DNA from: Haloarcula halobia
GTDB taxonomy: Archaea > Halobacteriota > Halobacteria > Halobacteriales > Haloarculaceae
Direction of reading: 5' to 3'
Assembly (NCBI RefSeq): GCF_029338255.1
Contig: NZ_CP119787.1
Coordinates: 1,116,001-1,180,000, forward strand
Length of the DNA: 64,000 bases
The notes beneath the pieces are model-generated. The model was not told where the DNA came from. It searched no databases and saw only the letters and a program-made list of their open reading frames with translations. Position 1 is the first letter of the stretch; the number at the start of each line of letters is the position of its first letter. The position numbers and the translations under genes are program-made. Shown piece after piece: positions 1 to 64,000 of the stretch.

Positions 1-1226
1 TCGCACTGCTCGGCGTCTTTCTGTCGGTCGCTCGCACGGTCACACAGCGCCACGAGGTCCTCGGGGACGTCGTTGGTGTAGACGATCCAGTGGTTGATGA
101 GGTCCGACAGGCGACGGATGGGCGAGGTGAAGTGGCCGTATATCTCGAAGTTCAGCGCGTGGTGGCCGCCGAAGGGGTCGTTCATGTACTTCGCGCGGGG
201 CATGACCTTCATCACGGCCCACTGAATCTTGCTCAGCTGGCGCTTGGGGGCCTGTTCGAGCGTGGCGTTGACCGCCTTCCGGGGGTCGTCCCACGCCGAC
301 CCGGGGATGGAGACGCCGTCGAGCTCCTGTATCTCGACGAGCGCCTCGTCCCACTCCTCGGGACTCGGTTGCGGGTGGACACGGTACATCGCTTCGACCC
401 CGCGGTCCCACATCAGCTCGTGGGTGACGGCCTTGTTCGCCTTCAGCATGCACTCTTCGATGATCGTGTGTGCGCGATCGCGCGCGGGGTTGAGCACGAG
501 CGACCCGTCCTCCTTGCGCTGTTCGTGCATCCGGTCGGCCAGTTCCCAGACGAGCTCGGTCCTCTCGGCGAGGTCGACGCGCTGGTCTTCCAGCAGGTCG
601 TCGGCGCTGTTGGGATCGTCCAGCAGGCGCTCGGCCTGCGTGTAGGTCAGGCGGGCGTCGCTCTCGATGACGGACTTGTAGATGTCGATGTCCTCGTAGC
701 TCAGCGTCTCCTTGTCGAGGTGCATCTCGACGGTGTGAGCGAGGCGGTCCTCGTTGGGGACCAGCGAACAGACCGTCTCTGCCAGCACCGGCGGGAGCAT
801 GTGGATGGTGTAGGCCGGCAGGTACACCGTGTTCCCGCGCTCGACGGCCTCGGCCCACATCGCCGACTCCGGGTGGACGTAGTGGGTCACGTCGGCGATG
901 TGGACCCAGAGGACGTACTCGTCGTCGCGCTCCTCGACGGAGATGGCGTCGTCGAAGTCCTGGGCGTCGACGGGGTCGGTCGTCCACGTCGTCATCGCCC
1001 GGAGATCCTCGCGCTCGTCGAGTTCGTCCTGTATCTCCTGCTGGACGTCCTCGGTCCGGGCCTCGGCCTCCTCTAGCACCTCCGGCGGAAACTCGTCGCG
1101 GATGCCGAACTTCTCGAACAACTCCTCGCGCTTGTTGGCCAGGTGGCGGGCCATCTCCTCGTCGATCTCGACGGGGCCCTGCCCCTCCGCGGTCCCGGCC
1201 GCCGCCTGTGCGTCCTCGGTAGTCAT
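1..1226 (-). CDS. RNB-domain exoribonuclease (RNase R/II family), 3' end outside window
   Basis: Three-prime to five-prime exoribonuclease of the RNB (RNase II/R) family, acting on RNA in the cytoplasm. Reading leftward from the ATG at 1226 gives about 408 residues and the frame is still open at the window edge, so the C-terminus is missing. The RNB catalytic signature DPVDAQDFDDA lies at residues 84-94 and carries the Asp cluster that binds the catalytic metal. Before it there is only a short charged region of about 80 residues and no cold-shock domain, which suggests a compact archaeal form rather than bacterial RNase R. Whether an S1 domain follows cannot be seen. Family assignment is firm; substrates are unknown. 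Confidence 0.88.
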   Translation of the reverse strand, partial: MTTEDAQAAAGTAEGQGPVEIDEEMARHLANKREELFEKFGIRDEFPPEVLEEAEARTEDVQQEIQDELDEREDLRAMTTWTTDPVDAQDFDDAISVEERDDEYVLWVHIADVTHYVHPESAMWAEAVERGNTVYLPAYTIHMLPPVLAETVCSLVPNEDRLAHTVEMHLDKETLSYEDIDIYKSVIESDARLTYTQAERLLDDPNSADDLLEDQRVDLAERTELVWELADRMHEQRKEDGSLVLNPARDRAHTIIEECMLKANKAVTHELMWDRGVEAMYRVHPQPSPEEWDEALVEIQELDGVSIPGSAWDDPRKAVNATLEQAPKRQLSKIQWAVMKVMPRAKYMNDPFGGHHALNFEIYGHFTSPIRRLSDLINHWIVYTNDVPEDLVALCDRASDRQKDAEQC

Positions 1227-1277
1227 GGGGCGGCCTACGACCAGGGTGTAGTTAGGACTGTCGGGCCGGACACGGCC

Positions 1278-1553
1278 TCACTCGCGGCGGCGCTCGGACA
1301 GTTCCCGGAACCGCTCGAGAAACGTCTCCCGGTCGGTCTTCCCGGCACCGGCCTCGTCTAACGTCCGCTCTAGTCCCCGTCGGGGCTGGCGACAGAGGTC
1401 GCCGAAACATGCCTTGCAGACGTACTCGAACTCCTTGTCCGTTCGGTCCCACCGGTCCCCGTACTTGTCGTACTCGCGGGCGTCGGACCGTGACACGGTC
1501 TCCCCGCAGGCGATGCAGGTCACCGTCTCCCGGCGGGCCCGGGACCCGAACAT
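1278..1553 (-). CDS. Small two-CxxC zinc-binding protein, haloarchaeal family
   Basis: A 91-residue protein with CxxC pairs at residues 13-16 and 46-49, the arrangement of a small zinc finger, followed by a basic, helical C-terminus. It resembles conserved haloarchaeal proteins of unknown function (possibly the DUF7562 family, from memory). I chose the ATG at 1553 because a TATA-like element (about 1578-1584) lies about 26 bases upstream, as expected for a leaderless haloarchaeal transcript; the frame extends further upstream but without similar support. It is transcribed in the same direction as the RNB nuclease, 51 bases before it, so the two may be co-transcribed. Confidence 0.75.
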   Translation of the reverse strand: MFGSRARRETVTCIACGETVSRSDAREYDKYGDRWDRTDKEFEYVCKACFGDLCRQPRRGLERTLDEAGAGKTDRETFLERFRELSERRRE

Positions 1554-1712
1554 ATGCCCTACTATCGGTGGGTTCCCTATATCGTTTTCCACCCCCGGGA
1601 CCGGACCGTCTCGCCGGTCGGCCGGTGCAGAATCGGACCGGCCGCGACGCCCGACAGCAGGCCCGGGAACCGAGTCTACGGGCCGGTGCCTAACACGGTT
1701 GGGTACACAGGT

Positions 1713-1722
1713 TAAAGTTATA
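1713..1722 (+). promoter_or_regulatory. TATA element for the crtB leader ORF
   Basis: The AT-rich stretch aaagttata interrupts GC-rich sequence and ends 21 bases before the ATG at 1743. This spacing predicts a transcript beginning at or next to that ATG, not at the crtB start at 1891. Confidence 0.5.
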
Positions 1723-1742
1723 GGGCACGTTGTCTCAAGAAG

Positions 1743-1901
1743 ATGACGCAATCCTCTGGAGACGAGTGGTCCCACGTGCGCCCCCGTGGCCCCCACCCGG
1801 TCCCCCGCCGCAGGACCGCACCGGGACACTCGAGGAGTCTGCCGCAGATGCGACTCGCATCATCTCCGACTGTCACGCCGCCCAAATCCAATGCAATCTG
1901 A
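1743..1901 (+). CDS. Possible 52-residue leader ORF overlapping the crtB start
   Basis: An ATG at 1743 opens 52 codons ending in TGA at 1899-1901. The ORF therefore runs across the crtB ATG (1891-1893) in another frame. Its predicted promoter would start a leaderless mRNA at this ATG. The product begins MTQSSGDEWSHVRP and is rich in Pro, Arg and Ser, with no recognisable domain. Translation through this ORF could deliver ribosomes to crtB, which has no strong Shine-Dalgarno sequence of its own. It may equally be non-coding leader that happens to be open, so this is a candidate only. Confidence 0.35.
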   Translation: MTQSSGDEWSHVRPRGPHPVPRRRTAPGHSRSLPQMRLASSPTVTPPKSNAI

Positions 1902-2862
1902 GAATATCACCACGAGCAGATCGATCCAGCGACAGACCGGTCGGACGTTCCATCTCGCGACGCGGCTCCTGCCAAAGCGCATCCGTCACCCGACGTACGT
2001 GATGTATGCCTTCTTCCGCGTCGCAGACGAGATCGTCGACCAGCCGGACGGTCCGCCGCCGGCGGTCCAGCACGAGCGCTTAGAGGAGTTCCGCGAGATG
2101 GCGCTGGGCAACCGCGAGCCCGAGGACTCCGAGGCGGGGGCCGTGATGGCCGCCTTCCAGGAGCTCGCGGCGGAACACGGCATCGACGACGACGAGATCA
2201 ACGTCTTCATCGACGCGATGGAGATGGACATCGCCCAGGCCCGCTACGAGACCTTCGAGGACCTCAGGGAGTACATGCGCGGGTCGGCGGTGGCCGTCGG
2301 CAACATGATGACGACGGTGATGGGGCCCGATCAGGAGGCGGAGGCGCGTCCGCACGCGGCGGCCCTCGCCGAGGCGTTCCAGCTCTCGAACTTCCTCCGG
2401 GACGTCCGCGAGGACATCCACGAGTACGGGCGGGTCTACCTCCCCCAGGAGACGCTGGAGCGCCACGGCGTGACCGAAGACCAGCTGGCGGAGGCCCGGG
2501 TCGACGAGGCGTTCCGGGCGGTCATGCAGGAGGAAGTCGCCCGGACCGACGACCTCTACCGCGAGGGCGTGGCCGGCATCCGCTATCTCCCCGAGGACTG
2601 TCAGTTCGGCGTCCTGCTCGCGGCGGTGCTGTACGCCGAACACCACCGGCTCATCCGGTCGCGAGGCTACGACGTCCTGACGGAGACGCCCGAGCTGACC
2701 CGGCGTCGTCGTCTCTGGTTGCTCGCCCGGACCTGGTGGCACTGGCGGCGCAACGGCGACCCGGAGGCGACCTTCTACGCCGTCAGCGCCGTCTCCGAAC
2801 GCCGCCCGAGCACCGCGTCGACGGAAGTCGCCAGCCACGGCCAGCCCGCCTGGCGCGGCTGA
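1891..2862 (+). CDS. crtB: Phytoene synthase
   Basis: Condenses two geranylgeranyl-PP molecules head to head to phytoene, the first committed step of C40 carotenoid synthesis. The 323-residue protein has the squalene/phytoene synthase hallmarks: FHLATRLLP and YVMYAFFRVADEIVD near the N-terminus (the first Asp-rich region) and NFLRDVREDIHEYGRVYLP in the middle (the second Asp-rich region). The start at 1891 (MQSENITTSRS) matches the usual beginning of haloarchaeal CrtB proteins; the longer upstream reading has no conserved residues. crtY follows after 14 bases, so crtB, crtY and brp look like one operon. Phytoene desaturase is not in the window. Confidence 0.93.
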   Translation: MQSENITTSRSIQRQTGRTFHLATRLLPKRIRHPTYVMYAFFRVADEIVDQPDGPPPAVQHERLEEFREMALGNREPEDSEAGAVMAAFQELAAEHGIDDDEINVFIDAMEMDIAQARYETFEDLREYMRGSAVAVGNMMTTVMGPDQEAEARPHAAALAEAFQLSNFLRDVREDIHEYGRVYLPQETLERHGVTEDQLAEARVDEAFRAVMQEEVARTDDLYREGVAGIRYLPEDCQFGVLLAAVLYAEHHRLIRSRGYDVLTETPELTRRRRLWLLARTWWHWRRNGDPEATFYAVSAVSERRPSTASTEVASHGQPAWRG

Positions 2863-2876
2863 TCCGCGCCGCGGTG

Positions 2877-3602
2877 ATGCCGTATCCACTGACGTACCTC
2901 CAGTTTCACGCGGTCTTTATCCTGCCTGTGCTGGTCGGGCTGGTGCTGGCCGCTCGCTACCGGCTCGCCAGCCGCCGCGTCGTCCTGACGGGGACGCTCG
3001 TGCTCGCCGGCCTGGCCGCCGTCTACACCACGCCGTGGGACCGCTACCTCATCCTCCGTGGCGCCTGGTGGTACGGTGAGGGCCGCGTCGCACTCCGGGT
3101 GGCCGACATCCCGCTCGGGGAGTACCTCTTTTTCGTCCTCCAGCCCATCGTCGTCGGGCTGTGGGTCGGGCGCTTCCCCGTCGATACTTCGCGCCCGCTC
3201 GCGCTGCCGGTCCGGACGCGGCTGGCGGGCCTGGGAGCAGCCGCCCTCGTCGGCCTGTCGGGGCTCGCGCTGCTGGGTCGTCCCGGCGGGCTGTACCTGG
3301 GCCTCCTGCTCGCCTGGGGGGCACCGATTCTGGCCATCCAGTGGGCGTTCGGGTGGCCGTTCCTCCTCGATCACTGGCGGACCGTCGCCGTCGGGACGCT
3401 CGTCCCGATGGCCTACCTCTGGGTGGTCGACACCATCGCCCTGGCACTCGGTATCTGGGTCATCTCGAAGGAACACACGCTCGGCCTCGACGTGCCACTG
3501 CTGGGCCTGCCCATCGAAGAGGCGACCTTCTTCCTGCTGACGTCCCTGTTTGTCGTCCAGGGCGTCGTCCTCTACGCCTGGGTGGTCGATAGATGGCAGT
3601 GA
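2877..3602 (+). CDS. crtY: Lycopene beta-cyclase, integral membrane archaeal type
   Basis: Closes the ends of lycopene to beta-rings, giving beta-carotene. The 241-residue protein has about seven hydrophobic segments. Each half carries the motifs of the heterodimer-derived membrane cyclase family: TTPWDRYLI at about 50-58 and LPIEEATFFLLTSLFVV near the C-terminus. The ATG at 2877 (MPYPLTYLQF) starts exactly where the first membrane segment is expected. The gene lies 14 bases after crtB and its last 10 bases overlap brp, so the three are very probably co-transcribed. Confidence 0.9.
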   Translation: MPYPLTYLQFHAVFILPVLVGLVLAARYRLASRRVVLTGTLVLAGLAAVYTTPWDRYLILRGAWWYGEGRVALRVADIPLGEYLFFVLQPIVVGLWVGRFPVDTSRPLALPVRTRLAGLGAAALVGLSGLALLGRPGGLYLGLLLAWGAPILAIQWAFGWPFLLDHWRTVAVGTLVPMAYLWVVDTIALALGIWVISKEHTLGLDVPLLGLPIEEATFFLLTSLFVVQGVVLYAWVVDRWQ

Positions 3603-4639
3603 CGGACCGGTCGCTCGTCGCTCGACCCGCTCGCGAGACGCTTCGCCGCGTCGTCTTCGTCCCCTCGTGGGTGGTCACACTCCTGCTTGCGGCGCTGTTT
3701 CTGGCCGGCGCGTCGCTCTCGCCGGCGCTGCAGTACGCGCCGCTGGTGCTCAGCGTCGTCGTCTTCGGCCTCCCACACGGGGCCGTAGACCACCTCGCGG
3801 TCGCGCGCACCCGCGGGGTGCCCCCCGACGTACGTGCCGTCGCGCGCGTCTTCGGACTCTACGTCGCTCTGGGCGGGGCCTACGCGGTCCTGTGGTTCCT
3901 CGCGCCGGCGGTCGCCTTCGTCCTCTTTATCGCGCTCACCTGGTTCCACTGGGGACAGGGGGACCTCTTCTCGCTGGTCGCACTCGCGGACGCCGACCAC
4001 GTCCGCTCCGGCGGTCAGCGCGTCGCGACGGTCGTCGTCCGTGGCGGTCTCCCGATGCTCGTCCCACTGCTCGCCTTCCCGGCCTGGTACCGCCGGGTCG
4101 CCGGCGACCTGGTCGGCCTGTTCGCGCCCGGCGCGTCGGCGGCGCTGGACGTGGTCTTCCGGCCCGACGTCCGCGCGGGGCTGGCCGTCGCCTACGCGGC
4201 GGTCCTCGTCGCGACGCTGGCCGTGGGATACGCCCGCGCGTCGGACCGGGCCCCCTGGCTGCTTGACGCCGGCGAGACGCTGGGCCTGGTCGTGTACTTC
4301 GCGCTGGTTCCGCCGGTGCTGGCCATCGGCGTCTACTTCTGTCTCTGGCACTCGCTGCGCCACGTCGCTCGCTTGCTGGCGGTCGACGACCGTGCGGCGA
4401 CCGCACTCCGCAACCGACACCCCGCGCGTGCACTCGGACGGTTCGCCCGCGACGCGGCCCCGCTCACGGTGGCGTCGCTCGCACTCCTCGCCGGCCTCGC
4501 CGTCCTCGTCCCGGACCCGCCACAGACAGTCCCGGAGTGGGTGGCGCTCTATCTCGTGTTCATCGCGGTGGTGACGCTCCCCCACGTCGTCGTCGTCACG
4601 CTGATGGACCTCGAACAGGACATCTGGGCGGCAGCCTGA
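3593..4639 (+). CDS. brp: Brp/Blh-type beta-carotene 15,15'-dioxygenase
   Basis: Membrane-bound oxygenase that cleaves beta-carotene to two retinal molecules, the chromophore of archaeal rhodopsins. The 348-residue protein has about eight hydrophobic segments and the iron-ligand His motifs of the family: FGLPHGAVDH, LTWFHWGQGD, YFCLWHSLRHVARL and LPHVV. The start ATG lies inside the last codons of crtY, which suggests translational coupling. Together with crtB and crtY it makes a beta-carotene to retinal module. No opsin gene is present in the window, so the user of the retinal must be encoded elsewhere. Confidence 0.9.
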   Translation: MAVTDRSLVARPARETLRRVVFVPSWVVTLLLAALFLAGASLSPALQYAPLVLSVVVFGLPHGAVDHLAVARTRGVPPDVRAVARVFGLYVALGGAYAVLWFLAPAVAFVLFIALTWFHWGQGDLFSLVALADADHVRSGGQRVATVVVRGGLPMLVPLLAFPAWYRRVAGDLVGLFAPGASAALDVVFRPDVRAGLAVAYAAVLVATLAVGYARASDRAPWLLDAGETLGLVVYFALVPPVLAIGVYFCLWHSLRHVARLLAVDDRAATALRNRHPARALGRFARDAAPLTVASLALLAGLAVLVPDPPQTVPEWVALYLVFIAVVTLPHVVVVTLMDLEQDIWAAA

Positions 4640-4897
4640 GCCGGGGTGCCTCCTCCCGTGGGCCCCGCCTCCCCGCCGAGCGATTCGAACCCCGTTCCAC
4701 GAAGACAGACGTGAATACAGAAAAAACAGATATAGAACTCACACTTGTAGAATCGCAAATCGTAACATGCAGGCCAAATAAGCCATATAGTTATATAATC
4801 ATACTTTGAGAATACAATGTGGAGTTATGGATTTAAAAACGGATATTATACACTCGGAATGGGGGAATCAGCACAGATAACAGGTGTACATGTATTA
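4640..4897. other. AT-rich intergenic stretch between brp and the IclR gene
   Basis: The two flanking genes converge here. From about 4695 the sequence becomes strikingly AT-rich compared with its surroundings, with runs such as catatagttatataatcat. Two frames are open across it but neither has a supported start or any conserved residues. It could hold transcription terminators for both genes or be foreign sequence. Confidence 0.5.
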
Positions 4898-5665
4898 TTA
4901 TTGTCCCGTGAGCTCGACCTCTATCGACTTCGCCGTACTGAATACCTGGCCGGGGATGTCCTCCTCGAGATACCGGCCGTGAAGCCTGTCCACGGGCCCA
5001 CAGACGCCCAGCGCGGCCACGCGTTCGTCCTCGGTGGTCGTCACCGGCGCGGCGACGCCGACGATACCCTCGTACTGTTCTCCTCTGCAGAACGCGAATC
5101 CCTCGTCGCGGACGCCCCGAAGCGTCTCTTTCAGCGCGTCGGGTTCGGTGATGGTGGCGCTCGTGGGCGCGACGAGGTCTCTGTCCGCCACGAAGGTGTC
5201 GAGGCGCTCCTCCGAGAGCGCCGAGAGCATGGCCTTCCCGGGGGCGTTCACGTGCAGGGGGAGGCGCTCGCCCGGGACGTAGCGCGGTGACCATCCATCC
5301 GGAGACTCGGCGATATAGACGGGCACACCGGCTGTTTCTTGTAGGATGAACAGGACCGCGGTCTCTCCGGCGGCCGACGCGAGGTTGTCCAGGTACCGCT
5401 TGGCCGCCGTGTAGATGGGCAACCGCTGTAGCGTCTTCGCTCCGATGTACAGCGAGCACAGCGCCGGTTCGTAGCGATTTCCCCGTTTGCAGACGTAGTT
5501 CCTGGCCCGGAGCGTCGAGAGGTGGTTGTGGACCACGCTCTTCGAGACGTCCAGACTCTCCGCGAGCGCGGTCACCCCCATCGGCTCGTCCGACTCGACG
5601 AGCGTCTCGAGGAGGTCGAGCGAGGTTTCCGTCGCGTCGATGGTGTAGTCCTGGTCGGATGACAT
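4898..5665 (-). CDS. IclR-family transcriptional regulator
   Basis: A 255-residue regulator with the two-part IclR layout. The N-terminal winged HTH (about residues 12-75) includes GVTALAESLDVSKSVVHNHLSTL. The C-terminal effector domain includes the conserved stretch LPLHVNAPGKAMLSAL. Haloarchaeal members often control sugar catabolism, and this one sits beside a dehydrogenase, an ABC importer and a sugar-acid dehydratase, so it is a good candidate for their regulator; that link is inference. A TATA-like element (gttatacg on the minus strand, about 5690-5698) places the start of a leaderless mRNA at the ATG, and a perfect palindrome covers that start. Confidence 0.88.
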   Translation of the reverse strand: MSSDQDYTIDATETSLDLLETLVESDEPMGVTALAESLDVSKSVVHNHLSTLRARNYVCKRGNRYEPALCSLYIGAKTLQRLPIYTAAKRYLDNLASAAGETAVLFILQETAGVPVYIAESPDGWSPRYVPGERLPLHVNAPGKAMLSALSEERLDTFVADRDLVAPTSATITEPDALKETLRGVRDEGFAFCRGEQYEGIVGVAAPVTTTEDERVAALGVCGPVDRLHGRYLEEDIPGQVFSTAKSIEVELTGQ

Positions 5666-5675
5666 GCTGTCATCC
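5657..5675. promoter_or_regulatory. 19-base palindrome over the iclR start, candidate operator
   Basis: GGATGACA-TGC-TGTCATCC is a perfect inverted repeat with 8-base arms and a 3-base centre. It covers the ATG and the predicted transcription start of the IclR gene, where a bound dimer would block initiation. IclR proteins bind such palindromes and commonly repress their own gene, so autoregulation is a reasonable inference. Confidence 0.5.
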
Positions 5676-5944
5676 AGTACAGAGCGACGACGTATAACTT
5701 TGTTCGTTAGAAAAGAACACGAGGCACCTGCTACTCGATGGCACGGTAATATATATCATGATAAATCACCAATATTACTTTTCTACCGGTCCGAAATGGT
5801 ACGAAGCATATCTTTTCTGCTCTGCAGAACGCCGGTCCGCCCGCGGCGTGTCGCACCCGCCGCGCTTTCCCCCGAAGTGGACCGCCCCACGCGAGGCTCA
5901 CGGTGCCGTCACGCGCAGATGGGGTGGTCGGCCCGGTTCCGGAC

Positions 5945-6976
5945 TCAGGTCCGACTCGGGTCGACGATTTTCTTCAGTCCCTCCGCGTCGTCCATGCGCT
6001 CGAACGCGCGCGGGATGTCCTCGAGGCCGATGTGATCGGTGATGACGCTGTCGGCGTCGACGCGCCCCGTCCGGAGCATCGTGATGGCTCGCTGGAAGTC
6101 CTCCGTGTTGAGCGCGAACGAGCCACGATAGTCGATTTCGTGGTAGAAGATGTCGAAGGGGCTGACCTCCAGCGTCGCGTCCTGGGCGGGCACGCCGAAG
6201 ATGAGCGTGGTCCCGCCGTTGGCCGTGACGGCGTTGGCCTGCTCGATGGTCGGCACGAGACCGATCGCCTCGGCGGCCACGTCGACCTTCCCGCCGGCGG
6301 CCGCGGGAATCGCCGCCTCCGGGTCGACCTCGGTCGGGTCGACGACCGCGTCCGCGCCCAGCTCTCTCGCGACCTCCCGCCGTTCGGGGTCCAGTTCCGA
6401 GACGACGATGGGACCGGCGCCCGCGTTGCGAAACGACTGGAGGAGGAGGAGCCCGATGGGGCCCGCGCCGATGATGGCGACGCTGTCGCCCGGGGTGATG
6501 TCGGCCACCTCGACGCCGTGGACACAGCAGGCCAGGGGTTCGGCCAGGGCTGCCCGGTCGAACGGCATGTCGCCGATGTCCTCGATGCAGATCTCGGGGA
6601 CTCTGACGTACTCGGCGAAGGCGCCGTCGCGGACCGTCTCGGCGGCGCCGCCGATGCTCGTGCTGCTCTCACAGAGGTGCGTGTCGCCCTCCTTACAGTA
6701 CGAACACACGGTACACGGGACGGTCGGGTTGACCGCGACGCGGTCGCCGACTGCGGCGGTCTCGACGTCGGCACCGACCTCGACGACGGTGCCGGCGCTC
6801 TCGTGACCCGGGACCATCGGCTTGTCCACCGGGAAGGTACCGTGATACATGTGGAAGTCGGTCATACAGACGCTACAGGCACCGACTTCGACGAGTACCT
6901 CGTCGGGGTCGGGCGAGGGTCGCTCCCGCTCCTGGATCTCGATTTCTCCGACGTCCGTCAGGGCGGCGACGCGCAT
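5945..6976 (-). CDS. Zinc-dependent medium-chain alcohol/polyol dehydrogenase
   Basis: A 343-residue NAD(P)-dependent dehydrogenase of the MDR superfamily. It has the catalytic zinc Cys in GACSVCMTD, the GHESAG motif, and the structural-zinc loop C-x2-C-x2-C-x7-C in CTVCSYCKEGDTHLC. The Rossmann motif [10 protein letters not shown] is in the second half. It resembles sorbitol, galactitol-phosphate and threonine dehydrogenases. It is divergent from the binding-protein gene of the ABC importer and next to the IclR gene, so it probably oxidises the imported sugar, a polyol or a derivative. The exact substrate cannot be read from sequence. Confidence 0.85.
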   Translation of the reverse strand: MRVAALTDVGEIEIQERERPSPDPDEVLVEVGACSVCMTDFHMYHGTFPVDKPMVPGHESAGTVVEVGADVETAAVGDRVAVNPTVPCTVCSYCKEGDTHLCESSTSIGGAAETVRDGAFAEYVRVPEICIEDIGDMPFDRAALAEPLACCVHGVEVADITPGDSVAIIGAGPIGLLLLQSFRNAGAGPIVVSELDPERREVARELGADAVVDPTEVDPEAAIPAAAGGKVDVAAEAIGLVPTIEQANAVTANGGTTLIFGVPAQDATLEVSPFDIFYHEIDYRGSFALNTEDFQRAITMLRTGRVDADSVITDHIGLEDIPRAFERMDDAEGLKKIVDPSRT

Positions 6977-7434
6977 CAGTTCCCGCCCTCCCTGGCGCGC
7001 GCGCGTGAACGGGATGTGAAGCGATACTGGGAGTGCTTGGATAGGTTCCGTGTCATAGTCTCTGAATCGTGGTGGGCCGTCTGCAGGCGGTCGGGAGCCG
7101 AACCGGGGCCGACTCCTGCGGTCGCCACGCGTGTAGCGATCGGCTTTCTCGTCCCGGATATGGTGTGAGGTTCTATTAAAAACTTTCCACCGGCGTGGGT
7201 GGTGGTTACTTTGGCAGTGCTCGTTTCACAGAGCCAGGCAGCCTCGCGCTCTCAGCGCCCCCCGTCTCGCTGAGTGCGCGGTCCATGCTTCTCGCCCAAC
7301 CCGGCAGATCTCCCGGCTCCGGACGGATCGTTCCGGCTGTTCACTCTCGAAATGTCTCGACCGAACGCGTCTCGGAGGGGAAGGGAGTAGCTTTATTATC
7401 CATGAACAATGTGCTTAGTGTGAGGCAATCGAAC
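6977..7434. promoter_or_regulatory. Divergent promoter region between dehydrogenase and ABC importer
   Basis: 458 bases with no convincing gene. On the importer side a TATA-like ctttattatcc lies at about 7391-7401, consistent with a transcript starting just before the ATG at 7435. A short inverted repeat CCACC-6-GGTGG (7187-7202) follows an AT-rich block, ctattaaaaac. TGTCAT near 7049-7054 matches half of the palindrome at the iclR start, which is weak evidence for a shared regulator. Confidence 0.45.
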
Positions 7435-8907
7435 ATGCCAAGCAATTCAAACAGGCGGAAGTTTCTGAAAGCGACGGGTGTCGGAATCACAGCGGGCCTC
7501 GCGGGATGTACTCGAGGGGGCTCCGACGGTGGCTCCGGCGGTGATGGCGGGTCCGGCGGCGACGGCGGGTCCGGCGGCGACGGCGGCGACGGGGGCTCCA
7601 GCGGCGACGGCGGTTCGAACGACGGCAGCTCGGAGGACGAGCTCCCGATCTCGCTGAGCGAGTACGACAGCGCCGACATCGACTGGAAACAGTTCGAGGG
7701 CGACAGCATCAACATCGGTGCGGTCCAGCACCCGTGGGTGTCGGCCATCAAGCCGGCGATTCCGACCTTCGAGGCACTGACCGGCATCGACGTCCAGTGG
7801 AACATCCTGCCGGAGAACCAGTTCCGGACCAAGCGACAGACCGACGCGAGTACCGGTGCCGGGCAGTTCGACGTCTTCTTCATGGACCAGGTCGTCAACC
7901 AGTTCCGTGAAGAGGGCTGGCTGCAGCCGCTCGACCCGTACTTCAACGACGAGAGCCTCTACGACGAGAGCTTCTACCAGCCCGGCGACCTCTTCGAGGG
8001 GTCGCGCTGGCAGGCCCACGGTGGTGGCTACAGCGACAACTGGACCGGACTTCCCATCACGGTCGAGGTCCAGACCCAGTTCTACCGCCAGGACCTCTAC
8101 GACAAACACGGCCTTGAGGTCGCCGAGACCTGGCAACAGCACCGCGAGAACGCGCAGGTCATCGACGAGAACGAGGACTTCCCCGGCACGGCCGGGCGTG
8201 GCCAGAAGGGCTACGGGATGAACATCTACATCCTGAACACGCTGCTCCGTCAGAAGGGGACCAGCCTCTGGACCGACTTCCCGAACGACTCCGGGCTCGA
8301 CACCGACGGCGTCATCGAGGCAGCAGAGTACTACACGAGCCTGCTCCAGGACTACGGGCCGGACGGCGCGGACTCCCAGACCTGGTCGGACGTCCTCACG
8401 ACGATGCAGGAAGGCCGCAGCGGTCACATCGTCGCCGACGCCAACATGTTCTGGGGCGGCCTGACCAGCGACGAGTCGAGCGTCGCCGACACTGTTCGGA
8501 TCGCGAAGGTGCCCAAGCCGGAGGGTGGCGAGCTGAACCCCAACGCGTTCAACTGGCAGATCTCGACGTCCACGAACGCCAGCAACCCCGAGCAGGCGTT
8601 CCTGTTCATGGAGTGGGCGACCTCGCCGCCGACCGACCGCTGGATCAACGTCGAGAGCAGCGGTGTCTTCTCCGTGCGCCAGTCCACCTGGGAGGACGAG
8701 GACTACATCTCGAAGGTCGGCGAGGACTACGCGACTGTCTCGCTCGAGTCGCTCAAGGTCTCGTCGCCCGACCCGTTCGACCGCAAGTACCCCCAGTGGG
8801 GCCAGCGCTACTCCGAGGAACTGCAGCGCGCCATCGCCGGCCAGAAGGATGCCGAGACCGCGATGAAAGACGCCGCGGCGGCCGCCGAAGACATCTACAG
8901 CAGCTGA
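7435..8907 (+). CDS. ABC sugar transporter substrate-binding lipoprotein, Tat-exported
   Basis: A 490-residue extracellular solute-binding protein (family 1 type). The N-terminus has a Tat motif RRKFLKATG and a lipobox ending in Cys25 (GLAGC), typical of haloarchaeal binding proteins exported folded and anchored by lipid. Residues about 27-62 are a Gly/Asp/Ser linker built from short repeats. The mature part resembles maltose and glycerol-phosphate binding proteins. I prefer the ATG at 7435 over the in-frame ATG at 7402, because the earlier one falls too close to the TATA element. Two permeases and an ATPase follow, giving a complete importer. Confidence 0.88.
   Translation: MPSNSNRRKFLKATGVGITAGLAGCTRGGSDGGSGGDGGSGGDGGSGGDGGDGGSSGDGGSNDGSSEDELPISLSEYDSADIDWKQFEGDSINIGAVQHPWVSAIKPAIPTFEALTGIDVQWNILPENQFRTKRQTDASTGAGQFDVFFMDQVVNQFREEGWLQPLDPYFNDESLYDESFYQPGDLFEGSRWQAHGGGYSDNWTGLPITVEVQTQFYRQDLYDKHGLEVAETWQQHRENAQVIDENEDFPGTAGRGQKGYGMNIYILNTLLRQKGTSLWTDFPNDSGLDTDGVIEAAEYYTSLLQDYGPDGADSQTWSDVLTTMQEGRSGHIVADANMFWGGLTSDESSVADTVRIAKVPKPEGGELNPNAFNWQISTSTNASNPEQAFLFMEWATSPPTDRWINVESSGVFSVRQSTWEDEDYISKVGEDYATVSLESLKVSSPDPFDRKYPQWGQRYSEELQRAIAGQKDAETAMKDAAAAAEDIYSS
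7530..7616 (+). repeat. Short tandem repeat encoding the Gly/Asp/Ser linker
   Basis: Imperfect tandem units related to GGCGGGTCCGGCGGCGAC encode alternating GGSGGDGG-like residues directly after the lipobox Cys. The region is low-complexity coding DNA likely to vary in length between strains. Such tethers separate a lipoprotein from the membrane. Confidence 0.7.
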
Positions 8908-8950
8908 GGCCGGACGACAGACCTGTCCGTCAAATTTTTTCACGTAATCC

Positions 8951-9886
8951 ATGAGTACACCAACACAAACAGAAACTAGCAACACGCAAGGCCTCGCCAG
9001 ACTCCGGGACCTGTGGAACGACTACCTCCCGTACTGGTTCATGGCACCGATGGTCCTGGTGATGGTGATGATCACCTTCTTCCCCGGTGCCTACGACCTG
9101 TACCTCTCGCTGATCGAGGAGCCCACGCTGAACATCTTCGCGGCCGAGTTCGCCGGGCTGAGTAACTTCGAGACGGCGTTCACCCGCGGCGGTGCGTTCC
9201 ACTCGTTTGTCATCACGGTCACCGTCGTCGTCAGCGCGCTGTTCCTCGAGAGCGTCCTCGGGTTCGTCCTGGCCGCACTCGTCTCCGGCGTCGAAGATTC
9301 CAATCGGATGAAGTCGTTCTACCGGGTGCTGTTCATCATCCCGATGGCCGTCGCGCCCGTCTCGCTTGCGACCATCGGGCGACTCATGCTCAACACCGAG
9401 ATCGGGATCATCCCGTACGTCATCAACACGGCGACGCCGTTTGCCGCACCCTCGTTCCTCTCTGATCTGCCACTGCTCACCGTGATACTGCTCGATACGT
9501 GGAACTGGACGCCGTTCATGTTCATCATCTTCTACGCCGGGCTCTCGTCGGTGCCTACGACGCTCATCGAGGCGTCGCGGGTCGACGGCGCACCCCTGTG
9601 GCGACGCTACGTCCACGTCATCATCCCGTACATGAAGCCGGTGGTGTTCGTCGCGACGCTCATCAGGATGATCGATCTGTTCCGGACGTTCGGTGTGGTG
9701 TACGGACTGACCCAGGGCGGTCCCGGGACGGCGACGCAACTGGTGAGCATCAACATCTACGAACAGATGTTCATCAACAACCAGTTCGGCGTGGCCGCGG
9801 CGATCGCAGTCGTCTATCTCATCTTCGTCATCGCCATCGCGAACATCGTCATCGCGAAGGTCGGCTTCGAGGGGGTGTGGGACTGA
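8951..9886 (+). CDS. ABC sugar transporter permease, first subunit
   Basis: A 311-residue membrane protein with about six transmembrane segments and the MalF-type EAA coupling loop EASRVDGAPLWRRYVHVIIP, which contacts the ATPase. It forms the translocation pore with the next gene, whose ATG overlaps this stop codon (TGATG). The gap from the binding-protein gene is 43 bases, consistent with one transcript. The family is that of carbohydrate importers; the substrate is probably a sugar or sugar derivative. Confidence 0.9.
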   Translation: MSTPTQTETSNTQGLARLRDLWNDYLPYWFMAPMVLVMVMITFFPGAYDLYLSLIEEPTLNIFAAEFAGLSNFETAFTRGGAFHSFVITVTVVVSALFLESVLGFVLAALVSGVEDSNRMKSFYRVLFIIPMAVAPVSLATIGRLMLNTEIGIIPYVINTATPFAAPSFLSDLPLLTVILLDTWNWTPFMFIIFYAGLSSVPTTLIEASRVDGAPLWRRYVHVIIPYMKPVVFVATLIRMIDLFRTFGVVYGLTQGGPGTATQLVSINIYEQMFINNQFGVAAAIAVVYLIFVIAIANIVIAKVGFEGVWD

Positions 9887-10767
9887 TGGCGTCGGCAGAC
9901 CTGGACACCGCGGCGACCGGCTCGCAGTGGCTCGACAAGGAGACCCGCGAGACGCTCGTCACGGTGATCCGACACGGCATCCTGCTGACCTGGTCGTTCA
10001 TCGTGCTGTTCCCGCTGTACTGGCTGGCGTCGATGTCGCTGAAACCGCCGGGCCAGGCGAACGCGCTCCCGCCGGAGTGGATCTTCCTGCCGACGGTGTA
10101 CAACTACATCCAGCTCGTCCAGCAGTCGGAATTCGTCAACGCGTTCGCCAACAGTCTCTTCATGGTCAGCGCATCGGTCGTCCTCGTCGTGCTGATCGGG
10201 GTCCCGGCTGCGTACGTCCTCTCGCGGTACGACATCCCGATGGAGCGGGACGTGCTCGTGTGGATCCTCTCCTCGCGGATGCTCCCGCCCATCGCCGTCG
10301 TCCTGCCGTTCTTCTTCATCTTCCGGGCGCTGAATCTGTTCGACAGCCGGATCGGGATGGTGCTGATGTACATCAGCATCAACCTCTCGCTGGTCGTGTG
10401 GGTGATGAAGGCGTTCTTCGACGGCATCCCCGAGACGCTGGAGGAGGCCGCACGGGTCGACGGTGCGACCCAGTTCCAGGGCTTCATGAAGGTCGTCCTG
10501 CCTGCGGCCAAACCCGGCATCTTCTCGGTGGCCATCATCAGCTTCATCTTCGCGTGGATCGAGCTGCTCTTCGGGCTCGTGCTGACGAGCTTCGAGGCAG
10601 TCCCGGTCACGCTGTTCGTCTACTCCTTTATCGGCTCCCGCTCCATCGAGTGGGGGATGCTCGCAGCCGCCTCGACGGCGATGATCGTCCCCGTGGTGAT
10701 CTTCCTCATCGCGGTCAACAAGTACCTCGCCGCGGGACTCAGCTTCGGTGTGGTGATCAAAGAATGA
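9886..10767 (+). CDS. ABC sugar transporter permease, second subunit
   Basis: A 293-residue MalG-like permease with about six transmembrane segments and an EAA loop EEAARVDGATQFQGFMKVVLP. The start ATG at 9886 shares a base with the stop of the first permease, and the beginning MASADLDTAATGS fits a short cytoplasmic tail. The frame extends hundreds of bases upstream only because it runs antiphase through the first permease gene. The stop codon overlaps the ATG of a 29-codon ORF (ATGA). Confidence 0.9.
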   Translation: MASADLDTAATGSQWLDKETRETLVTVIRHGILLTWSFIVLFPLYWLASMSLKPPGQANALPPEWIFLPTVYNYIQLVQQSEFVNAFANSLFMVSASVVLVVLIGVPAAYVLSRYDIPMERDVLVWILSSRMLPPIAVVLPFFFIFRALNLFDSRIGMVLMYISINLSLVVWVMKAFFDGIPETLEEAARVDGATQFQGFMKVVLPAAKPGIFSVAIISFIFAWIELLFGLVLTSFEAVPVTLFVYSFIGSRSIEWGMLAAASTAMIVPVVIFLIAVNKYLAAGLSFGVVIKE

Positions 10768-10853
10768 GCACGACTGCAACGACACGGCGCGCACTGCTCG
10801 CAGACCACGCCCATGCGGTGGCGGTAAATAGCCGCACGACGGAGGTTCACTAA
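10764..10853 (+). CDS. 29-codon mini-ORF coupled to both neighbours
   Basis: ATG at 10764 overlaps the permease stop (ATGA), and the TAA at 10851-10853 overlaps the ATPase ATG (TAATG). The predicted peptide begins MSTTATTRRALLADHAHAV; it has no known domain and no membrane segment. Its last codons contain GGAGGT (10841-10846), a strong Shine-Dalgarno sequence six bases before the ATPase ATG. The double overlap is what a translated coupling ORF would look like. It may still be an untranslated spacer, so I rate it as a candidate. Confidence 0.4.
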   Translation: MSTTATTRRALLADHAHAVAVNSRTTEVH

Positions 10854-12016
10854 TGGCTCGAATCACAATCGACGACGTAACGAAGCGGTTCGGAGAGGGC
10901 GACGAGTCTATCGTCGCGGTCGACGACGTCTCGCTGGATATCCACGACGGCGAGTTCATCGTCTTCGTGGGTCCCTCGGGCAGCGGGAAGTCGACGCTCA
11001 TGCGCATCGTCGCGGGGCTCGAGACCCAGTCCGAGGGCGACATCCACATCGGCGACACCCTCGTCAACCAGCTCGGGCCGCGCGCCCGGGACATCGCGAT
11101 GGTGTTTCAGAACTACGCGCTGTACCCGAACATGACCGTCGAGGAGAACATGTCGTTCGGTCTGAAGATGTCCACGGACCTCTCCGAAGACGAGATCGAG
11201 CGCCAGGTCACCGAGGCCGCCGAGATGATGGGCATCGGCGACCTGCTCGACAACCGTCCCGGCGAACTGTCGGGGGGACAGCAACAGCGCGTCGCGCTGG
11301 GCCGTGCCATCGTCAGGGACCCGAACGTCTTCCTGATGGACGAGCCGCTCAGTAACCTGGACGCGAAGCTCCGCGCGGAGATGCGCACCGAGATCAACCG
11401 CCTCCAGAACGACCTGGACGTGACGACGCTCTATGTCACCCACGACCAGACGGAGGCGATGACGATGGGCGACCGGCTGGTCATCCTCAACTACGGGGAG
11501 ATCCAGCAGGTCGGGACGCCGCTCGAGTGTTTCTACCGTCCGTCGAACCAGTTCGTCGCCGGCTTCCTGGGCTCGCCCTCGATGAACTTCTTCGAGGGCA
11601 CCGTCGAGGGCGGAACGCTCCGGGTTGACGGCTTCGACTTCGACCTGACCGACCGGATGCAGACGGCCGTCGGCGACCGGACCGCACTCACCCTCGGTGT
11701 CCGTCCGGAGGACATCTCCCTGCACGACGAACCGACCGTCGGCACCGAGTTCGAGGCCGTCGTCGACGTCGTCGAGCCGATGGGGAGCATCTCCTACGTC
11801 TACCTGAAGCCGTCCAACCAGGACGACGACCAGACGTTCATCGCCGAGACGGACGGTCAGCGCCCCATCTCGGAGGAACAGACCGTCTACGTCGACATCC
11901 CGGCAGCGGACATCCACCTGTTCGACGCCGGGTCGGGTGAGACCATCCACCAGCGCCAGCTCGGGGAAGAGGCGGAGATCGCGCTCGAGGAGCGGATGCA
12001 GTCGGCCAGTCAGTAA
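10853..12016 (+). CDS. ABC sugar transporter ATP-binding protein (MalK/UgpC type)
   Basis: A 387-residue ATPase that powers the importer at the inner face of the membrane. Visible motifs are Walker A GPSGSGKST, the ABC signature LSGGQQQRVALGRA, Walker B VFLMDEPLSNLD and the switch His in YVTHDQTEA. After about residue 240 there is the OB-fold regulatory domain typical of MalK/UgpC, including LGVRPEDISL. It resembles the XacJ/XacK ATPases of Haloferax. GGAGGT six bases upstream supports the start. Confidence 0.9.
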   Translation: MARITIDDVTKRFGEGDESIVAVDDVSLDIHDGEFIVFVGPSGSGKSTLMRIVAGLETQSEGDIHIGDTLVNQLGPRARDIAMVFQNYALYPNMTVEENMSFGLKMSTDLSEDEIERQVTEAAEMMGIGDLLDNRPGELSGGQQQRVALGRAIVRDPNVFLMDEPLSNLDAKLRAEMRTEINRLQNDLDVTTLYVTHDQTEAMTMGDRLVILNYGEIQQVGTPLECFYRPSNQFVAGFLGSPSMNFFEGTVEGGTLRVDGFDFDLTDRMQTAVGDRTALTLGVRPEDISLHDEPTVGTEFEAVVDVVEPMGSISYVYLKPSNQDDDQTFIAETDGQRPISEEQTVYVDIPAADIHLFDAGSGETIHQRQLGEEAEIALEERMQSASQ

Positions 12017-12109
12017 CCCCGCGACGTGCGTCGTCGTTTTTCGCTCGCAGTCGGTCGGCGGTGGGTCCGGACCAGCCATTTCAAGTAGATACTCCCCTAT
12101 TGACCACGC

Positions 12110-13261
12110 ATGCAAATCACCGACTACGAGCTGTTCGCCGTGCCGCCCCGGTGGTTACTGCTGAAACTGGAGACCGATACGGGGGTCGTCGGGTGGGGCG
12201 AGCCGATTCTCCCGGGCCGTCTCGAGACGGTGCGGTCGGCGGTGACCGAACTCGTCGAGGGGCACCTGCTCGGGCGCGACCCCCGCCGGACCGAGTACCA
12301 CTGGCGCAAGCTCTACCAGGGTGGCTACCACCGCGGCGGCCCGGTGCTGATGAGCGCACTGTCGGGCATCGACATGGCGCTGTGGGACATCAAGGGCCGC
12401 CACCACGACACCCCGGTCCACCAGCTGCTGGGTGGCCACGTCCGCGACCGGATGCTCGTCTACCAGTGGATCGGCGGCGACGACCCCGAAGACATCGCCG
12501 AGTCCGCCCGGCAGGGATACGACCGGGGGTATCGGGCGCTCAAGTTCAACGTCGCCCGGAAGTTCCGGCCACTCGAGACCGCCGACACGGTCGACCACGC
12601 CCTCGACCGCATCAGGGCCGTCCGGAACGCCGTCGGCGACGACTGCTTCATCGGCGTCGACTTCCACGGCCGCGTCTCGAAGGCGATGGTCCGCGAGCTG
12701 GTCCGGCGACTCGAACCGTACAACCTGATGTTCGTCGACCAGCCCGTCCTGCCCGAACACTCCGAAGTGCTCGCGAGTCTCAGCGAACAGACCACCGTCC
12801 CCATCGCGACGGGCGAGCGGTTCTACTCCCGGTACGACTTCAAGCAGCTGTTCGTCGACGACGCCGTCTCGGTCATCGAGCCCTGTCTGATCCACGTCGG
12901 GGGCATCAGCGAGATGAAGAAACTCGTCTCGATGGCCGAAGCCTTCGACGTCGCCGTCGTCCCTCACTGCCCGCTGGGCCCCATCGCCTTCGCGGCCCAC
13001 CTCCAGGTGGGCTTTAGCGCCCAGGGCGTCGTGATGCAGGAACAGGACCTCGGCGTGGACGACCCCGAGTCGAGCAAGCGCCTCGGCCTCCTCGAGGACC
13101 CCACGACCTTCGAGTTCGCGGACGGTTACGTCGAGCGCCCGACCGGTCCGGGGCTGGGCATCGAGGTCGACGAGGCCACCGTCCGGGAGCAGGCCCAGGC
13201 GGAGGTCAACTGGTACAACCCCGTCTGGCACCACGCCGACGGGAGCGTCGCTGAGTGGTGA
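12110..13261 (+). CDS. Galactonate-dehydratase-like enolase-superfamily enzyme
   Basis: A 383-residue sugar-acid dehydratase very close along its length to bacterial D-galactonate dehydratase (DgoD): PPRWLLLKLETDTGVVGWGEP at the start, RGGPVLMSALSGIDMALWDIK, and the ending NPVWHHADGSVAEW. Catalytic residues are D184 and H186 (VDFHGR), E236 (ATGERF) and H286 (VPHCPLGP). The second metal-ligand position, Glu in E. coli DgoD (IEEP), is Asp210 here (VDQP). The reaction would give a 2-keto-3-deoxy sugar acid. It follows the importer and has its own probable promoter. The substrate could be galactonate or a related acid. Confidence 0.85.
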   Translation: MQITDYELFAVPPRWLLLKLETDTGVVGWGEPILPGRLETVRSAVTELVEGHLLGRDPRRTEYHWRKLYQGGYHRGGPVLMSALSGIDMALWDIKGRHHDTPVHQLLGGHVRDRMLVYQWIGGDDPEDIAESARQGYDRGYRALKFNVARKFRPLETADTVDHALDRIRAVRNAVGDDCFIGVDFHGRVSKAMVRELVRRLEPYNLMFVDQPVLPEHSEVLASLSEQTTVPIATGERFYSRYDFKQLFVDDAVSVIEPCLIHVGGISEMKKLVSMAEAFDVAVVPHCPLGPIAFAAHLQVGFSAQGVVMQEQDLGVDDPESSKRLGLLEDPTTFEFADGYVERPTGPGLGIEVDEATVREQAQAEVNWYNPVWHHADGSVAEW

Positions 13262-13299
13262 CCCGGCTCTTTTAGTAGGTCACCGACCCACACTCTCGT

Positions 13300-14331
13300 A
13301 TGCGAACCGCAGTCCTAGTCGGACCTACCGAGTTCGAACTCACCGACCGTCCCAGACCGCAACCGGCCCCCGACGAGGTACTCGTCGCCGTCCGCGACGT
13401 CGGCATCTGTGGGTCCGACGTCCATTACTACGAACACGGCCGCATCGGCGACTACGTCGTCGAGAACCCGCTGGTGCTGGGCCACGAGAGCGCCGGCGAG
13501 GTCGTCGCCGTCGGCGACGCGGTGACACACCTGTCGGTCGGCGACCGGGTCGCGCTGGAACCGGGTGTCCCCTGTCGCCGCTGTACCCACTGCAAGCGCG
13601 GGGACTACCACCTCTGTGAGGACGTCACTTTCATGGCGACGCCGCCACACGACGGTGCCTTCACCGAGTACGTCTCGTGGCCGGCCGACTTCGCGTACAG
13701 ACTGCCCGAGAGCGTCTCGACCACCGAGGGCGCGCTCTGTGAACCACTCAGCGTCGGCATCCACGCCGTTCGCCGCGGCGACGTCGAGACCGGAGACACC
13801 GTCGTCGTCACGGGCGCGGGCCCCATCGGGCTGCTGGTGATGGAGGCCGCCCGTGCCGCGGGCGCCACCGACGTCGTCCTCACCGACGTGGTGCCGGAGA
13901 AACTGGCGGTCGCCGCGGAACGTGGCGCCGACCTCACCGTCGACGTCAGCGAGACGGACCTCGAGGCGGCCGTCGACGACCACACGGACGGCGTCGGCGC
14001 GGACGTGGTCGTCGAGGCATCGGGCGCCGCTCCGTCTATCGAGAGCACGTTCGACGTCGTCCGCCGCGGGGGAACCGTCGTCCTCGTCGGCCTCGCCTCC
14101 GAGGTGACCATCCCCATCGACGTCCTCGACGTCATCGACAACGAACTCGACGTCCACGGGTCGTTTCGCTACAAGAACACCTACGACGCGGCCGTCGATC
14201 TGCTCGCCGACGGCGTCGTCGACGTCGAGGGCATCGTCGACTTCGAGGCCCCGCTCTCTGACATCGATACCGCCTTCCAGCGGTCAATGGGCTCAGATAT
14301 CGTCAAAGATATAATAAAAATTGACAGTTGA
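13300..14331 (+). CDS. Sorbitol/xylitol-dehydrogenase-like zinc dehydrogenase
   Basis: A 343-residue MDR dehydrogenase with catalytic zinc residues in [14 protein letters not shown] and GHESAGE, the structural-zinc Cys loop [15 protein letters not shown] and the nucleotide motif [10 protein letters not shown]. The motif GICGSDVHY is typical of sorbitol and xylitol dehydrogenases. A TTTTAG element about 28 bases upstream suggests a leaderless transcript of its own. With the dehydrogenase at 5945-6976 the cluster has two different polyol or sugar dehydrogenases, which suggests oxidation at two steps or of two substrates. Confidence 0.87.
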
Positions 14332-14606
14332 GGGCTAGATAGCCACTTATAGAGACATATATCCTCCAGAAGAGTCTCTACACCAAAATACCAACTCATT
14401 TCTGCCCCACCTGAAACTATCACGTGTACCTCTGGAGATAGACGGGGTCAGAATACTGCTGCCGACTCGCCACTCTCGCCTTTGAACGCGCTGACTACCG
14501 GCCACCCCACGCTCCGGTCGGCCGGCAGCCCGTAAGTCGAGGAACGACGGCGCGGCCGCTGTGGGCCGGTACCATCGAAGAAATCGAGCCCCTGGGGACG
14601 GGGACG
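14332..14606. other. Intergenic region between the dehydrogenase and rpl15e
   Basis: The flanking genes converge. The first 130 bases are AT-rich and include CTCCAGA and TCTGGAG separated by about 50 bases, a long-range inverted repeat. No ORF with a credible start is present. Confidence 0.5.
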
Positions 14607-15197
14607 TTACTTGCCCTTGCCGCCCTGGCTGCGCAGGGACGGGCGGGTCTTCTCTGTGCCCTTCCCCTTCTTCGAGAGACCGCGGTTGCGGCGGCCGGCA
14701 CCGGTCAGCCCGCGGAAGACGCGGTCGGCCTGGTGGTCCTCACAGATCCAGTTGAGGTCGTCGTCGTTCTGGATGGCCGCGTGCTCGGGGTCGACGAGGA
14801 TGACCTCGTGCCACTTCTGTCGGCCGTCCTGGCCGACGGAGTAGCTGTTCAGCACGCGGAGGTTCGGGAAGACGCGGGCGGCGCGTTCCTCGGCGACGCG
14901 CTGGATGTCCTTCCGGCGCGTGATTCGGGTGACGCCCTGGCGCTTCGAGCGGCGCCCGGCCTTGTGTCGGCGCTTGCGCGCGCCGCCTTTCCGGACGGAG
15001 ACGCGCGCCACGACGATGCCCTGTTTGGCCTTGTAGCCCTGCGAACGGGCCTTGTCGAGGCGGGTCGGGCGCTCGATGCGCTCGACGGCACCCTCCGTTC
15101 GCCATTCCTGCTGTCGCTGCCACTGGAGCTCTGCGAGCTTGCCGTCGCCCGGGTTCTTCCAGGCGTCTCGGATGTACGAGTATGCACTTCGTGCCAT
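14607..15197 (-). CDS. rpl15e: 50S ribosomal protein L15e
   Basis: A 196-residue basic ribosomal protein of the archaeal/eukaryotic L15e family, part of the large subunit. It starts MARSAYSYIRDAWKNP and contains the conserved stretch GIVVARVSVRKGGARKRRHKAGRRSKRQG, ending in a Lys/Gly-rich tail. The ATG at 15197 gives the family length and N-terminus; the frame upstream is not conserved. It stands alone, as is common for this gene in haloarchaea. The 110 bases upstream contain two strong hairpins. Confidence 0.95.
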   Translation of the reverse strand: MARSAYSYIRDAWKNPGDGKLAELQWQRQQEWRTEGAVERIERPTRLDKARSQGYKAKQGIVVARVSVRKGGARKRRHKAGRRSKRQGVTRITRRKDIQRVAEERAARVFPNLRVLNSYSVGQDGRQKWHEVILVDPEHAAIQNDDDLNWICEDHQADRVFRGLTGAGRRNRGLSKKGKGTEKTRPSLRSQGGKGK

Positions 15198-15233
15198 GTG
15201 TATCACCACGGGCGTTGCGTGGTTCAAGGCCTG

Positions 15234-15280
15234 CGGGGCTCCGCCCCGAGCGCCTCACATCCCGACCTGCACACGCAGGT
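15234..15280 (-). promoter_or_regulatory. Two hairpins in the probable rpl15e leader
   Basis: CGGGGC-TCC-GCCCCG (15234-15248) and ACCTGC-ACAC-GCAGGT (15265-15280) are perfect 6-base-pair stems. A TATA-like TTTAAG on the minus strand (about 15333-15340) would start the transcript near 15308, putting both hairpins in the 5' untranslated region of rpl15e. Ribosomal protein leaders are often autoregulatory; that role here is inference. Confidence 0.4.
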
Positions 15281-15476
15281 GCCCGCTGGCGCCCGTCGTC
15301 CAGCGAGTTACTGGAGGTTCTGGACTCGACGGCTTAAACGGTTCGAACTGTCCCGAGGCTGTGGACCGCTCACAGGGCCCGCCGGGTCGATTTCCTATCC
15401 CGACATGTGGTTTATCGACCTGACCTGCTCACAGACAATCGTGACGATTCCAGTCGCTTGAGAACGCAAGGGGCCG

Positions 15477-15484
15477 TTATATAG
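15477..15484 (+). promoter_or_regulatory. TATA box for the D-2-hydroxyacid dehydrogenase
   Basis: TTATATAG centred about 26 bases before the ATG at 15506, predicting a leaderless transcript. It is one of the clearest TATA boxes in the window. Confidence 0.65.
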
Positions 15485-15505
15485 CGGGAGACAAACACTC
15501 GGCGT

Positions 15506-16468
15506 ATGAAGCGAGTGGTCGCCAGCGACGACCCGATGATAGACGTAGCACAACTCGACGAGGCACTCGACGCCGAGGTAATCGCCGCTGAAACCGGCGA
15601 GGAAGACGAGCTCGTCGCAGCGGCCAGCGGCGCCCACGGCCTCGTCGTCGACGTGAACACGCCGGTTACCGCCGCCGTCCTCGCCGAACTCGACGCGCTC
15701 GAGGTGGTGGCACGGGCCGGCGTCGGCATCGACAACGTCGACGTCGCGGCCGCCGCGGAGCACAGGGTCACCGTCACGAACGCCCCCGACTACTGTACGA
15801 CCGAAGTGGCGACCCACACCGTCGCACTGCTCCTGGACTGCGTTCGCAACGTCTCCGGCTACGACCGGGACGTCGCGGCGGGCAACTGGGGCTGGGAGCA
15901 CAGCCGGCCGCTGTATCGCGTCCCCGGCCGGACCCTCGGCCTGGTCTCCTACGGCCCCATCGCCCGGCAGGTCCGGGAGCGCCTCCGCGGGTTCGACCTC
16001 GAGGTCGTCGCCTTCGACCCGTACGTCGACGCCGAGGAGATGGCCGCGGACGACGTCGAGAAGGTACCGCTGGAGGACCTGTACGCGCGCGCGGACTACG
16101 TCTCCCTGCACGCACCGCTGACCGACGGCACGCGCGAGATGGTCGACGCCGACGCGCTGGCGTCCATGCGGGACCACGCCGTGCTCGTCAACACGGGCCG
16201 TGGCGGTCTGGTCGACGAGACGGCCCTCGCCGACGCGCTGGACGCCGGCGAGGTCGCGGCCGCCGGCCTCGACGTCCTCCAGGCGGAACCGCCGAGTAGC
16301 GACAATCCGCTGGTGGGCCTCGACAACTGTATCGTCACCCCCCACGCCGGGTGGTACTCCGTCGAGGCCCGAGCGGACCTGAACCGCACTGTCGCCGACA
16401 ACGTCCGCGCGGCGCTGGCCGGCGAGACGCCACCGGACCGTATCGACCCAGCGACCGACTGGCTCTGA
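15506..16468 (+). CDS. D-isomer-specific 2-hydroxyacid dehydrogenase
   Basis: A 320-residue NAD-dependent dehydrogenase of the phosphoglycerate/C-terminal-binding-protein type, which interconverts 2-hydroxy and 2-keto acids. The catalytic Arg lies in VLVNTGRGGLVDE, the Glu in LDVLQAEPP and the His in VTPHAGWYS. The nucleotide loop reads LGLVSYGPIARQV, so the usual GxGxxG has Ser and Ala at two Gly positions. The start follows a clear TATA box by 26 bases. It is a single gene; the substrate is not determined, and a role in serine synthesis is less likely because there is no ACT domain. Confidence 0.85.
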   Translation: MKRVVASDDPMIDVAQLDEALDAEVIAAETGEEDELVAAASGAHGLVVDVNTPVTAAVLAELDALEVVARAGVGIDNVDVAAAAEHRVTVTNAPDYCTTEVATHTVALLLDCVRNVSGYDRDVAAGNWGWEHSRPLYRVPGRTLGLVSYGPIARQVRERLRGFDLEVVAFDPYVDAEEMAADDVEKVPLEDLYARADYVSLHAPLTDGTREMVDADALASMRDHAVLVNTGRGGLVDETALADALDAGEVAAAGLDVLQAEPPSSDNPLVGLDNCIVTPHAGWYSVEARADLNRTVADNVRAALAGETPPDRIDPATDWL

Positions 16469-16762
16469 GCCCCCGTCGTCGCCGACAGGCGACGTCCGTG
16501 TGTCTTCATGTCGTCCTGGTCAGCGACCACCGTGCGGTGACGGCTCTGGTCGGCAGTTCGACCGGGACGGGCGACCGCCCCGCGAGCGACGCCGCCACTT
16601 TCCCTCGACGGTATCGGTGGCTGGCGGGTATGCGCGCCATCGAAACCACCGAAACCAGTCCGCGGCCCCGTCGACAACGCCCACAGACTCCGTGATTCGG
16701 GGTGGTCGGCGCTATCGTATCAACCGCATAGCCTTATCTGGTATCCACGCGTCTCTAGCTCG

Positions 16763-17611
16763 ATGAGTTCACGCACAGTTCTGACAGTGTTCGTCGCTCT
16801 GCTGGTCCTCCTCGCCGGCTGTGGCGGTGCTGCCGTCTCCGAGGATGGGGACGGCGGCGTGGCCGGCAGCAGCGACGGGACCGGTGGCGACGGCGCCGAC
16901 GGGTCGGCCGACGACGCGGGACCGAACGGCAGCGACGGCGATAGCCCGGACCAGTCGTTTGCAGTCACCGACTCGGAGCAGGCGCTCCGTGACGCCGGGA
17001 GCTTCACCGCCCGGTTGTACTTCGAGATGACCGACAGCAACGGAACGACGTCCTCGATCGAGCGTACATACGCCGTCGACCTCGACGCCGAGCGTTCCGC
17101 CCAGTCGTTCTCGATCGTCGGCGACGCCGAAGCCGTCGAGTTCGAGACGTTCCACGCCGACGGCACGGCCTACACGAAACTCGGCGACGGCGAACAGGCG
17201 TTCTACCAGGTGCGACCCGACGACACCGATCTGGTCGAGAACGCCCTCAGCCAGGGCATGACCGGCTACGACGAGTTCGATGACGCGCGCCACGACGGCA
17301 CTGAGTCCTTCGACGGGACCACCGTCGACCGCTTTGTCTTCTCCGACCCGACCGTCTGGCGACAGTACGGCACGACGGCCTTCGGAACCGAGGAGAACGT
17401 CACGGTCACCGACTTCACCGTCGTCGTACTGGTCGACCGGGACGGCCTGGCCCGCTCGACAGAGTGGACCCTGACCGGCGAGACGGAGGACGGACGGCCC
17501 GTCTCGGCCGACTGGCGCTACACGGTGACCGACCTGGGTTCGACGTCGGTCGAGGACCCCGACTGGCTCGAGGATGCCGTCGCCCAGAGCCAGGGCCAGA
17601 CCGACTACTGA
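16763..17611 (+). CDS. Exported lipoprotein of unknown function, haloarchaeal
   Basis: A 282-residue protein with a signal peptide and lipobox LLAGC (Cys at about 20), followed by a Gly/Asp/Ser linker to about residue 60. The mature part begins with the region SEQALRDAGSFTARLYFEM and ends with a pattern of beta strands reminiscent of LppX/LolA-like lipoproteins that haloarchaea carry in many copies (possibly the DUF7537 family, from memory). Its role is unknown; a surface-bound ligand-carrier fold is a guess from its shape. The upstream 294 bases hold only a TATA-like ccttatc and no gene. Confidence 0.7.
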   Translation: MSSRTVLTVFVALLVLLAGCGGAAVSEDGDGGVAGSSDGTGGDGADGSADDAGPNGSDGDSPDQSFAVTDSEQALRDAGSFTARLYFEMTDSNGTTSSIERTYAVDLDAERSAQSFSIVGDAEAVEFETFHADGTAYTKLGDGEQAFYQVRPDDTDLVENALSQGMTGYDEFDDARHDGTESFDGTTVDRFVFSDPTVWRQYGTTAFGTEENVTVTDFTVVVLVDRDGLARSTEWTLTGETEDGRPVSADWRYTVTDLGSTSVEDPDWLEDAVAQSQGQTDY

Positions 17612-17632
17612 CCGGCCCGTTTTTGTGTCACG

Positions 17633-17953
17633 TCACGGGAGCGGACAGAGACTCGCGGTGACGACGGCTCGCTCGTCGCTCCCGTTCCGGAGGCCGTGTG
17701 CCTGGCCGCGCTCGTTCAACACGACGCCGGGTGCCCGGACCTGCGATTCCTCGTCGTCCTGTATCACGACCACGGTACCCTCGACGACGTGGAAGACGTT
17801 CGTCGACTCGGCGTGTTCGTGTGGCTCCACCGTGGCTCCCGGCCCGAGCGCGAAGGCCTTCACCAGTACGTCGTCGGTCACCGCGAGTTCACCGTCCACG
17901 ACGTCGCCGGCCCCGGGCCGGGCGTCGAACTCCGAGAGTCGGTCGAGTGACAT
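17633..17953 (-). CDS. Cupin-domain protein
   Basis: A 106-residue single-domain cupin. The first cupin motif is PHEHAESTNVFHVVEGTVVV, with the His and Glu metal ligands, and the second is APGVVLNERGQAHGLRN. Function may be sugar isomerase-like, oxygenase-like or ligand sensing; nothing in the context decides. I chose ATG 17953 (MSLDRLSEF), which follows a purine-rich GAGGGTGG; the 17 residues upstream in the same frame are poorly supported. It converges on the lipoprotein gene. Confidence 0.72.
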   Translation of the reverse strand: MSLDRLSEFDARPGAGDVVDGELAVTDDVLVKAFALGPGATVEPHEHAESTNVFHVVEGTVVVIQDDEESQVRAPGVVLNERGQAHGLRNGSDERAVVTASLCPLP

Positions 17954-18063
17954 ACGTCCACCCTCGGCCGGCACCGAGATAGCCCTTTGGACGGATTCGA
18001 CCACGAGCGCCCCACGAACCGCCGGTGTGCTGTGTGCGGGCCACAGCCGCGATTCCGAATTTG

Positions 18064-18075
18064 ATATCGCGATAT
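18064..18075. repeat. Perfect 12-base palindrome ATATCGCGATAT
   Basis: Located between the 3' end of rio2 and the start of the cupin gene, about 110 bases upstream of the cupin ATG, in a short AT-rich patch. It could be a regulator site; no second copy was noticed nearby. Confidence 0.35.
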
Positions 18076-18154
18076 GTAGTTTATCAGTACTGGTTCGAGC
18101 GGCGCTATCGTGGCCACTCGGCCCCAGATCACCAGAAATTCCCGAGATCGAGAC

Positions 18155-19063
18155 TCAGTCGAGGTACGGCGACAGCGAGTTGAACGCCGCCTCGGCCACC
18201 GCCTCGGCGACGCCCTCGACGTCGACGTCACCCACGATGGCCGGATACTTCCGCTCGAAGTAGCTCACGATGTTGTCCACGTCACGGGTCAACAGTTCGC
18301 GCGCGTTCTCGTGGTCGGTCGGCACCGCCTGGGGCCAATCGAAGACGACGACCCCCTGGTTCGTGACGAAGACGTTGTACTCGCTCATGTCCGCGTGGAC
18401 GAACCCCTCGCGGTAGGCCGACTGCATCTCCGCTAAGACGAGCTCCAGGACGGGGACGACCTGGCCGTCGGTGAGGCCGGTCCGTGAGAGCTCGACACCG
18501 TCGACTTTCTCCATGACGATCGCGTGACGGTTCGAGTCGATGGGCTGGGGGACCGAGACGTCGGGGTACAGCGTCTCGAGTGCCTCGTACTCCCGTTCTG
18601 CGGCCTTCCGGGCCGTGTACTGCCAGGAGACGTGGTCCCGGTCGGCCGTGTAGTCACGTTCGCGCATCACCTCCCGGAAGTTGGTGTAGCCCTCCCGGTG
18701 GAACTTCAGGGCCAGGGGTTTGTACGACGTGACTTCGTAGACGTCGCTCTCCTTGCCCACCCCCAGGGGTGCACCCATGCCCTCGATGGTATCTCGCTCG
18801 ACGAACGTGTGGAGCGCGAGCGCGTCGTAGCCCTCGAAGGTGAGTTTGAACCCCTCGTACTGGATGGTCTTTCGCTCGACGAGCCCCCGGTCCTCACAGC
18901 GGTCCAGTCTGTAGTCGACGTTCTCTTCGGTCAGGCCGGAGAAGTCGGTGAGTTTCCCCCGGTCGACGAACTCCGAGAACCGCATCCCCTGCTCGACGCC
19001 CGAGAGCAGGTGGAAGTCCTCGGCCTCCAGTTCGGCCATCACGGAAGCGACGTTCTGGACCAT
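18155..19063 (-). CDS. rio2: RIO2-type atypical serine/threonine protein kinase
   Basis: A 302-residue Rio2 kinase, an ATPase/kinase involved in maturation of the small ribosomal subunit. The N-terminal winged helix (about 1-90) is followed by the kinase core: GVGKESDVYEV nucleotide loop, KFHREGYTNFREVMRERDY flexible-loop region, catalytic VHADMSEYNV, metal-binding VVFDWPQAV and RDVDNIVSYF. This matches Archaeoglobus Rio2 in order. I start at ATG 19063 (MVQNVASVMAELE), the usual family N-terminus, which has a TATA-like TTTTACG about 27 bases upstream. Two stronger TATA-like elements lie further up, near 19120 and 19140. Confidence 0.9.
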   Translation of the reverse strand: MVQNVASVMAELEAEDFHLLSGVEQGMRFSEFVDRGKLTDFSGLTEENVDYRLDRCEDRGLVERKTIQYEGFKLTFEGYDALALHTFVERDTIEGMGAPLGVGKESDVYEVTSYKPLALKFHREGYTNFREVMRERDYTADRDHVSWQYTARKAAEREYEALETLYPDVSVPQPIDSNRHAIVMEKVDGVELSRTGLTDGQVVPVLELVLAEMQSAYREGFVHADMSEYNVFVTNQGVVVFDWPQAVPTDHENARELLTRDVDNIVSYFERKYPAIVGDVDVEGVAEAVAEAAFNSLSPYLD

Positions 19064-19199
19064 TAGCGTGCCGTAGTCGCCCGACTCGTAAAAGCGCGAC
19101 GCGTTTGCCGGGAAGCCAGCGATAAATGCATATCCGCTATATAAAATCTGCATTCGGCAGGGGTCGCCTCAGTCGCGGGGAATCGCGGTACAGAGGGGG

Positions 19200-19625
19200 C
19201 TAGAGTCCCTCGAACTCCGCGATCGCCTCGCGCCAGTGGTCGGGTATCGGTCGCGGTGCCTCCGCCGCCCGGTCGTAGGTGACCACCGTCGTCTCGCCGG
19301 TGGCTGCGACGGCGCCCTCGTCGCGCAGTTCGTACTCGAGAGTGAAGCTCGTCTCGCCCAGGCGGGTCACCCTGACCGCGACGGCGACGCTGTCGGTCAT
19401 CGTTATCGACCGTTCGTAGTCGATCTGGAGGTTGGCGATGACGATGCCGGTCCCCTCCCCGTCGCCGCCGGTGAGGGTCTCGCTGTCCTCGCGGCCGACC
19501 ACCGACTCGAGGTAGTCGATGCGGGCCTCCTCGAAGTACGTCCCGTAGGTGACGTTGTTGACGTGACCGTAACTGTCTACGTCCCGGTACCGCACCGCGA
19601 CGTCCGTGATGAAGTCGAAGCTCAC
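19200..19625 (-). CDS. Acyl-CoA thioesterase, hot-dog fold (4HBT type)
   Basis: A 141-residue hot-dog thioesterase. The motif YRDVDSYGHVNNVTYGTYFEEARIDYL has the Asp and the HVNN block of the 4-hydroxybenzoyl-CoA thioesterase family. The start is GTG at 19625, inside the stop region of msrA (GTGA), so the two are translated in tandem. The usual role is hydrolysis of acyl-CoA; the substrate is unknown. Confidence 0.85.
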   Translation of the reverse strand: MSFDFITDVAVRYRDVDSYGHVNNVTYGTYFEEARIDYLESVVGREDSETLTGGDGEGTGIVIANLQIDYERSITMTDSVAVAVRVTRLGETSFTLEYELRDEGAVAATGETTVVTYDRAAEAPRPIPDHWREAIAEFEGL

Positions 19626-20146
19626 GCCAGCAGTTCCGCGTGCTTCTCCTCGAGCTTTTCGAGTTTCGGCGGGATGGTCATCCGGCAGTACGCCTGGGTT
19701 GGGTTCTTCTCGAAGTAGTCCTGGTGGTACTCCTCGGCCGGGTAGAACGCCTCCAGGGGTTCGACCTCGGTGACGATGTCGTCGTCGTAGCCAGGCTGGA
19801 TGTCCTCGATGAACGCCTCGGTGGTCTCGCGCTGGGTCGCGTCGTGGTAGAAGATGGCCGACCGGTACTGGGTCCCGACGTCGTTGCCCTGGCGGTTCAG
19901 CGTCGTCGGGTTGTGGGTCGTGAAGAACGCGGCCAGCAGCTCCTCGTAGCTCACCACGTCGGGGTCGTAGGTGATCTGGACGCACTCGGCGTGGCCGGTC
20001 TCCTCGCGACACACCGCCTCGTAGCTGGGGTTCGCGACGTGACCGCCGCTGTAGCCCGAGACCACGTCCGTGACGCCCTCGATCTGCTTGAACACGGACT
20101 CGGTACACCAGAAGCAGCCCCCGGCGAACGTCGCTTGTTCTGTCAT
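19622..20146 (-). CDS. msrA: Peptide methionine-S-sulfoxide reductase
   Basis: Reduces the S-form of methionine sulfoxide in oxidised proteins. The 174-residue length is typical. The catalytic motif GCFWC is at residues 10-14, followed by GVTDVVSGYSGG and EYHQDYFEKNP. A thioesterase gene starts on its stop codon. The upstream gene in the same direction is nuoCD, 54 bases away, so these three may form one transcript. Confidence 0.95.
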   Translation of the reverse strand: MTEQATFAGGCFWCTESVFKQIEGVTDVVSGYSGGHVANPSYEAVCREETGHAECVQITYDPDVVSYEELLAAFFTTHNPTTLNRQGNDVGTQYRSAIFYHDATQRETTEAFIEDIQPGYDDDIVTEVEPLEAFYPAEEYHQDYFEKNPTQAYCRMTIPPKLEKLEEKHAELLA

Positions 20147-20200
20147 CTCACGTCGGTAGGTGCGCGAGAGGGAAAACAGCCTCGGCGGCGCGCGTCGGGG

Positions 20201-21841
20201 TCACCGGTCCACGTCGCCCATGATGGGGTCGAGGCTGCCGAGGGTGGCGACGAGGTCGGCGACGTACTCCCCGCGGGCCATCTCGGGGAGCACGTGGACG
20301 TGCGAAAACGACGGGCCGCGAATCTTGAAGCGGGCGGGCGTCTCGGTGCCGTCGGTGCGGACGTAGATGCCCAGCTCCCCCTTGGCGGACTCGACGGCAC
20401 GGTAGATCTCGCGGTCGGGATCGGGCCGGATCGTCCGCGGGACGTTGGCCTGTATCTCGCGGTCGGCCTCGGGCCACTCCTCCAGCAGGTCCACGCACTG
20501 TTCGATGATCTTCGCGGACTCCTCGACCTCCCGGAGGCGGACGAGCAGGCGCGAGAAGTTGTCGCCCTCGTCCTCGGTGACGACCGACCAGTCGAGTTCG
20601 TCGTAGTAGCCGTAGGGGTCGTCGCGCCGGAGGTCGTAGTCGATGCCCGACCCGCGTGCGACGGGCCCGGTACAGCCGTACGCTCGGGCCGTCTCGGCCG
20701 GAAGGTGGCCGGTGTCGACCGTGCGCACCTGGAGGACCTCGTTCCCGGTGAGCATCGTGTGGTACTCCTCGAGTTTCCTCGGCAGGTCATCGAGGAATGC
20801 GCGGATGTTCTCGAAGAATGCCTCGCGGGGTTCCGGGAGGTCCCACGCGACCCCGCCCAGCCGGAAGTAGTTGAACATGAGCCGCTGCCCGGTGAGGTCC
20901 TCGAGGACGTCCTGGACGAGCTCGCGGTCCCGGACGCCCCACTGGAAGACGGGCGTGAACTCGCCGACGACGTCCAGCGCGTAGGTCGCGACCGCGAGCA
21001 GGTGCCCGAGGATGCGCGAGAACTCGCCACACATCGTCCGGATGACCTGTGCGTACTCCGGAACCTCGATGCCCACGAGGGATTCGGCGGTCCGGGCGTA
21101 CGCCCACTCGTTCAGCAGGCCGGCGCCGCTCCAGTCCCAGCGGTCGGGATAGGGCATTATCTGGTGGCGGTAGGTCTTGGACTGGCACATCTGTTCCTCG
21201 CAGCGGTGGATGTACCCGATGTCGGGGGCCACGTCGGCGACCGTCTCCCCGTCGAGCGACACCTCCAGGTGGAGGACACCGTGGGTGGAGGGGTGGTGTG
21301 GTCCCACGTTCAGGTGCAGCGTCTCCGGGCCCTCGCGCCGGTCCTCGAAGACGCGCTCGTGCTCGCGGTAGGTGACGATCTGTGGCTGGTCCTGGTTGTA
21401 GTCCTTCGAGAGGGGATGGCCCTGCCAGGTCTCGGGCAGGAGGATGCGCCGGAGGTCGGGGTGACCCTCGTACTCGATGCCGACGAGGTCGTAGGCTTCC
21501 CGTTCGTGCCACGCCGCCGTCGGGTAGACGGGGGCGCCCGACTCGCTCGTCGGGTCGTCTTTCGTCGTGGGGACGACCACCGACAGCTCCGTCGTGGGGT
21601 CGTCGTAGCGCCGCAGATGGTAGATTGACTCGTAGCGGTCGTCGTACTCCTGTGCGGTGACGGCGGCACAGTGGTCGAGGCCGGACTCGGCTTTCAGCGT
21701 CGACAGCACCGTCTGGACCTCGTCGGCGCGGACGACGACGGCGGGCGCGTGCTCGTGGTCGTCGGTCGCGACGACGTGCTCGCGGACGGGGTCGACCAGC
21801 GGCGACGCCTCGACAGCGTCGGCACGGACTGTCTGTGACAT
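20201..21841 (-). CDS. nuoCD: NADH dehydrogenase-like complex subunit CD (fused NuoC-NuoD)
   Basis: A 546-residue fusion of the NuoC (30 kDa) and NuoD (49 kDa) subunits of the complex I-like quinone oxidoreductase. The NuoC part includes [28 protein letters not shown]; the NuoD part begins at about residue 165 with [19 protein letters not shown] and continues with [14 protein letters not shown] and [12 protein letters not shown]. The start [10 protein letters not shown] at 21841 lies 86 bases from the divergent HTH gene. Haloarchaea normally carry nuoCD within a long nuo operon, but here no other nuo gene is present, so this may be an extra copy. Confidence 0.88.
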
Positions 21842-21899
21842 CTCGTGGGGACCGATTCGCGACGCCGGCCCCTCGGTCTGGTGCCCCACAGGCGAGGCT

Positions 21900-21907
21900 T
21901 CTTTATC
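21900..21907 (+). promoter_or_regulatory. TATA element for the Bat-like regulator
   Basis: tctttatc centred about 25 bases upstream of the GTG at 21928, predicting a leaderless transcript starting on that GTG. This supports GTG over longer readings of the frame. Confidence 0.5.
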
Positions 21908-21927
21908 AGGGGGGTCGAACGGCCGCC

Positions 21928-22602
21928 GTGAAGTACGTCAGTCTCTCGCTCGCGATGGACGCCGACGGCCGCCATCCGATGCACCAGTTCGTCGTCGAAC
22001 ACGAGGGCTACGAGGCGAGCTACCTCCTGCGCGGCAACGAGGTCGGCGAGGACGTCCAGACGCTGCTCTTCCACGTCGACGGCTTCCCGCCCGACCCCTA
22101 CCGGGCGGCCCTGGAGCGGACCGACTCGGTCGTGGAGTACGCCATCTCGACGTGCCCCGACGAGACGTTCTACCTCTATGTCAGGGACCGTCCCTCGGAG
22201 ACGGACCGGGACCTCGTCGACGCGCTCTTGCAGGTCGGCCTCGTGCCCGTCTCGCCCGTCGCCTACCGGGCCGACGGCACGGTCGAACTCACCCTGGTAG
22301 GGCCCGGGGAGACGGTCCAGCGCGCCCTCGAATCCTTGCCGGCGTGGGTCACGGTCGACGTCCGGGAGGTGGGCACGTACGCGAGTCGACGGCTGGACAC
22401 GGCCGCGACGCTGACCGACCGGCAGTTCGCCGCCGTCTCGGCGGCCGTCGAGTGTGGCTACTACGACGACCCCCGACGCGGGAGCACGGAGGCGGTGGCG
22501 ACGGCGCTTGACTGTGCGCCCAGCACCGCCGCCGAACATCTCCGGAAGGCAGAGGCCCGCGTCATGGAACGGCTCGTCGACACCGGCACCCGGCAGCCCT
22601 AG
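21928..22602 (+). CDS. HTH regulator of the bacterio-opsin activator (HTH_10) family
   Basis: A 224-residue regulator starting at GTG ([14 protein letters not shown]). The N-terminal part resembles the sensor half of small haloarchaeal Bat-like proteins. The C-terminal HTH_10 domain (from about 160) reads [35 protein letters not shown] followed by [11 protein letters not shown]. Such proteins are transcription factors of mostly unknown targets. It is divergent from nuoCD with an 86-base shared promoter region, which makes nuoCD a candidate target. Confidence 0.85.
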
Positions 22603-22641
22603 CCCGCAACCCATATCGGCCCGACCGACCTACACCCGTCG

Positions 22642-23439
22642 ATGACCGACCTCTCGGCCCTGGAGTGGCGCGTCGTCGGCGAGGAGCGCCACCCGGGTCC
22701 GCTGACGATGGCCCTCGAGGAGGTGGCCGCCGAGACCGTCGCCGACGGCGGCCCCGCTACGGTCCGCGTGTACACCTGGCCAGACGCGCTCTCGCTGGGG
22801 TACAACCAGACCCCCGAGACGATAGACTGGGAGTACTGCGAGCGCGAGGGCATCGGCGTCACGCGACGACCGACCGGCGGCGGCGCCATCTACCACGATT
22901 CGGTCGGTGACGTCTCCTACGGCATCGTCGCGCCGGCCGACGCCGTCCCCGGAAACCTCATGGACTGCTACGAGCTGTTCTGTAAGCCGGTGCTGGACGC
23001 GTTCGCGCGGATGGGCGTCGACGCGGCCTTCGTCGAGCGCGAACGCGAGGCTATCTACCACCCGGCCTGTTACCTCCGGGCGCTCCACCCGGCTCACGAC
23101 GTCGTCGGCCCCGACGGCCGGAAGGTCAGCGGTAACGCCCAGTACCGCCAGCGCGAGGCCGTCGTCCAGCATGGCTCGCTCTCGTTCTCGCTGCGACCCG
23201 AGCGCCACTGTGGCTGTTTCGCCGGCAAACCGGACCCGGGCGCGTTCCGGGAGCGCGTCGGCGCCATCGACGAGTACGTCGACCGCTCCCGCGACGAGGC
23301 CGTCGAGACGCTCCAGGAGACGCTGACCGAGTGGTGTGGTGCCCACGAGGGAACCTGGACCGACGCGGAACTGGAGCGCGCCCGTGCTCTCACCGCCGAG
23401 AAGTACGCCGCGGACGAGTGGGTGCGGCGGGCGCCCTGA
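22642..23439 (+). CDS. lplA: Lipoate-protein ligase A family protein
   Basis: A 265-residue biotin/lipoate ligase-fold enzyme that attaches lipoate to the E2 and GcvH proteins. The lipoate-binding motif RRPTGGGAIYHD is at 75-86 and the conserved Lys sits in GRKVSGNAQYRQ. The C-terminal 50 residues include a small helical segment like the LplA accessory domain. The gene starts 39 bases after the Bat-like gene and is followed 47 bases later by endonuclease IV. Confidence 0.87.
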   Translation: MTDLSALEWRVVGEERHPGPLTMALEEVAAETVADGGPATVRVYTWPDALSLGYNQTPETIDWEYCEREGIGVTRRPTGGGAIYHDSVGDVSYGIVAPADAVPGNLMDCYELFCKPVLDAFARMGVDAAFVEREREAIYHPACYLRALHPAHDVVGPDGRKVSGNAQYRQREAVVQHGSLSFSLRPERHCGCFAGKPDPGAFRERVGAIDEYVDRSRDEAVETLQETLTEWCGAHEGTWTDAELERARALTAEKYAADEWVRRAP

Positions 23440-23486
23440 CCGCCGACTCCGGAACCTCTTTTGCCGACCGAATCTGACCCCGGAGC

Positions 23487-24320
23487 ATGGTACGAGTCGG
23501 CGCACACACCTCCATCGCTGGCGGCGCGTTCAACGCCGTCGAAGAGCAGGTCGAGTACGGTGGCAACTGCGGGCAGATATTCTCGCACTCCCCCCAGGTC
23601 TGGCAGGACCCGAACATCGAGGACGGCGAGGCCGAGCGGTTCCGCTCGCTCTCCGAGGACCACGGGGTCGGCCCGTGGGTCATCCACTCGTCGTACCTCG
23701 TGAACCTCTGTACGCCCAAAGACGACCTCCGCGAGAAGTCCGTCGACTCCATGCAAAAGGAGGTCGACGCCGCGGCCACGCTGGGCATCGAGTACGTCAA
23801 CGTCCACCTGGGCGCCCACACAGGTGCGGGCGTCGACGGCGGCCTCTCGAACGCCGCCAGCGCGCTGGACGAACTCGACGTGCCCGACGGCGTCACTGTG
23901 CTCGTGGAATCGGACGCCGGCAGCGGGACGAAGCTCGGCGGCGACTTCGAGCACCTCGCGACGGTCCGCGAGCGGACCGATCTCGACATCGAGTTCTGCC
24001 TGGACACCGCCCACGCCTTCGCGGCCGGGTACGACCTCTCGACGCCCGAGGCGGTCGAGGAGACGCTGGCGACGTTCGACGACGTCGTCGGGTTCGACGA
24101 CCTCGCCTGCGTCCACCTCAACGACTCGAAGCACGCCTGCGGGACGAACAAGGACGAACATGCCCACGTGGGAAAAGGAGAGATCGGCGACGACGGCATG
24201 CGCGCGTTCGTCAACCACGACGCCATCAGGGACCTGCCGCTGGTGCTCGAGACGCCCACGGAAGACGGGAAGAGCTACCCGTGGAACATCCAGCGGGTCC
24301 GGGAACTGCGCGACCAGTAG
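23487..24320 (+). CDS. nfo: Deoxyribonuclease IV (AP endonuclease)
   Basis: Cleaves DNA at abasic sites during base-excision repair. The 277-residue TIM-barrel protein has the zinc-ligand signatures of the endonuclease IV family: [33 protein letters not shown] and [26 protein letters not shown]. The second motif has Ser where many bacterial proteins have Asn or Thr. Start [13 protein letters not shown] is the family norm. It stops with TAG. Confidence 0.92.
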
Positions 24321-24359
24321 CCGCTGACCGCTGCACTTTTGCCCGCGACCCGACTGCCT

Positions 24360-25157
24360 GTGAGTGTGCGACGGTTCTCCGCCGACTACCTCGAGACGAC
24401 GCGGACGGGGATGTGGGCCGACTCCCGTGAGGCGCTGGCCGACCTGCGCCTGGCCGACTGCGAGCGGGTGCTGGACGTCGGCTGTGGCACCGGCGAGCTC
24501 ACGCGGGTGCTGCGCGAGGAGACCGGCGGGACTGTCGTCGGCCTCGATGCCGACGTGCGACTCCTCGTCGACGTGGGTGATCCGGTCGTCCGCGGCGACG
24601 CGACGCGGCTCCCAGTCGCCGACGACGCCGTCGACCTGGTCGTCTGCCAGGCGCTGCTCATCAACCTGCCCGACCCCGTGGCGGCCGTCGAGGAGTTCGC
24701 CCGCGTCGGGCGCGACCGGGTGGCGGCCATCGAACCGAACAACGCCGCCGTCACCGTCGAATCGACCGTCGAGCGCGAACCCGTCCTGGCCCGCCGGGCC
24801 CGCGAGTACTTCCTCGACGGGGTCGGGACCGACGTGACCCTGGGGGCGGACACGGCCGACGTCTTCGAGGCCGCGGGGCTGGAGGTGGTCTCGACGCGAC
24901 GCTACGACCAGCGCCGTGCCGTGGAACCGCCCTACGACGAGTCGGCGGTGCGGGCCGCCCGGCGCAAGGCCACCGGGGAGGGACTGGCGGCCGACCGCGA
25001 GACCATCCTGGAGGGCAAGACGACGCCGGCGGAGTACGACGCGCTGCGCGAACAGTGGCGCGAGATGGGGCGGGACGTCGTCGCCCAGATGCAGGCCGGC
25101 GAGTACGAGCGCCGGGAGACCACACCCTTCTTCGTCACCGTCGGTCGGGTGCCGTAG
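24360..25157 (+). CDS. SAM-dependent methyltransferase
   Basis: A 265-residue class I methyltransferase. The SAM-binding motif VLDVGCGTGELT is at about 40-51, then VVGLDAD and a motif-IV-like region DLVVCQALLINLPDP. I chose GTG 24360 (VSVRRFSADYLETTR); GTG 24366 or an upstream TTG in the same frame are also possible. The substrate is unknown. Its 3' end overlaps the convergent membrane protein gene by 23 bases. Confidence 0.8.
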   Translation: MSVRRFSADYLETTRTGMWADSREALADLRLADCERVLDVGCGTGELTRVLREETGGTVVGLDADVRLLVDVGDPVVRGDATRLPVADDAVDLVVCQALLINLPDPVAAVEEFARVGRDRVAAIEPNNAAVTVESTVEREPVLARRAREYFLDGVGTDVTLGADTADVFEAAGLEVVSTRRYDQRRAVEPPYDESAVRAARRKATGEGLAADRETILEGKTTPAEYDALREQWREMGRDVVAQMQAGEYERRETTPFFVTVGRVP

Positions 25158-25650
25158 CCGACTCGCCCCGGGCCGGGGCGACGGCACCACCCAGCCGGTA
25201 GAGCCCCACGTCGAGCAGGCCGAACGCGAGCCCCAGGAGCGCGCCGACCGGCGCGGCCAGGACGACGCCGAAGGTCGTTATCAGCGCGGCCGACAGCGGT
25301 TCGAGCGAGGTGGTGACCACGCGCGGGACGACCGCGGCGACCACGACCCCAAGCAGAAACGCGACGCCAGTTGCGGCCCCCGCGGCGACTCCCCGGAGCG
25401 CGAGCGCCCGCAACCGTGCCTCGGCGAGCGACGCCTCCGCGAGCACCCACTGGACGGCGAGGCTCACGAGCACCCAGAGGTACGCGAAGACGGCGACGCC
25501 GAGTACAGTGTTCAGCCCACCCAGCAGGTCGCCGAGGGCGCCGCTGGCGTGGGCGATGAGGACGGCGAGCAACACGAACAGCGTCACGTCGACCGTCGCG
25601 AGCGCCCACGCGGTCAGCGTCCAGTCGTCGCCGGGCACCCACTCAGCCAT
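25135..25650 (-). CDS. Small integral membrane protein, unknown function
   Basis: A 171-residue protein with about four hydrophobic segments (for instance LATVDVTLFVLLAVLIAHA and VAFLLGVVVAAVVP). No catalytic motif is recognisable. Its start overlaps the stop of the upstream CopD-like gene by 8 bases, so the two are probably co-translated and may act together. The 3' end overlaps the methyltransferase gene on the other strand. Confidence 0.65.
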   Translation of the reverse strand: MAEWVPGDDWTLTAWALATVDVTLFVLLAVLIAHASGALGDLLGGLNTVLGVAVFAYLWVLVSLAVQWVLAEASLAEARLRALALRGVAAGAATGVAFLLGVVVAAVVPRVVTTSLEPLSAALITTFGVVLAAPVGALLGLAFGLLDVGLYRLGGAVAPARGESATAPDRR

Positions 25651-26068
25651 GTGCCAGCACCTCCGCGAGGACGACGACGAGGACGAGCGCGACGGTCGTC
25701 GCCCCGTACAGCCGTCCGACGACGCGGTTCCGCGTTGGGCGTGCCGAGGAGGTGCCGGTGACGTGAACGACCGAGAGCGTCCGGACGGCAGAGCCGACGA
25801 CGACGGCGAGGACGAGGACCAGCTTCACCAGGAAGGTCCGGCCCCAGGCGGTCGCCGGTCCGGGGGCGCCGAGGGCGCCGAGGTTCCCGACGCCGGTGAC
25901 GACGAGGACGCCCAGGGCGGCCCAGAACGACCACTCGTAGCGGCGCGCGAGGGACAGATCGGTGACCGCCTCGGTCCGGTAGCCGTACCACACCGCGAGC
26001 GTCCCGCCGACCAGCACCGCCATCGTGAGGACGTGGAGGGTCCGTATCGCGAGGGACAGGGGGGCCAT
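25643..26068 (-). CDS. CopD-like small membrane protein
   Basis: A 141-residue protein with four hydrophobic segments. The first contains RTLHVLTMAVLVGGTLAVWYG and the third WGRTFLVKLVLVLAVVVGSAV, a pattern seen in the CopD/DUF2269-like family of membrane proteins linked to copper resistance or cytochrome-like redox roles. That function is not proven here. It forms an overlapping pair with the gene at 25135-25650. Confidence 0.65.
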   Translation of the reverse strand: MAPLSLAIRTLHVLTMAVLVGGTLAVWYGYRTEAVTDLSLARRYEWSFWAALGVLVVTGVGNLGALGAPGPATAWGRTFLVKLVLVLAVVVGSAVRTLSVVHVTGTSSARPTRNRVVGRLYGATTVALVLVVVLAEVLAHG

Positions 26069-26105
26069 GACCCGGCACTACGCACGCCGGCCCAAAAGTG
26101 TCGGC

Positions 26106-26804
26106 CTACACGACGTCGCCCCGGACCGTCGCCCCCTCCTGGCGCTCGCGGGAGGCGCGGACGGCGTCGGCGGCCTCGCTGGCTTCCTCGGCCTCCATCC
26201 CGAGCATCTCCAGCGCACCCGAGAGCGTCGGCAGGACGAACGCACCGTCGCGCAACTTCTGGAAGGCCTCGGGAGAGCGTTGCCCGCCGTCGGACTCGTC
26301 CGACGAGGCTCGCCGCGCGCTGCTCGGCTCACCGTCCACCCACAGACACGCGCCCCGCGGGTCCAGAATCTGCTCGTAGTCCTCGCGGGCCATCGCGCCC
26401 TTCAGCCGCTGGGTGACGTTGTCGTCGAAGGAGGCGTTACACACCTCCAGGTGGACGGGTTCGTCGTCGGGGAGCAGGTGGGCGGCCAGGCACTTCTCCG
26501 GGGCGGCGTGGCCGTTCGCGTTCGCCCGCAGGTACTCGGGGAACTCGTCGGCCCACTCGGCCCGGACCGTCTTGCCGACGCCCGCGACCCCGTGGCTCGC
26601 CTCGAACTCCTCGGCGCGCTCGGGGTCGTCCCGGAACAGGATGTCCTTGGTGACGTAGACGTCCAGGCGCTCGACGGGGTCTAAGCCCAGCGCCACGTCG
26701 CCGTACACCCACACCTCGCGCACCGGGACCGGCATCGTCTCTTCCTCGACGGTCGCCACGATCTCCTCGACGCGCTCGACGGCCGCCGCGCGGTCCATGC
26801 TCAT
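26106..26804 (-). CDS. Conserved haloarchaeal protein, unknown function
   Basis: A 232-residue soluble acidic protein with conserved-looking blocks VREVWVYGDVALGLDPVERLDVYVTKDILF and LEVCNASFDDNVTQRLKGAMA. The first, with YGDVALG, has the flavour of a minimal nucleotidyltransferase-like strand-loop but lacks a clear catalytic pattern, so I do not assign activity. It resembles proteins found across Halobacteria (possibly DUF7095, from memory). The first two codons offer alternative starts (MSM). Confidence 0.65.
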   Translation of the reverse strand: MSMDRAAAVERVEEIVATVEEETMPVPVREVWVYGDVALGLDPVERLDVYVTKDILFRDDPERAEEFEASHGVAGVGKTVRAEWADEFPEYLRANANGHAAPEKCLAAHLLPDDEPVHLEVCNASFDDNVTQRLKGAMAREDYEQILDPRGACLWVDGEPSSARRASSDESDGGQRSPEAFQKLRDGAFVLPTLSGALEMLGMEAEEASEAADAVRASRERQEGATVRGDVV

Positions 26805-26886
26805 CGACGGTCAGTAGCGGTCCCGCGGGCAAAACGCTGACTCTCCGGCGCGGTGTATTTTTCCCGGCCGCGGCGCAACTGTCAGC

Positions 26887-27594
26887 ATGAACGTCCGGGT
26901 GTACGACGACGGCGCCGACGATGACTGTCTGCTCGTGCTCGGGTGGGGGAACCGCTGTCGTCACGAGAACGTCCGGTGGCTCGTCGACCGGGTGGCCGAG
27001 CGCTACCGGGTCCACGCCGTCGAGCTGCCGACGCACATCACCGACGTCCGACGCCAGTGGGTCGCTCCCCTCGAGCGGTACCTCGCCGACGCGGACCTGG
27101 ACGGCGTGCCCGTCCTGGCCCACAGCGCCGGCGGGCTGACGGCTGCGCACCTCGAGAGCGAGGTCGTCACGAACCGCGTCTATCTGAGTCCCTGGTGGGG
27201 CGCCGACCCCCCGCTCCCGGAACCGGTCCTGCGGGTCATCGCGCGCCTGCCCATCACCCGACCGATACTCCCGGTCGGCGACCTCGGCTCGTCCGACTCC
27301 ATCGGCGACCTCGCGACAGAGGCCCAGCTGCAGGACGGCCCGCGAGCGTACTCGCCGGCGTTCGTCCGGACCGTCGCGCGGGCCCACGCGACGCTGCCGC
27401 CGGCCCGCGAGAACGAGGTCGCGTTCTGTACCCTCACCGACGAGATCGTCGACCCGAGAGCCGTCGGCGAGCGCCTGCCCGCCGCCCGCGTCCGACTGTA
27501 CGACGGCGGGCACGAGCTGTTCTCCTCCAGCGCCCGGACCGACCACATCGACGACGTCCTCGCGGCCCTCGCGTCCGGCCCGGCGGCCCTCTGA
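26887..27594 (+). CDS. Alpha/beta hydrolase
   Basis: A 235-residue alpha/beta-hydrolase-fold protein. The nucleophile elbow is AHSAGGL (Ser at about 80), a late Asp lies in TLTDEIVDPRAV and the catalytic His is probably in YDGGHELFSSS. LVLGWGNRCRHEN near the start supplies the oxyanion-hole strand. Esterase or lipase activity is likely, the substrate unknown. It precedes ncsA by 55 bases. Confidence 0.8.
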   Translation: MNVRVYDDGADDDCLLVLGWGNRCRHENVRWLVDRVAERYRVHAVELPTHITDVRRQWVAPLERYLADADLDGVPVLAHSAGGLTAAHLESEVVTNRVYLSPWWGADPPLPEPVLRVIARLPITRPILPVGDLGSSDSIGDLATEAQLQDGPRAYSPAFVRTVARAHATLPPARENEVAFCTLTDEIVDPRAVGERLPAARVRLYDGGHELFSSSARTDHIDDVLAALASGPAAL

Positions 27595-27649
27595 CGGCGG
27601 CCGTGCCGAGACGAAACCCTCACCCCCCTCGACGCGCAATCTCCCGGCA

Positions 27650-28645
27650 ATGGACTGTGACAAGTGCGGCGAGAGCGCCGCGATGCACGCCCCCTACTCG
27701 GGCCTGCACCTCTGTGAGGGGCACCTCTGTCGCGCCGTCGAGAAGCGAGTGCGTCGGCGCATCCGCGAGGACGGCCTGGTCCCCGACGACGCCACGCCCG
27801 ACGATCCCGAGACGTGGGTCATCGGGCTCTCGGGGGGCAAGGACAGCGTCGTCCTCACCGAGATCCTCCACGATGTCTTCGAGGTGGATCCGCGCATCGA
27901 ACTCGTCGCGCTCTCGATACACGAGGGCATCGAGGGCTACCGCGATACGAGCCTCGAGGCCTGTGAAGAACTGACCGACGACCTGGGCATCCGCCACGAG
28001 GTCGTCTCCTACAGCGAGGAGTTCGGCGTCGAGATGGACGACGTCGTCGAGGACGACCCCGAGAACATGGCCGCCTGCGCGTACTGTGGCGTCTTCCGCC
28101 GCGACCTGCTGTCGCGGTACGCCGAGGAACTCGACGCGGACAAACTCCTGACCGGGCACAACCTGGACGACGAGGCCGAGACGGCGCTGATGAACTTCCT
28201 CGAGGGCGACGTGACCCAGATGGCCCAGCACTTCGACGCCTCGCTGGGCCCGTTCGAGGCCGGCGGCGACGCGCCGACCGAGCGCGCCCGCGAGACCCAG
28301 GACCACCACGTCCCGCGGGTCAAACCCCTCCGGGACGTCCCCGAGAAGGAGGTCGCCCTCTACGCGCGCTTCCGGGGCCTGCCCGCCCACATAACCGAGT
28401 GTCCCCACGCCGACGAGGCCTACCGCGGCGAGATCCAGTCGCTGATGCTCGACCTGGAACAGAACCACCCCGGCACCCGTCACTCCATCATGGCGGGCTA
28501 CGAGAAACTCGCCGCGCTCGCTGCGGACGCCTACGGCGGTGCCGATGCCGACGTCGACTTCGGCGACTGCGACCGCTGCGGTGCGCCCACCGCCCGAGAC
28601 CTGTGTCGGAAGTGCAACCTGCTCGAGGCGCTCGACGCGGCGTGA
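27650..28645 (+). CDS. ncsA: tRNA 2-thiolation protein NcsA/TtuA family
   Basis: ATP-dependent sulfur-transfer enzyme that thiolates wobble uridine in tRNA (Lys, Glu, Gln), in haloarchaea using the ubiquitin-like SAMP2 as sulfur carrier. The 331-residue protein has an N-terminal zinc finger (CDKCGES with CEGHLC), PP-loop SGGKDS at 61-66, the Cys motif ACAYCGVFRRDLL, LLTGHNLDDEAET, and a C-terminal zinc finger CDRCGAPTARDLCRKC. All catalytic elements are present. Confidence 0.92.
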   Translation: MDCDKCGESAAMHAPYSGLHLCEGHLCRAVEKRVRRRIREDGLVPDDATPDDPETWVIGLSGGKDSVVLTEILHDVFEVDPRIELVALSIHEGIEGYRDTSLEACEELTDDLGIRHEVVSYSEEFGVEMDDVVEDDPENMAACAYCGVFRRDLLSRYAEELDADKLLTGHNLDDEAETALMNFLEGDVTQMAQHFDASLGPFEAGGDAPTERARETQDHHVPRVKPLRDVPEKEVALYARFRGLPAHITECPHADEAYRGEIQSLMLDLEQNHPGTRHSIMAGYEKLAALAADAYGGADADVDFGDCDRCGAPTARDLCRKCNLLEALDAA

Positions 28646-28743
28646 GCCGTTGTCCGACAGGCCGTCGACATCGTCACACAGCGACCGCTCGGCGGTGAAT
28701 CGAACGCAGAAGACGGCAGACGACTCCCGACCGCGGGGCGTCG

Positions 28744-29973
28744 TTACTTGTTCGTCCGGATGACGTCGAGGCCGTTGTTCTTCTCGACGGGGTCCTGCCC
28801 GCCGTCCGTCTCGCTGTAGCCCGTGTTGCGCCCGCCGTTCGAGCGCCCGGCGCTGCCACCGTTGAACGACTCGACGTTCTCGGAGGCGTCGAAGGAGGCG
28901 TCGTCACCGACCTCCTGGATCGCCTCACGGGACTTGTTGGCCTGCTTCTGGGTCGTCGGGCCCAGTACCTGCGCGGACTGGACGCCGGTCATGATGGCCA
29001 TGACGCGGACCTTGCCCTTGTACTCCTCCTGGATGCGCGCGCCCCAGATGACGTTGGCGTTGGCCTCGAGTCGCTCGGTGATGTTCTGGGCGATGCCCTC
29101 GGCCTCCTTCAGCGTGAGGTCCGGGCCGCCGGTGATGTGGACCAGGCCACCCGACGCGCCGCGGTAGTCGACGTCCAGCAGCGGGTGGTTCATCGCGTCC
29201 TTGACCACCTCCTGGGTCTTGTTCTTGTCCTGGGTCTCGCCGACCAGCATCACCGCGACGCCGCCCTGGTTCATGATCGAGGTCATGTCGGCGTAGTCTA
29301 AGTTGATGAGGCTCGGCTGGGTGATGGTCTCCGAGATACCCTTGACCGTCTCGGCGATGATCTGGTCCATCACCGAGAAGGCCTTGCCGATGGGCAGGTT
29401 CGGGACGTAGTCGAGCAGGCGGTTGTTGTCCAGCACGATGATGGAGTCGGCCTCGTTGCGCAGCTTCTCCAGGCCCTCCTCGGCTTTGACCGTCCGTGCG
29501 CGCTCGACGTTGAACGGCGTCGACACCATGCCGACGACGATGGCGCCCTGCTCCTTGGCGATCTTCGAGACCACGGGGGCCGCGCCGGTCCCGGTCCCGC
29601 CACCCATGCCGGCGGTGACGAACACGAGGTCAGCGTCGCCCAGCACTTCCTTGATAGTCCCCTGTGCCATCTCGGTGGCGCGCTCACCCATCGAGGGGTC
29701 GCCGCCGGCACCGAGTCCGTTGGTCAGGGACTTGCCGACCAGAATCTTCGTGTCGGCCTCGACCATCTTGAGGTGCTGTTTGTCCGTGTTGATGGCGACG
29801 GTATCCGCGCCTTCGACGCCGATGTTGTAGAGCCGGTTGACCGTGTTGTTCCCGGCTCCACCACACCCGACGATGACGATGCGCGGGTCACCGAACCCGT
29901 CGACGTCCTCGTCGGACAGCTGCTTTTGCTCCTGCTCGTCGCGTTCGAGGGCCTCGTTGACGATGTCCTGCAT
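28744..29973 (-). CDS. ftsZ2: Cell division tubulin homologue FtsZ2
   Basis: A GTPase that polymerises at mid-cell; haloarchaea use FtsZ1 and FtsZ2 together, with FtsZ2 needed for constriction. The 409-residue protein has the tubulin signature GGGTGTG at 124-130, [18 protein letters not shown] and the T7 loop NLDYADM. The N-terminus [16 protein letters not shown] and the C-terminal tail NNGLDVIR match haloarchaeal FtsZ2 rather than FtsZ1. The start lies 2 bases after the stop of cdrS, which identifies the known cdrS-ftsZ2 operon. Confidence 0.93.
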
Positions 29974-29975
29974 CG

Positions 29976-30158
29976 TTACACCCTCGCCCAGGTCCGCTTG
30001 CGTTTCTCGGAGGATTGCTCGGAGCTCTCCTGCTCGGCGAGCATCTCCCGGACTGCCGAACGGATGGCCTCACTCCGGTTGGGGTACTCCCCCGTCTCGA
30101 CCATCTGTTCGACCTCTTCGATCTGCTGTTTCGGAATCCGTAGTGTCACACGCTCCAT
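29976..30158 (-). CDS. cdrS: CdrS, short ribbon-helix-helix cell-division regulator
   Basis: A 60-residue DNA-binding protein with a single ribbon-helix-helix fold ([40 protein letters not shown]). In Halobacterium and Haloferax, CdrS is co-transcribed with ftsZ2 and controls cell division genes; the gene order here is the same. I start at ATG 30158 because the ribbon begins there; the 19 residues upstream in frame are not conserved. A long leader (about 130 bases) with palindromes and a nested stem lies upstream. Confidence 0.9.
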
Positions 30159-30176
30159 ATTTTTTGTTCCCTTTGG

Positions 30177-30183
30177 GTAAGAC
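30177..30183 (+). promoter_or_regulatory. GTAAGAC half-site close to the cdrS start
   Basis: The heptamer GTAAGAC (GTCTTAC on the coding strand) is about 20 bases upstream of the cdrS ATG. The same word occurs as a palindrome at 30274-30291 and singly at 30361-30367, so it is a candidate regulator half-site. Confidence 0.4.
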
Positions 30184-30219
30184 GGTCCGACCGGGCCGAT
30201 TCTCGCCCCGCCCATTCGT

Positions 30220-30277
30220 TTACACAGCGAATCCGCCCGACTGCGGGGGTCACACCCCCACGACGTCCGCTGTGTAA
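30220..30277 (-). promoter_or_regulatory. Nested stem-loop in the cdrS-ftsZ2 5' leader
   Basis: TTACACAGCG (30220-30229) and CGCTGTGTAA (30268-30277) form a perfect 10-base inverted repeat. Between them lies GGGGGT-CAC-ACCCCC (30245-30259), a 6-base perfect hairpin that extends to 8 with one wobble in the transcript. On the minus strand both would fold together in the leader of the cdrS-ftsZ2 mRNA. The function is unknown: it may control translation or stability, or bind protein. Confidence 0.5.
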
Positions 30278-30291
30278 GACAGCCGTCTTAC
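30274..30291. promoter_or_regulatory. Palindrome GTAAGAC-AGCC-GTCTTAC at the cdrS transcription start
   Basis: Perfect 7-base arms around a 4-base centre. A strong TATA stretch on the minus strand (30312-30323, ttatatattaaa on the plus strand) predicts transcription starting near 30290, right at the edge of this palindrome. A dimeric ribbon-helix-helix protein such as CdrL or CdrS would be a natural ligand; this is inference. Confidence 0.55.
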
Positions 30292-30311
30292 GCAGACGAA
30301 ACAACAGACCA

Positions 30312-30323
30312 TTATATATTAAA
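30312..30323 (-). promoter_or_regulatory. TATA box of the cdrS-ftsZ2 operon
   Basis: TTTAATATATAA when read on the minus strand, the strongest TATA-like stretch near cdrS. It lies about 155 bases before the cdrS ATG, implying a long structured leader instead of the leaderless arrangement most genes here show. Confidence 0.55.
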
Positions 30324-30394
30324 ACTTACGGTGAGTGTCATACACGCACCCGGGAACGCAGTCTTACGCTCTGTGTGTCGTGTAAACGCCGTAA

Positions 30395-30994
30395 TCAGGT
30401 CTGGTCGAGCACGTCCGCAGCGGGTGTTCGGCGACCACAGCTCGGGCAAAAGCCCCAGTCCGACCGGAGCTCGTCGCCGCAGTCACAGAACACGCGTCGG
30501 GACGCCTTCTCACCGCAATTCGGGCAGTATACGTGCGACGACGCGACTTCCTCGCCACACTGGGCGCACGTTTTACGCGCCGTCGGTTCCGCGCGGTCCC
30601 GCGCCTCGGGTTCTGTCTTACGGGCCTCCTCGTCGTGTGATACACCCGCCGCAGGCCCGTTAGACACGTCCGACTCCGGTGTAGCCGATTCGGCCGTATT
30701 CACTGCCGAGTCGCCCGCTACCTTGATGTTTACGTTGACGTCCTGGGGTTCGCGGCGCGGGATGGCGTCGTCCAGGCGCTCGGCGATGATGCGGTCGACG
30801 CGATCGGCGATGAGTTCGTCGATGGACTCGGTGTCCGTCACCGACCCCTGGGGGCCCTCACGTTTTCCGCTCGCGTCCTCCTGCTCCCCGAGGTACGCTC
30901 TGAGCGCCTCACGCATGACCTCGCTCTTCGAGGCGTCGTACTCCTCGAGCTGCGAGATGAGGGCGTCGTCGGCCCGGAACGTGATCTTGCTCAT
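30395..30994 (-). CDS. cdrL: CdrL, long ribbon-helix-helix regulator with zinc ribbons
   Basis: A 199-residue protein. Residues 1-40 form a ribbon-helix-helix DNA-binding domain (MSKITFRADDALISQLEEYD, then SKSEVMREALRAYLG). After an acidic low-complexity middle, the C-terminus holds four Cys pairs (143/146, 157/160, 170/172, 183/186), i.e. two zinc ribbons. Gene position directly upstream of cdrS-ftsZ2 matches the haloarchaeal regulator CdrL, reported to act on the cdrS-ftsZ2 promoter. Its own TATA box is flanked by 9-base inverted repeats. Confidence 0.82.
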   Translation of the reverse strand: MSKITFRADDALISQLEEYDASKSEVMREALRAYLGEQEDASGKREGPQGSVTDTESIDELIADRVDRIIAERLDDAIPRREPQDVNVNIKVAGDSAVNTAESATPESDVSNGPAAGVSHDEEARKTEPEARDRAEPTARKTCAQCGEEVASSHVYCPNCGEKASRRVFCDCGDELRSDWGFCPSCGRRTPAADVLDQT

Positions 30995-31000
30995 CCGACT

Positions 31001-31051
31001 CGTCAGACACGATGTCGGCCGACTATTTTAATCTTCCCGCGATGTCTGACG
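31001..31051. promoter_or_regulatory. Inverted repeats flanking the cdrL TATA box
   Basis: CGTCAGACA (31001-31009) and TGTCTGACG (31043-31051) are perfect 9-base inverted repeats. Between them lie the AT-rich actattttaat (31022-31032, TATA for cdrL on the minus strand) and a GTCGGCCGAC palindrome (31014-31023). GTCAGAC differs by one base from GTAAGAC of the cdrS promoter. This suits autoregulation by CdrL, as inference. Confidence 0.5.
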
Positions 31052-31246
31052 TACGTCTGCCAAAACGGTTGGATACTTGACTAGTACGGGTGACCTCGGC
31101 GCCGCCCGAGGCGAACGCCACACGCGCGATGTCGCGGGTGTGGACCATCGCCGCGAGTCGTTCAGAACCCGCCGTGGTATCGTCCGCCGCACGTCTACCG
31201 AATAACAATCCTTAAGTCCGGACGGCGGGCTACCTTCGAGTGTCGA

Positions 31247-31320
31247 CCGCCCTTAGCTCAGACTGGTAGAGCAGTCGACTGTAGATCGACTTGCCCCCCG
31301 TTCAAATCGGGGAGGGCGGA
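31247..31320 (+). tRNA. tRNA-Tyr (anticodon GTA)
   Basis: A 74-base cloverleaf without intron. The acceptor stem CCGCCCT pairs with AGGGCGG and A is the discriminator; the D stem is GCTC/GAGC. The anticodon stem GTCGA/TCGAC encloses the loop CTGTAGA with anticodon GTA at 31281-31283. The T arm is CCCCG-TTCAAAT-CGGGG. CCA is not encoded. A cttaag TATA-like element lies about 35 bases upstream. Confidence 0.93.
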
Positions 31321-31441
31321 CTTCTCCTGCGAACAACGTGAACAGTGAGTAGTCTATCTCGAGCCGATTTGACCACGAGAGTCGCAGCGCCGAGCGGAGA
31401 GAGGCAACCGTCTTTCATCTGTTCGAATCGGGGAGGGCGGA
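31300..31441 (+). repeat. Direct repeat of the tRNA-Tyr 3' end, candidate att site pair
   Basis: The last 21 bases of tRNA-Tyr (31300-31320) recur at 31421-31441 with a single mismatch (A to G in the T loop). tRNA 3' ends are the usual integration targets of archaeal viruses and plasmids, and a nearby copy is the classical trace of an integration event. Only 100 bases separate the copies and they hold no gene, so any element has been lost or reduced. Confidence 0.6.
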
Positions 31442-31525
31442 TACTTCCGATGGCGCCAGGTGCTCGGTGCGGGCCGCCGTCGAGCACCTCCCGCTCACGG
31501 AAACATCCCTGCCTCGCTCGTTCAG

Positions 31526-32104
31526 TCAGGGATAGTAGTACTCGACGGTATTCCACGTCCAGGACCCGTCTGCTTCCGGTCCGTGAACGTACCCGTTGTC
31601 AGAAAGCTGCTGAACGTCGCCCACGTATCGTCCCATCGCCGTATCGGCGGGATACCAGATACGGTTGTCGCCAGCATCGTAGTAGAACGTGTCGTATCCG
31701 TACCCATATGATGAGTAGTAGTCGGTGAGTGAACCGGCGATATCGGCGGTCTCGCCGTTTGCTGAATCAGCGAGATAGACCTCCGGGAGGAGGTGCCAGT
31801 CGCCGTTGACGGATTGGCACCGAGCGAGCCTCGTGGTCGCTCCGATGGCTTCACACAGCGAAGCGACCAGGACGGCCTGGCAATCACAATCTCCCGCCCC
31901 CGTCTCCAGCGTCTCACTCGGCGGCGCAACGTAGTTGCTGGATGACGGGTCCGGGACGTAGGTGATATTCTCGTTGACGTACCTGTGTAGCTCTGCGACC
32001 TGGTGATAGTGGAACGTGCCCCCACTGGCCGACGGCTGGTCGCTGACGATATCGGCCGCCGTCGTCCGGACTGCCATCGCGTCGACTTTCTCCGCGAGAT
32101 TCAT
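31526..32104 (-). CDS. Transglutaminase-like cysteine peptidase-fold protein
   Basis: A 192-residue protein with a transglutaminase-core motif: ETGAGDCDCQAVLVASLCEAIG supplies the active Cys, the His is probably in NGDWHLLPEVYLAD and an Asp follows. No signal peptide is visible, so it is likely cytoplasmic. Start MNLAEKVDAMAVR at 32104 is supported by a TATA-like attactaatag about 29 bases upstream. It sits beside a duplicated tRNA end and may be acquired DNA. Function unknown; peptide cleavage or protein modification is possible. Confidence 0.72.
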   Translation of the reverse strand: MNLAEKVDAMAVRTTAADIVSDQPSASGGTFHYHQVAELHRYVNENITYVPDPSSSNYVAPPSETLETGAGDCDCQAVLVASLCEAIGATTRLARCQSVNGDWHLLPEVYLADSANGETADIAGSLTDYYSSYGYGYDTFYYDAGDNRIWYPADTAMGRYVGDVQQLSDNGYVHGPEADGSWTWNTVEYYYP

Positions 32105-32550
32105 AGCAAAATTAACTGTGTGGGGTGCTGCTATTAGTAATTGCGTCCGATGGAACGTCCGACCCTGGTGTCGTCTCGCCGCCGACCGGGGACGACTCCG
32201 AACAGCGCGAGCATCGCTGCACCCGGGCCGCCCGCGGGAATCGTGGGTCATGCGAGACTGCCGCATGGTCGTCCGACCGTCGACTCGCCACCGGGACGGC
32301 TTCACGCCGATGTCTGTCGGCGACGCATGAACGTCCGACGTTCTCCGGAACTGACCTGACGGGCCCTCTCTCCCACGCTGTCCGACGGCCGGTCCCCACC
32401 GTGTGGGGGCCCGCAGGTCGCACCTCGCCGAGCGGCCGAACGGGACTTCCGCTCGTCGGCGCGAAAACCGCACGACGGCGGGGGGTGAAATGACGTGAAC
32501 TATCCACCCGATTTTTACCGGTGTCTGCCGTACGTACGACGTGGTCGTCG
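32105..32550. other. Intergenic region between two divergent genes
   Basis: 446 bases with several open frames but none with a credible start, ribosome site or conserved residues. It contains a hairpin CCCCAC-CGT-GTGGGG (32394-32408). A TATA-like gatttttacc at about 32509-32518 probably serves the small zinc protein at 32551. The composition is like coding DNA, so a decayed gene cannot be excluded. Confidence 0.45.
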
Positions 32551-32709
32551 ATGGGACTATTTGACAAGGACAAACGTGGATCCCACCTCGGGGCAGACAC
32601 GCGGGGACCGTACATCTGTCTGAACTGCGAGGAGTCGTTCGAAGTACTCTACCACTCGTGTCCGGTCTGTGGCGCGTACGACGTCCGCCGGGCCAAATGG
32701 GTCGAATAA
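32551..32709 (+). CDS. 52-residue zinc-ribbon protein
   Basis: MGLFDKDKRGS followed by a rubredoxin-like zinc ribbon with CxxC pairs at residues 23-26 and 37-40 (CLNC, CPVC). Length and pattern match the many small zinc-finger proteins of haloarchaea, whose functions are mostly unknown. The TATA-like element about 37 bases upstream supports expression from this ATG. Confidence 0.75.
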   Translation: MGLFDKDKRGSHLGADTRGPYICLNCEESFEVLYHSCPVCGAYDVRRAKWVE

Positions 32710-32819
32710 CCCCTCGACGTCCACTGGCACGTCCACACTCTCACGCTATCGGGCGTTCGCCCCATTTTTCGACTGGCCGCATCGGTTAGACACAAGTGCA
32801 TCGCGCCGCTTTGCTCTGT

Positions 32820-33809
32820 ATGGACAGACGACCACTCGGTTCGACTGGCATCGACGTGACGGAGGTCGGCTTCGGCACCTGGAACATGGGTGGCGACTGG
32901 GGCGACGTCGACGAGGAAGCGGGGCGCGAGGCCGTTCGGACGGCCCTCGACGCCGGCATCGACTTCGTCGACACCGCAGACGTCTACGGCGACGGATTCA
33001 GCGAGCAGCGCATCGGCGAGGTGCTGGACGAACGCGGCGTGCGCGACGAGGTGACCGTCGCGACGAAGGCCGGCCGTCGTCTGGACCCCCACACCGCCGA
33101 CCGGTACGACTACGAGCACCTCTCGGCGTTCGTCGACCGCTCGCGGGAGTACCTGGGGACCGAGACGCTGGACCTCCTCCAGTTGCACTGCCCGCCCAGC
33201 GACGCGTACTACCAGCCAGCGACGTTCGACGCGCTCGCCCGACTGGCCGACGAGGGGACGGTCGCTCACTACGGCGTCAGCGTCGAGCGCGTCGAGCAGG
33301 CGCTGAAGGCCATCGAGTACCCCGGCGTCGAGACGGTCCAGATCATCTTCAACATGTTCCGACAGCGACCCGCGGAGCTGTTCTTCGAGGAGGCCCGGCG
33401 TCGCGACGTCGGCGTCATCGTCCGCGTGCCGCTGGCCTCCGGCCTGCTCACGGGCGAGCTCTCCCGGGACACGTCCTTCCCAGAGAGCGACCACCGCAAC
33501 TACAACATCGAGGGCGAAGCCTTCGACCGCGGCGAGACCTTCGCGGGCCTCCCGGTCGAGGCCGGCTTCGACGCCGTCGACGACCTCCGCGAGCACGTGC
33601 CCGAGGAGATGACGATGGCCCAGATGGCGCTGCGGTGGATTCTCGACCACGACGCCGTCTCGACGGTCATCCCCGGGTCGACGACGCCGGCACACATCGA
33701 GGCCAACGCGGCCGCCAGCGAACTGCCGCCCCTGTCCCACCAGACACACGGCGCGGTGCGCGACATCTACGAGGAACACGTCTACGACGCCGTCCACTAT
33801 CGCTGGTGA
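32820..33809 (+). CDS. Aldo/keto reductase
   Basis: A 329-residue NAD(P)H-dependent oxidoreductase of the AKR superfamily, with a TIM barrel. The catalytic tetrad is visible: Asp and Tyr in FVDTADVYGDG, Lys in VATKAGRR and His in LLQLHCPPS. The NADPH-binding end is VIPGSTTPAHIEAN. I start at ATG 32820 (MDRRPLGSTGIDV), the family norm; the preceding 8 residues are probably not translated. The substrate is unknown. Confidence 0.88.
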   Translation: MDRRPLGSTGIDVTEVGFGTWNMGGDWGDVDEEAGREAVRTALDAGIDFVDTADVYGDGFSEQRIGEVLDERGVRDEVTVATKAGRRLDPHTADRYDYEHLSAFVDRSREYLGTETLDLLQLHCPPSDAYYQPATFDALARLADEGTVAHYGVSVERVEQALKAIEYPGVETVQIIFNMFRQRPAELFFEEARRRDVGVIVRVPLASGLLTGELSRDTSFPESDHRNYNIEGEAFDRGETFAGLPVEAGFDAVDDLREHVPEEMTMAQMALRWILDHDAVSTVIPGSTTPAHIEANAAASELPPLSHQTHGAVRDIYEEHVYDAVHYRW

Positions 33810-34087
33810 GTGCTGGACCTACTCGTTTACGTACTGTTACTGGGCTCGACTGTGTGACTCGAAGTAATGTCAACAGGATGGATTTTATCGACGAAATATA
33901 TTCTGCATTCCCCCAATTTGGATAAGAGTTCTGACTGTTTTCGCGAACCGAAATATACTATTTCTGGTAGATTGTCTGACGCCTCATATCAGGGATAGAT
34001 AATGAAATCTCTGTCGGTCGTGCCCCAGTGGTGAACTTTACTCGGCCGACCACACCGTTGAAGTACGCTTGCAGGGTTCACACGGAC

Positions 34088-34726
34088 GTGGCAGTCTCGT
34101 TCGACCTCTTCGGGACGCTCGTCGACGCCGACCGGCCGGCGGCCCCCTGGCACGCCGTCGCGGACGCCCTCGCCGAACGCGACCTTCGCGTCCCCGACGA
34201 CTGGGAGGCCGCGTACCGCAGCGCCCACCGGGAGTACGACCGGGGCCGGGAGGCACCGCTCGACGAGCACGTCCGCCTCGCGCTGGCGAGTCGGGGCGTC
34301 GACGTCACCGAAGCCGGCGCGCGCGAGGCGGTCCTCGCGGCGTTCGACACACCAGTCGCGGTGCGCGACGGCGCCCGACCCGCGCTGCGCGCCGCCGCGG
34401 CCCGCGGGCCCGTGGGCATCTGTTCGAACTGCAGCGTCCCCGGCCTCGTCGAGCGGACGCTCGAACGCGCCGCGCTGGCCGACGCCGTCCCCGACGGGTT
34501 CGGCGCCGTCGTGACCAGCGTCGACTGCGGGTGGCGCAAGCCCCACCCGGAGATGTTCGCGGCGACGGCCCGGGGGCTGGGCGTCCCCCTCGCGGACTTG
34601 GTCCACGTCGGCGACGACGCGCGCACCGACGGTGGCGCCGGACGAGTCGGGGCGCAGGCGGTCCTCCTCGAGAACGTGGCGCTCCCGACTATCGCCCAGC
34701 AACTCCGGGAGGGATCGCTGTGCTGA
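34088..34726 (+). CDS. HAD-family phosphatase heading the corrinoid cluster
   Basis: A 212-residue haloacid-dehalogenase-type hydrolase. Motif I is SFDLFGTLVDAD, motif II probably ICSNCS, motif III Lys in WRKPHPE and motif IV VGDDARTDGGAG. The frame is open from 34028 but has no ATG; GTG at 34088 (VAVSFDLFGTLVD) matches the usual family start. Its 3' end overlaps cbiB by 7 bases. Because alpha-ribazole-phosphate phosphatase is otherwise missing from this salvage cluster, the HAD protein is a good candidate for that step, as inference. Confidence 0.8.
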   Translation: MAVSFDLFGTLVDADRPAAPWHAVADALAERDLRVPDDWEAAYRSAHREYDRGREAPLDEHVRLALASRGVDVTEAGAREAVLAAFDTPVAVRDGARPALRAAAARGPVGICSNCSVPGLVERTLERAALADAVPDGFGAVVTSVDCGWRKPHPEMFAATARGLGVPLADLVHVGDDARTDGGAGRVGAQAVLLENVALPTIAQQLREGSLC

Positions 34727-35637
34727 CGGCGCTCGCCGTCCTCGTGGCGGCGACGCTCGAGGTGGTCGTCGGCGAACCGCCGACCCGGTTCCACCCGGTG
34801 GCGTGGCTCGGGACCGCGGTCGGGATGGTGGACCGGGAGTGGCGACGGCCCCTGCTCGTCGGGGCCGCGGCCGCGCTCGTGTTGCCCCTCGCCGTCGCCA
34901 TCGTCGTCGCGCTCCTCGTCGCGGCCGCCGCGGCGGTGTCGCTGCTCGGCGGCGTGCTCATTGCGGGCACCGTCCTCTTCCTGACGACGAGTCTCCGGAT
35001 GCTCGTCTCGGTGGCCTGGCGGGTCGTCGGCGACGCCGAGCACGATCTCGAGGTCGCCCGCGAGGGCCTGCTCGCGCTCGCGGGGCGGGACGCGCGGTCG
35101 CTCGCTGCGGGCCACGTCAGGAGCGCGGCGGTCGAGAGCGCCGCCGAGAACCTCGCCGACGGCCTGGTCGCCTCGCTCGGCGCGTTCGTCCTCGCGGGCG
35201 CGCTCGCACCGCTGGTCGGCTTCCAGGCGCTGCCCGTCGCGGCGGGCGCGGCCGCGTGGGTGAAGGCCGTCAACACGATGGACTCGATGCTCGGCTACCG
35301 CGAGAAGCGCGTCGGCACGCCCGCCGCACGCCTCGACGACGCCGTGATGTGGCTCCCCGCCCGCGTGAGCGCGCTCGCGCTCGCCTCGGCATTCGCGGAC
35401 CCGCTGGCCCTCGTCCGGGCCAGGGCGTGGCTCGACCGCGTCCCGTCGCCGAACTCCGGGTGGCCGATGGGCGTCGCCGCCGCTGCACTCGACGCCCGGC
35501 TCGAGAAACCCGACGTGTACGTACTCAACGACGGCGCGACCCTGCCCGACCTCGAGACCGCCCGCCGTGCCGTCCGACGCGTCGGCCTCGCCGGCCTCCT
35601 CTCGTACCTCGCCGCGGGGGTGATCGCGTGGTTCTGA
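34720..35637 (+). CDS. cbiB: Adenosylcobinamide-phosphate synthase CbiB
   Basis: Joins adenosylcobyric acid with aminopropanol (phosphate) to make adenosylcobinamide (phosphate). The 305-residue membrane protein has five or so hydrophobic segments. The CbiB signatures are GEPPTRFHPVAWLGTAVG near the start, ENLADGLVASL and KAVNTMDSMLGYR in the middle, then SPNSGWPMGVAAAAL. The start is GTG at 34720 preceded by GGGAGGG. It overlaps the genes on both sides, as expected for a tightly packed operon. Confidence 0.92.
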   Translation: MLTALAVLVAATLEVVVGEPPTRFHPVAWLGTAVGMVDREWRRPLLVGAAAALVLPLAVAIVVALLVAAAAAVSLLGGVLIAGTVLFLTTSLRMLVSVAWRVVGDAEHDLEVAREGLLALAGRDARSLAAGHVRSAAVESAAENLADGLVASLGAFVLAGALAPLVGFQALPVAAGAAAWVKAVNTMDSMLGYREKRVGTPAARLDDAVMWLPARVSALALASAFADPLALVRARAWLDRVPSPNSGWPMGVAAAALDARLEKPDVYVLNDGATLPDLETARRAVRRVGLAGLLSYLAAGVIAWF

Positions 35638-36404
35638 CCGCCGTCCGCGGGGCGCTGGGTTTCCTCTCGCGGCTCCCCGTCGGCCACAGCGAGTCGGCGT
35701 GGGACGCGTTCACTGCGACGCCCGCGGCCTTCCCGCTGGCGGGGTACGTCGTCGGCGGCCTCGTCGCGCTCCCGCTGCTGGCGGCGGGCGTCCTGCCCGC
35801 GCCCGTCGTCGCCGCCGGCTATCTCGCGGCCGTCGTGCTCGTGACCGGCGTCAACCACTTCGACGGCCTCGCCGACCTGGGCGACGCCGCCGTCGTCCAC
35901 GGGAACCCCGCGGAGCGCCGCGAGGTGATGCGCGACACCACCGTCGGCGTCGGGGCCGTCCTCGCGCTCGGGTCGGTCCTCGTCGCCCTCGCGCTCGGCG
36001 CACTCGCGGTAGCCGCCCTCTCGCCGCTCGTCGCCGCCGCGCTCGTCCTCGCCAGCGAGGTGGGCGCGAAACTGGCGATGGCTACGCTCGCCTGTCTCGG
36101 CAGGCCGAGTCACGACGGGTTCGGGGCGACGGTCCTGGCGGGCGCACGTCCCCGCGATCTCCTGGCGCCCGTGGCCGTCACGCTCCCCGTCGCCGTCCTG
36201 GTCGTGCCCGCGACGGCCGCCGCCGTCCTCGCCGGTCTCGTCGTCGGCGCCGGTCTGACACGCTGGGCCGCCCGGACACTCGACGGCGTCGGCGGGGACG
36301 TCTTCGGCGCGGGGAACGAACTCGCCCGCGTCGTCGCGCTCCACGCCGCCGTGGCCGCCTGGACGCTCTCGGACTGGGGGGTGGTCGCGTGGACGCCCTG
36401 GTGA
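35628..36404 (+). CDS. cobS: Adenosylcobinamide-GDP ribazoletransferase CobS
   Basis: Adds alpha-ribazole (phosphate) to adenosylcobinamide-GDP, the last assembly step of cobalamin. The 258-residue membrane protein begins VVLTAVRGALGFLSRLPVG from a GTG inside the end of cbiB and carries the conserved NHFDGLADLGDAAVV motif. Hydrophobic segments fill the rest. It overlaps cbiB by 10 bases and cobY by 16. Confidence 0.92.
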   Translation: MVLTAVRGALGFLSRLPVGHSESAWDAFTATPAAFPLAGYVVGGLVALPLLAAGVLPAPVVAAGYLAAVVLVTGVNHFDGLADLGDAAVVHGNPAERREVMRDTTVGVGAVLALGSVLVALALGALAVAALSPLVAAALVLASEVGAKLAMATLACLGRPSHDGFGATVLAGARPRDLLAPVAVTLPVAVLVVPATAAAVLAGLVVGAGLTRWAARTLDGVGGDVFGAGNELARVVALHAAVAAWTLSDWGVVAWTPW

Positions 36405-36961
36405 TGTGCGGGGGCCGCGGGACCCGCCTGGCGGCCCCGGTCGAGAAACCCCTGTTCGAGGTGGGCGGCGTGCCGATGGTCGACCGCGTGCTGGGCGCAC
36501 TCGACGCCAGCAGCGTCGACGCGGTGTACGCCGCCACGTCGCCCGCGACGCCCGAGACGCGCGCTCACGTCGACGTCCCGACCGTCGAGACGCCCGGCGA
36601 GGGGTACGTCGACGACCTGTCGTCGGCGCTGGCCGACGACCGCCTCTCGACGCCGGTGCTCACCGTCGCCGCGGACCTGCCGCTGCTGGACGGCGAGATA
36701 CTCGACCGGGTCCTCGACGCACACGACGGCGGCTCGACGACCGTCCTGGTCCCCGCCGCCCTGAAACGCGACCTGGGGGGCAGCGACGACACGACCTACG
36801 AGCGAGGCGGCCGCGAGGCGGCACCGACGGGCGTGAACGTCGTCGGCGACGCGGGCGACGACGCGTGGTGGACAGACGACGTCCGACTTGCAATCAACGT
36901 CAACACGCGGCGGGACGCGCGAGTGGCCGCGCACCTGCTCGCGTCGCGAAACCTTCTCTAG
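36389..36961 (+). CDS. cobY: GTP:adenosylcobinamide-phosphate guanylyltransferase CobY
   Basis: The archaeal non-homologous replacement of bacterial CobU: transfers GMP from GTP to adenosylcobinamide phosphate. The 190-residue nucleotidyltransferase has the motif MCGGRGTRLAAPVEKPL at residues 6-22 and ADLPLLDGEIL. The start GTG (VDALVMCGGRG) lies within cobS. The gene ends with TAG and cobD follows after 23 bases. Confidence 0.9.
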   Translation: MDALVMCGGRGTRLAAPVEKPLFEVGGVPMVDRVLGALDASSVDAVYAATSPATPETRAHVDVPTVETPGEGYVDDLSSALADDRLSTPVLTVAADLPLLDGEILDRVLDAHDGGSTTVLVPAALKRDLGGSDDTTYERGGREAAPTGVNVVGDAGDDAWWTDDVRLAINVNTRRDARVAAHLLASRNLL

Positions 36962-36984
36962 GTCCCTGGCCCTACGACCGGCCA

Positions 36985-38025
36985 ATGGACCCAGACACGG
37001 TCGAGCGGCTGCGGGCGAGTGGGGACGACGCCATCGGTCCCGACGGCCGCGTGCCCCACGGCAGCGACGACGACCCGCAGGTGCTCGACTTCAGCGCGAA
37101 CACGAACCCGCGGCTCCCGCCCGGCGTCGAAACCGTCTACCGCGAGGCGTTCGACGCCGCCCGCTCGTACCCGGCCGACGACTACTCGGCGTTCCGGGCG
37201 GCGGCCGCCGAGTTCGTCGGCTGTTCCCCCGAACAGGTGGTGCCGACCGCTGGCGGTCTGGAGGCGATCCGACTGGCCATCCAGACGACGGTCCGGGCCG
37301 GCGAGTCGGTGCTCGTCCCGGAGCCGAGCTTCGGGGAGTACGCCCGCGAGGTGGGACTCCAGGGCGCCGAGCCGTCGTTCGTCGCTCACGACGCGGTGCT
37401 GGACGCCGACCCAGAACCCCACGGGCTGGTCGTCGTCTGCAACCCGAACAACCCGACCGGGGAGACCTACGACCCGGCCTCGCTCGGGGCGTTCGCCGGC
37501 CGCTGTCGCGACGCGGGGACGACGCTGCTGGTCGACGAGGCGTTCCTGGGCTTCACTGACGACCCGTCGCTGGCCGGCCGCGAGGGTGTGGTGGTCGCGC
37601 GCTCGCTGACGAAACTGTTCGGCCTGCCGGGCGTCAGGATGGGCTATGCCGTCGCGACGGGCGACGCGCTCGACCGGTTGACGACCGCGCGGCGCGCGTG
37701 GTCGATGAGCGCCCCCGCGGCCGCCGTCGGTGCCCACTGCTACCGGCAGGACGCCTTCGTCGCGGCGACGCGGGAGCGCGTCGCCCGCGAACGCGAGCGG
37801 ATGGTCGAGCGACTGGCCACGCGCTTCGACGTCCATCCGTCGGACGCTCCCTTCCTCCTCCTCGAGGTGGCCGACGCGTCCGTCGACGCACTCCTCGCGA
37901 GCGCACGCGAGCAGGGACTCGCCCTGCGGAACGCCCGGACGTTCCGCGGCCTGGACAGCCACGTCCGCGTCGCGGTCAGGACCTCAGCGGAGAACGACCG
38001 CCTGCTGGAGGCCCTGGATGTTTGA
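36985..38025 (+). CDS. cobD: Threonine-phosphate decarboxylase-like aminotransferase CobD
   Basis: PLP-dependent class I/II fold enzyme that makes the aminopropanol phosphate linker from threonine phosphate. The 346-residue protein has FSANTNPRLPPG at the N-terminus, NPNNPTGETYD in the middle, an Asp in LLVDEAFLGF and the PLP-lysine in SLTKLFGLPGVRMGY. Similar histidinol-phosphate aminotransferases exist, but the position between cobY and cbiZ favours CobD. The 3' end overlaps cbiZ by 8 bases. Confidence 0.87.
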   Translation: MDPDTVERLRASGDDAIGPDGRVPHGSDDDPQVLDFSANTNPRLPPGVETVYREAFDAARSYPADDYSAFRAAAAEFVGCSPEQVVPTAGGLEAIRLAIQTTVRAGESVLVPEPSFGEYAREVGLQGAEPSFVAHDAVLDADPEPHGLVVVCNPNNPTGETYDPASLGAFAGRCRDAGTTLLVDEAFLGFTDDPSLAGREGVVVARSLTKLFGLPGVRMGYAVATGDALDRLTTARRAWSMSAPAAAVGAHCYRQDAFVAATRERVARERERMVERLATRFDVHPSDAPFLLLEVADASVDALLASAREQGLALRNARTFRGLDSHVRVAVRTSAENDRLLEALDV

Positions 38026-38731
38026 GGTCGACCGGCACACCGGGTTAGCCAGGATGGCCCACGACGGGGCTCGCTGGCTCTCGACGTCGTGGGACGGCGG
38101 CTACCGGCGCGCCGACGCCGTCTACAACCTCACCGTCCCCGAGGGGTTCGAGCGGACGGACCTCGATGCCTACCGCGAACAGCGACTCGCCGACGCGGGC
38201 TTTCCCCCCGGCCCGGCGCTCTTGACCGGCGTCGACGTGGCGAACGCCCGGTGTGCCCGGAGCGGCCCGGTGACCGTGCTCGCGACAGCCGGCGTTTCGA
38301 ACCCGGCGGTGCTGCCGATGGGTGGGGACGACGCCGAGCCAGGGGCCGCCGCCGACCCGGCGCCCGACGACGGCGTCGAGGGCGGGCGACCCGGCACGGT
38401 CAACCTCCTCGTCGGCACACGTCGCGCTCTCGACGACGGCGCGCTCGCGACGCTCCTGGCGACGGCCGTCGAGGCGAAGGCCGCGACCCTGCTGGACGTC
38501 GCCGGCGTCCCGGGGACGACCTCCGACGCCGCGCTCGTGGGCTGTGTCCCCGACGCGGCACCCGCCGAGTTCGCCGGGAGTGCGACGGAGGTGGGGGCGG
38601 CGACACGTGCGTGTGTCCGGGACGCCGTCCGGGCGAGTCTGGCCGCTCGCTACGACGACGGCCCCCCGACGCCCGCGGGGGCCCCTTACGGCGTCGTCAC
38701 CGACCGCCAGACGGATGTGTTCCAGCCCTGA
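38018..38731 (+). CDS. cbiZ: Adenosylcobinamide amidohydrolase CbiZ
   Basis: Hydrolyses the amide linking cobyric acid to aminopropanol in salvaged adenosylcobinamide, letting CbiB rebuild the correct molecule. The 237-residue protein has the CbiZ blocks LSTSWDGGYRRADAVYNLTVP, VLATAGVSNPAVLP and VNLLVGTRRALDDGAL. The ATG overlaps the last codons of cobD. Its presence shows that the organism salvages corrinoids. Confidence 0.9.
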   Translation: MFEVDRHTGLARMAHDGARWLSTSWDGGYRRADAVYNLTVPEGFERTDLDAYREQRLADAGFPPGPALLTGVDVANARCARSGPVTVLATAGVSNPAVLPMGGDDAEPGAAADPAPDDGVEGGRPGTVNLLVGTRRALDDGALATLLATAVEAKAATLLDVAGVPGTTSDAALVGCVPDAAPAEFAGSATEVGAATRACVRDAVRASLAARYDDGPPTPAGAPYGVVTDRQTDVFQP

Positions 38732-38741
38732 AAGCGGGGGT

Positions 38742-39413
38742 ATGAGCGACGACCAGACTGACCCCGCCCGAAACGCGGCCGGCCCGACGGCCGAACCGAT
38801 CACGCCCGGCGCGCCCGCGGACTTCGGCCTCGTCCAGGTGTGGTGGGGGGACGGGAAGGGAAAGACCACCGCGGCCCTGGGGATGGCGACCCGCGCCGTC
38901 GGCCACGGCTACCGCGTCCACCTGTTGCAGTTCATGAAAGGCGGGACGGGCACCGTCGAGGACGTCCGCGGTGAGTACAACGCCATCGCGGCGCTCCGTG
39001 GCTTCTCCTACGAGAACGCCGGCCACTACGGCTGGCACGGCTTCCTGGACGGCAGCGACGACGACGAACACGCGGCCCGCGCGAAGGCCGCGCTTGACCG
39101 CGCTCGCGAGATACTCGCGGGCAGCGCCGCGGCCGACCTCTCGACCCCCCTGCAGGCCGACGCCCCCCCCGAGGCGGGCGTCAACATGCTCGTCGTCGAC
39201 GAGATCCTGTACGCCGCCAACCGCGGCCTGGTCGACCCGGCGGACGTCGTCGACCTCGTCGAGTCGAAACCCGAGGACCTGGAACTGGTGTTGACCGGCG
39301 GCCACGAGGAACCCGACTACGTCGTCGAGCACGCCGACCTGGTCACGGAGGTACGCAAGCAGCAACACCCGCTCGACGCGGGCCACGCCGCCCGCAAGGG
39401 CACCGAGTACTGA
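38742..39413 (+). CDS. cobA: Cob(I)alamin adenosyltransferase CobA type
   Basis: Adds the 5'-deoxyadenosyl group from ATP to reduced corrinoids. The 223-residue protein is the CobA/BtuR P-loop type, with GDGKGKTT at residues 36-43, LLQFMKGGTGTVED and NMLVVDEILYAANRGLVD; the tail EVRKQQHPLDAGHAARKGTEY is also characteristic. The start ATG lies 10 bases after cbiZ. The N-terminal 25 residues are poorly conserved. Confidence 0.92.
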   Translation: MSDDQTDPARNAAGPTAEPITPGAPADFGLVQVWWGDGKGKTTAALGMATRAVGHGYRVHLLQFMKGGTGTVEDVRGEYNAIAALRGFSYENAGHYGWHGFLDGSDDDEHAARAKAALDRAREILAGSAAADLSTPLQADAPPEAGVNMLVVDEILYAANRGLVDPADVVDLVESKPEDLELVLTGGHEEPDYVVEHADLVTEVRKQQHPLDAGHAARKGTEY

Positions 39414-39680
39414 CTACGACTCGCGGAGTCCGTCCAGCAGGTCCCGGGCCGACTCGAGGTGCTCGTCGGCTTCCTCGTCGCCCGTCGTCTCGACGTTCGA
39501 CAGCAGGTGGTCGAGCTGGTCGAGGCGTTTCGCTCTCGCGTCCGCGTCGAGGTCGCTCTCGGCGAGGTCCGTCGCGATAGCCTCGGCCTCGCCCAGCCAG
39601 CGGGCGGCCGACCGCTCGACCGGCCGTTCGCCCGTCGTTTGGATGTGCTCCGCCAGCCTATCGAGTCGGTCCCCGGTCAT
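39414..39680 (-). CDS. Small helical haloarchaeal protein
   Basis: An 88-residue, strongly acidic and helical protein of unknown function ([20 protein letters not shown]), resembling short conserved proteins in Halobacteria. ATG 39680 is one codon after a GTG. It lies on the opposite strand between cobA and cbiP and abuts the cobA stop, interrupting the corrinoid cluster. No motif suggests an enzymatic role. Confidence 0.6.
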
Positions 39681-39797
39681 CACTCGCCGTTCGGTCCGCG
39701 ACCCCGTAGGCGATTCGGTCCTCGAGGCAGCGCCGACTGCACTGCGCGGCTAACCGGGAGTCTCAAGCGGGCCCGGTCCGAAGCACCGGCGACCCGA

Positions 39798-41267
39798 ATG
39801 ACGACCGTCCTCGTCGCCGGAACTGCGTCCCACGTGGGCAAGAGTACGATCGCGGCCGGGCTCTGTCGCCTCCTGTCGAACCGCGGCCACGACGTGGCCC
39901 CGTTCAAGGCCCAGAACATGAGTAACAACGCCCGAGCGACCCCGGGCGGGGAGATCGGCGTCTCACAGTACGTCCAGGCCCGGGCGGCACGCGTCTCGCC
40001 GACGACCGACCATAACCCAGTCTTGCTCAAACCCCGCGGCGACGGCGAGTCCCAGCTGGTCGTCGACGGCGACGCCGTAGCCGACGTATCGGCGGGCGCC
40101 TACTACGAGGACCACTGGGACGCCGCACTGGAGGCGGCCGAGGCCGCCCACGGCCGACTCGAGCGAGCCCACGACGTCGTCGTGGCCGAGGGGGCCGGCT
40201 CCGTCGCCGAGATCAACCTCCACGACCGCGACCTCGCGAACGTCGAGACGGCCCGGTTCGCCGACGCCGAGGTGCTGCTGGTGGCCGACATCGAGCGCGG
40301 CGGCGTCTTCGCGTCCATCGTCGGGACGTTCGAACTCGTCCCCGAGTCCCTCAGGGACCGCATCGCCGGCGTCGTGATAACGAAGTTCCGCGGCGACCGC
40401 TCGCTGCTCGGGCCCGGCATCGAGGCCGTCGAGGAGCGTACCGGTGTGCCGGTGCTCGGCGTCGTCCCCTACGAGGACCCCGGTCTCCCCGAGGAAGACA
40501 GCGTCTCGCTCCCGCCGGTCGGTACGCGCGCGGTTCGTGGAGACGACGACGGCGTCCCCGGGGACCGGAGCGTCACCGTCGCCGTCCCGCGCCTCCCGCG
40601 CATCTCGAACTTCACGGACCTCGAACCGCTCGTCCGCGAACCCGGCGTCCGGGTCGCCTACGTTCCGCCGGGCGACTCGCTTGCGGACGCCGACGCCGTC
40701 GTCCTGCCCGGGAGCAAGAACACCGTCGACGACCTGCTGGCGCTCAGAGAGGCGGGGTTCGACGAGCGACTCGCCGCCTTCGAGGGGCCGGTGGTCGGCC
40801 TCTGTGGCGGCTACCAGATGCTCGGGGAGTCGCTGGCAAATGCTGCCCTCGAAGGTACTACCGACCAGGAGCGCGTCGACGGCGTCGGCCTGCTCCCCGT
40901 CGAGACGAGGTTCTCCGAGACAAAGACGGTCGAGCACGTCACGCGGCAGATACGCGGCGTCGGCCCGCTCGAGGGCGCCGAAGGCCGCGTGGAGGGCTAC
41001 GAGATACACACGGGCGAGTCGACGCTGACCGGCGACGTGACGCGCCCCTTCGCGGCCGAGGGGGCCGCCACCGACGACGTGCTCGGTACCTACCTCCACG
41101 ATCTCTTCGAGAACGATCTGGCGAAACGTGCCTTCGTGAGAAATACGTTCGGAGCCGCCGGTATCGACCCGCCGCAGGGGGGCGACGCCGAGCAGCCAAA
41201 TCCCTACGAACGCGCCGCACGGCTGGTCGCCGACCACGTGGACCTCGGGCCACTCGGGTTCGAGTGA
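39798..41267 (+). CDS. cbiP: Cobyric acid synthase CbiP
   Basis: Glutamine-dependent amidation of adenosylcobyrinic acid a,c-diamide to cobyric acid. The 489-residue protein has an N-terminal ATPase domain ([43 protein letters not shown]) and a C-terminal class I glutaminase domain with nucleophile Cys in [11 protein letters not shown] and the His in GYEIHTGES. The frame extends upstream, but ATG 39798 ([16 protein letters not shown]) gives the family start. It implies at least the late de novo pathway beyond salvage. Confidence 0.92.
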
Positions 41268-41326
41268 GGTTTTTTCGGATCGGATTTCCGCGAAGTTTAT
41301 GTGCGATGGGGCGGGGACGCACGCAC

Positions 41327-42094
41327 ATGGTCGAAGTCTTCGCCGTCGCCAGCGGGAAAGGGGGGACGGGCAAGACGACGAGCGCCGTCGCGCTGGGGAT
41401 GGCGCTGTCGGACCGCTACGACGTGACCGTCGTCGACGCCGACACCGGCATGGCGAACCTGCTCTTTCACGCCGGCCTGTCGTCGGCCGAGACGACGCTG
41501 CACGACGTGCTGGCCGACGACGCGCCCGTCTTCGACGCCGCCTACGATCGCTTCGGGATGACGGTGGTCCCCTGCGGGACGAGTCTGGAGGGGTTCCGCG
41601 ACGCCGATCCGACGCGACTGCGGGAGGTCGTCGCGACGCTCGCGGCCGACACCGAGGTCATCCTGCTGGACTCGCCCCCGGCGCTGGACAGTCGCGCCGC
41701 CGTCCTCCCGGTAGTGATGGCAGACCGGACCGTGATCGTCCTCCAGCCGACGATACCGGCAATCTCCGACGGCCTCAAGGTCCAGGAGTACGCCGCCTCC
41801 TACGACACCGACGTTGCCGGTCTCCTGTTCAACAAGGTCAGGGACGAGGAACCCATCGACCGGGTCGCCGAGAAGACCGAGCGGTACTTCGACGGACCGA
41901 CGCTGGCGGCGGTCCCGGAGGCCGAGGCCGCACGCGAGGCCCGGCGGGCGGGTCGGCCGTTGCTCGCCCACGCACCCGAGTCGGCGGCGGCCGCGGCCTA
42001 CCGGCGAGCGGCGGACGCGCTGACGATAGCGAACGGCCGGCCGGGAGACGTCGCCGACCGCTTCCGGAGCGCGGTCATCCCCCACCCACCATGA
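41327..42094 (+). CDS. MinD/ParA-family ATPase
   Basis: A 255-residue deviant Walker A ATPase (KGGTGKTT at 11-18) with DADTGMANLL and the switch-II-like ILLDSPPALD. Haloarchaea carry several MinD homologues that position surface machines or cell-division proteins. I start at ATG 41327 (MVEVFAVASGKGG) rather than the longer reading from 41264: a TATA-like gaagtttatg lies about 28 bases upstream. Its stop overlaps the ATG of the next gene (ATGA), so the two form a coupled pair. Confidence 0.85.
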   Translation: MVEVFAVASGKGGTGKTTSAVALGMALSDRYDVTVVDADTGMANLLFHAGLSSAETTLHDVLADDAPVFDAAYDRFGMTVVPCGTSLEGFRDADPTRLREVVATLAADTEVILLDSPPALDSRAAVLPVVMADRTVIVLQPTIPAISDGLKVQEYAASYDTDVAGLLFNKVRDEEPIDRVAEKTERYFDGPTLAAVPEAEAAREARRAGRPLLAHAPESAAAAAYRRAADALTIANGRPGDVADRFRSAVIPHPP

Positions 42095-42642
42095 GGCTCC
42101 CCACCGGTCGCCTCTGCAAGTCGCGCGTCGTCGCGGACCCGCGGGAACCGCTCGCAGACGTGCTCGACCGCGAGCTGACGGGCTACGCGGTCTTCGAGTC
42201 CCAGGACGCGCTCTTGCTCGACGCCGAGGGGCGCGGCGTCATCACCTTCGAGGACGGCGTGCCGGTCGTCGCCTACCACACCGGGACGGACCGCGGCGGG
42301 CCGCCGGCGCTGGCCGACCTGGCGGTTCCCGGCCCCTACCACGTCTCGCTGTACGAACTGCCGGCGACCGAGCTGGCGACCGTCCACGACGCGACGGACC
42401 TCCAGGTGCCACCGGGGATGCCTGCCGAGCGACTGGCCGGCGACCCCGCGCTGGCCGAGAGCACGCGCCGGGCCGGCCCGGACCGGTCGTCGGACGAGGA
42501 GTCCGCGGGGTCTGAGACGCCACGCGACCCCGGCGACGCGAGCGCCGTCGAGGCGTTCCTCGAGGACACGGAGAAGATCTCGGCCATCAAGGAGCAGGCG
42601 CGCGCCGAGGCCCGGGAGCGGGCCGAGGAGTGGGACCTGTAG
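42091..42642 (+). CDS. Haloarchaeal protein coupled to the MinD-like ATPase
   Basis: A 183-residue protein of unknown function. The N-terminal 110 residues (MRLPTGRLCKSRVVADP, ESQDALLLDAEGRGVITFEDGVPVVAYH) look like a compact beta-rich domain; the C-terminal part is acidic and ends in a helix EKISAIKEQARAEARERAEEW. The ATGA overlap with the MinD-type gene argues that the two products act together, perhaps as cargo or adaptor of the ATPase; that is inference. Confidence 0.6.
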   Translation: MRLPTGRLCKSRVVADPREPLADVLDRELTGYAVFESQDALLLDAEGRGVITFEDGVPVVAYHTGTDRGGPPALADLAVPGPYHVSLYELPATELATVHDATDLQVPPGMPAERLAGDPALAESTRRAGPDRSSDEESAGSETPRDPGDASAVEAFLEDTEKISAIKEQARAEARERAEEWDL

Positions 42643-42669
42643 CGTCGCGGACCCTACTTTCTCATGTCC

Positions 42670-42695
42670 CGCCGCCGCGTCCCTGGGCGGCGGCG
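42670..42695. terminator. GC-rich hairpin after the MinD partner gene
   Basis: CGCCGCCG (42670-42677) pairs with CGGCGGCG (42688-42695) around a 10-base loop, 28 bases after the stop codon. It lacks a following T-run, so it may be a processing or stability hairpin instead of a terminator. A T-rich ccctactttctcatg precedes it. Confidence 0.3.
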
Positions 42696-42872
42696 TAACT
42701 CGTCCCGAGCACAGACGCGAGGCGGAGGGTGGTCGCCGCGAGGACCAGTCGGAGCCACAGGGCGTCGCCGGACGTCACGCGACGTGAGGTTTCTACCGGG
42801 ATCCTTTCTTCCCAACTGTGTACGACGGCGTGAACGACGGCAAAACTCTCTCGCGGGCGGGAAATCCAGATT

Positions 42873-43106
42873 TCAGCTCGTCCGGACCGGAATCCACCAG
42901 ACCCGCGAGCGCCCCCCGACCTTCTTGCTGGTGACGTCCGTCTCCGCGGCCAGGCTGTGCAGCTTGTTCAGTGCGGTCCGGCGCGAACAGCCCAGCCGGT
43001 CGGCGACCTCGGAAGCCGTCAGTGGCTCCGCGTAGTCGTTCCGGTCTCTGAACACCTCGATGACGTCGGATTCGGTGTACTGGACCTCCCGTCCGGGTGG
43101 TGACAT
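42873..43106 (-). CDS. Small winged-helix/HTH regulator
   Basis: A 77-residue DNA-binding protein. The HTH reads LTASEVADRLGCSRRTALNKLHSL, and the wing ends with KKVGGRSRVWWIPV. The same phrase (LGCSRRTAxNKL with KVGxRxRVWW) recurs in the regulator at 57782-58348, so they are paralogues. ATG 43106 follows a TATA-like agtataag (about 43130-43138) by about 27 bases. Target genes are unknown. Confidence 0.75.
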   Translation of the reverse strand: MSPPGREVQYTESDVIEVFRDRNDYAEPLTASEVADRLGCSRRTALNKLHSLAAETDVTSKKVGGRSRVWWIPVRTS

Positions 43107-43506
43107 GTGAGAAATCACGATGGCCTGGTACTTATACTGTCGGTCGTCCGTGGGGACCGCCCCGACGTCCCGCGGTTTACAGATCGACGGGGCGAGTAGC
43201 CCCACGAGAACTGGTCGTCCCGTAGACGATGATATCCCAACGCGGCAATCCTCGCGCTTCAGCGCGGGAAGGATATCATGCGACGGGTGTGTTACAGGGG
43301 TTGTAACAGATTTCGGGTCCGGTAACTGGTGTGCGCGAATAAGTATAGGCTGTTACCACCGCATTGTTCCGATGGGACGTTCCCGTCCCACTGGCCTGGA
43401 TGCCAGGTCCGCCAGGGACCCATCGATTCGGCCTTCCATGGTCCCCCATTCCCCCTCCACCCCCGTTCCGGTCGTCCGGTCCCCCGTCTGACACCGCGCC
43501 CAGGCG
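43107..43506. other. 400-base gene-poor region
   Basis: Contains the promoter of the small HTH gene, the structured element at 43230-43278, an inverted repeat TGTTAC-7-GTAACA (43290-43308) and a second TATA-like aataagtatagg (about 43339-43350). Several open frames cross it but none has a credible start or conserved residues. Confidence 0.5.
43230..43278. mobile_element. Structured 49-base element, possible IS200/IS605-type end remnant
   Basis: TGATATCC (43230-43237) and GGATATCA (43271-43278) are perfect 8-base inverted repeats. They enclose a hairpin CTCGCGC-TTCA-GCGCGGG (43251-43268). GC-rich hairpins with such flanks resemble the subterminal hairpins of haloarchaeal IS200/IS605 elements. 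No transposase or tnpB is nearby, so this would be a solo end or a miniature element; the resemblance is from memory. Confidence 0.35.
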
Positions 43507-44310
43507 TCACTCCTGTGAGTCAGTCACGAGCGTCTCCAGCGGGTCCGCCCGTTCCTTGCGTCGCTCGTATTGCACGTGCGCCCACTCTCTGACGGACTCG
43601 TCGGCCGACTCGATGGTCGCTTTGAGGTTGTTCCCGTCGTCGTAGACGGCCAGACAGCACCCCGTGTCGTCCAGTAACAGCCCGAACGACAGCGGCGTCT
43701 CGTGGACGAAGATCTCGATACCGCCGTGTTCTATCCCCCGCTCGAACGCCGTCGGGAAGTCCGACGCGGAGCGGTCGATGACGTCCCGGTCGACGACGAG
43801 CGTCATCTCGACGTCGGACTCCAGCAGGTCGGCCGCCACCTCGTTGAACGACTGGGAGACGATGGGCGAGATCGCCCGAACTCGCCCCTCGGCCGATTGG
43901 AACCGGTCGATGAGCCGGGTCACCGCCGCGAGCGGGTCCTGTTCCGTCCCCCGCGTCATCGTGCTCTCGGTCAGCAGCGCCGTAGGGAACCGGTCGGCCA
44001 CCGGTTCCAGGTGCGTCGCGACGGGGCCGAACTCGCGGGCCCGTTCGACTTCGGTCAGCAGCGATCGGTACCGGGTCAGCACCCGCCGCCCGGTCACCGT
44101 CGGGTGGTACTGCCCGTCGCGTTTGTAGGCCCAGTCGCGCTCCCTGAACCCGGCGAGGATGCGCTGGACGGTCGTCCGCGTCGCGTCTACCCGGTCGCAC
44201 AGCTCGCAGGGCCGTGCCGGCGTCTCACACAGGGCCGACAGCACCGCGAACCGCTGGGGGGACCCAGTGAGAAACTGGACGTCCCCGAAGGCCGCCTCGT
44301 CGGGTTCCAT
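43507..44310 (-). CDS. HTH transcriptional regulator with DUF1724-like sensor domain
   Basis: A 267-residue regulator. The N-terminal winged helix (about 12-80) contains CELCDRVDATRTTVQRILAGF. The C-terminal part, with DVEMTLVVDRDVIDR and GIEIFVHETPLSFGLLLDD, is the DUF1724 type often found in archaeal regulators. A ligand is unknown. It lies upstream of nothing obvious on its own strand and beside the 3' end of the pilus operon. Confidence 0.8.
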   Translation of the reverse strand: MEPDEAAFGDVQFLTGSPQRFAVLSALCETPARPCELCDRVDATRTTVQRILAGFRERDWAYKRDGQYHPTVTGRRVLTRYRSLLTEVERAREFGPVATHLEPVADRFPTALLTESTMTRGTEQDPLAAVTRLIDRFQSAEGRVRAISPIVSQSFNEVAADLLESDVEMTLVVDRDVIDRSASDFPTAFERGIEHGGIEIFVHETPLSFGLLLDDTGCCLAVYDDGNNLKATIESADESVREWAHVQYERRKERADPLETLVTDSQE

Positions 44311-44370
44311 TGGTTCACAGTACCAGGCCCCTGCGTGTTTAGTGTCACGATTGTGCAGCTGTCGACCGGT

Positions 44371-44898
44371 TCATCGACCGACCGGGCGGACGAAGACGGT
44401 GACGCGCGTCTCGCCGCGGGGCGTCGTCGTCGTGAGGTCGAAACCGACGCCGACGACGTGGGTGACGCCGGTCCGGTTCTGGACGAGCACGCCCCGGTCG
44501 ACGGCGCAGGCGCCGAACTGTCGGGCCGGGCCGCCCGGACAGCGCTCGTCGGCCCACGCCCCGGCGACGGTTCCGTTGTAGGTCGCCGCGTGCACCGTCC
44601 CGGCGTCGACCTCCGAGGTCCGGAGCCGCTCGAGTCGCGGTTCCAGTCGGCCGCGGACCTCCGTCACCGCGGCCCGCCGGCGCGACCAGGCGTACTCGCC
44701 GGTGACGCCCGACTGCGCAGTCGCGACCGCCCGGTCGAGCGTGCGCCGGGCGTCCCGGGTCTGATCGCCGTGGTCCGCCGTCGCCCGGACGTCGCCGTGG
44801 TAGCCCAGCTGGAGGTACGAGAGGACGATCGGTGCCAGCGCGACCGCGACGAGCGCCGCCGCGACGAGCACGAGCTGGCCCCGTCTCACGCGTACCAC
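44371..44898 (-). CDS. Pilin-like/pilus accessory protein 5 of the operon
   Basis: A 175-residue protein with one N-terminal hydrophobic helix directly after the motif RRGQLVLVAAALVAVALAP, which fits the archaeal class III (type IV pilin) signal. The rest is extracellular, with few recognisable residues. It is the last gene of the pil operon and overlaps its neighbour by 13 bases. It resembles haloarchaeal conserved proteins (DUF7261, from memory). Confidence 0.7.
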   Translation of the reverse strand: MVRVRRGQLVLVAAALVAVALAPIVLSYLQLGYHGDVRATADHGDQTRDARRTLDRAVATAQSGVTGEYAWSRRRAAVTEVRGRLEPRLERLRTSEVDAGTVHAATYNGTVAGAWADERCPGGPARQFGACAVDRGVLVQNRTGVTHVVGVGFDLTTTTPRGETRVTVFVRPVGR

Positions 44899-45290
44899 AC
44901 CTCGATGCGGACCCGGCCGTACCCGGTCGAGACCATCGCCGTCCCCGTCGGGACGCCCTCGGGTTTCGGGAACCCGACGGTCCCGTGTGGCGTCACGACC
45001 CGGTACATCACGTTCGCGGGCACGATGCGGTCGACGCGGCGTTCCAGCGCGCCCCGTTCCCGCTCGAAGGCCCCCTCGCTGCGCAGCACCTCCCCCAACC
45101 GCGTCGTGCCGCCGTGGCGCGGCGCCTCGTTTGCCAGCACCGTCGCCGTATCCTCGGCGTAGGCCGTCAGCTGGGGCGTCCGCGTGTCCGGCGCCGGCGT
45201 CCCGAGCGCGAACCCCAGCGCGACCCCGAGTATCAGCACGGCACCGAGCGCCACCTCGACCAGGGACAGCGGGAGTTGCGCCCTAGGCAT
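44886..45290 (-). CDS. Pilin-like/pilus accessory protein 4
   Basis: A 134-residue protein starting MPRAQLPLSLVEVALGAVLILGV, a pilin-type signal with hydrophobic stem, then a soluble domain. It probably forms a minor pilin or assembly factor. It overlaps both neighbours (13 and 8 bases). Confidence 0.68.
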   Translation of the reverse strand: MPRAQLPLSLVEVALGAVLILGVALGFALGTPAPDTRTPQLTAYAEDTATVLANEAPRHGGTTRLGEVLRSEGAFERERGALERRVDRIVPANVMYRVVTPHGTVGFPKPEGVPTGTAMVSTGYGRVRIEVWYA

Positions 45291-45993
45291 CGACGCTCAC
45301 CGCCAGCGTGGCCTTCGTCGTCCGGGCGGCGTCGTAGGCGACGGTCACGTCACCCGCGTCAAGCGGGCCGGCGAAGCGGAACCGGAGCGTCGTCGTCTCG
45401 TAGGGGACCAGCGACACCTCGAAGCGCCCCTCGAGGCCGCCCGCGTCGTGGAGGACGACCCTGTCGTCGGCCCGGACCGTCCAGACGGTGGTCCCGTTCG
45501 GCGGGGCCACCGTCACCGTCGCCGCGCCGGTGCGGCGGGGGAGCGTCACCGCGGGGGTATCTCCCAGATCCGGTGTCAGCGTCGCGCGCGTCCGCCGCTC
45601 GAGGAGGACGATGCGCCGGACCGTCGTTCCGTCCTGTGGGGTGCCCCGGCGCGCGATCGGCCGGCCGTCGAGCGTGACGCTGACGTCGTAGTCGTCGTCG
45701 GCCGTGGCGACTGGCGGGAGGTCGCCGGCGTCGAACGACCGGACCTGGCTCCGCGCGAGCACGTTCTCCCGGACGGCCAGCGGGCCGTCGGGCGCAACCA
45801 GGTGGTCGGCGAGCGCTGTCGCGGCGCGTCGCTCGTCGGGCGCCCGGTCGCCACCGGCGATGGCCGCGTCGGCCATCCCCAGGCTCAGGCCGGTCAGCAC
45901 CGTCAGGACGACGAGCGCCAGCGCCAGCGCCGGGAGCGTCGTCTGTGCTCGACGCCCGCGCGCGCCGGGCAGTCGGAACGTTCCGGTGCTCAT
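45283..45993 (-). CDS. Pilin-like/pilus accessory protein 3
   Basis: A 236-residue protein. The signal region is GRRAQTTLPALALALVVLTVL, followed by a beta-rich, Thr- and Asp-rich ectodomain with predicted strands. No enzyme motif is seen. It overlaps the gene on either side (8 and 4 bases) and so belongs to the operon transcript. Confidence 0.68.
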   Translation of the reverse strand: MSTGTFRLPGARGRRAQTTLPALALALVVLTVLTGLSLGMADAAIAGGDRAPDERRAATALADHLVAPDGPLAVRENVLARSQVRSFDAGDLPPVATADDDYDVSVTLDGRPIARRGTPQDGTTVRRIVLLERRTRATLTPDLGDTPAVTLPRRTGAATVTVAPPNGTTVWTVRADDRVVLHDAGGLEGRFEVSLVPYETTTLRFRFAGPLDAGDVTVAYDAARTTKATLAVSVDA

Positions 45994-46433
45994 CGTTCCT
46001 CCAGTTCGACGGTCAGCTCGCCCGGCGGCCCGTCCACTATAACCACCGTCTCGGCGCCGCTCTCCCAGGTCCCGGCGAGCGCGTCGACCCGGTCGGGCAA
46101 CACGGGTCGGGTCCGTCCGCCGACGGCGGGGTCGGGGTGGACCAACACGAGGTCACGCCCGTCGGTCCGGATCGCGTAGGCCGCGCCGCCGATCGTCGCC
46201 GGGAGGTCGACCCGGTACCGCGCCGACCCGGCCCTGGCGTCCGGTGGGACGGCCTGCTCGACGCGGGCCGTCGCCTCCGCCAGCGTCCGCTCGCCCAGTT
46301 CGCTCCCGACGGCCGCCCGGTAGGCCGGGACGGCGCCGCCGTACAGCGTCGTCGTCAGGAGGCCGACGTAGACCACCACCAGCCCCAGCGCGAGCAGCTT
46401 CTCGACGACGGGGCTGACCGCGCGGTTATCCAT
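45990..46433 (-). CDS. Pilin-like/pilus accessory protein 2
   Basis: A 147-residue protein starting MDNRAVSPVVEKLLALGLVVVYVGLL. RAVSPV before a hydrophobic stem is the hallmark of haloarchaeal pilin-like proteins. The ATG at 46433 lies inside the end of the preceding gene (8-base overlap). Confidence 0.72.
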   Translation of the reverse strand: MDNRAVSPVVEKLLALGLVVVYVGLLTTTLYGGAVPAYRAAVGSELGERTLAEATARVEQAVPPDARAGSARYRVDLPATIGGAAYAIRTDGRDLVLVHPDPAVGGRTRPVLPDRVDALAGTWESGAETVVIVDGPPGELTVELEER

Positions 46434-47154
46434 GGGCCACCTCCAGGCGCATCCGGTGGACCACGAGGTACAGTGTCCGGTTCCCCGGGAAGGTGGCGAC
46501 CACGCTCTGTACCCCGTCGCCGTCGAGGTCCCGGACCCGGGTGGTGGCGTTCTGGCGCCGGAAGTAGCGTGCCAGCGGGCCGGGGGCTGCGGTCTCGAGT
46601 GCGACCCCGTACTCCCGCTCGCCCAGTTCGATCCGCTCGTGGCTGACGTTCGTCCGGAGTCGCACCGACGCGCCGCCGGTTCCGGCGAGACTCTCCCCGC
46701 TGGCCCCCAGTCGCGGCGCGCCGACGACGAGGGTGTCCGCGTTCCGCGTGACCGTGACGGGCGGGTCGCGCTCGAGCCACGCGTTCCCGGCGGTCCCGCG
46801 GATGACACTGCCGGCGACGAGGGCGACGCGGGACTGGCCGGAGTCGTAGACGAGCCCGCCGACCTCGACGGTCCGTGCGACGCCCGTCGGCGTCGTGATG
46901 CTGAGGTCGCGCTCGACGGTCGACAGGCGCCCCTCCGTGAAACTGACCCGCGCTTCGTTCGGCCCGGTGTGTTCGACCGGCCGGAGCTCGGTCCGGAAGG
47001 CGTGTTCGACACGTGCCTCGTCGGCCGCCGCGGTCTGGCCGTCGACGACGGTGCCGACGGCCGCCGTCAGACCCCCCAGCGCGACCACGGTGATGCCAAG
47101 CAGCAGGACGACGCCGACGACGTGTGACTGGCCGCGCGACGGCGTCCGACTCAC
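46426..47154 (-). CDS. Pilin-like/pilus accessory protein 1
   Basis: A 242-residue protein starting at GTG (VSRTPSRGQSHVVGVVLLLGITVVALGGL), with a pilin-type signal and stem, then an ectodomain rich in strands (VEVGGLVYDSGQSRVALVAG). The GTG overlaps the stop of pilC (GTGA). It is the first of five pilin-like genes that follow the assembly ATPase and membrane platform. Confidence 0.72.
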   Translation of the reverse strand: MSRTPSRGQSHVVGVVLLLGITVVALGGLTAAVGTVVDGQTAAADEARVEHAFRTELRPVEHTGPNEARVSFTEGRLSTVERDLSITTPTGVARTVEVGGLVYDSGQSRVALVAGSVIRGTAGNAWLERDPPVTVTRNADTLVVGAPRLGASGESLAGTGGASVRLRTNVSHERIELGEREYGVALETAAPGPLARYFRRQNATTRVRDLDGDGVQSVVATFPGNRTLYLVVHRMRLEVAHG

Positions 47155-49040
47155 AGCAGGCCCACCCCCGCGAAGACGACGTAGGCGATACACACCTGCC
47201 CGCCGGAGTGAAGCAGTGCCTCGTAGACCCCGCGGCTGGCCGTGCCGGCGAACCAGCCACAGGCGAGCATCGTCGCCTGCGTGACGACGTAGAACCGGTA
47301 CCGCGCCCGCTCGGGGTCGACCGCGGCCGGGTCGAAGGCGACGGTCGATCCGTCGGCGACGGCCGACAGCTGGGCGAACTCCGCCAGGACGTAGACGTTG
47401 ACGGCGACGGTGATGCCAAGCACCAGCAGGGCCGTCGTCCAGCCGACGGCGACGTAGACCAAAAGCGCCGAGCGGAGCGACTTGCGCTGGTGGTAGAGCG
47501 TCCCGATCTCGGTCTGCAGGGTCTCGAAGACGTCCTCGCTGTCGCTCCCGGTGTCGAGCGCGCCGACGACGAGCCCGATGGTCTGCTCGGCGAGCGGCGT
47601 CCCGACCCGCTCGACGAACTGCTCGAGCGCCGCCGAGCGACGGTTGGCCGCCTCCCCGTCCGGACTGTCGCTCAGGCCCAGGGTGAACGCGAGCGCGTCG
47701 ACGTCCGCGGCGAGTGCCCCCAGTTCCACCTCCGCCGCCACTCGCCGGACCGCCTCGGGGAACGGCCGCCCGAGGGCGACGTGGCCGGCGACGGCGTGGA
47801 CGAAGTCCTGTATCTCCCGGTCCTTCGCGTCGTCCCGACGTGCCCTGCGGACGGCGACGGCACCGACCGGGAGGCCGACGGCGACGTACGACAGCAGGCC
47901 GACGTTCAGCGGTCGGTAGCCCAGCGACCAGAGACCAGCGGCGACCAGCACCCCGGCCGGCACGGCGACGACGAGCGCGCTCGCGGGGTTCGTGTGGACC
48001 GTCGCGAGCGTCGCCAGCGGGCCGTCGGGCCGGCGGTACGTCGGCGTCGCGGTCGTCGTGGGCCGCAGCGAGTGGACGAGCCAGGACGCGAGGATCCCGG
48101 TCACCAGGACGAACCCCGCGCTCCCGTAGACCACGGCCGCCCTGACCGTGGTCTCGCCCAGCGGGGTCGACACCGGCGCCGACAGTCCCGGCGCGAGCAC
48201 GCTCATGACGGTGACGATGAGGACGATCAGCGCCGGCACCACCAGGAGGACGACGAACAGCTCCGCGAGCAGTTCGAGGTAGCCGGTCGCGCGCTCGTGG
48301 CGGCGGGTCTGCTGGTGGGCGAGGAGCCGTCCCTCCATCTCCAGGTAGCCCGCCAGCGCCTCGGTGCTCTGGTTGGCGTGTTCCTTGAACTTCAGCAGGA
48401 AGGGCGCGAGCAGGTCCCGGGAGGGCGTCTCGCTGGCGACCCGTTCGAGCCCTTCGTCCAGGCTCCCGGTCAGCGCGCCCCGGTTGAGCGCACGCCGGAA
48501 CGCTCGGGCTGTCTCGCCGTAGGCGTCCTGCCGGGCCACCGCCCGGAGCATCGCCTCCCGGTCGTGGGTGCCAGAGGCCAGCACGCGCAGGTACCGGACC
48601 GCGCCGGGGAGCGTCACGGCGATGTCGGCCCGTCGACCGGCGGCGACCCACGAGAGGTAGCGGTCGCCCAGCCGGAACACCACGACCCGACAGCAGAGCC
48701 CGGCCGCCGCACTGGCGACGAGCACGAGGACCGCCCGGGGGACCGTCGGTAGCGGGAGGCGGTTGAGGATCGGCAGGCTCTCGCCGACCACGGCCGCGAG
48801 TCGAGTGACGGCGGCCGGCGGGGCCAGCGCGGCCAGCGTCGCGGTGCCGGCGATACCGGCGACGAGCGCCAGCCACGCGAGGCCGTACAGCCGCGCGACG
48901 TAGAGCCCGAACCCGGTGTCCGGGTCGGCCGCCCGGTACCGGTCCCGCGTTGCTGTGTGGCGGCCGTCGTCGGCGTGGTGGGCAAAGAGCGCGTACAGCC
49001 CCCGGTCGACGATGCCGAGCGGGGGACCGTCAGTCGTCAT
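47151..49040 (-). CDS. pilC: Type IV pilus membrane platform protein PilC (TadC/T2SSF)
   Basis: A 629-residue inner-membrane protein, the platform of the archaeal type IV pilus, with two T2SSF-type domains: one around 145-270 (LPGAVRYLRVLASG, FLLKFKEHANQSTEALAGYLEMEGRLL) and one around 400-500 (IQDFVHAVAGHVALGRPFPEAVRR). About nine hydrophobic segments separate them. The N-terminal 90 residues are divergent. It overlaps pilB by 11 bases. Confidence 0.88.
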   Translation of the reverse strand: MTTDGPPLGIVDRGLYALFAHHADDGRHTATRDRYRAADPDTGFGLYVARLYGLAWLALVAGIAGTATLAALAPPAAVTRLAAVVGESLPILNRLPLPTVPRAVLVLVASAAAGLCCRVVVFRLGDRYLSWVAAGRRADIAVTLPGAVRYLRVLASGTHDREAMLRAVARQDAYGETARAFRRALNRGALTGSLDEGLERVASETPSRDLLAPFLLKFKEHANQSTEALAGYLEMEGRLLAHQQTRRHERATGYLELLAELFVVLLVVPALIVLIVTVMSVLAPGLSAPVSTPLGETTVRAAVVYGSAGFVLVTGILASWLVHSLRPTTTATPTYRRPDGPLATLATVHTNPASALVVAVPAGVLVAAGLWSLGYRPLNVGLLSYVAVGLPVGAVAVRRARRDDAKDREIQDFVHAVAGHVALGRPFPEAVRRVAAEVELGALAADVDALAFTLGLSDSPDGEAANRRSAALEQFVERVGTPLAEQTIGLVVGALDTGSDSEDVFETLQTEIGTLYHQRKSLRSALLVYVAVGWTTALLVLGITVAVNVYVLAEFAQLSAVADGSTVAFDPAAVDPERARYRFYVVTQATMLACGWFAGTASRGVYEALLHSGGQVCIAYVVFAGVGLL

Positions 49041-51252
49041 CGTTCCGCACCTCCAGGCGGTCGGGGCCCGACTCGCCGGCCCGTCGCCGGAGTCGCTCGA
49101 CGGTCGCGGCCTCGTTGGTCTCCAAGTCGGCGAGCACCTCGAACAGCGACTCGAAGTCCGTGAGGTCCTCTCGGACCAGGTACTGCACGTAGCGGTGCCG
49201 GCGGTGCAGCGCGGCCTCCACGTCCTCGATTGGTTCGTCGCGGAGCGTCGCCAGGCGCTCGAGGACGCCCGTCTCGACCGACCGGGCCTCGCCGCCGAAC
49301 TGCGGGTGCTCGTAGGCGATGTCGTAGGTCCCGTCCGGCCGGCGGCGGCAGACGCTGTTCCAGTGGACGGTCGTCCCGTCTTTCTCGATGGTCCCGGAAC
49401 GGTCGTCGCGGTACCGGGGTTCGTCGACGAACTCGACGACGTCGGCGACGTACCGCTCGCCGTCGACGTACCGCGGGAAGACGACGAGGTCGATCTCCGC
49501 GAGCAGGTACGTCGGGACCCCCTTCTCGATGACGCGGTTGACGAGCGTCTCCACGTCGTCGGCGTGCGTGGTGCCGATGACGCCGTGGCCCGTGTTCAGC
49601 GTCTCGGCGAACGTCTCGAAGGACTCGGGCGTGTTGATCTCGGCGATGACCTCGACGTCCGGGTTGAGGTAGTTACACTGGGTCATCAGGTCGGCCATCG
49701 TCACCCGCCGGTGGTCGCGCTCGTGCTCGCGGGTGGTTAGCGAGACGCCGGTCTCGTGGGGAATCCGCACCTCGCGTGACCCCTCGTCCATGCTGATGGG
49801 GCGGTCACGGTAGGGGACGAAGGGCATGTGGGCGTTCATGAGCGTCGTCTTGCCCGCACCCGTCGGGCCGGAGAAGAGCACGACGCCGTGGGACTCGTAG
49901 AACAGCCACAGCAGGGCGACCAGCTCCGTCGGGAGCGCGTCGCGTTCGACGAGGTCGACCGGCGTCATCGCGTCGGCAGACTGCTTGCGGATGGAGATGT
50001 GCGGGCCGCCCTCGCTGATGGTCGGTAAGGCCACCGCACAGCGGATGGTCTCGTCAGCCTCGCTGTCGCCGTCGGGGTCGATGTTGACCTTCGCGCTCGG
50101 GTTCGAGGCGTTGAGCTCGGTGCCGTCGTCGGCCGCCAGCTGCATCACCACGTTGACGAAGGCACTCTCGGACTCGAAGGCGAGGTTCGTCGGGACACGG
50201 CCGTCGTGGCCCAGGTCGGCGCGGGGGAGGACCTTCACGCGCTCGCCCACCCGGTTGGCCTCGATGTCCTCGAGCGTGTGATCGCGGACGGGAACCGTCA
50301 GTTTCCCGTAGCCGACGAGATCGCGCATCACGTAGTACAGCAGGTCCTCGAGCCGATCGGCGGCAAAGCGGTGATCGACCGGCGGCACCGCGAGGTCGAG
50401 CTCGGCCAGCGCCGAGCGGACGCGGTAGCACACGGCGTCGAGCCACTCGGTCGTGTTGCGGACGGTCAGCTGCCGGGCCAGGTGAGCCCGCGCCCGGTCG
50501 CGGACGAACGCGGTGCGGTCCTCGACGAGGCCGTCGACGTTCGTCTCCCAGATGCGCTCCTTGCAGGCCTCGATGAGCTGTTCGTCGCCGGGCAACAGGT
50601 CCGGTTCCCGGACCGCGTACTTCGTCGTGAACGGGTCCGACCCCAGCAGGTGCTCGCGGTAGACGACGACCGGCACCTCGAACCCCTCGAAGGAGACGGT
50701 GTGGCGCTCGACGCGCTCGCTGGCGAACCGGTCGATGAACGCCGGGTCCGGCCCCAGGTCGGTCTCGGCGGGGGCGTAGTCGTCGGTGTGGACCACGACG
50801 CCGTCGTCGGTGACGTCGGCGACGTCGATGCGGTGGTCCAGCGCGTACGGCGTCAGATCGCCCAGGCACGCAAGCGAACAGGCGGCGTGGTAGTCAACGC
50901 GGCGGCGGACGGTCGGCGAACACTCCACCAGTCGGTCGATGACCCGGCGGTGCTTCGGGTCGAACCCGCAATCCATGCGTTCGATGGCACCCTCACGCGT
51001 TCGGGGACGCTCGACGTGCGCACCCTCGAAGTGCGATTCGACGGTCGCGAGGGCGCTCGCGGCCGGTGTCGAGAGCAGCGGTTCGCGGACATCGTACCCG
51101 AACTCGCTGCCTGCCCGGCGGATGGTGACGACCACGCCGGGGTAGATCTCGTCCTGTTCTCGGACGTCCGGAGCGTACCATGCTCCGGGGTCGTCCGGCG
51201 GTACCGGTGCCGGCACGGTGGCGTGCCAGCCTGTGTCCGCGCGTCGGCTCAT
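49030..51252 (-). CDS. pilB: Type IV pilus assembly ATPase PilB
   Basis: A 740-residue secretion ATPase of the VirB11/PilB superfamily that drives pilus assembly. Walker A GPTGAGKTTLM is at about residue 461-471. The region of Walker B is unusual: DVEVIAEINTPESFETFAETLNTGHG lacks the GEVRG block of FlaI/PilB proteins. HADDVETLVNRVIEKGV follows as the His box. The N-terminal 350 residues match haloarchaeal PilB organisation, for example LEDLLYYVMRDLVGYGKLTVPVRDHTLEDI. A TATA-like AAATTTAAG about 27 bases before the ATG marks the operon promoter. Confidence 0.88.
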   Translation of the reverse strand: MSRRADTGWHATVPAPVPPDDPGAWYAPDVREQDEIYPGVVVTIRRAGSEFGYDVREPLLSTPAASALATVESHFEGAHVERPRTREGAIERMDCGFDPKHRRVIDRLVECSPTVRRRVDYHAACSLACLGDLTPYALDHRIDVADVTDDGVVVHTDDYAPAETDLGPDPAFIDRFASERVERHTVSFEGFEVPVVVYREHLLGSDPFTTKYAVREPDLLPGDEQLIEACKERIWETNVDGLVEDRTAFVRDRARAHLARQLTVRNTTEWLDAVCYRVRSALAELDLAVPPVDHRFAADRLEDLLYYVMRDLVGYGKLTVPVRDHTLEDIEANRVGERVKVLPRADLGHDGRVPTNLAFESESAFVNVVMQLAADDGTELNASNPSAKVNIDPDGDSEADETIRCAVALPTISEGGPHISIRKQSADAMTPVDLVERDALPTELVALLWLFYESHGVVLFSGPTGAGKTTLMNAHMPFVPYRDRPISMDEGSREVRIPHETGVSLTTREHERDHRRVTMADLMTQCNYLNPDVEVIAEINTPESFETFAETLNTGHGVIGTTHADDVETLVNRVIEKGVPTYLLAEIDLVVFPRYVDGERYVADVVEFVDEPRYRDDRSGTIEKDGTTVHWNSVCRRRPDGTYDIAYEHPQFGGEARSVETGVLERLATLRDEPIEDVEAALHRRHRYVQYLVREDLTDFESLFEVLADLETNEAATVERLRRRAGESGPDRLEVRNDDD

Positions 51253-51351
51253 GTCGGGTCGTTCGACGCCCGACCGAACTTAAATTTTAGTATAGAATAC
51301 GCCTGATTTTATCGCAGTATTGTGGGTATTATTTAGCCCGCGGGACTGGAC

Positions 51352-53628
51352 TCACTCCTCGGTCGGGTCCGTCTCGACGCCGGACACCTCGAAGCGCGCC
51401 CCGCCGTCCGCGCCGTCGGTGAGGCGGAGGTCCCAGCCGTGGGCGTCGGCGACCTGATCGGCGATGACCAGTCCGAACCCCGTGCCGCCGTCGGCCGTCG
51501 AGTAGCCCCGCTCGAAGACCTGCTCGCGTTCGGCCGGCGGGATTCCGGTGCCGTCGTCCTCGACGTAGAACCCGTCCGCCATGTCACCGATGGTCACGGT
51601 CACGTCGGTCCCGCCGTGGTCCACCGCGTTCCGGACGAGGTTCTCGAGTAGCTGTTTCAGCTGGCTCTCGTCGGCCCGCACGCGCATGGTCGCCTCCACG
51701 TCGAGCGTCGCCCCGTCGGTCCTGACCGTCTCCCAGCAGGCCCGCCCGACCTCGGCGAGCGAGATGGGCTCCGGGTCGAGTGTCTGGCCGTTGTGGCGCG
51801 CGAGCGCCAGCAGGTCGTCGACCAGCTGGTCCATCCGGTCGTGGGCGCGAACCACGATGTCCAGTGTGTCGTCGTCCAGGTCACCGTCGTTCTCGAATTG
51901 CTGCTGGACCATCTCGACGCCCGACTGGGCGACCAGCAACGGGTTCCGGAGGTCGTGGCTCACGACGCCCGCGAACATCTCCAGGCGTTCGTTTTGCTGT
52001 TCCAGGCGGCGTTGGGACCGCTTCAGTTCGCTGATGTCGACGTAGATACGGAAGTACTCGTCGTGGTCCCCGGGGACCGGGACCGACCGAAAGAGGAAGT
52101 CACCGAGTCCGTCGTCCGTCCGGCGACGCACCTCCCGCCCGAACGTCCGGCCGCTGCGTATCCGGTCGTCGATGCGCTCGGCCGCGGGCTGGCGGTCCGG
52201 CGGGACGATGAGGTCGTTGACCGGTTGGCCGACGGCGGCCTCGACGTCGTGGCCGAAGGTCTCCTCGAACGCCGGGTTCCCGTCCCGCAGGACGGGGCGG
52301 TCGTCCTCGAACCTGACCCGGATGATCGGTTCCGGCACCATCTCGAAGAGCGTCCGGAGCCGGTCGCGCTGGAGTCCCAGCGCCTCGGTACGTTCGATAC
52401 GCTCGAGGGCCGCCGTCGCCGTCGCGGCGAGCGTCTTCATCAGCGAGACGTCGGCCCCGTCGAACTCCGAGACCTCCGTCGACCCCGCCAGGAGCACGCC
52501 GTAGTCCCCGAGCGGGAGTATCATCTCGCTCCGGACGTCCGTCTCGGGGTTGAACCGGTCCTCGGCGCTCGAGACGTCATCGAACATCGCCGTGTCGCCG
52601 GACTCGAAGACCTGCCAGGCGAGTCCGCTTCCGGGTTCGAACGTCGGAAGGGGACCGACCAGCTCCCTGGCTTCGTCGGTCCACGCGACCGGTTCGAGGC
52701 AGTCCCCCGTTGCCGCCTGGAGGTGGACTGAGTTGACCGGGATGTCGAGGATGTCGCGGGCGGCCTGGACGACCATCTCCGCGACGTCGTCGTGCGTCTC
52801 GGCCCCCATCAGCGAACGGGCGGTCTCGTGGAGCTGTTCGACCGCGTCCTCGCGGCGCCGTCGCTCCGTGACCTCCTGGAAGAGGGAGAACATCGTGACG
52901 ACCGACCCGTCGTCGTCGGTGACGACCCGGTTGTGCCACTCGCAGGTGATGCGCTCGCCGTCGCCGCGGACGTTCTCGTTGACGCTGCGGGCCTCCGTCC
53001 CCGTCTCCATGCTATCGGCGATGACGTCGGCGACGGGGGCCCGGTCGGACGGCGGCACGATTTCGGTCCACGGTTCGCCGACCAGCTCCGCCTCGCTGTA
53101 CCCGAGGATGTCCTCGGCGGCGGGGTTCATCTGGACGACGCCCATCTCCCCGTCCCACTCGATGACGCCCATCGGCGACTCGTCGACGAGCAGGGACAGG
53201 CGCTCCTCGTTCGACTCGTCCTCGCCCCGCGATCGGTATTCGTCGATCGCCGTCGCGACCCTGTTCGCGAGGACGGCGTCCCGACCGGTCTCGCCCGACT
53301 GCTGCAGGTAGTCGGTCACGCCGGCGCCGATGGCCTCGCTGGCCACCGCCTCGCTGCCGCGACCGGTGAAGATGACGAACGGCAACTCCCCGTACCGTTC
53401 GCGGACCGTCTCGAGGAACTCGATACCGGTCCGGTCGGGGAGGTCGTACTCGCTGACGACACAGTCCACCCGTTCCGTCTCGATGCGGTCGAGCCCGTCG
53501 CGCGCCGAGTCCGCGGTCACGACCTCCAGCGGGTCGGCTTCCCGTTCGAGGCCCGCCGCGGTGCGGGCCGCGAACGTCTCGTCGCCGTCGACATAGAGGA
53601 CCCGGGCGGTGCGCTCGGCCGCGGACAT
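51352..53628 (-). CDS. PAS/GAF sensor histidine kinase with N-terminal receiver
   Basis: A 758-residue cytoplasmic sensor kinase. It begins with a receiver domain (8-125), then PAS (about 145-265), GAF (about 275-420), PAS (about 425-545), HisKA with the H-box FAGVVSHDLRNPL and HATPase with LENLVRNAVDHG, YVEDDGTGIPP and GTGFGLVIADQ. The receiver phosphoacceptor position is Glu60 (VVSEYDLPD) instead of Asp, so it is probably not phosphorylated. I start at ATG 53628, which follows a TATA-like AACTATTATC by about 27 bases. The signal is unknown; no separate response regulator is adjacent. Confidence 0.88.
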   Translation of the reverse strand: MSAAERTARVLYVDGDETFAARTAAGLEREADPLEVVTADSARDGLDRIETERVDCVVSEYDLPDRTGIEFLETVRERYGELPFVIFTGRGSEAVASEAIGAGVTDYLQQSGETGRDAVLANRVATAIDEYRSRGEDESNEERLSLLVDESPMGVIEWDGEMGVVQMNPAAEDILGYSEAELVGEPWTEIVPPSDRAPVADVIADSMETGTEARSVNENVRGDGERITCEWHNRVVTDDDGSVVTMFSLFQEVTERRRREDAVEQLHETARSLMGAETHDDVAEMVVQAARDILDIPVNSVHLQAATGDCLEPVAWTDEARELVGPLPTFEPGSGLAWQVFESGDTAMFDDVSSAEDRFNPETDVRSEMILPLGDYGVLLAGSTEVSEFDGADVSLMKTLAATATAALERIERTEALGLQRDRLRTLFEMVPEPIIRVRFEDDRPVLRDGNPAFEETFGHDVEAAVGQPVNDLIVPPDRQPAAERIDDRIRSGRTFGREVRRRTDDGLGDFLFRSVPVPGDHDEYFRIYVDISELKRSQRRLEQQNERLEMFAGVVSHDLRNPLLVAQSGVEMVQQQFENDGDLDDDTLDIVVRAHDRMDQLVDDLLALARHNGQTLDPEPISLAEVGRACWETVRTDGATLDVEATMRVRADESQLKQLLENLVRNAVDHGGTDVTVTIGDMADGFYVEDDGTGIPPAEREQVFERGYSTADGGTGFGLVIADQVADAHGWDLRLTDGADGGARFEVSGVETDPTEE

Positions 53629-53720
53629 GTGCCTGACAGACTGAGGTGACACTGATAATAGTTCGGACGAGATTACTACTGCTGATACTCCGGTGTCGGT
53701 GGTCGGCGGGACCGACCCGG

Positions 53721-54110
53721 CTATTCCTGGGCCCGAACCCCGACGTCCTCGCTTCGACAGACCCGTCGCACGCGGTCGGCGAACGGGCCGGTGCCGGGCC
53801 ACTCGACCGGGGCGTCGAGCGCCGCCGGGTCGCCCACGTAGCACTCGACGCGCTGGCCCGTTGTGTCGGCCCGCGGGAGCGATACCCGGACGTACAGCCC
53901 CCGGTCGACCCCCTCGTAGGCGTCGAGGGCGGTGACCTCGGGCGTCCAGAGGAGCCGGCCGTCGGCCGTGCCACCGGGCGCGAGCGTGGGGTAGCGTCCG
54001 TCGACGCGGTGGAGGCCGGCGAGCGTAGCCGACCCGCGGTACGTGTATGTCTCGAGCACCGACGCCGCCGTCGCCGGGTCGGTGAGCGTCCCGTAGACGA
54101 AGACCTCCAT
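53721..54110 (-). CDS. Gamma-glutamylcyclotransferase-like protein
   Basis: A 129-residue protein of the GGCT/AIG2 fold. MEVFVYGTLTDPATAAS supplies the family YGTL motif and LDAYEGVDRGLYVRVSLP the acidic active-site stretch. I start at ATG 54110, before VFVYGTL. The reaction (release of 5-oxoproline from gamma-glutamyl amines) is a family property; the substrate is not known for haloarchaea. Confidence 0.82.
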   Translation of the reverse strand: MEVFVYGTLTDPATAASVLETYTYRGSATLAGLHRVDGRYPTLAPGGTADGRLLWTPEVTALDAYEGVDRGLYVRVSLPRADTTGQRVECYVGDPAALDAPVEWPGTGPFADRVRRVCRSEDVGVRAQE

Positions 54111-54222
54111 GCCCCCGGCTACGAGCGCCACAGGCATGAACGCCGCCACAACGTCATCCCTAATTACGGCCGGTCACAACGCCTGCTGTGCACCGAGCGA
54201 CGAGCGGCGGTGAGTCGGCCCG

Positions 54223-55440
54223 ATGACCCGCCAGCGGACCGTCGTGCTCGCTGTCATCGTGAACACCTTCTTCGTCGGGTTCGGCGGCGGCGTCGTCTTC
54301 CCCATCCTGCCGAACCTGGGGGCCGTGCTCGGCATCTCGCCGTTCCTCGTGGGACTCATCCTCAGCGCCAACCGCATCACCCGCATCGTCGCGAACGCCC
54401 CGGCGGGGTCGCTCATCGACCGGGTGGGGACGCGCACGCCCTTCGTCGTCGGTCTCTTCGTCGAGGGACTGGCGACGCTTGGCTACCTCGTGGCCGTCAC
54501 CGCGCCGTTCCCGGAGGCCTGGTTCCTGGTGGCCCGCGTCCTCTGGGGGGTCGGCAGCGCGCTGGTGTTCGCGACGGCCTACACCATCGCCGCCGACGTG
54601 AGCGGGGCCGACTCCCGCGGGGCGAACATGGGCGTCGTCCGCGGCGGCATCACGCTCGGGTTCCCCGTCGGCCTCGTCCTGGGGGGCGTCGTCAGCGAGG
54701 CCTACAGCGTCGCCGCCGCGTTCGCCGCTGCGGCGGCGTTTGCCATGCTCGCCAGCGCCATCGCTTACGTGCTGGTCCCCGAGACACACGTCGACGACCA
54801 CCGGGGCGGCGTCTCGCCGCTCGACGTCGACACCACCCGGACCACCCTCGCCGTCGGCCTGGTGAACTTCGGCCTCTACTTCGCGTACCTCGGGGCGCTG
54901 TTCTCGACGCTCGTGCTCGTCATCGACGTCAGGGACCTGACGACGCTGGGCTACGGCGCCCAGGGGCTCTCGGGCGGGCTGATGGCGGTGACCGTCGTCG
55001 CCGCCTCGGGGCTGACGCTCGCCGGTGGGACGCTCAGCGACGGCGACGGCCGGCGCCTGCCGGTCTTGCTCGCCTTCCTCGTCGTCTCGTTCGCCGGGTT
55101 TCTCCTGCTCGCGGCCGCCGGCTCTCTCCCGGCGTTCGTGCTGGCCTGCCTCCTCGTCGGGGCCGGCCAGGGGGGAACCAGCGGACCGCTGGTCGCGCTC
55201 CTGGCCGACCTGACGCCGAGCGAGCGGATGGGGCGGGCGACGGCGACGAACAACGTCCTCGGCGACTTCGGCGGGGCGCTCGGCCCGCTGGTGTCGCTCC
55301 CGCTGGTCGACGTGGTCGGGTTCGCCCCGGTCTACGTCGCCTGCGCCGTCGTCCCGATCGCCGCCGGGGCCGTACTGGTGGGCAGTCTCTCGGCCGAGGG
55401 ACACTCGCCGCTGCCCGCCCCGGGGACGGCCGAGGACTGA
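54223..55440 (+). CDS. Major facilitator superfamily transporter
   Basis: A 405-residue membrane protein with twelve hydrophobic segments and the MFS loop LIDRVGTRTPFVVGL between segments 2 and 3. Probable efflux of small molecules or drugs. It starts at ATG 54223 (MTRQRTVVLAVIVNTFF), after a weak TATA-like taattac. Neighbours do not indicate a substrate. Confidence 0.87.
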   Translation: MTRQRTVVLAVIVNTFFVGFGGGVVFPILPNLGAVLGISPFLVGLILSANRITRIVANAPAGSLIDRVGTRTPFVVGLFVEGLATLGYLVAVTAPFPEAWFLVARVLWGVGSALVFATAYTIAADVSGADSRGANMGVVRGGITLGFPVGLVLGGVVSEAYSVAAAFAAAAAFAMLASAIAYVLVPETHVDDHRGGVSPLDVDTTRTTLAVGLVNFGLYFAYLGALFSTLVLVIDVRDLTTLGYGAQGLSGGLMAVTVVAASGLTLAGGTLSDGDGRRLPVLLAFLVVSFAGFLLLAAAGSLPAFVLACLLVGAGQGGTSGPLVALLADLTPSERMGRATATNNVLGDFGGALGPLVSLPLVDVVGFAPVYVACAVVPIAAGAVLVGSLSAEGHSPLPAPGTAED

Positions 55441-55927
55441 CCGGCGGGTTCGGGGGTCCGCCCTACCGTCGGGCACGCCCGTCGACCGGATTGAACGACG
55501 CGAGCGACCTCGCCGCGGTCGCCCCACGTCGCCCTCGGGTCGACTCACCGCCGGTGCGTTCGGTCCGTCGACCCCGTCTCGAATACGCACGCTCGCCGTG
55601 CGCTCCGTCTGCGGACGGGGCCGGTCGGTCGTCCGGGCCTGTCGACAGGTCGGCCGGGACGAGCCGAGGATCCGGTCGCAATCTGGTGGTTACAGTTGAC
55701 TGCACCAGTGGAAACCCGGCCTTGTACCGGCGGTGCACACGAGTGTATCTCCCGTCGAGCGTACACACAACTGCAATCGGGGGGTTTTGTTTTGTATACG
55801 AAAAACCAGAATTAATACTCGAATAGATCTTAAATAATTTCTTACGCTATCTGAGACAGTCGTTTGAGTTACGACGAGTTGTGAACGATTGTCGGGTATA
55901 AATACCCGGTCGGACGAGCCGGCGACT
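55441..55927. other. Long intergenic region before the lactate permease
   Basis: 487 bases. The first 300 are GC-rich with open frames on both strands, none with conserved residues or a supported start. From about 55780 the sequence becomes AT-rich and leads into a strong TATA element at 55897-55904, the promoter of the 28-codon leader and lctP. A decayed gene in the GC-rich part cannot be excluded. Confidence 0.5.
55893..55908. promoter_or_regulatory. Palindromic TATA box for lctP
   Basis: CGGGTAT-AA-ATACCCG: 7-base arms around the TATA box itself (TATAAATA, 55897-55904). The ATG of the 28-codon leader is about 27 bases downstream, which fits a leaderless transcript. A dimeric repressor on this palindrome would directly compete with TBP; that is inference. 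Confidence 0.55.
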
Positions 55928-56014
55928 ATGCCACCATTGGCATCGATACAGACAGCACAGTACAGTCCGCGACCCGAACCGGCGAGTCGCGCGCTCCCGG
56001 GGGAGGGGCACTGA
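55928..56014 (+). CDS. 28-residue leader ORF before lctP
   Basis: ATG 55928 opens 28 codons (MPPLASIQTAQYSPRPEPAS) ending in TGA one base before the lctP ATG (TGAGATG). The TATA spacing predicts that transcription begins at this ATG, so the leader would be translated first. GGGAGGGG within its last codons could serve lctP as a ribosome site. It may be a real translated leader or just a short 5' UTR that happens to be open. Confidence 0.4.
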   Translation: MPPLASIQTAQYSPRPEPASRALPGEGH

Positions 56015-56015
56015 G

Positions 56016-57734
56016 ATGGCGACCGCACTGCAGATCGGCCTGGCCGTGTTGCCACTGGCGGCCATCGCGTTCCTGATGATCGGTCGGTACTGGCCGGCGA
56101 CGAAGGCCATGCCGGTCGCGTGGGTGGTCGCGGCCGTCGTCGGCCTCCTCGGGTGGAACATGTCCCCGCGGTGGCTCGTCGCGGCGTCGATCAACGGGGC
56201 GATAACGGCGGTGAACATCCTCTACATCGTCTTCGGCGCCATCCTGGTGCTGTACACGCTCAAGGAGACCGGCGCGTTCGACGTCATCAACGAGGGCTTT
56301 ACCTCCATCAGCGACGACCGGCGCGTCCAGGTCGTCCTGCTCGTGTTCCTGATGGGGTCCTTTATCGAGGCCGCCGCCGGGTTCGGGACGCCGGCCGCCG
56401 TCGTCGGCCCGCTGCTCGTGGGGCTCGGCTTCCCGCCGCTGGCGGCCGTGGTCATCGCGCTGACCGGTAACCTGATGGCCATCACGTTCGGGGCGGTCGG
56501 GACGCCGCTCATCATCGGCCTCGAGGACATCTTCGCCTCGACCGAGTCCATCCAGTCGACGGTCGCCGCCCAGGGGATGACCATCCCCGAGTGGGTCGCC
56601 CAGATCGCGGTCTGGGCCGCAACCTTCCACGTCATCGTGGGCGCAGTGCTGCCGTTCATCGGCGTGGCGATGATGACGCGCTTCTTCGGCGAGGAACGCT
56701 CCATCCGGCCCGCGCTCGAGGTCCTGCCCCTGACGCTGTTCGCGTGGGCCTCCTTCTCGGTGCCGTACTGGCTCACCGCCTACTTCCTGGGCCCGACCTT
56801 CCCCGGCCTGTTCGGGGCGATGGGCGGGATGGTCCTCACGGTCGGCGCGCTGAAGGCCGGCTTCTTCCACCCCGACGAGGAGTGGGACTTCGCGCCCGAG
56901 TCGCAGTGGCCCGAGCACTGGATCGGCGACATCCAGCCGGGCGAGTCGGCCAGCGGCGACACGAGGGTTGCCGCCGACGGCGGACAGGTCACCGCCCAGT
57001 CCATGTCGCTCGTCCGCGCGTGGACGCCCTACGCCGTGCTCGCCGCGCTGCTCGTCCTCACGCGGGTCGTCGACCCCGTGACGAACTTCCTCACCTCGAC
57101 GCTCGTCTTCGAGTGGGCGAACATCCTCGGCACGGGCATGGACAACAGCTTCGCGCTGCTGTACCTGCCCGGCGCTATCTTCGTCGCGGTCCACCTGCTG
57201 ACCATCCCGCTGCACGGGATGGACCGACGCGAGATCACGGACGCCTGGTCCGAGACCATCGTGAAGGTGACGCCCGCGGTGCTCGCGCTGGTCTTTGCCG
57301 TCGCGACGGTCCAGATCATGATCCAGTCCGGCGAGACGGCCAACGTCGACAGCATGCTGGTGGTCCTCTCGGAGGCGACGGCCGACACCGCCGGCGTCGT
57401 CTACCCGTTCTTCGCCGCGCTGGTCGGGGCCTTCGGGGCGTTCCTGGCCGGGTCGAACACGGTCAGTGACATCCTCTTTGGCACCTTCCAGTACAACGTC
57501 GCGACCGACCTTGGCGTCTCCCGGACCATCCTGGTCGGCGCCCAGGCCGTCGGCGGCGCCATCGGGAACCTCATCGCGGTTCACAACGTCGTCGCCGCGC
57601 TGGCCGTCGTCGGCCTCGTCGGCGAGGAGGGGCGTGTCATCCGTCTCGAGCTCATCCCGCTTGCCTACTACGCCACGATGACCGGCATCCTGGCGCTGCT
57701 GTTCGTCTACGTCTTGGCGCCCGGGACGTTCTGA
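56016..57734 (+). CDS. lctP: L-lactate permease, LctP family
   Basis: A 572-residue lactate/proton symporter with about thirteen hydrophobic segments. GSFIEAAAGFGTPAAVVGP in the first third and GAFGAFLAGSNTVSDILFGTFQ near the C-terminus are the LctP family signatures. It lets the cell use external lactate. The start ATG follows the stop of the leader by one base, with GGGAGGGG ahead of it. Confidence 0.92.
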   Translation: MATALQIGLAVLPLAAIAFLMIGRYWPATKAMPVAWVVAAVVGLLGWNMSPRWLVAASINGAITAVNILYIVFGAILVLYTLKETGAFDVINEGFTSISDDRRVQVVLLVFLMGSFIEAAAGFGTPAAVVGPLLVGLGFPPLAAVVIALTGNLMAITFGAVGTPLIIGLEDIFASTESIQSTVAAQGMTIPEWVAQIAVWAATFHVIVGAVLPFIGVAMMTRFFGEERSIRPALEVLPLTLFAWASFSVPYWLTAYFLGPTFPGLFGAMGGMVLTVGALKAGFFHPDEEWDFAPESQWPEHWIGDIQPGESASGDTRVAADGGQVTAQSMSLVRAWTPYAVLAALLVLTRVVDPVTNFLTSTLVFEWANILGTGMDNSFALLYLPGAIFVAVHLLTIPLHGMDRREITDAWSETIVKVTPAVLALVFAVATVQIMIQSGETANVDSMLVVLSEATADTAGVVYPFFAALVGAFGAFLAGSNTVSDILFGTFQYNVATDLGVSRTILVGAQAVGGAIGNLIAVHNVVAALAVVGLVGEEGRVIRLELIPLAYYATMTGILALLFVYVLAPGTF

Positions 57735-57781
57735 GACGGGGCCGACAAACCCGTTTTCGACGACTGCGTCCCGCCGCGCTT

Positions 57782-58348
57782 CTAGCCGCCGACGTAGTGC
57801 CAGAAGTGGTCCGTGTCCGTGGCCACGTCGACGGCTGGCAGTTCCTTCAGGGCCGGCTTGATGACTGTCCACCAGTCGTCGGCGGTGTCGTACCCGGCGG
57901 GATGGTCGGGGAACACCTCGGTGATCACCTCCGACTCGGTGGCCTCCGGGTTCTCGCCGAGGAAGTCGTAGGCCGCCTGCAGGGCCGCGCGCTGTTTCGC
58001 GAGTCGCTCGCCGTCGCCCGGGAGGTCCACCGCGTGGACCTCGTTGTCGATGGCCAGTTCGCGTTCCGCGCGGGCCCGAGCCGCGTCGTCGACCACCGAG
58101 TCGAGGGGCACCCACCAGACCCGACCGCGGGCACCGACCTTCCGCGTCGCGAGGCGACCCTGCTCGACGAGCGCGTTGAGCTTGTTGTGGGCCGTCCGCC
58201 GCGAGCAACCCAGTGCCTCCATCACGTCGTTGGCGGTCAGCGGCCGCCCGGGGTCCGAGCGGCCGTCGAAGACGGCGAGGACGCTCTCCAGCGAGAACTC
58301 GTCGCTCGACGTTCGGTCAGACGACTCGCCGGGCCTCGCATCGCTCAT
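57782..58348 (-). CDS. HTH regulator with C-terminal helical domain
   Basis: A 188-residue protein. The N-terminal winged HTH (about 20-75) reads LTANDVMEALGCSRRTAHNKLNALVEQ, with the wing KVGARGRVWWVPL. Behind it lies a charged helical region and a C-terminal domain ending DTDHFWHYVGG. It is a paralogue of the regulator at 42873-43106. It is convergent with lctP and divergent from nothing nearby, so a regulatory target is open. TATA GATACAATAG about 27 bases upstream supports the ATG. Confidence 0.75.
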   Translation of the reverse strand: MSDARPGESSDRTSSDEFSLESVLAVFDGRSDPGRPLTANDVMEALGCSRRTAHNKLNALVEQGRLATRKVGARGRVWWVPLDSVVDDAARARAERELAIDNEVHAVDLPGDGERLAKQRAALQAAYDFLGENPEATESEVITEVFPDHPAGYDTADDWWTVIKPALKELPAVDVATDTDHFWHYVGG

Positions 58349-58468
58349 GGGTTGGTCGTTGCGCCCGACGCTATTGTATCTTGACGTGCCCGGGCGAGGG
58401 CCGGCGACGTCGTGCCAGGGAGACTGCTCGTCGGTCGCACACCCGCAGAACGGTCAGTCACGGACGTG

Positions 58469-59842
58469 TCAGTACTTCGGGTCCGCACCGGTGAGCTCGT
58501 AGACGTCGTCCATGATGGCGTCGCGCTCGCGCTGCCAGGCGTCGAACCCGGAGGGGTCGCTCGGGTAGGCCTCGTAGTGGTCGAGCAGTCGGTCGGCCAG
58601 TCGCTTTGTCTGATAGAGATCGTAGATGGTGCCCCAGTGACCGACGCTCTTGATCGCCGTCTTCACCTTCAGACCGAGGCTCAGGTCCGTGGACCCGCCG
58701 TAGAGCGCCTCGGCGAGTTTCTCTCCGGGGAGCGCAGCGAGCAGGCCCATCAGGTCGTCGACGTCGTAGGCGGTGGTGAAGATGTTGTAGACGTCCAGCG
58801 CCGCGTAGCGAGCGCCGAAGTGGTCCATCACGTTCTCGTTGTATTCCCAGAGGGCCGCCTCGTCGCCCGTGGCGTCGTCTTCGATGGCCTCCATTGCCTG
58901 CTCGGCGGCGTACTTCCCGGCGTAGGCCGCCCCGGCGATGCCGCCGCCGGTCGTCGGGTTGACGTGGCCCGCCGCGTCGCCGACGGCGATGTAGCCCGGT
59001 GCGACCGCCGAATCGTAGGGCCGCCGGGTGGGGAGTGCCGCCCCGAGTTTGTCCGTCACCGTCGCACCCTGGAATTCCGTGCGCGCTTCCAGGTCGGCCT
59101 TCAGGTCGTCGACCAGCTCCATCGGTTCCTCGTTCATCTGGAAGCCAAGGCCGGCGTTGATCTCCGTCGACGTACGCGGGAAGTACCACAGGTAGCCCGC
59201 CGAGCGCTCGGTCGGCTTGAAGACGAGGGCGTCGTCCCACTCGACGGGTTCGTCGACCTCGATTATCTCGCGGTAGGCCGAACAGAACTGCGAGTACCGG
59301 ACGTTGGTGTCGAAGGTGGCCCCCTCGAAGTCCGTCTTGTCCTGCAACAGGGAGAGCGCGCCGGCGGCGTCGACGACCAGGGCCGCCTCGTAGGTCGCCT
59401 CGCGGCCCTTTCGCACCGCGGTGATGCCCGTCACGCGCCCGTCGGCGTCCTGCTCGACGTCCTGGACGACGGTGTCGTAGTGGAAGTCCGCGCCCTTCGA
59501 CTCGGCCCCGTCGATTACCCGGCGGCCGTACTCCCAGCGGTCGATGACAGCCAGTTCGCCGGGCACCGGGATCTCGAGGACGGCGTCCTCCTGTGGAATC
59601 TCGAAGCGGCCGTGGTCGACGCCCGTGTTGGTGAACGCGGGTTCGAGCTAGGACTTCGGGATGGCCTCGGGGAAGTCGCTGGCCCCCTTCAGCGCGTCCC
59701 CGCAGGCGATGTGGCCCGCCTCCTCGGCGTCCTTCCGTTCGACGACGACGACGTCGTACCCCCCGTCGGCGAGCGTCGCGGCGGCGTAACACCCGGACGT
59801 GCCCGCCCCGACGACGACGACGTCGTACTCGTGACTGCTCAT
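58469..59842 (-). pseudogene. Geranylgeranyl-reductase-family flavoprotein with an in-frame TAG
   Basis: FAD-dependent reductase of the geranylgeranyl reductase family, which saturates archaeal lipid isoprenoids. Reading from ATG 59842: FAD motif VVVVGAGTSGCYAA, ACGDALKG, then after 64 codons TAG at 59650-59648. The same frame continues without other stops for 393 codons: FTNTGVDHGRFEIP, GRRVIDGAES, LVVDAAGA, APGYIAVGDAAGHVNPTTGGG. So a single nonsense codon splits an otherwise intact 457-residue protein. This may be a mutation, a sequence error or a recoded codon. TAG is used as an ordinary stop by several neighbours (for example 24320, 36961, 42642), so general recoding is unlikely. Confidence 0.8.
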
Positions 59843-59945
59843 GGTGGTGCCTGCTAGCCGGAGAGAGAAAACCGTTCCGACTGTCGGTCTCGGCCAGTCA
59901 GCCTCGGAGACAAGAGTTTTGACGGGTGGTTCCGAACGGCGGGAC

Positions 59946-60266
59946 ATGACCGAGTACACCGTCGAATTCGTCGGGACCGGCGAGACCGTCACGGTCGCCG
60001 ACACGGAGACCATCCTCTCGCGGTGCATCGAGGAGGGCATCGCCCAAGAGTACTCCTGTCGCGTGGGGATGTGCCTGGCGTGTTCGGCCCACATCGTCGA
60101 GGGCGAGGTGACCCAGCCGGCCGCGCGCGGCCTCACCGAACGCGAGCGAGAGAACTACGCGCTGACCTGCATGGCCCGACCCCAGTCCGACCTGAAACTC
60201 GACCGGGGTGTCTACCCGCCGAGCATCGAAGCGGAGGCCGGCGACGCCGTCTCGGCCGACGACTGA
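59946..60266 (+). CDS. 2Fe-2S ferredoxin
   Basis: A 106-residue plant/haloarchaeal-type ferredoxin. The cluster ligands are C38, C43, C46 and C75 (C-x4-C-x2-C-x28-C). It starts MTEYTVEFVGTGETVTV. The gene is divergent from the geranylgeranyl-reductase-like gene (103 bases apart). In some archaea a ferredoxin encoded beside geranylgeranyl reductase supplies its electrons, so this protein may be the donor; that link is inference. Confidence 0.87.
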   Translation: MTEYTVEFVGTGETVTVADTETILSRCIEEGIAQEYSCRVGMCLACSAHIVEGEVTQPAARGLTERERENYALTCMARPQSDLKLDRGVYPPSIEAEAGDAVSADD

Positions 60267-60468
60267 CCCACCGGTAGGCCCCGGAAACCCGATTTTTCGA
60301 GACCCCAGTGAAGCCCATTCGCGGCCGGACCCACCGTTCGAACCGGACGCCAATAGAATGACATGACCTAGCACAATAAAGGGCAGGTGATATAAGCGTG
60401 TGGTTCCTATGTGGTGGTGACAGCAGTGTCAGCGGACGGCCGGCGACGATTGACACCTTCCCCTAACC

Positions 60469-61068
60469 ATGACCAGTCGCGTATACAGACTACATTCGAC
60501 ACTTGAACTGCCACTGGAAGACGCATACGATTTTTTCGACGACCCGAAACTCCCTCCCGAAATCGCGGACATTGACATCACCCGCCGGAACAACACGCTC
60601 ATCGTCAGCGCCGTCGCCGAGGACGAGACGATGAGCAAGTACACGCCGACCGCACAGCTCAAGGCCAGCGTCACGGAGAATCGGGTCTACGAGGAGGACC
60701 CCGACGAGATGGGGCCGCCCGGCGCGGCCAGCACGGGGAGCAGCGGGGGGCCACAGTGGGGTACCCTCGAGGAGGAAGAGGAGGAGATCGAGTCCGAGCT
60801 CGTCGAGTACGCCTGTTTCAAGGGCGACCGCGAGACGGTGCTCCAGAACACCGCCCTCCAGTACGAGATGTTCGAGGTACTGTGTGAAATCGCGAAGGTG
60901 GCCGAGAAAGGGACGCTGACGGCTATCGCCGCCGTCGACGACGAGCTGACCGCCGTCCGCATCGTCGACGGCGAGGAACTGCCCGCCTCCATCAACGTCG
61001 TCGAGGACCCGTCCGACGACGACGAGAACGAGGGTGTCAACTGGCGGGACAACGAGTTCATCAACTAG
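60469..61068 (+). CDS. Conserved haloarchaeal protein (DUF7110-like)
   Basis: A 199-residue acidic protein with a recognisable block MTSRVYRLHSTLELPLEDAYDFFDDPKLPPEIADIDITRRNNTL. It looks like the conserved haloarchaeal family I know as DUF7110. After a Gly/Pro/Ser stretch come an acidic run (EEEEEEIESE) and a second domain (YACFKGDRETVLQNTALQYEMFEVLCEIA). No function is known. A TATA-like gatataag about 75 bases upstream suggests a leader. Confidence 0.7.
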   Translation: MTSRVYRLHSTLELPLEDAYDFFDDPKLPPEIADIDITRRNNTLIVSAVAEDETMSKYTPTAQLKASVTENRVYEEDPDEMGPPGAASTGSSGGPQWGTLEEEEEEIESELVEYACFKGDRETVLQNTALQYEMFEVLCEIAKVAEKGTLTAIAAVDDELTAVRIVDGEELPASINVVEDPSDDDENEGVNWRDNEFIN

Positions 61069-61154
61069 TCGCGTCCGGATTGGTCCGACGCCTGCCGCGC
61101 GTTCGCGAGCGACGCGTCCTTCGCCCGCCGGCCTCGACTGACGCCGCCGCGCCG

Positions 61155-61769
61155 TCAGCGCCCGACAGGACCGATGGCCCCACCGGCGACCCGTTCGGCG
61201 ACCTGGAGCGTGATGGTCGCCTCGATGTACGCGGCAACGAGGATTAGCCCCGTCGCGAGGGCGACGAGCCACCCGGCCTCCCGGAGTCGCCGCTCGGTCA
61301 CGAGTTCCGGTTCCCGGTCGCGCAGGTAGCGGACGGTCAACCTGCCAAAGCGCAGGCCGACGGCCGCGACGAGCAGGAGCGCCGGAATCTCGAGAATCCC
61401 GTGGGGGACCAGCAGGGCGAGTACCACAACGACGGGCAGTTCCTGGAGGGCCAGGCCCACCACCGCGCCGATGAGCAGGCCGTTCAGGACGAGGCCGAAC
61501 ACGGAGACGATGCCAAGCGTGACGGCCCCGAGCAGCATGACGAGCATCGCCGTGAGGTTGTTCACCGCGATGGCGGTGGTCGTCAGTTCGCTCGGCACGA
61601 ACGGGTTCGCACCGCCGTCGGGTGCCGTCGGTAGCGACTCGACGGGGACCGCGGCCCCCAGCAGGAACCCGACGGCGGTGCTGGCCCCGAGCAGGACTGC
61701 CGCGACGGGGACGTACAGGGCGACCCAGCGCCGGTAGATGCCGGCGGTCGACGCGATACGGTCGGTCAT
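61155..61769 (-). CDS. SpoIIM-like integral membrane protein
   Basis: A 204-residue protein with five or six hydrophobic segments. NNLTAMLVMLLGAVTLGIVSVFGLVLNGLLIGAVVG and LLVPHGILEIPALLLVAAVG are the landmarks of the stage II sporulation protein M (DUF95) family, found in archaea without sporulation. The role is unknown; a membrane-remodelling or channel-related role is only guessed. I start at ATG 61769 (MTDRIASTAGIYRR). Confidence 0.75.
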   Translation of the reverse strand: MTDRIASTAGIYRRWVALYVPVAAVLLGASTAVGFLLGAAVPVESLPTAPDGGANPFVPSELTTTAIAVNNLTAMLVMLLGAVTLGIVSVFGLVLNGLLIGAVVGLALQELPVVVVLALLVPHGILEIPALLLVAAVGLRFGRLTVRYLRDREPELVTERRLREAGWLVALATGLILVAAYIEATITLQVAERVAGGAIGPVGR

Positions 61770-61932
61770 CCTGTCTGGACGCAGGGGCGACACGAGTAAA
61801 AGAACGGGGGCGTAGAGAGTGCCTACGGGGACGCGACGGCGGTCCCACTCGCCAGTAGGTATGTCCTTTCCTCCCATACCACTCGAGAACCCAAAAAATA
61901 CTTACAAGCCTCTAATTATATCTCATTACACG

Positions 61933-62904
61933 ATGATCGACGACTTCCCCGATTACCTCGACGTCGACTACGAGGACGGCGAGAAACAGACCGCCACAGA
62001 TTACCCGGCGATCACCGACAAGATAGAGAAGGCAATCGAGGTCACCAAGCACGGCCTCGAGGAGTACCAGAACCCGGTCGTCATGTGGACCGGCGGGAAA
62101 GACTCGACGCTGACGCTGTACTTCGTCAAGGAGGTCGCCGACCGCTTCGACCTCGAGGTGCCCCCGGTCGTCTTCATCGACCACTACCAGCACTTCGACG
62201 AGCTCATCGAGTTCGTCAAGCACTGGGCCGACGAGTGGGACCTGGACGTCATCTGGGCGCGCAACACCGACGTCGGTGACTACGTCGACGAGCACGGCCT
62301 CGAACCGGGCGACGACATCCCCATCGACGCCCTCTCCGAGCACAACCAGCACCACGTGCGCAACATCTTGGAGTACGAGGAAGATTCCTTCCCGTTCCTG
62401 CTCGACACCTACGTCGGCAACCACCTGCTGAAGACCGTCGCGCTCAACGACACCATCGAGGAGTACGACGTCGACGGCATCCTCTCGGGGATCCGCTGGG
62501 ACGAACAGGAGTCCCGCGCCGACGAGACGTTCTTCTCGCCGCGGCACAACCCCGACATCTACCCGCCCCACGACCGAATCCAGCCGATACTCCAGTTCGC
62601 CGAGGCCGACGTCTGGGAGGCCTTCTGGCACTTCGTCGTCCCCGACACCGTTTCCGGCTACCCCGAGGAAGGGTACGTCCCGCAGGGCTTCGACGACCTG
62701 CCCGAGGGCATCGAACAGGACGACATCCCGGTCTCCCCGAAGTACTTCGAGGGCTTTCGCTCGCTGGGCAGCGAGGTCTCGACGAAGAAGTCCGACGACG
62801 ATCCCGCCTGGCTGCAGGACATGGCGAACACGACCGAGCGCGCCGGCCGCGCCCAGGACAAGGAGGACCTGATGGAGCGCCTGCGCGACCTCGGCTACAT
62901 GTAA
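61933..62904 (+). CDS. PAPS reductase/adenine nucleotide alpha-hydrolase family protein
   Basis: A 323-residue PP-loop protein. WTGGKDST (PP-loop SGGKDS with Thr for Ser) is at 52-59, and VVFIDHYQHFDELIEFV follows. The Cys normally used by PAPS reductases (ECGLH near the C-terminus) is not visible, so it may not reduce PAPS; it could be an adenylyl-sulfate or thiolation enzyme. The AT-rich leader with atacttac about 30 bases upstream supports ATG 61933. Confidence 0.8.
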   Translation: MIDDFPDYLDVDYEDGEKQTATDYPAITDKIEKAIEVTKHGLEEYQNPVVMWTGGKDSTLTLYFVKEVADRFDLEVPPVVFIDHYQHFDELIEFVKHWADEWDLDVIWARNTDVGDYVDEHGLEPGDDIPIDALSEHNQHHVRNILEYEEDSFPFLLDTYVGNHLLKTVALNDTIEEYDVDGILSGIRWDEQESRADETFFSPRHNPDIYPPHDRIQPILQFAEADVWEAFWHFVVPDTVSGYPEEGYVPQGFDDLPEGIEQDDIPVSPKYFEGFRSLGSEVSTKKSDDDPAWLQDMANTTERAGRAQDKEDLMERLRDLGYM

Positions 62905-63037
62905 CCCCCGGCGTCACCCACGGGTAATTTCGACGCCCGTCTCACTCCGTTCCGGTTTCTCACGCACTGACCGTCTGTTCAGTGTCCGGTCCGGCTCTAC
63001 GAGCGGGATCCGGGCGACTGTGGGTTCGTCGATTGTC

Positions 63038-63046
63038 GTATAAAAA
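63038..63046 (+). promoter_or_regulatory. TATA box for the 37-residue zinc protein
   Basis: gtataaaaa centred about 34 bases before ATG 63077, in an AT-rich patch. It predicts a short leader of about 5-8 bases. Confidence 0.55.
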
Positions 63047-63076
63047 TTTAGTAGCCGTCGAAATATAGGGTGACGT

Positions 63077-63190
63077 ATGTCAGTTCGAGCCTACGACTGT
63101 CCCGACTGCGGCGAGCCGATGAGTTACGAGACGACGAAACACCGCGGGTGTCAGAACTGCGGATTCGTGCCGGCACACGGCGCAGAGTAG
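63077..63190 (+). CDS. 37-residue zinc-finger micro-protein
   Basis: MSVRAYDCPDCGEPMSYETT and so on, with CxxC pairs at 8-11 and 25-28 (CPDC, CQNC), a one-domain zinc finger. It is too short for routine gene lists but has a clean TATA box, ATG and a haloarchaeal zinc-finger pattern. Haloarchaeal micro-proteins of this type often affect stress or motility phenotypes. The function is not known here. Confidence 0.75.
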   Translation: MSVRAYDCPDCGEPMSYETTKHRGCQNCGFVPAHGAE

Positions 63191-63282
63191 CGACCGCGGG
63201 GACGAACGACCGGTCCCCGGGTCGTAGTCGACCGAGCGGTCCGTAGAGACGGGTCGTTTCGGCACCGCGATCTCTCCTCTCG

Positions 63283-63972
63283 CTACTCCTCGCTCGCCAG
63301 CTGCTCGACCAGGTCCCGGAGCGTCGCCAGGTCGTACTGGCCCGGTGCCGTCGCCACAGCGGGGTCGACCGGCGCGTACCCGATCTTCGACCCGTAGAGC
63401 GGCGCCACTGCCCGTGAGTGGCGCCCGGCTTCGCCCATGCACATGGTGGCGACGCGCTCGCCGGCGGTGGTCAGCACCCGGGTCGCGGCCAGCACGGCCA
63501 GCACGTCGTCGGGGGTGTGGGCCGTCGTCGCTACCTTCCCGACGTCCCCGACCGCACAGGCCCGTTCCAGCCGGTCGACGAGTGTCGCACGGTCGGGGGT
63601 CGCCTCGAAGTCGTGCGCCGAGACGACCACCGACGCCCCGCGGTCGCGGGCGTGGGCCGCAACCCGGCTCGCATCGTGGTCCCCTTCCCCCTCGAGTGCC
63701 GCGAGTTCCAGGTCGACCGCCTCGACGGCGTCGAACTCGACGGCCGTCTCCAGTGTGTCGAGTCGCTCGGCCGTGTCCGCCGTCCCGCCACCCTCCCACT
63801 CGACGCGGTTGGTCACGAGCACCGGGAGCTCGCCGTCGTAGGCCTCGAGCTGGGCCAGTGGCGCCTCGGCCATGTCCATGCGCAGTTCGACCCCGTCGGC
63901 GTCCTCGCGGGCGGCCGGTTCGATCCCCAGGTCGTCGCCGGCCGCGAGCAGTGTAAACGAGCTGAAGTCCAT
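63283..63972 (-). CDS. aroD: Type I 3-dehydroquinate dehydratase
   Basis: Third step of the shikimate pathway: converts 3-dehydroquinate to 3-dehydroshikimate. The 229-residue TIM-barrel protein has the active His at 120 (VVSAHDFEA) and the Schiff-base Lys at 146 (GDVGKVATTAH), with ELRMDM near the start. Length is typical of archaeal type I enzymes. The start MDFSSFTLLAAGDD at 63972 fits. Confidence 0.92.
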   Translation of the reverse strand: MDFSSFTLLAAGDDLGIEPAAREDADGVELRMDMAEAPLAQLEAYDGELPVLVTNRVEWEGGGTADTAERLDTLETAVEFDAVEAVDLELAALEGEGDHDASRVAAHARDRGASVVVSAHDFEATPDRATLVDRLERACAVGDVGKVATTAHTPDDVLAVLAATRVLTTAGERVATMCMGEAGRHSRAVAPLYGSKIGYAPVDPAVATAPGQYDLATLRDLVEQLASEE

Positions 63973-64000
63973 ACCGGGCGTTCGCCGCGCCGGCCTAAAA

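Follow-up and report, generated by a model that had tools for sequence, protein, structure and literature searches.

Operator-like sites and a covarying leader suggest two-level control of cdrS-ftsZ2 across Halobacteriales

The timing of FtsZ-based division in archaea is poorly understood. The closest described system is the regulation by CdrL and CdrS, which concerns the same locus and the same proteins as the present analysis (Darnell 2020, PMC7439475; Liao 2021, PMC8406309) and shares with it the in vivo location of CdrL upstream of cdrS-ftsZ2 and of CdrS upstream of ftsZ1 and dacZ. ChIP-seq of CdrL in Hbt. salinarum revealed one reproducible genomic site, upstream of cdrS-ftsZ2, the exact letters of which are not given (PMC7439475). 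ChIP-seq of CdrS in Hfx. volcanii revealed 18 sites, including ftsZ1 (-50) and dacZ (-47), with none at the cdrS promoter or at cdrL (PMC8406309). At the RNA level, mRNA and ribosome footprints of cdrS-ftsZ2 diverge during growth of Hbt. salinarum (PMC8303175), and 72% of the transcripts of Hfx. volcanii are leaderless (PMC4983044). The text of Darnell 2020 (PMC7439475) names no operator motif, and searches within that text and within that of PMC8406309 found neither a leader fold nor a description of a leader function. Published work names the regulators; added here are a GTAAGAC array with its positions, which gives the exact letters of a candidate CdrL operator, its contrast with GTCWGAC, an intragenic site, and a leader with covariation support in haloarchaea, where structured leaders have been called not typical (PMC4983044).

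More distant likenesses are found among RHH operators and structured leaders. Operators of the Arc/MetJ/CopG type are made of short pseudo-palindromic subsites on which neighbouring RHH dimers sit about one turn apart. The cdrS array likewise consists of short pseudo-palindromic subsites about one turn apart, but it spans the promoter, the leader and an upstream ORF, and its spacing varies. The operator of NikR is GTATGA-N16-TCATAC (PMC7055735); its half-sites are similar, and GTATGAC and GTCATAC variants occur at the cdrS array, where, however, the half-sites are 4 nt apart instead of 16 and recur 4-6 times within 450 bp. In sequence CdrS is similar to NikR, yet no nickel domain is found among the Pfam matches of CdrS or CdrL. 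With Rfam structured leaders and riboswitches, the cdrS leader shares a closed three-way junction just upstream of the start codon; unlike them it has no Rfam match (best E 0.06, far below the family threshold) and gives no sign of a ligand. A literature search for the motif letters in an archaeal context found no paper, the one match being unrelated.

We consider it rather probable that cdrS-ftsZ2 has a two-level control region, acting as DNA and as RNA, that is conserved across Halobacteriales. The array, its positions and uniqueness, the covariation and the site dichotomy were computed, and we infer the start site, the readers, the sign of regulation and a function of the RNA. The window, the 64-kb stretch of Haloarcula halobia DNA analysed here, carries on its minus strand cdrL (30994-30395), cdrS (30158-29976) and then ftsZ2; the paralogue ftsZ1 is sited elsewhere in the genome. 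The CdrL of the window, in which the Pfam domains CdrL_M and DZR score over the cut-off and RHH_1 under it, was included in the order-wide CdrL alignment A1. The features of the region are the following.

28744-29973, minus strand: ftsZ2 (Pfam Tubulin and FtsZ_C).
29976-30158, minus strand: cdrS, a 60-aa RHH regulator (translation; Pfam RHH_1, E 1.6e-8).
30142-30158, minus strand: first cdrS codons, ATGGAGCGTGTGACACT, conserved as nucleotides.
30167-30171, minus strand: GGGAA, weakly Shine-Dalgarno-like (alignment; GGGGAA in most relatives).
30177-30185, minus strand: site D with flank, CCGTCTTAC, 3′ strand of helix P1, pairing with GTAAGACGG at 30291-30283.
Approximately 30189-30214, minus strand: P3, hairpin between C and D (MFE fold).
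30218-30229, minus strand: right arm of helix P2, CGCTGTGTAAAC, containing site C.
30245-30259, minus strand: apical hairpin inside P2, GGGGGT at 30245-30250 and ACCCCC at 30254-30259 (sequence and MFE fold).
30268-30280, minus strand: left arm of P2, GTCTTACACAGCG, a covarying helix.
30274-30280, minus strand: site B′, GTCTTAC, right half of the palindrome and 5′ strand of P2.
30285-30291, minus strand: site B, GTAAGAC, at the predicted transcription start and 5′ strand of P1.
30311-30324, minus strand: TATA-box region, TTTTAATATATAAT (sequence).
30337-30343, minus strand: site A, GTATGAC (class GTMWKAC), 52 nt before B and just upstream of BRE/TATA.
30361-30367, minus strand: site A2, GTAAGAC, upstream of the promoter (sequence).
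30395-30994, minus strand: cdrL, with RHH domain, CdrL middle region and double zinc ribbon (translation).
30615-30621, minus strand: site E, GTAAGAC, within the cdrL ORF at the RKT linker codons CGT AAG AC.
31002-31008, minus strand: second GTCTGAC, near the cdrL start (GTCWGAC survey of cdrL promoters).
31044-31050, minus strand: GTCAGAC in the cdrL promoter, a putative CdrS-type site.

The palindrome (GTAAGAC 30291-30285, N4, GTCTTAC 30280-30274, minus strand) overlaps the predicted +1. A TATA-like TTTTAATATATAA begins at 30324 on the same strand, and in 183 of 197 loci the TATA start falls between -32 and -34 relative to B; since this places it 32-34 nt before the palindrome in almost all relatives, the +1 of cdrS-ftsZ2 is predicted near 30293, at the palindrome. 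Conservation was assessed on CdrS homologues gathered from the family and the order of the window, whose upstream DNA was extracted, the choice of loci being made by the CdrS protein alone and independently of the motif. The core GTAAGAC-N-GTCTTAC is present in 197/202 cdrS loci, with spacers of N4 (164), N5 (26), N6 (5) or N2 (2). The five exceptions comprise one masked locus, one with a single change in B, and three with GTATGAC as B′, a variant seen in two lineages.

The palindrome is also confined to this place. All five GTAAGAC 7-mers of the window fall inside 445 bp (30177-30621), and the exact palindrome occurs once in the 3.48-Mb genome. In a scan of whole Halobacteriales genomes, CGTAAGAC-N(4-6)-GTCTTAC matched in 279 of 292, with one site per genome among the matches listed, while a reversed control pattern gave 0 in every genome listed; several of the 13 genomes that lack a match come from a family whose spacer differs (N2). 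The clustering, the uniqueness and the order-wide occurrence against an empty control show that the palindrome is not due to chance. An earlier note on this DNA, prepared from the sequence, had described the palindrome at the mRNA start, as well as an inverted repeat and an inner hairpin further into the leader. All three lie on the minus strand where it placed them; the palindrome proved invariant and site-specific across the order, and its coincidence with the mRNA start agrees with the TATA spacing as a prediction. The idea of an isolated repressor site did not hold, as the palindrome is one member of an array that includes GTAAGAC-type sites at 30177, 30361 and 30615, which had been missed.

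Across 146 non-redundant loci, exact 7-mers cluster at constant positions, and elsewhere within 2.4 kb their number is near zero. One position, E, lies in cdrL; A immediately precedes BRE; B and B′ sit at +1; and the leader holds the other two, C about 49 nt past B′ and D not far from the start codon. An A-class site is found in 97% of the loci with cdrL, starting at -52 from B in most and at -53 to -51 in 123/143; the class GTMWKAC covers GTCATAC and GTATGAC, to which a few GTTTAC-like variants are added. Further upstream, GTAAGAC occurs in the -150 to -50 bins, the region of site A2, in about 30% of loci. Loci carry about 0.7 E sites each, at a distance of 300-350 nt upstream of B. Of 107 RKT codings, 105 use CGT for Arg, a codon that makes up 21% of all cdrL Arg codons; this excess suggests that nucleotides, and not amino acids, are selected. 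Site C is a degenerate GTAAAC in the window and GTAAGAC in most other genera. The GTMWKAC subsites are tandem, pseudo-palindromic and about one helical turn apart, as in RHH operators of the CopG/NikR type, with N4 predominating (164/197); the variation of B-B′ spacing (N2, N4, N5, N6) would be unusual for a strict dimer-of-dimers site.

The RHH proteins of the locus are the natural candidates for readers, and their sites appear to differ. GTCWGAC is found upstream of ftsZ1 in 25/30 species, often doubled with 4-nt spacing, and upstream of dacZ in about 15/24; GTAAGAC was not found in the upstream regions examined of these two CdrS targets, with 0/30 species for ftsZ1. The promoters of cdrL carry GTCWGAC in 89 of 140 loci against 0.08 expected, for the most part at the same position, -56 relative to the start of cdrL, with none in the loci of family f5 that were inspected. 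In cdrS promoters it occurs in only 5/156, and the search there for a CdrS-type operator, GTCWGAC upstream of BRE, thus failed. Because GTCWGAC marks CdrS targets and CdrL ChIP is confined to cdrS-ftsZ2, GTAAGAC is probably the operator of CdrL and GTCWGAC that of CdrS, the latter assignment being drawn from orthologous upstream regions. As a side observation, GTCWGAC in the cdrL promoter predicts a control of cdrL by CdrS that is unreported in the Hfx. volcanii ChIP. CdrS and CdrL are thus predicted to use distinct sites, and mutual regulation of the two paralogues is possible; the Hfx. volcanii ChIP, in which no such peaks were reported, confirms neither an autoregulation of CdrS nor its link to cdrL.

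Outside the order, cdrS promoters of 19 outgroup genomes carry copies of GTCAGAC or GTCTGAC in most cases. The GTAAGAC palindrome is absent from all 19, one of which has a single GTCTTAC, and a profile search of five outgroup genomes found no CdrL, as has also been published (PMC7439475). The simplest reading of these sequences is that GTAAGAC arose in Halobacteriales along with CdrL and that CdrS uses GTCWGAC.

The genomes devoid of cdrL complicate this picture. The CdrL profile, which recovers CdrL from control genomes at E 1e-42 to 1e-79, finds nothing comparable in eight genomes, each at least 94% complete. The palindrome and D persist in all eight, and an A-class site in seven of them. 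The expectation for a CdrL operator, loss of the sites upon loss of CdrL, thus fails in at least seven Halobacteria that retain the array; CdrL is not the sole reason for its conservation, and maintenance by CdrL alone is ruled out. In these species the upkeep of the array must fall to CdrS, to another RHH protein or to the RNA, and they constitute a natural experiment on its reader. Seven of the loci concerned belong to scattered Halobacteriales lineages, and in several the DNA that precedes cdrS, when translated, resembles tRNA repeats.

Such persistence is what would be expected if CdrS, rather than CdrL, were the main reader of GTAAGAC in an autoregulatory loop, as all genomes that lost CdrL possess CdrS; the outgroup promoters with GTCWGAC, in genomes where the search found no CdrL, also suggest an ancestral CdrS loop. 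This explanation is nonetheless unlikely, given that none of the 18 CdrS ChIP sites of Hfx. volcanii is at cdrS (PMC8406309) and that the CdrS targets ftsZ1 and dacZ carry GTCWGAC and lack GTAAGAC.

The second level concerns the leader, the existence of which, claimed earlier, is supported by the 5′ UTR shown for cdrS in Hfx. volcanii (PMC8406309). The inverted repeat (TTACACAGCG at 30220-30229 with CGCTGTGTAA at 30268-30277) is the flank of a longer helix, P2, one arm of which includes the right half of the palindrome. In an alignment of 87 leaders, from B through codon 4, P2 was defined as B′ plus the next 6 nt paired with C plus the preceding 6 nt. It displays 98 double-change cells against 44.4 (sd 6.6) in shuffles, a value reached by 0/500; every slid register scores lower than the true one, and swapping partners between species lowers the mean pairing from 5.38 to 4.31 of 8, by about 11 standard deviations. 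As the shuffles ignore kinship, Watson-Crick switches were counted by parsimony on the independent CdrL protein tree, which gave at least 8, 17, 12, 8 and 7 switches at five pairs (at least 52 in all). These statistics consist of shuffles and parsimony counts. The covariation resides in the flanks; within the 7-mer part of B′-C, C varies without compensation.

These switches bear directly on a purely DNA-based explanation, according to which the 7-mers are RHH operators whose alternating orientation produces the leader fold incidentally. B and B′ show no variation in 87/87 aligned leaders, the cdrS transcript does not include sites A and E, the lineages with GTATGAC as B′ retain the GTMWKAC class while breaking B-B′ pairing, and the CdrL ChIP site is upstream of the operon (PMC7439475), all in keeping with operators. 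However, the B′ and C flanks, about 50 nt apart and outside any site, co-change at least 52 times, for which a DNA operator gives no reason; this counts against the DNA-only explanation, which we regard as unlikely.

The other elements of the fold are supported to varying degrees. P1, formed by B with D, shows pairing in 97% of cells and slightly more double changes than expected, and its median pairing probability is 0.94 in 146 leaders. P3 is weak, being 54.7% paired with weak covariation in relatives. Across species, the region of the apical hairpin is more stably folded than its shuffled versions (mean z -2.0). From the whole alignment, RNAalifold recovered only the invariant B-B′ hairpin, which is uninformative on the RNA because of this invariance. 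As an RNA state of full leaders B-B′ was rejected, its median probability being 0.0, so that a simple switch between B-B′ and B′-C is not favoured thermodynamically; B-B′ could pair co-transcriptionally. Pairing of C with D, considered as an alternative to B′-C, shows no covariation and was discarded. The consensus modelled for the leader is a three-way junction of P1, P2 and P3 that holds the 5′ end and ends about 18 nt before the AUG. An RNA model of this consensus matches the cdrS leader, at E 5e-12 or better, in all of 57 genomes, which contain no comparable match elsewhere.

If the RNA alone were at stake, B, B′, C and D would be kept for P1 and P2, and the palindrome at +1 would be no protein site. 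The covariation of P2 with a consistent P1, the retention of the array after loss of cdrL, and the D variants GTCTTGC, which preserve G-U pairing to B, fit such a reading. It is nevertheless quite improbable, since site A (97% of loci, near -52) lies upstream of TATA and is untranscribed from this promoter, E is conserved at the codon level in cdrL, and CdrL binds the region in vivo (PMC7439475). Least probable is the form proposed in the earlier note, a repressor at the palindrome with a 10-bp stem directly blocking translation: the stem is real and covaries, but it ends about 60 nt before the AUG, no sequestered Shine-Dalgarno was found, and the surroundings of the start codon are for the most part predicted to be unpaired (mean 0.68), which does not support simple occlusion of the start.

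What stands of that proposal is the covariation of the leader stem across Halobacteriales, a check named beforehand and borne out by compensatory changes in P2; the 10-bp stem itself belongs to a three-way junction closed by B-D. Its two-level idea is partly retained through the invariant palindrome, the covarying stem and the in vivo location of CdrL upstream (PMC7439475), without the isolated site and the start occlusion.

In the two-level reading that we favour, the 7-bp subsites GTAAGAC/GTCTTAC (class GTMWKAC) would be read as DNA by the RHH regulators of the locus. A and B, about 52 bp or five turns apart, bracket BRE/TATA, and the B/B′ palindrome, with centres 11 bp apart, lies over the predicted transcription start, so that RHH dimers on A and B/B′ would bracket BRE/TATA and the start and thereby control initiation; occupancy of B/B′ should block or tune it. 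Further contributions, in the form of cooperativity or looping, could come from E and the leader sites. CdrL would be the likeliest reader where present, with CdrS or another RHH protein sufficing where cdrL has been lost, and CdrS itself seems to recognise a sister site, GTCWGAC, at ftsZ1, dacZ and cdrL. As RNA, the leader of roughly 135 nt would fold into P1 (B with D), P2 (B′ with C and flanks) and P3; the three-way junction would bury the 5′ end and probably sets the stability or translation of the operon mRNA. The divergence of mRNA and ribosome footprints in Hbt. salinarum (PMC8303175) would fit an effect of the leader on decay or translation. More tentatively, and with real doubt, the same letters may be used twice, as diverged CdrS and CdrL operators that wire a mutual FtsZ2 feedback and as leader RNA helices that tune translation or decay; if true, such dual-use letters would amount to an order-wide archaeal DNA-RNA switch for cell division.

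Several other observations were made at and near the locus. Codons 2-5 of cdrS (GAG CGT GTG ACA) are fixed at 96-99% across the order, although CGT, GTG and ACA make up 7%, 4% and 1% of their synonyms elsewhere in cdrS; these codons may represent one more DNA site (GTGTGAC) or may act at the level of RNA or translation. The first codons, ATG GAG CGT GTG ACA CT, are not conserved in outgroups. In 15 loci of family f5, the C-D interval contains a highly conserved GCGTCTGACAGGGGCGCGC, which includes GTCTGAC. One small-genome member of the order encodes, directly upstream of cdrL, a second RHH protein that resembles CdrL. Another genome has two close CdrS homologues on separate contigs, with 85% and 72% identity to the CdrS of the window, unless the bin is mixed. 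Upstream of cdrL in the window lies a tRNA-Tyr gene (31247-31321, plus strand), the 3′ end of which is repeated (GTTCGAATCGGGGAGGGCGGA) about 100 bp further on, at about 31420-31441; this repeat might have been left by an integration event at the tRNA.
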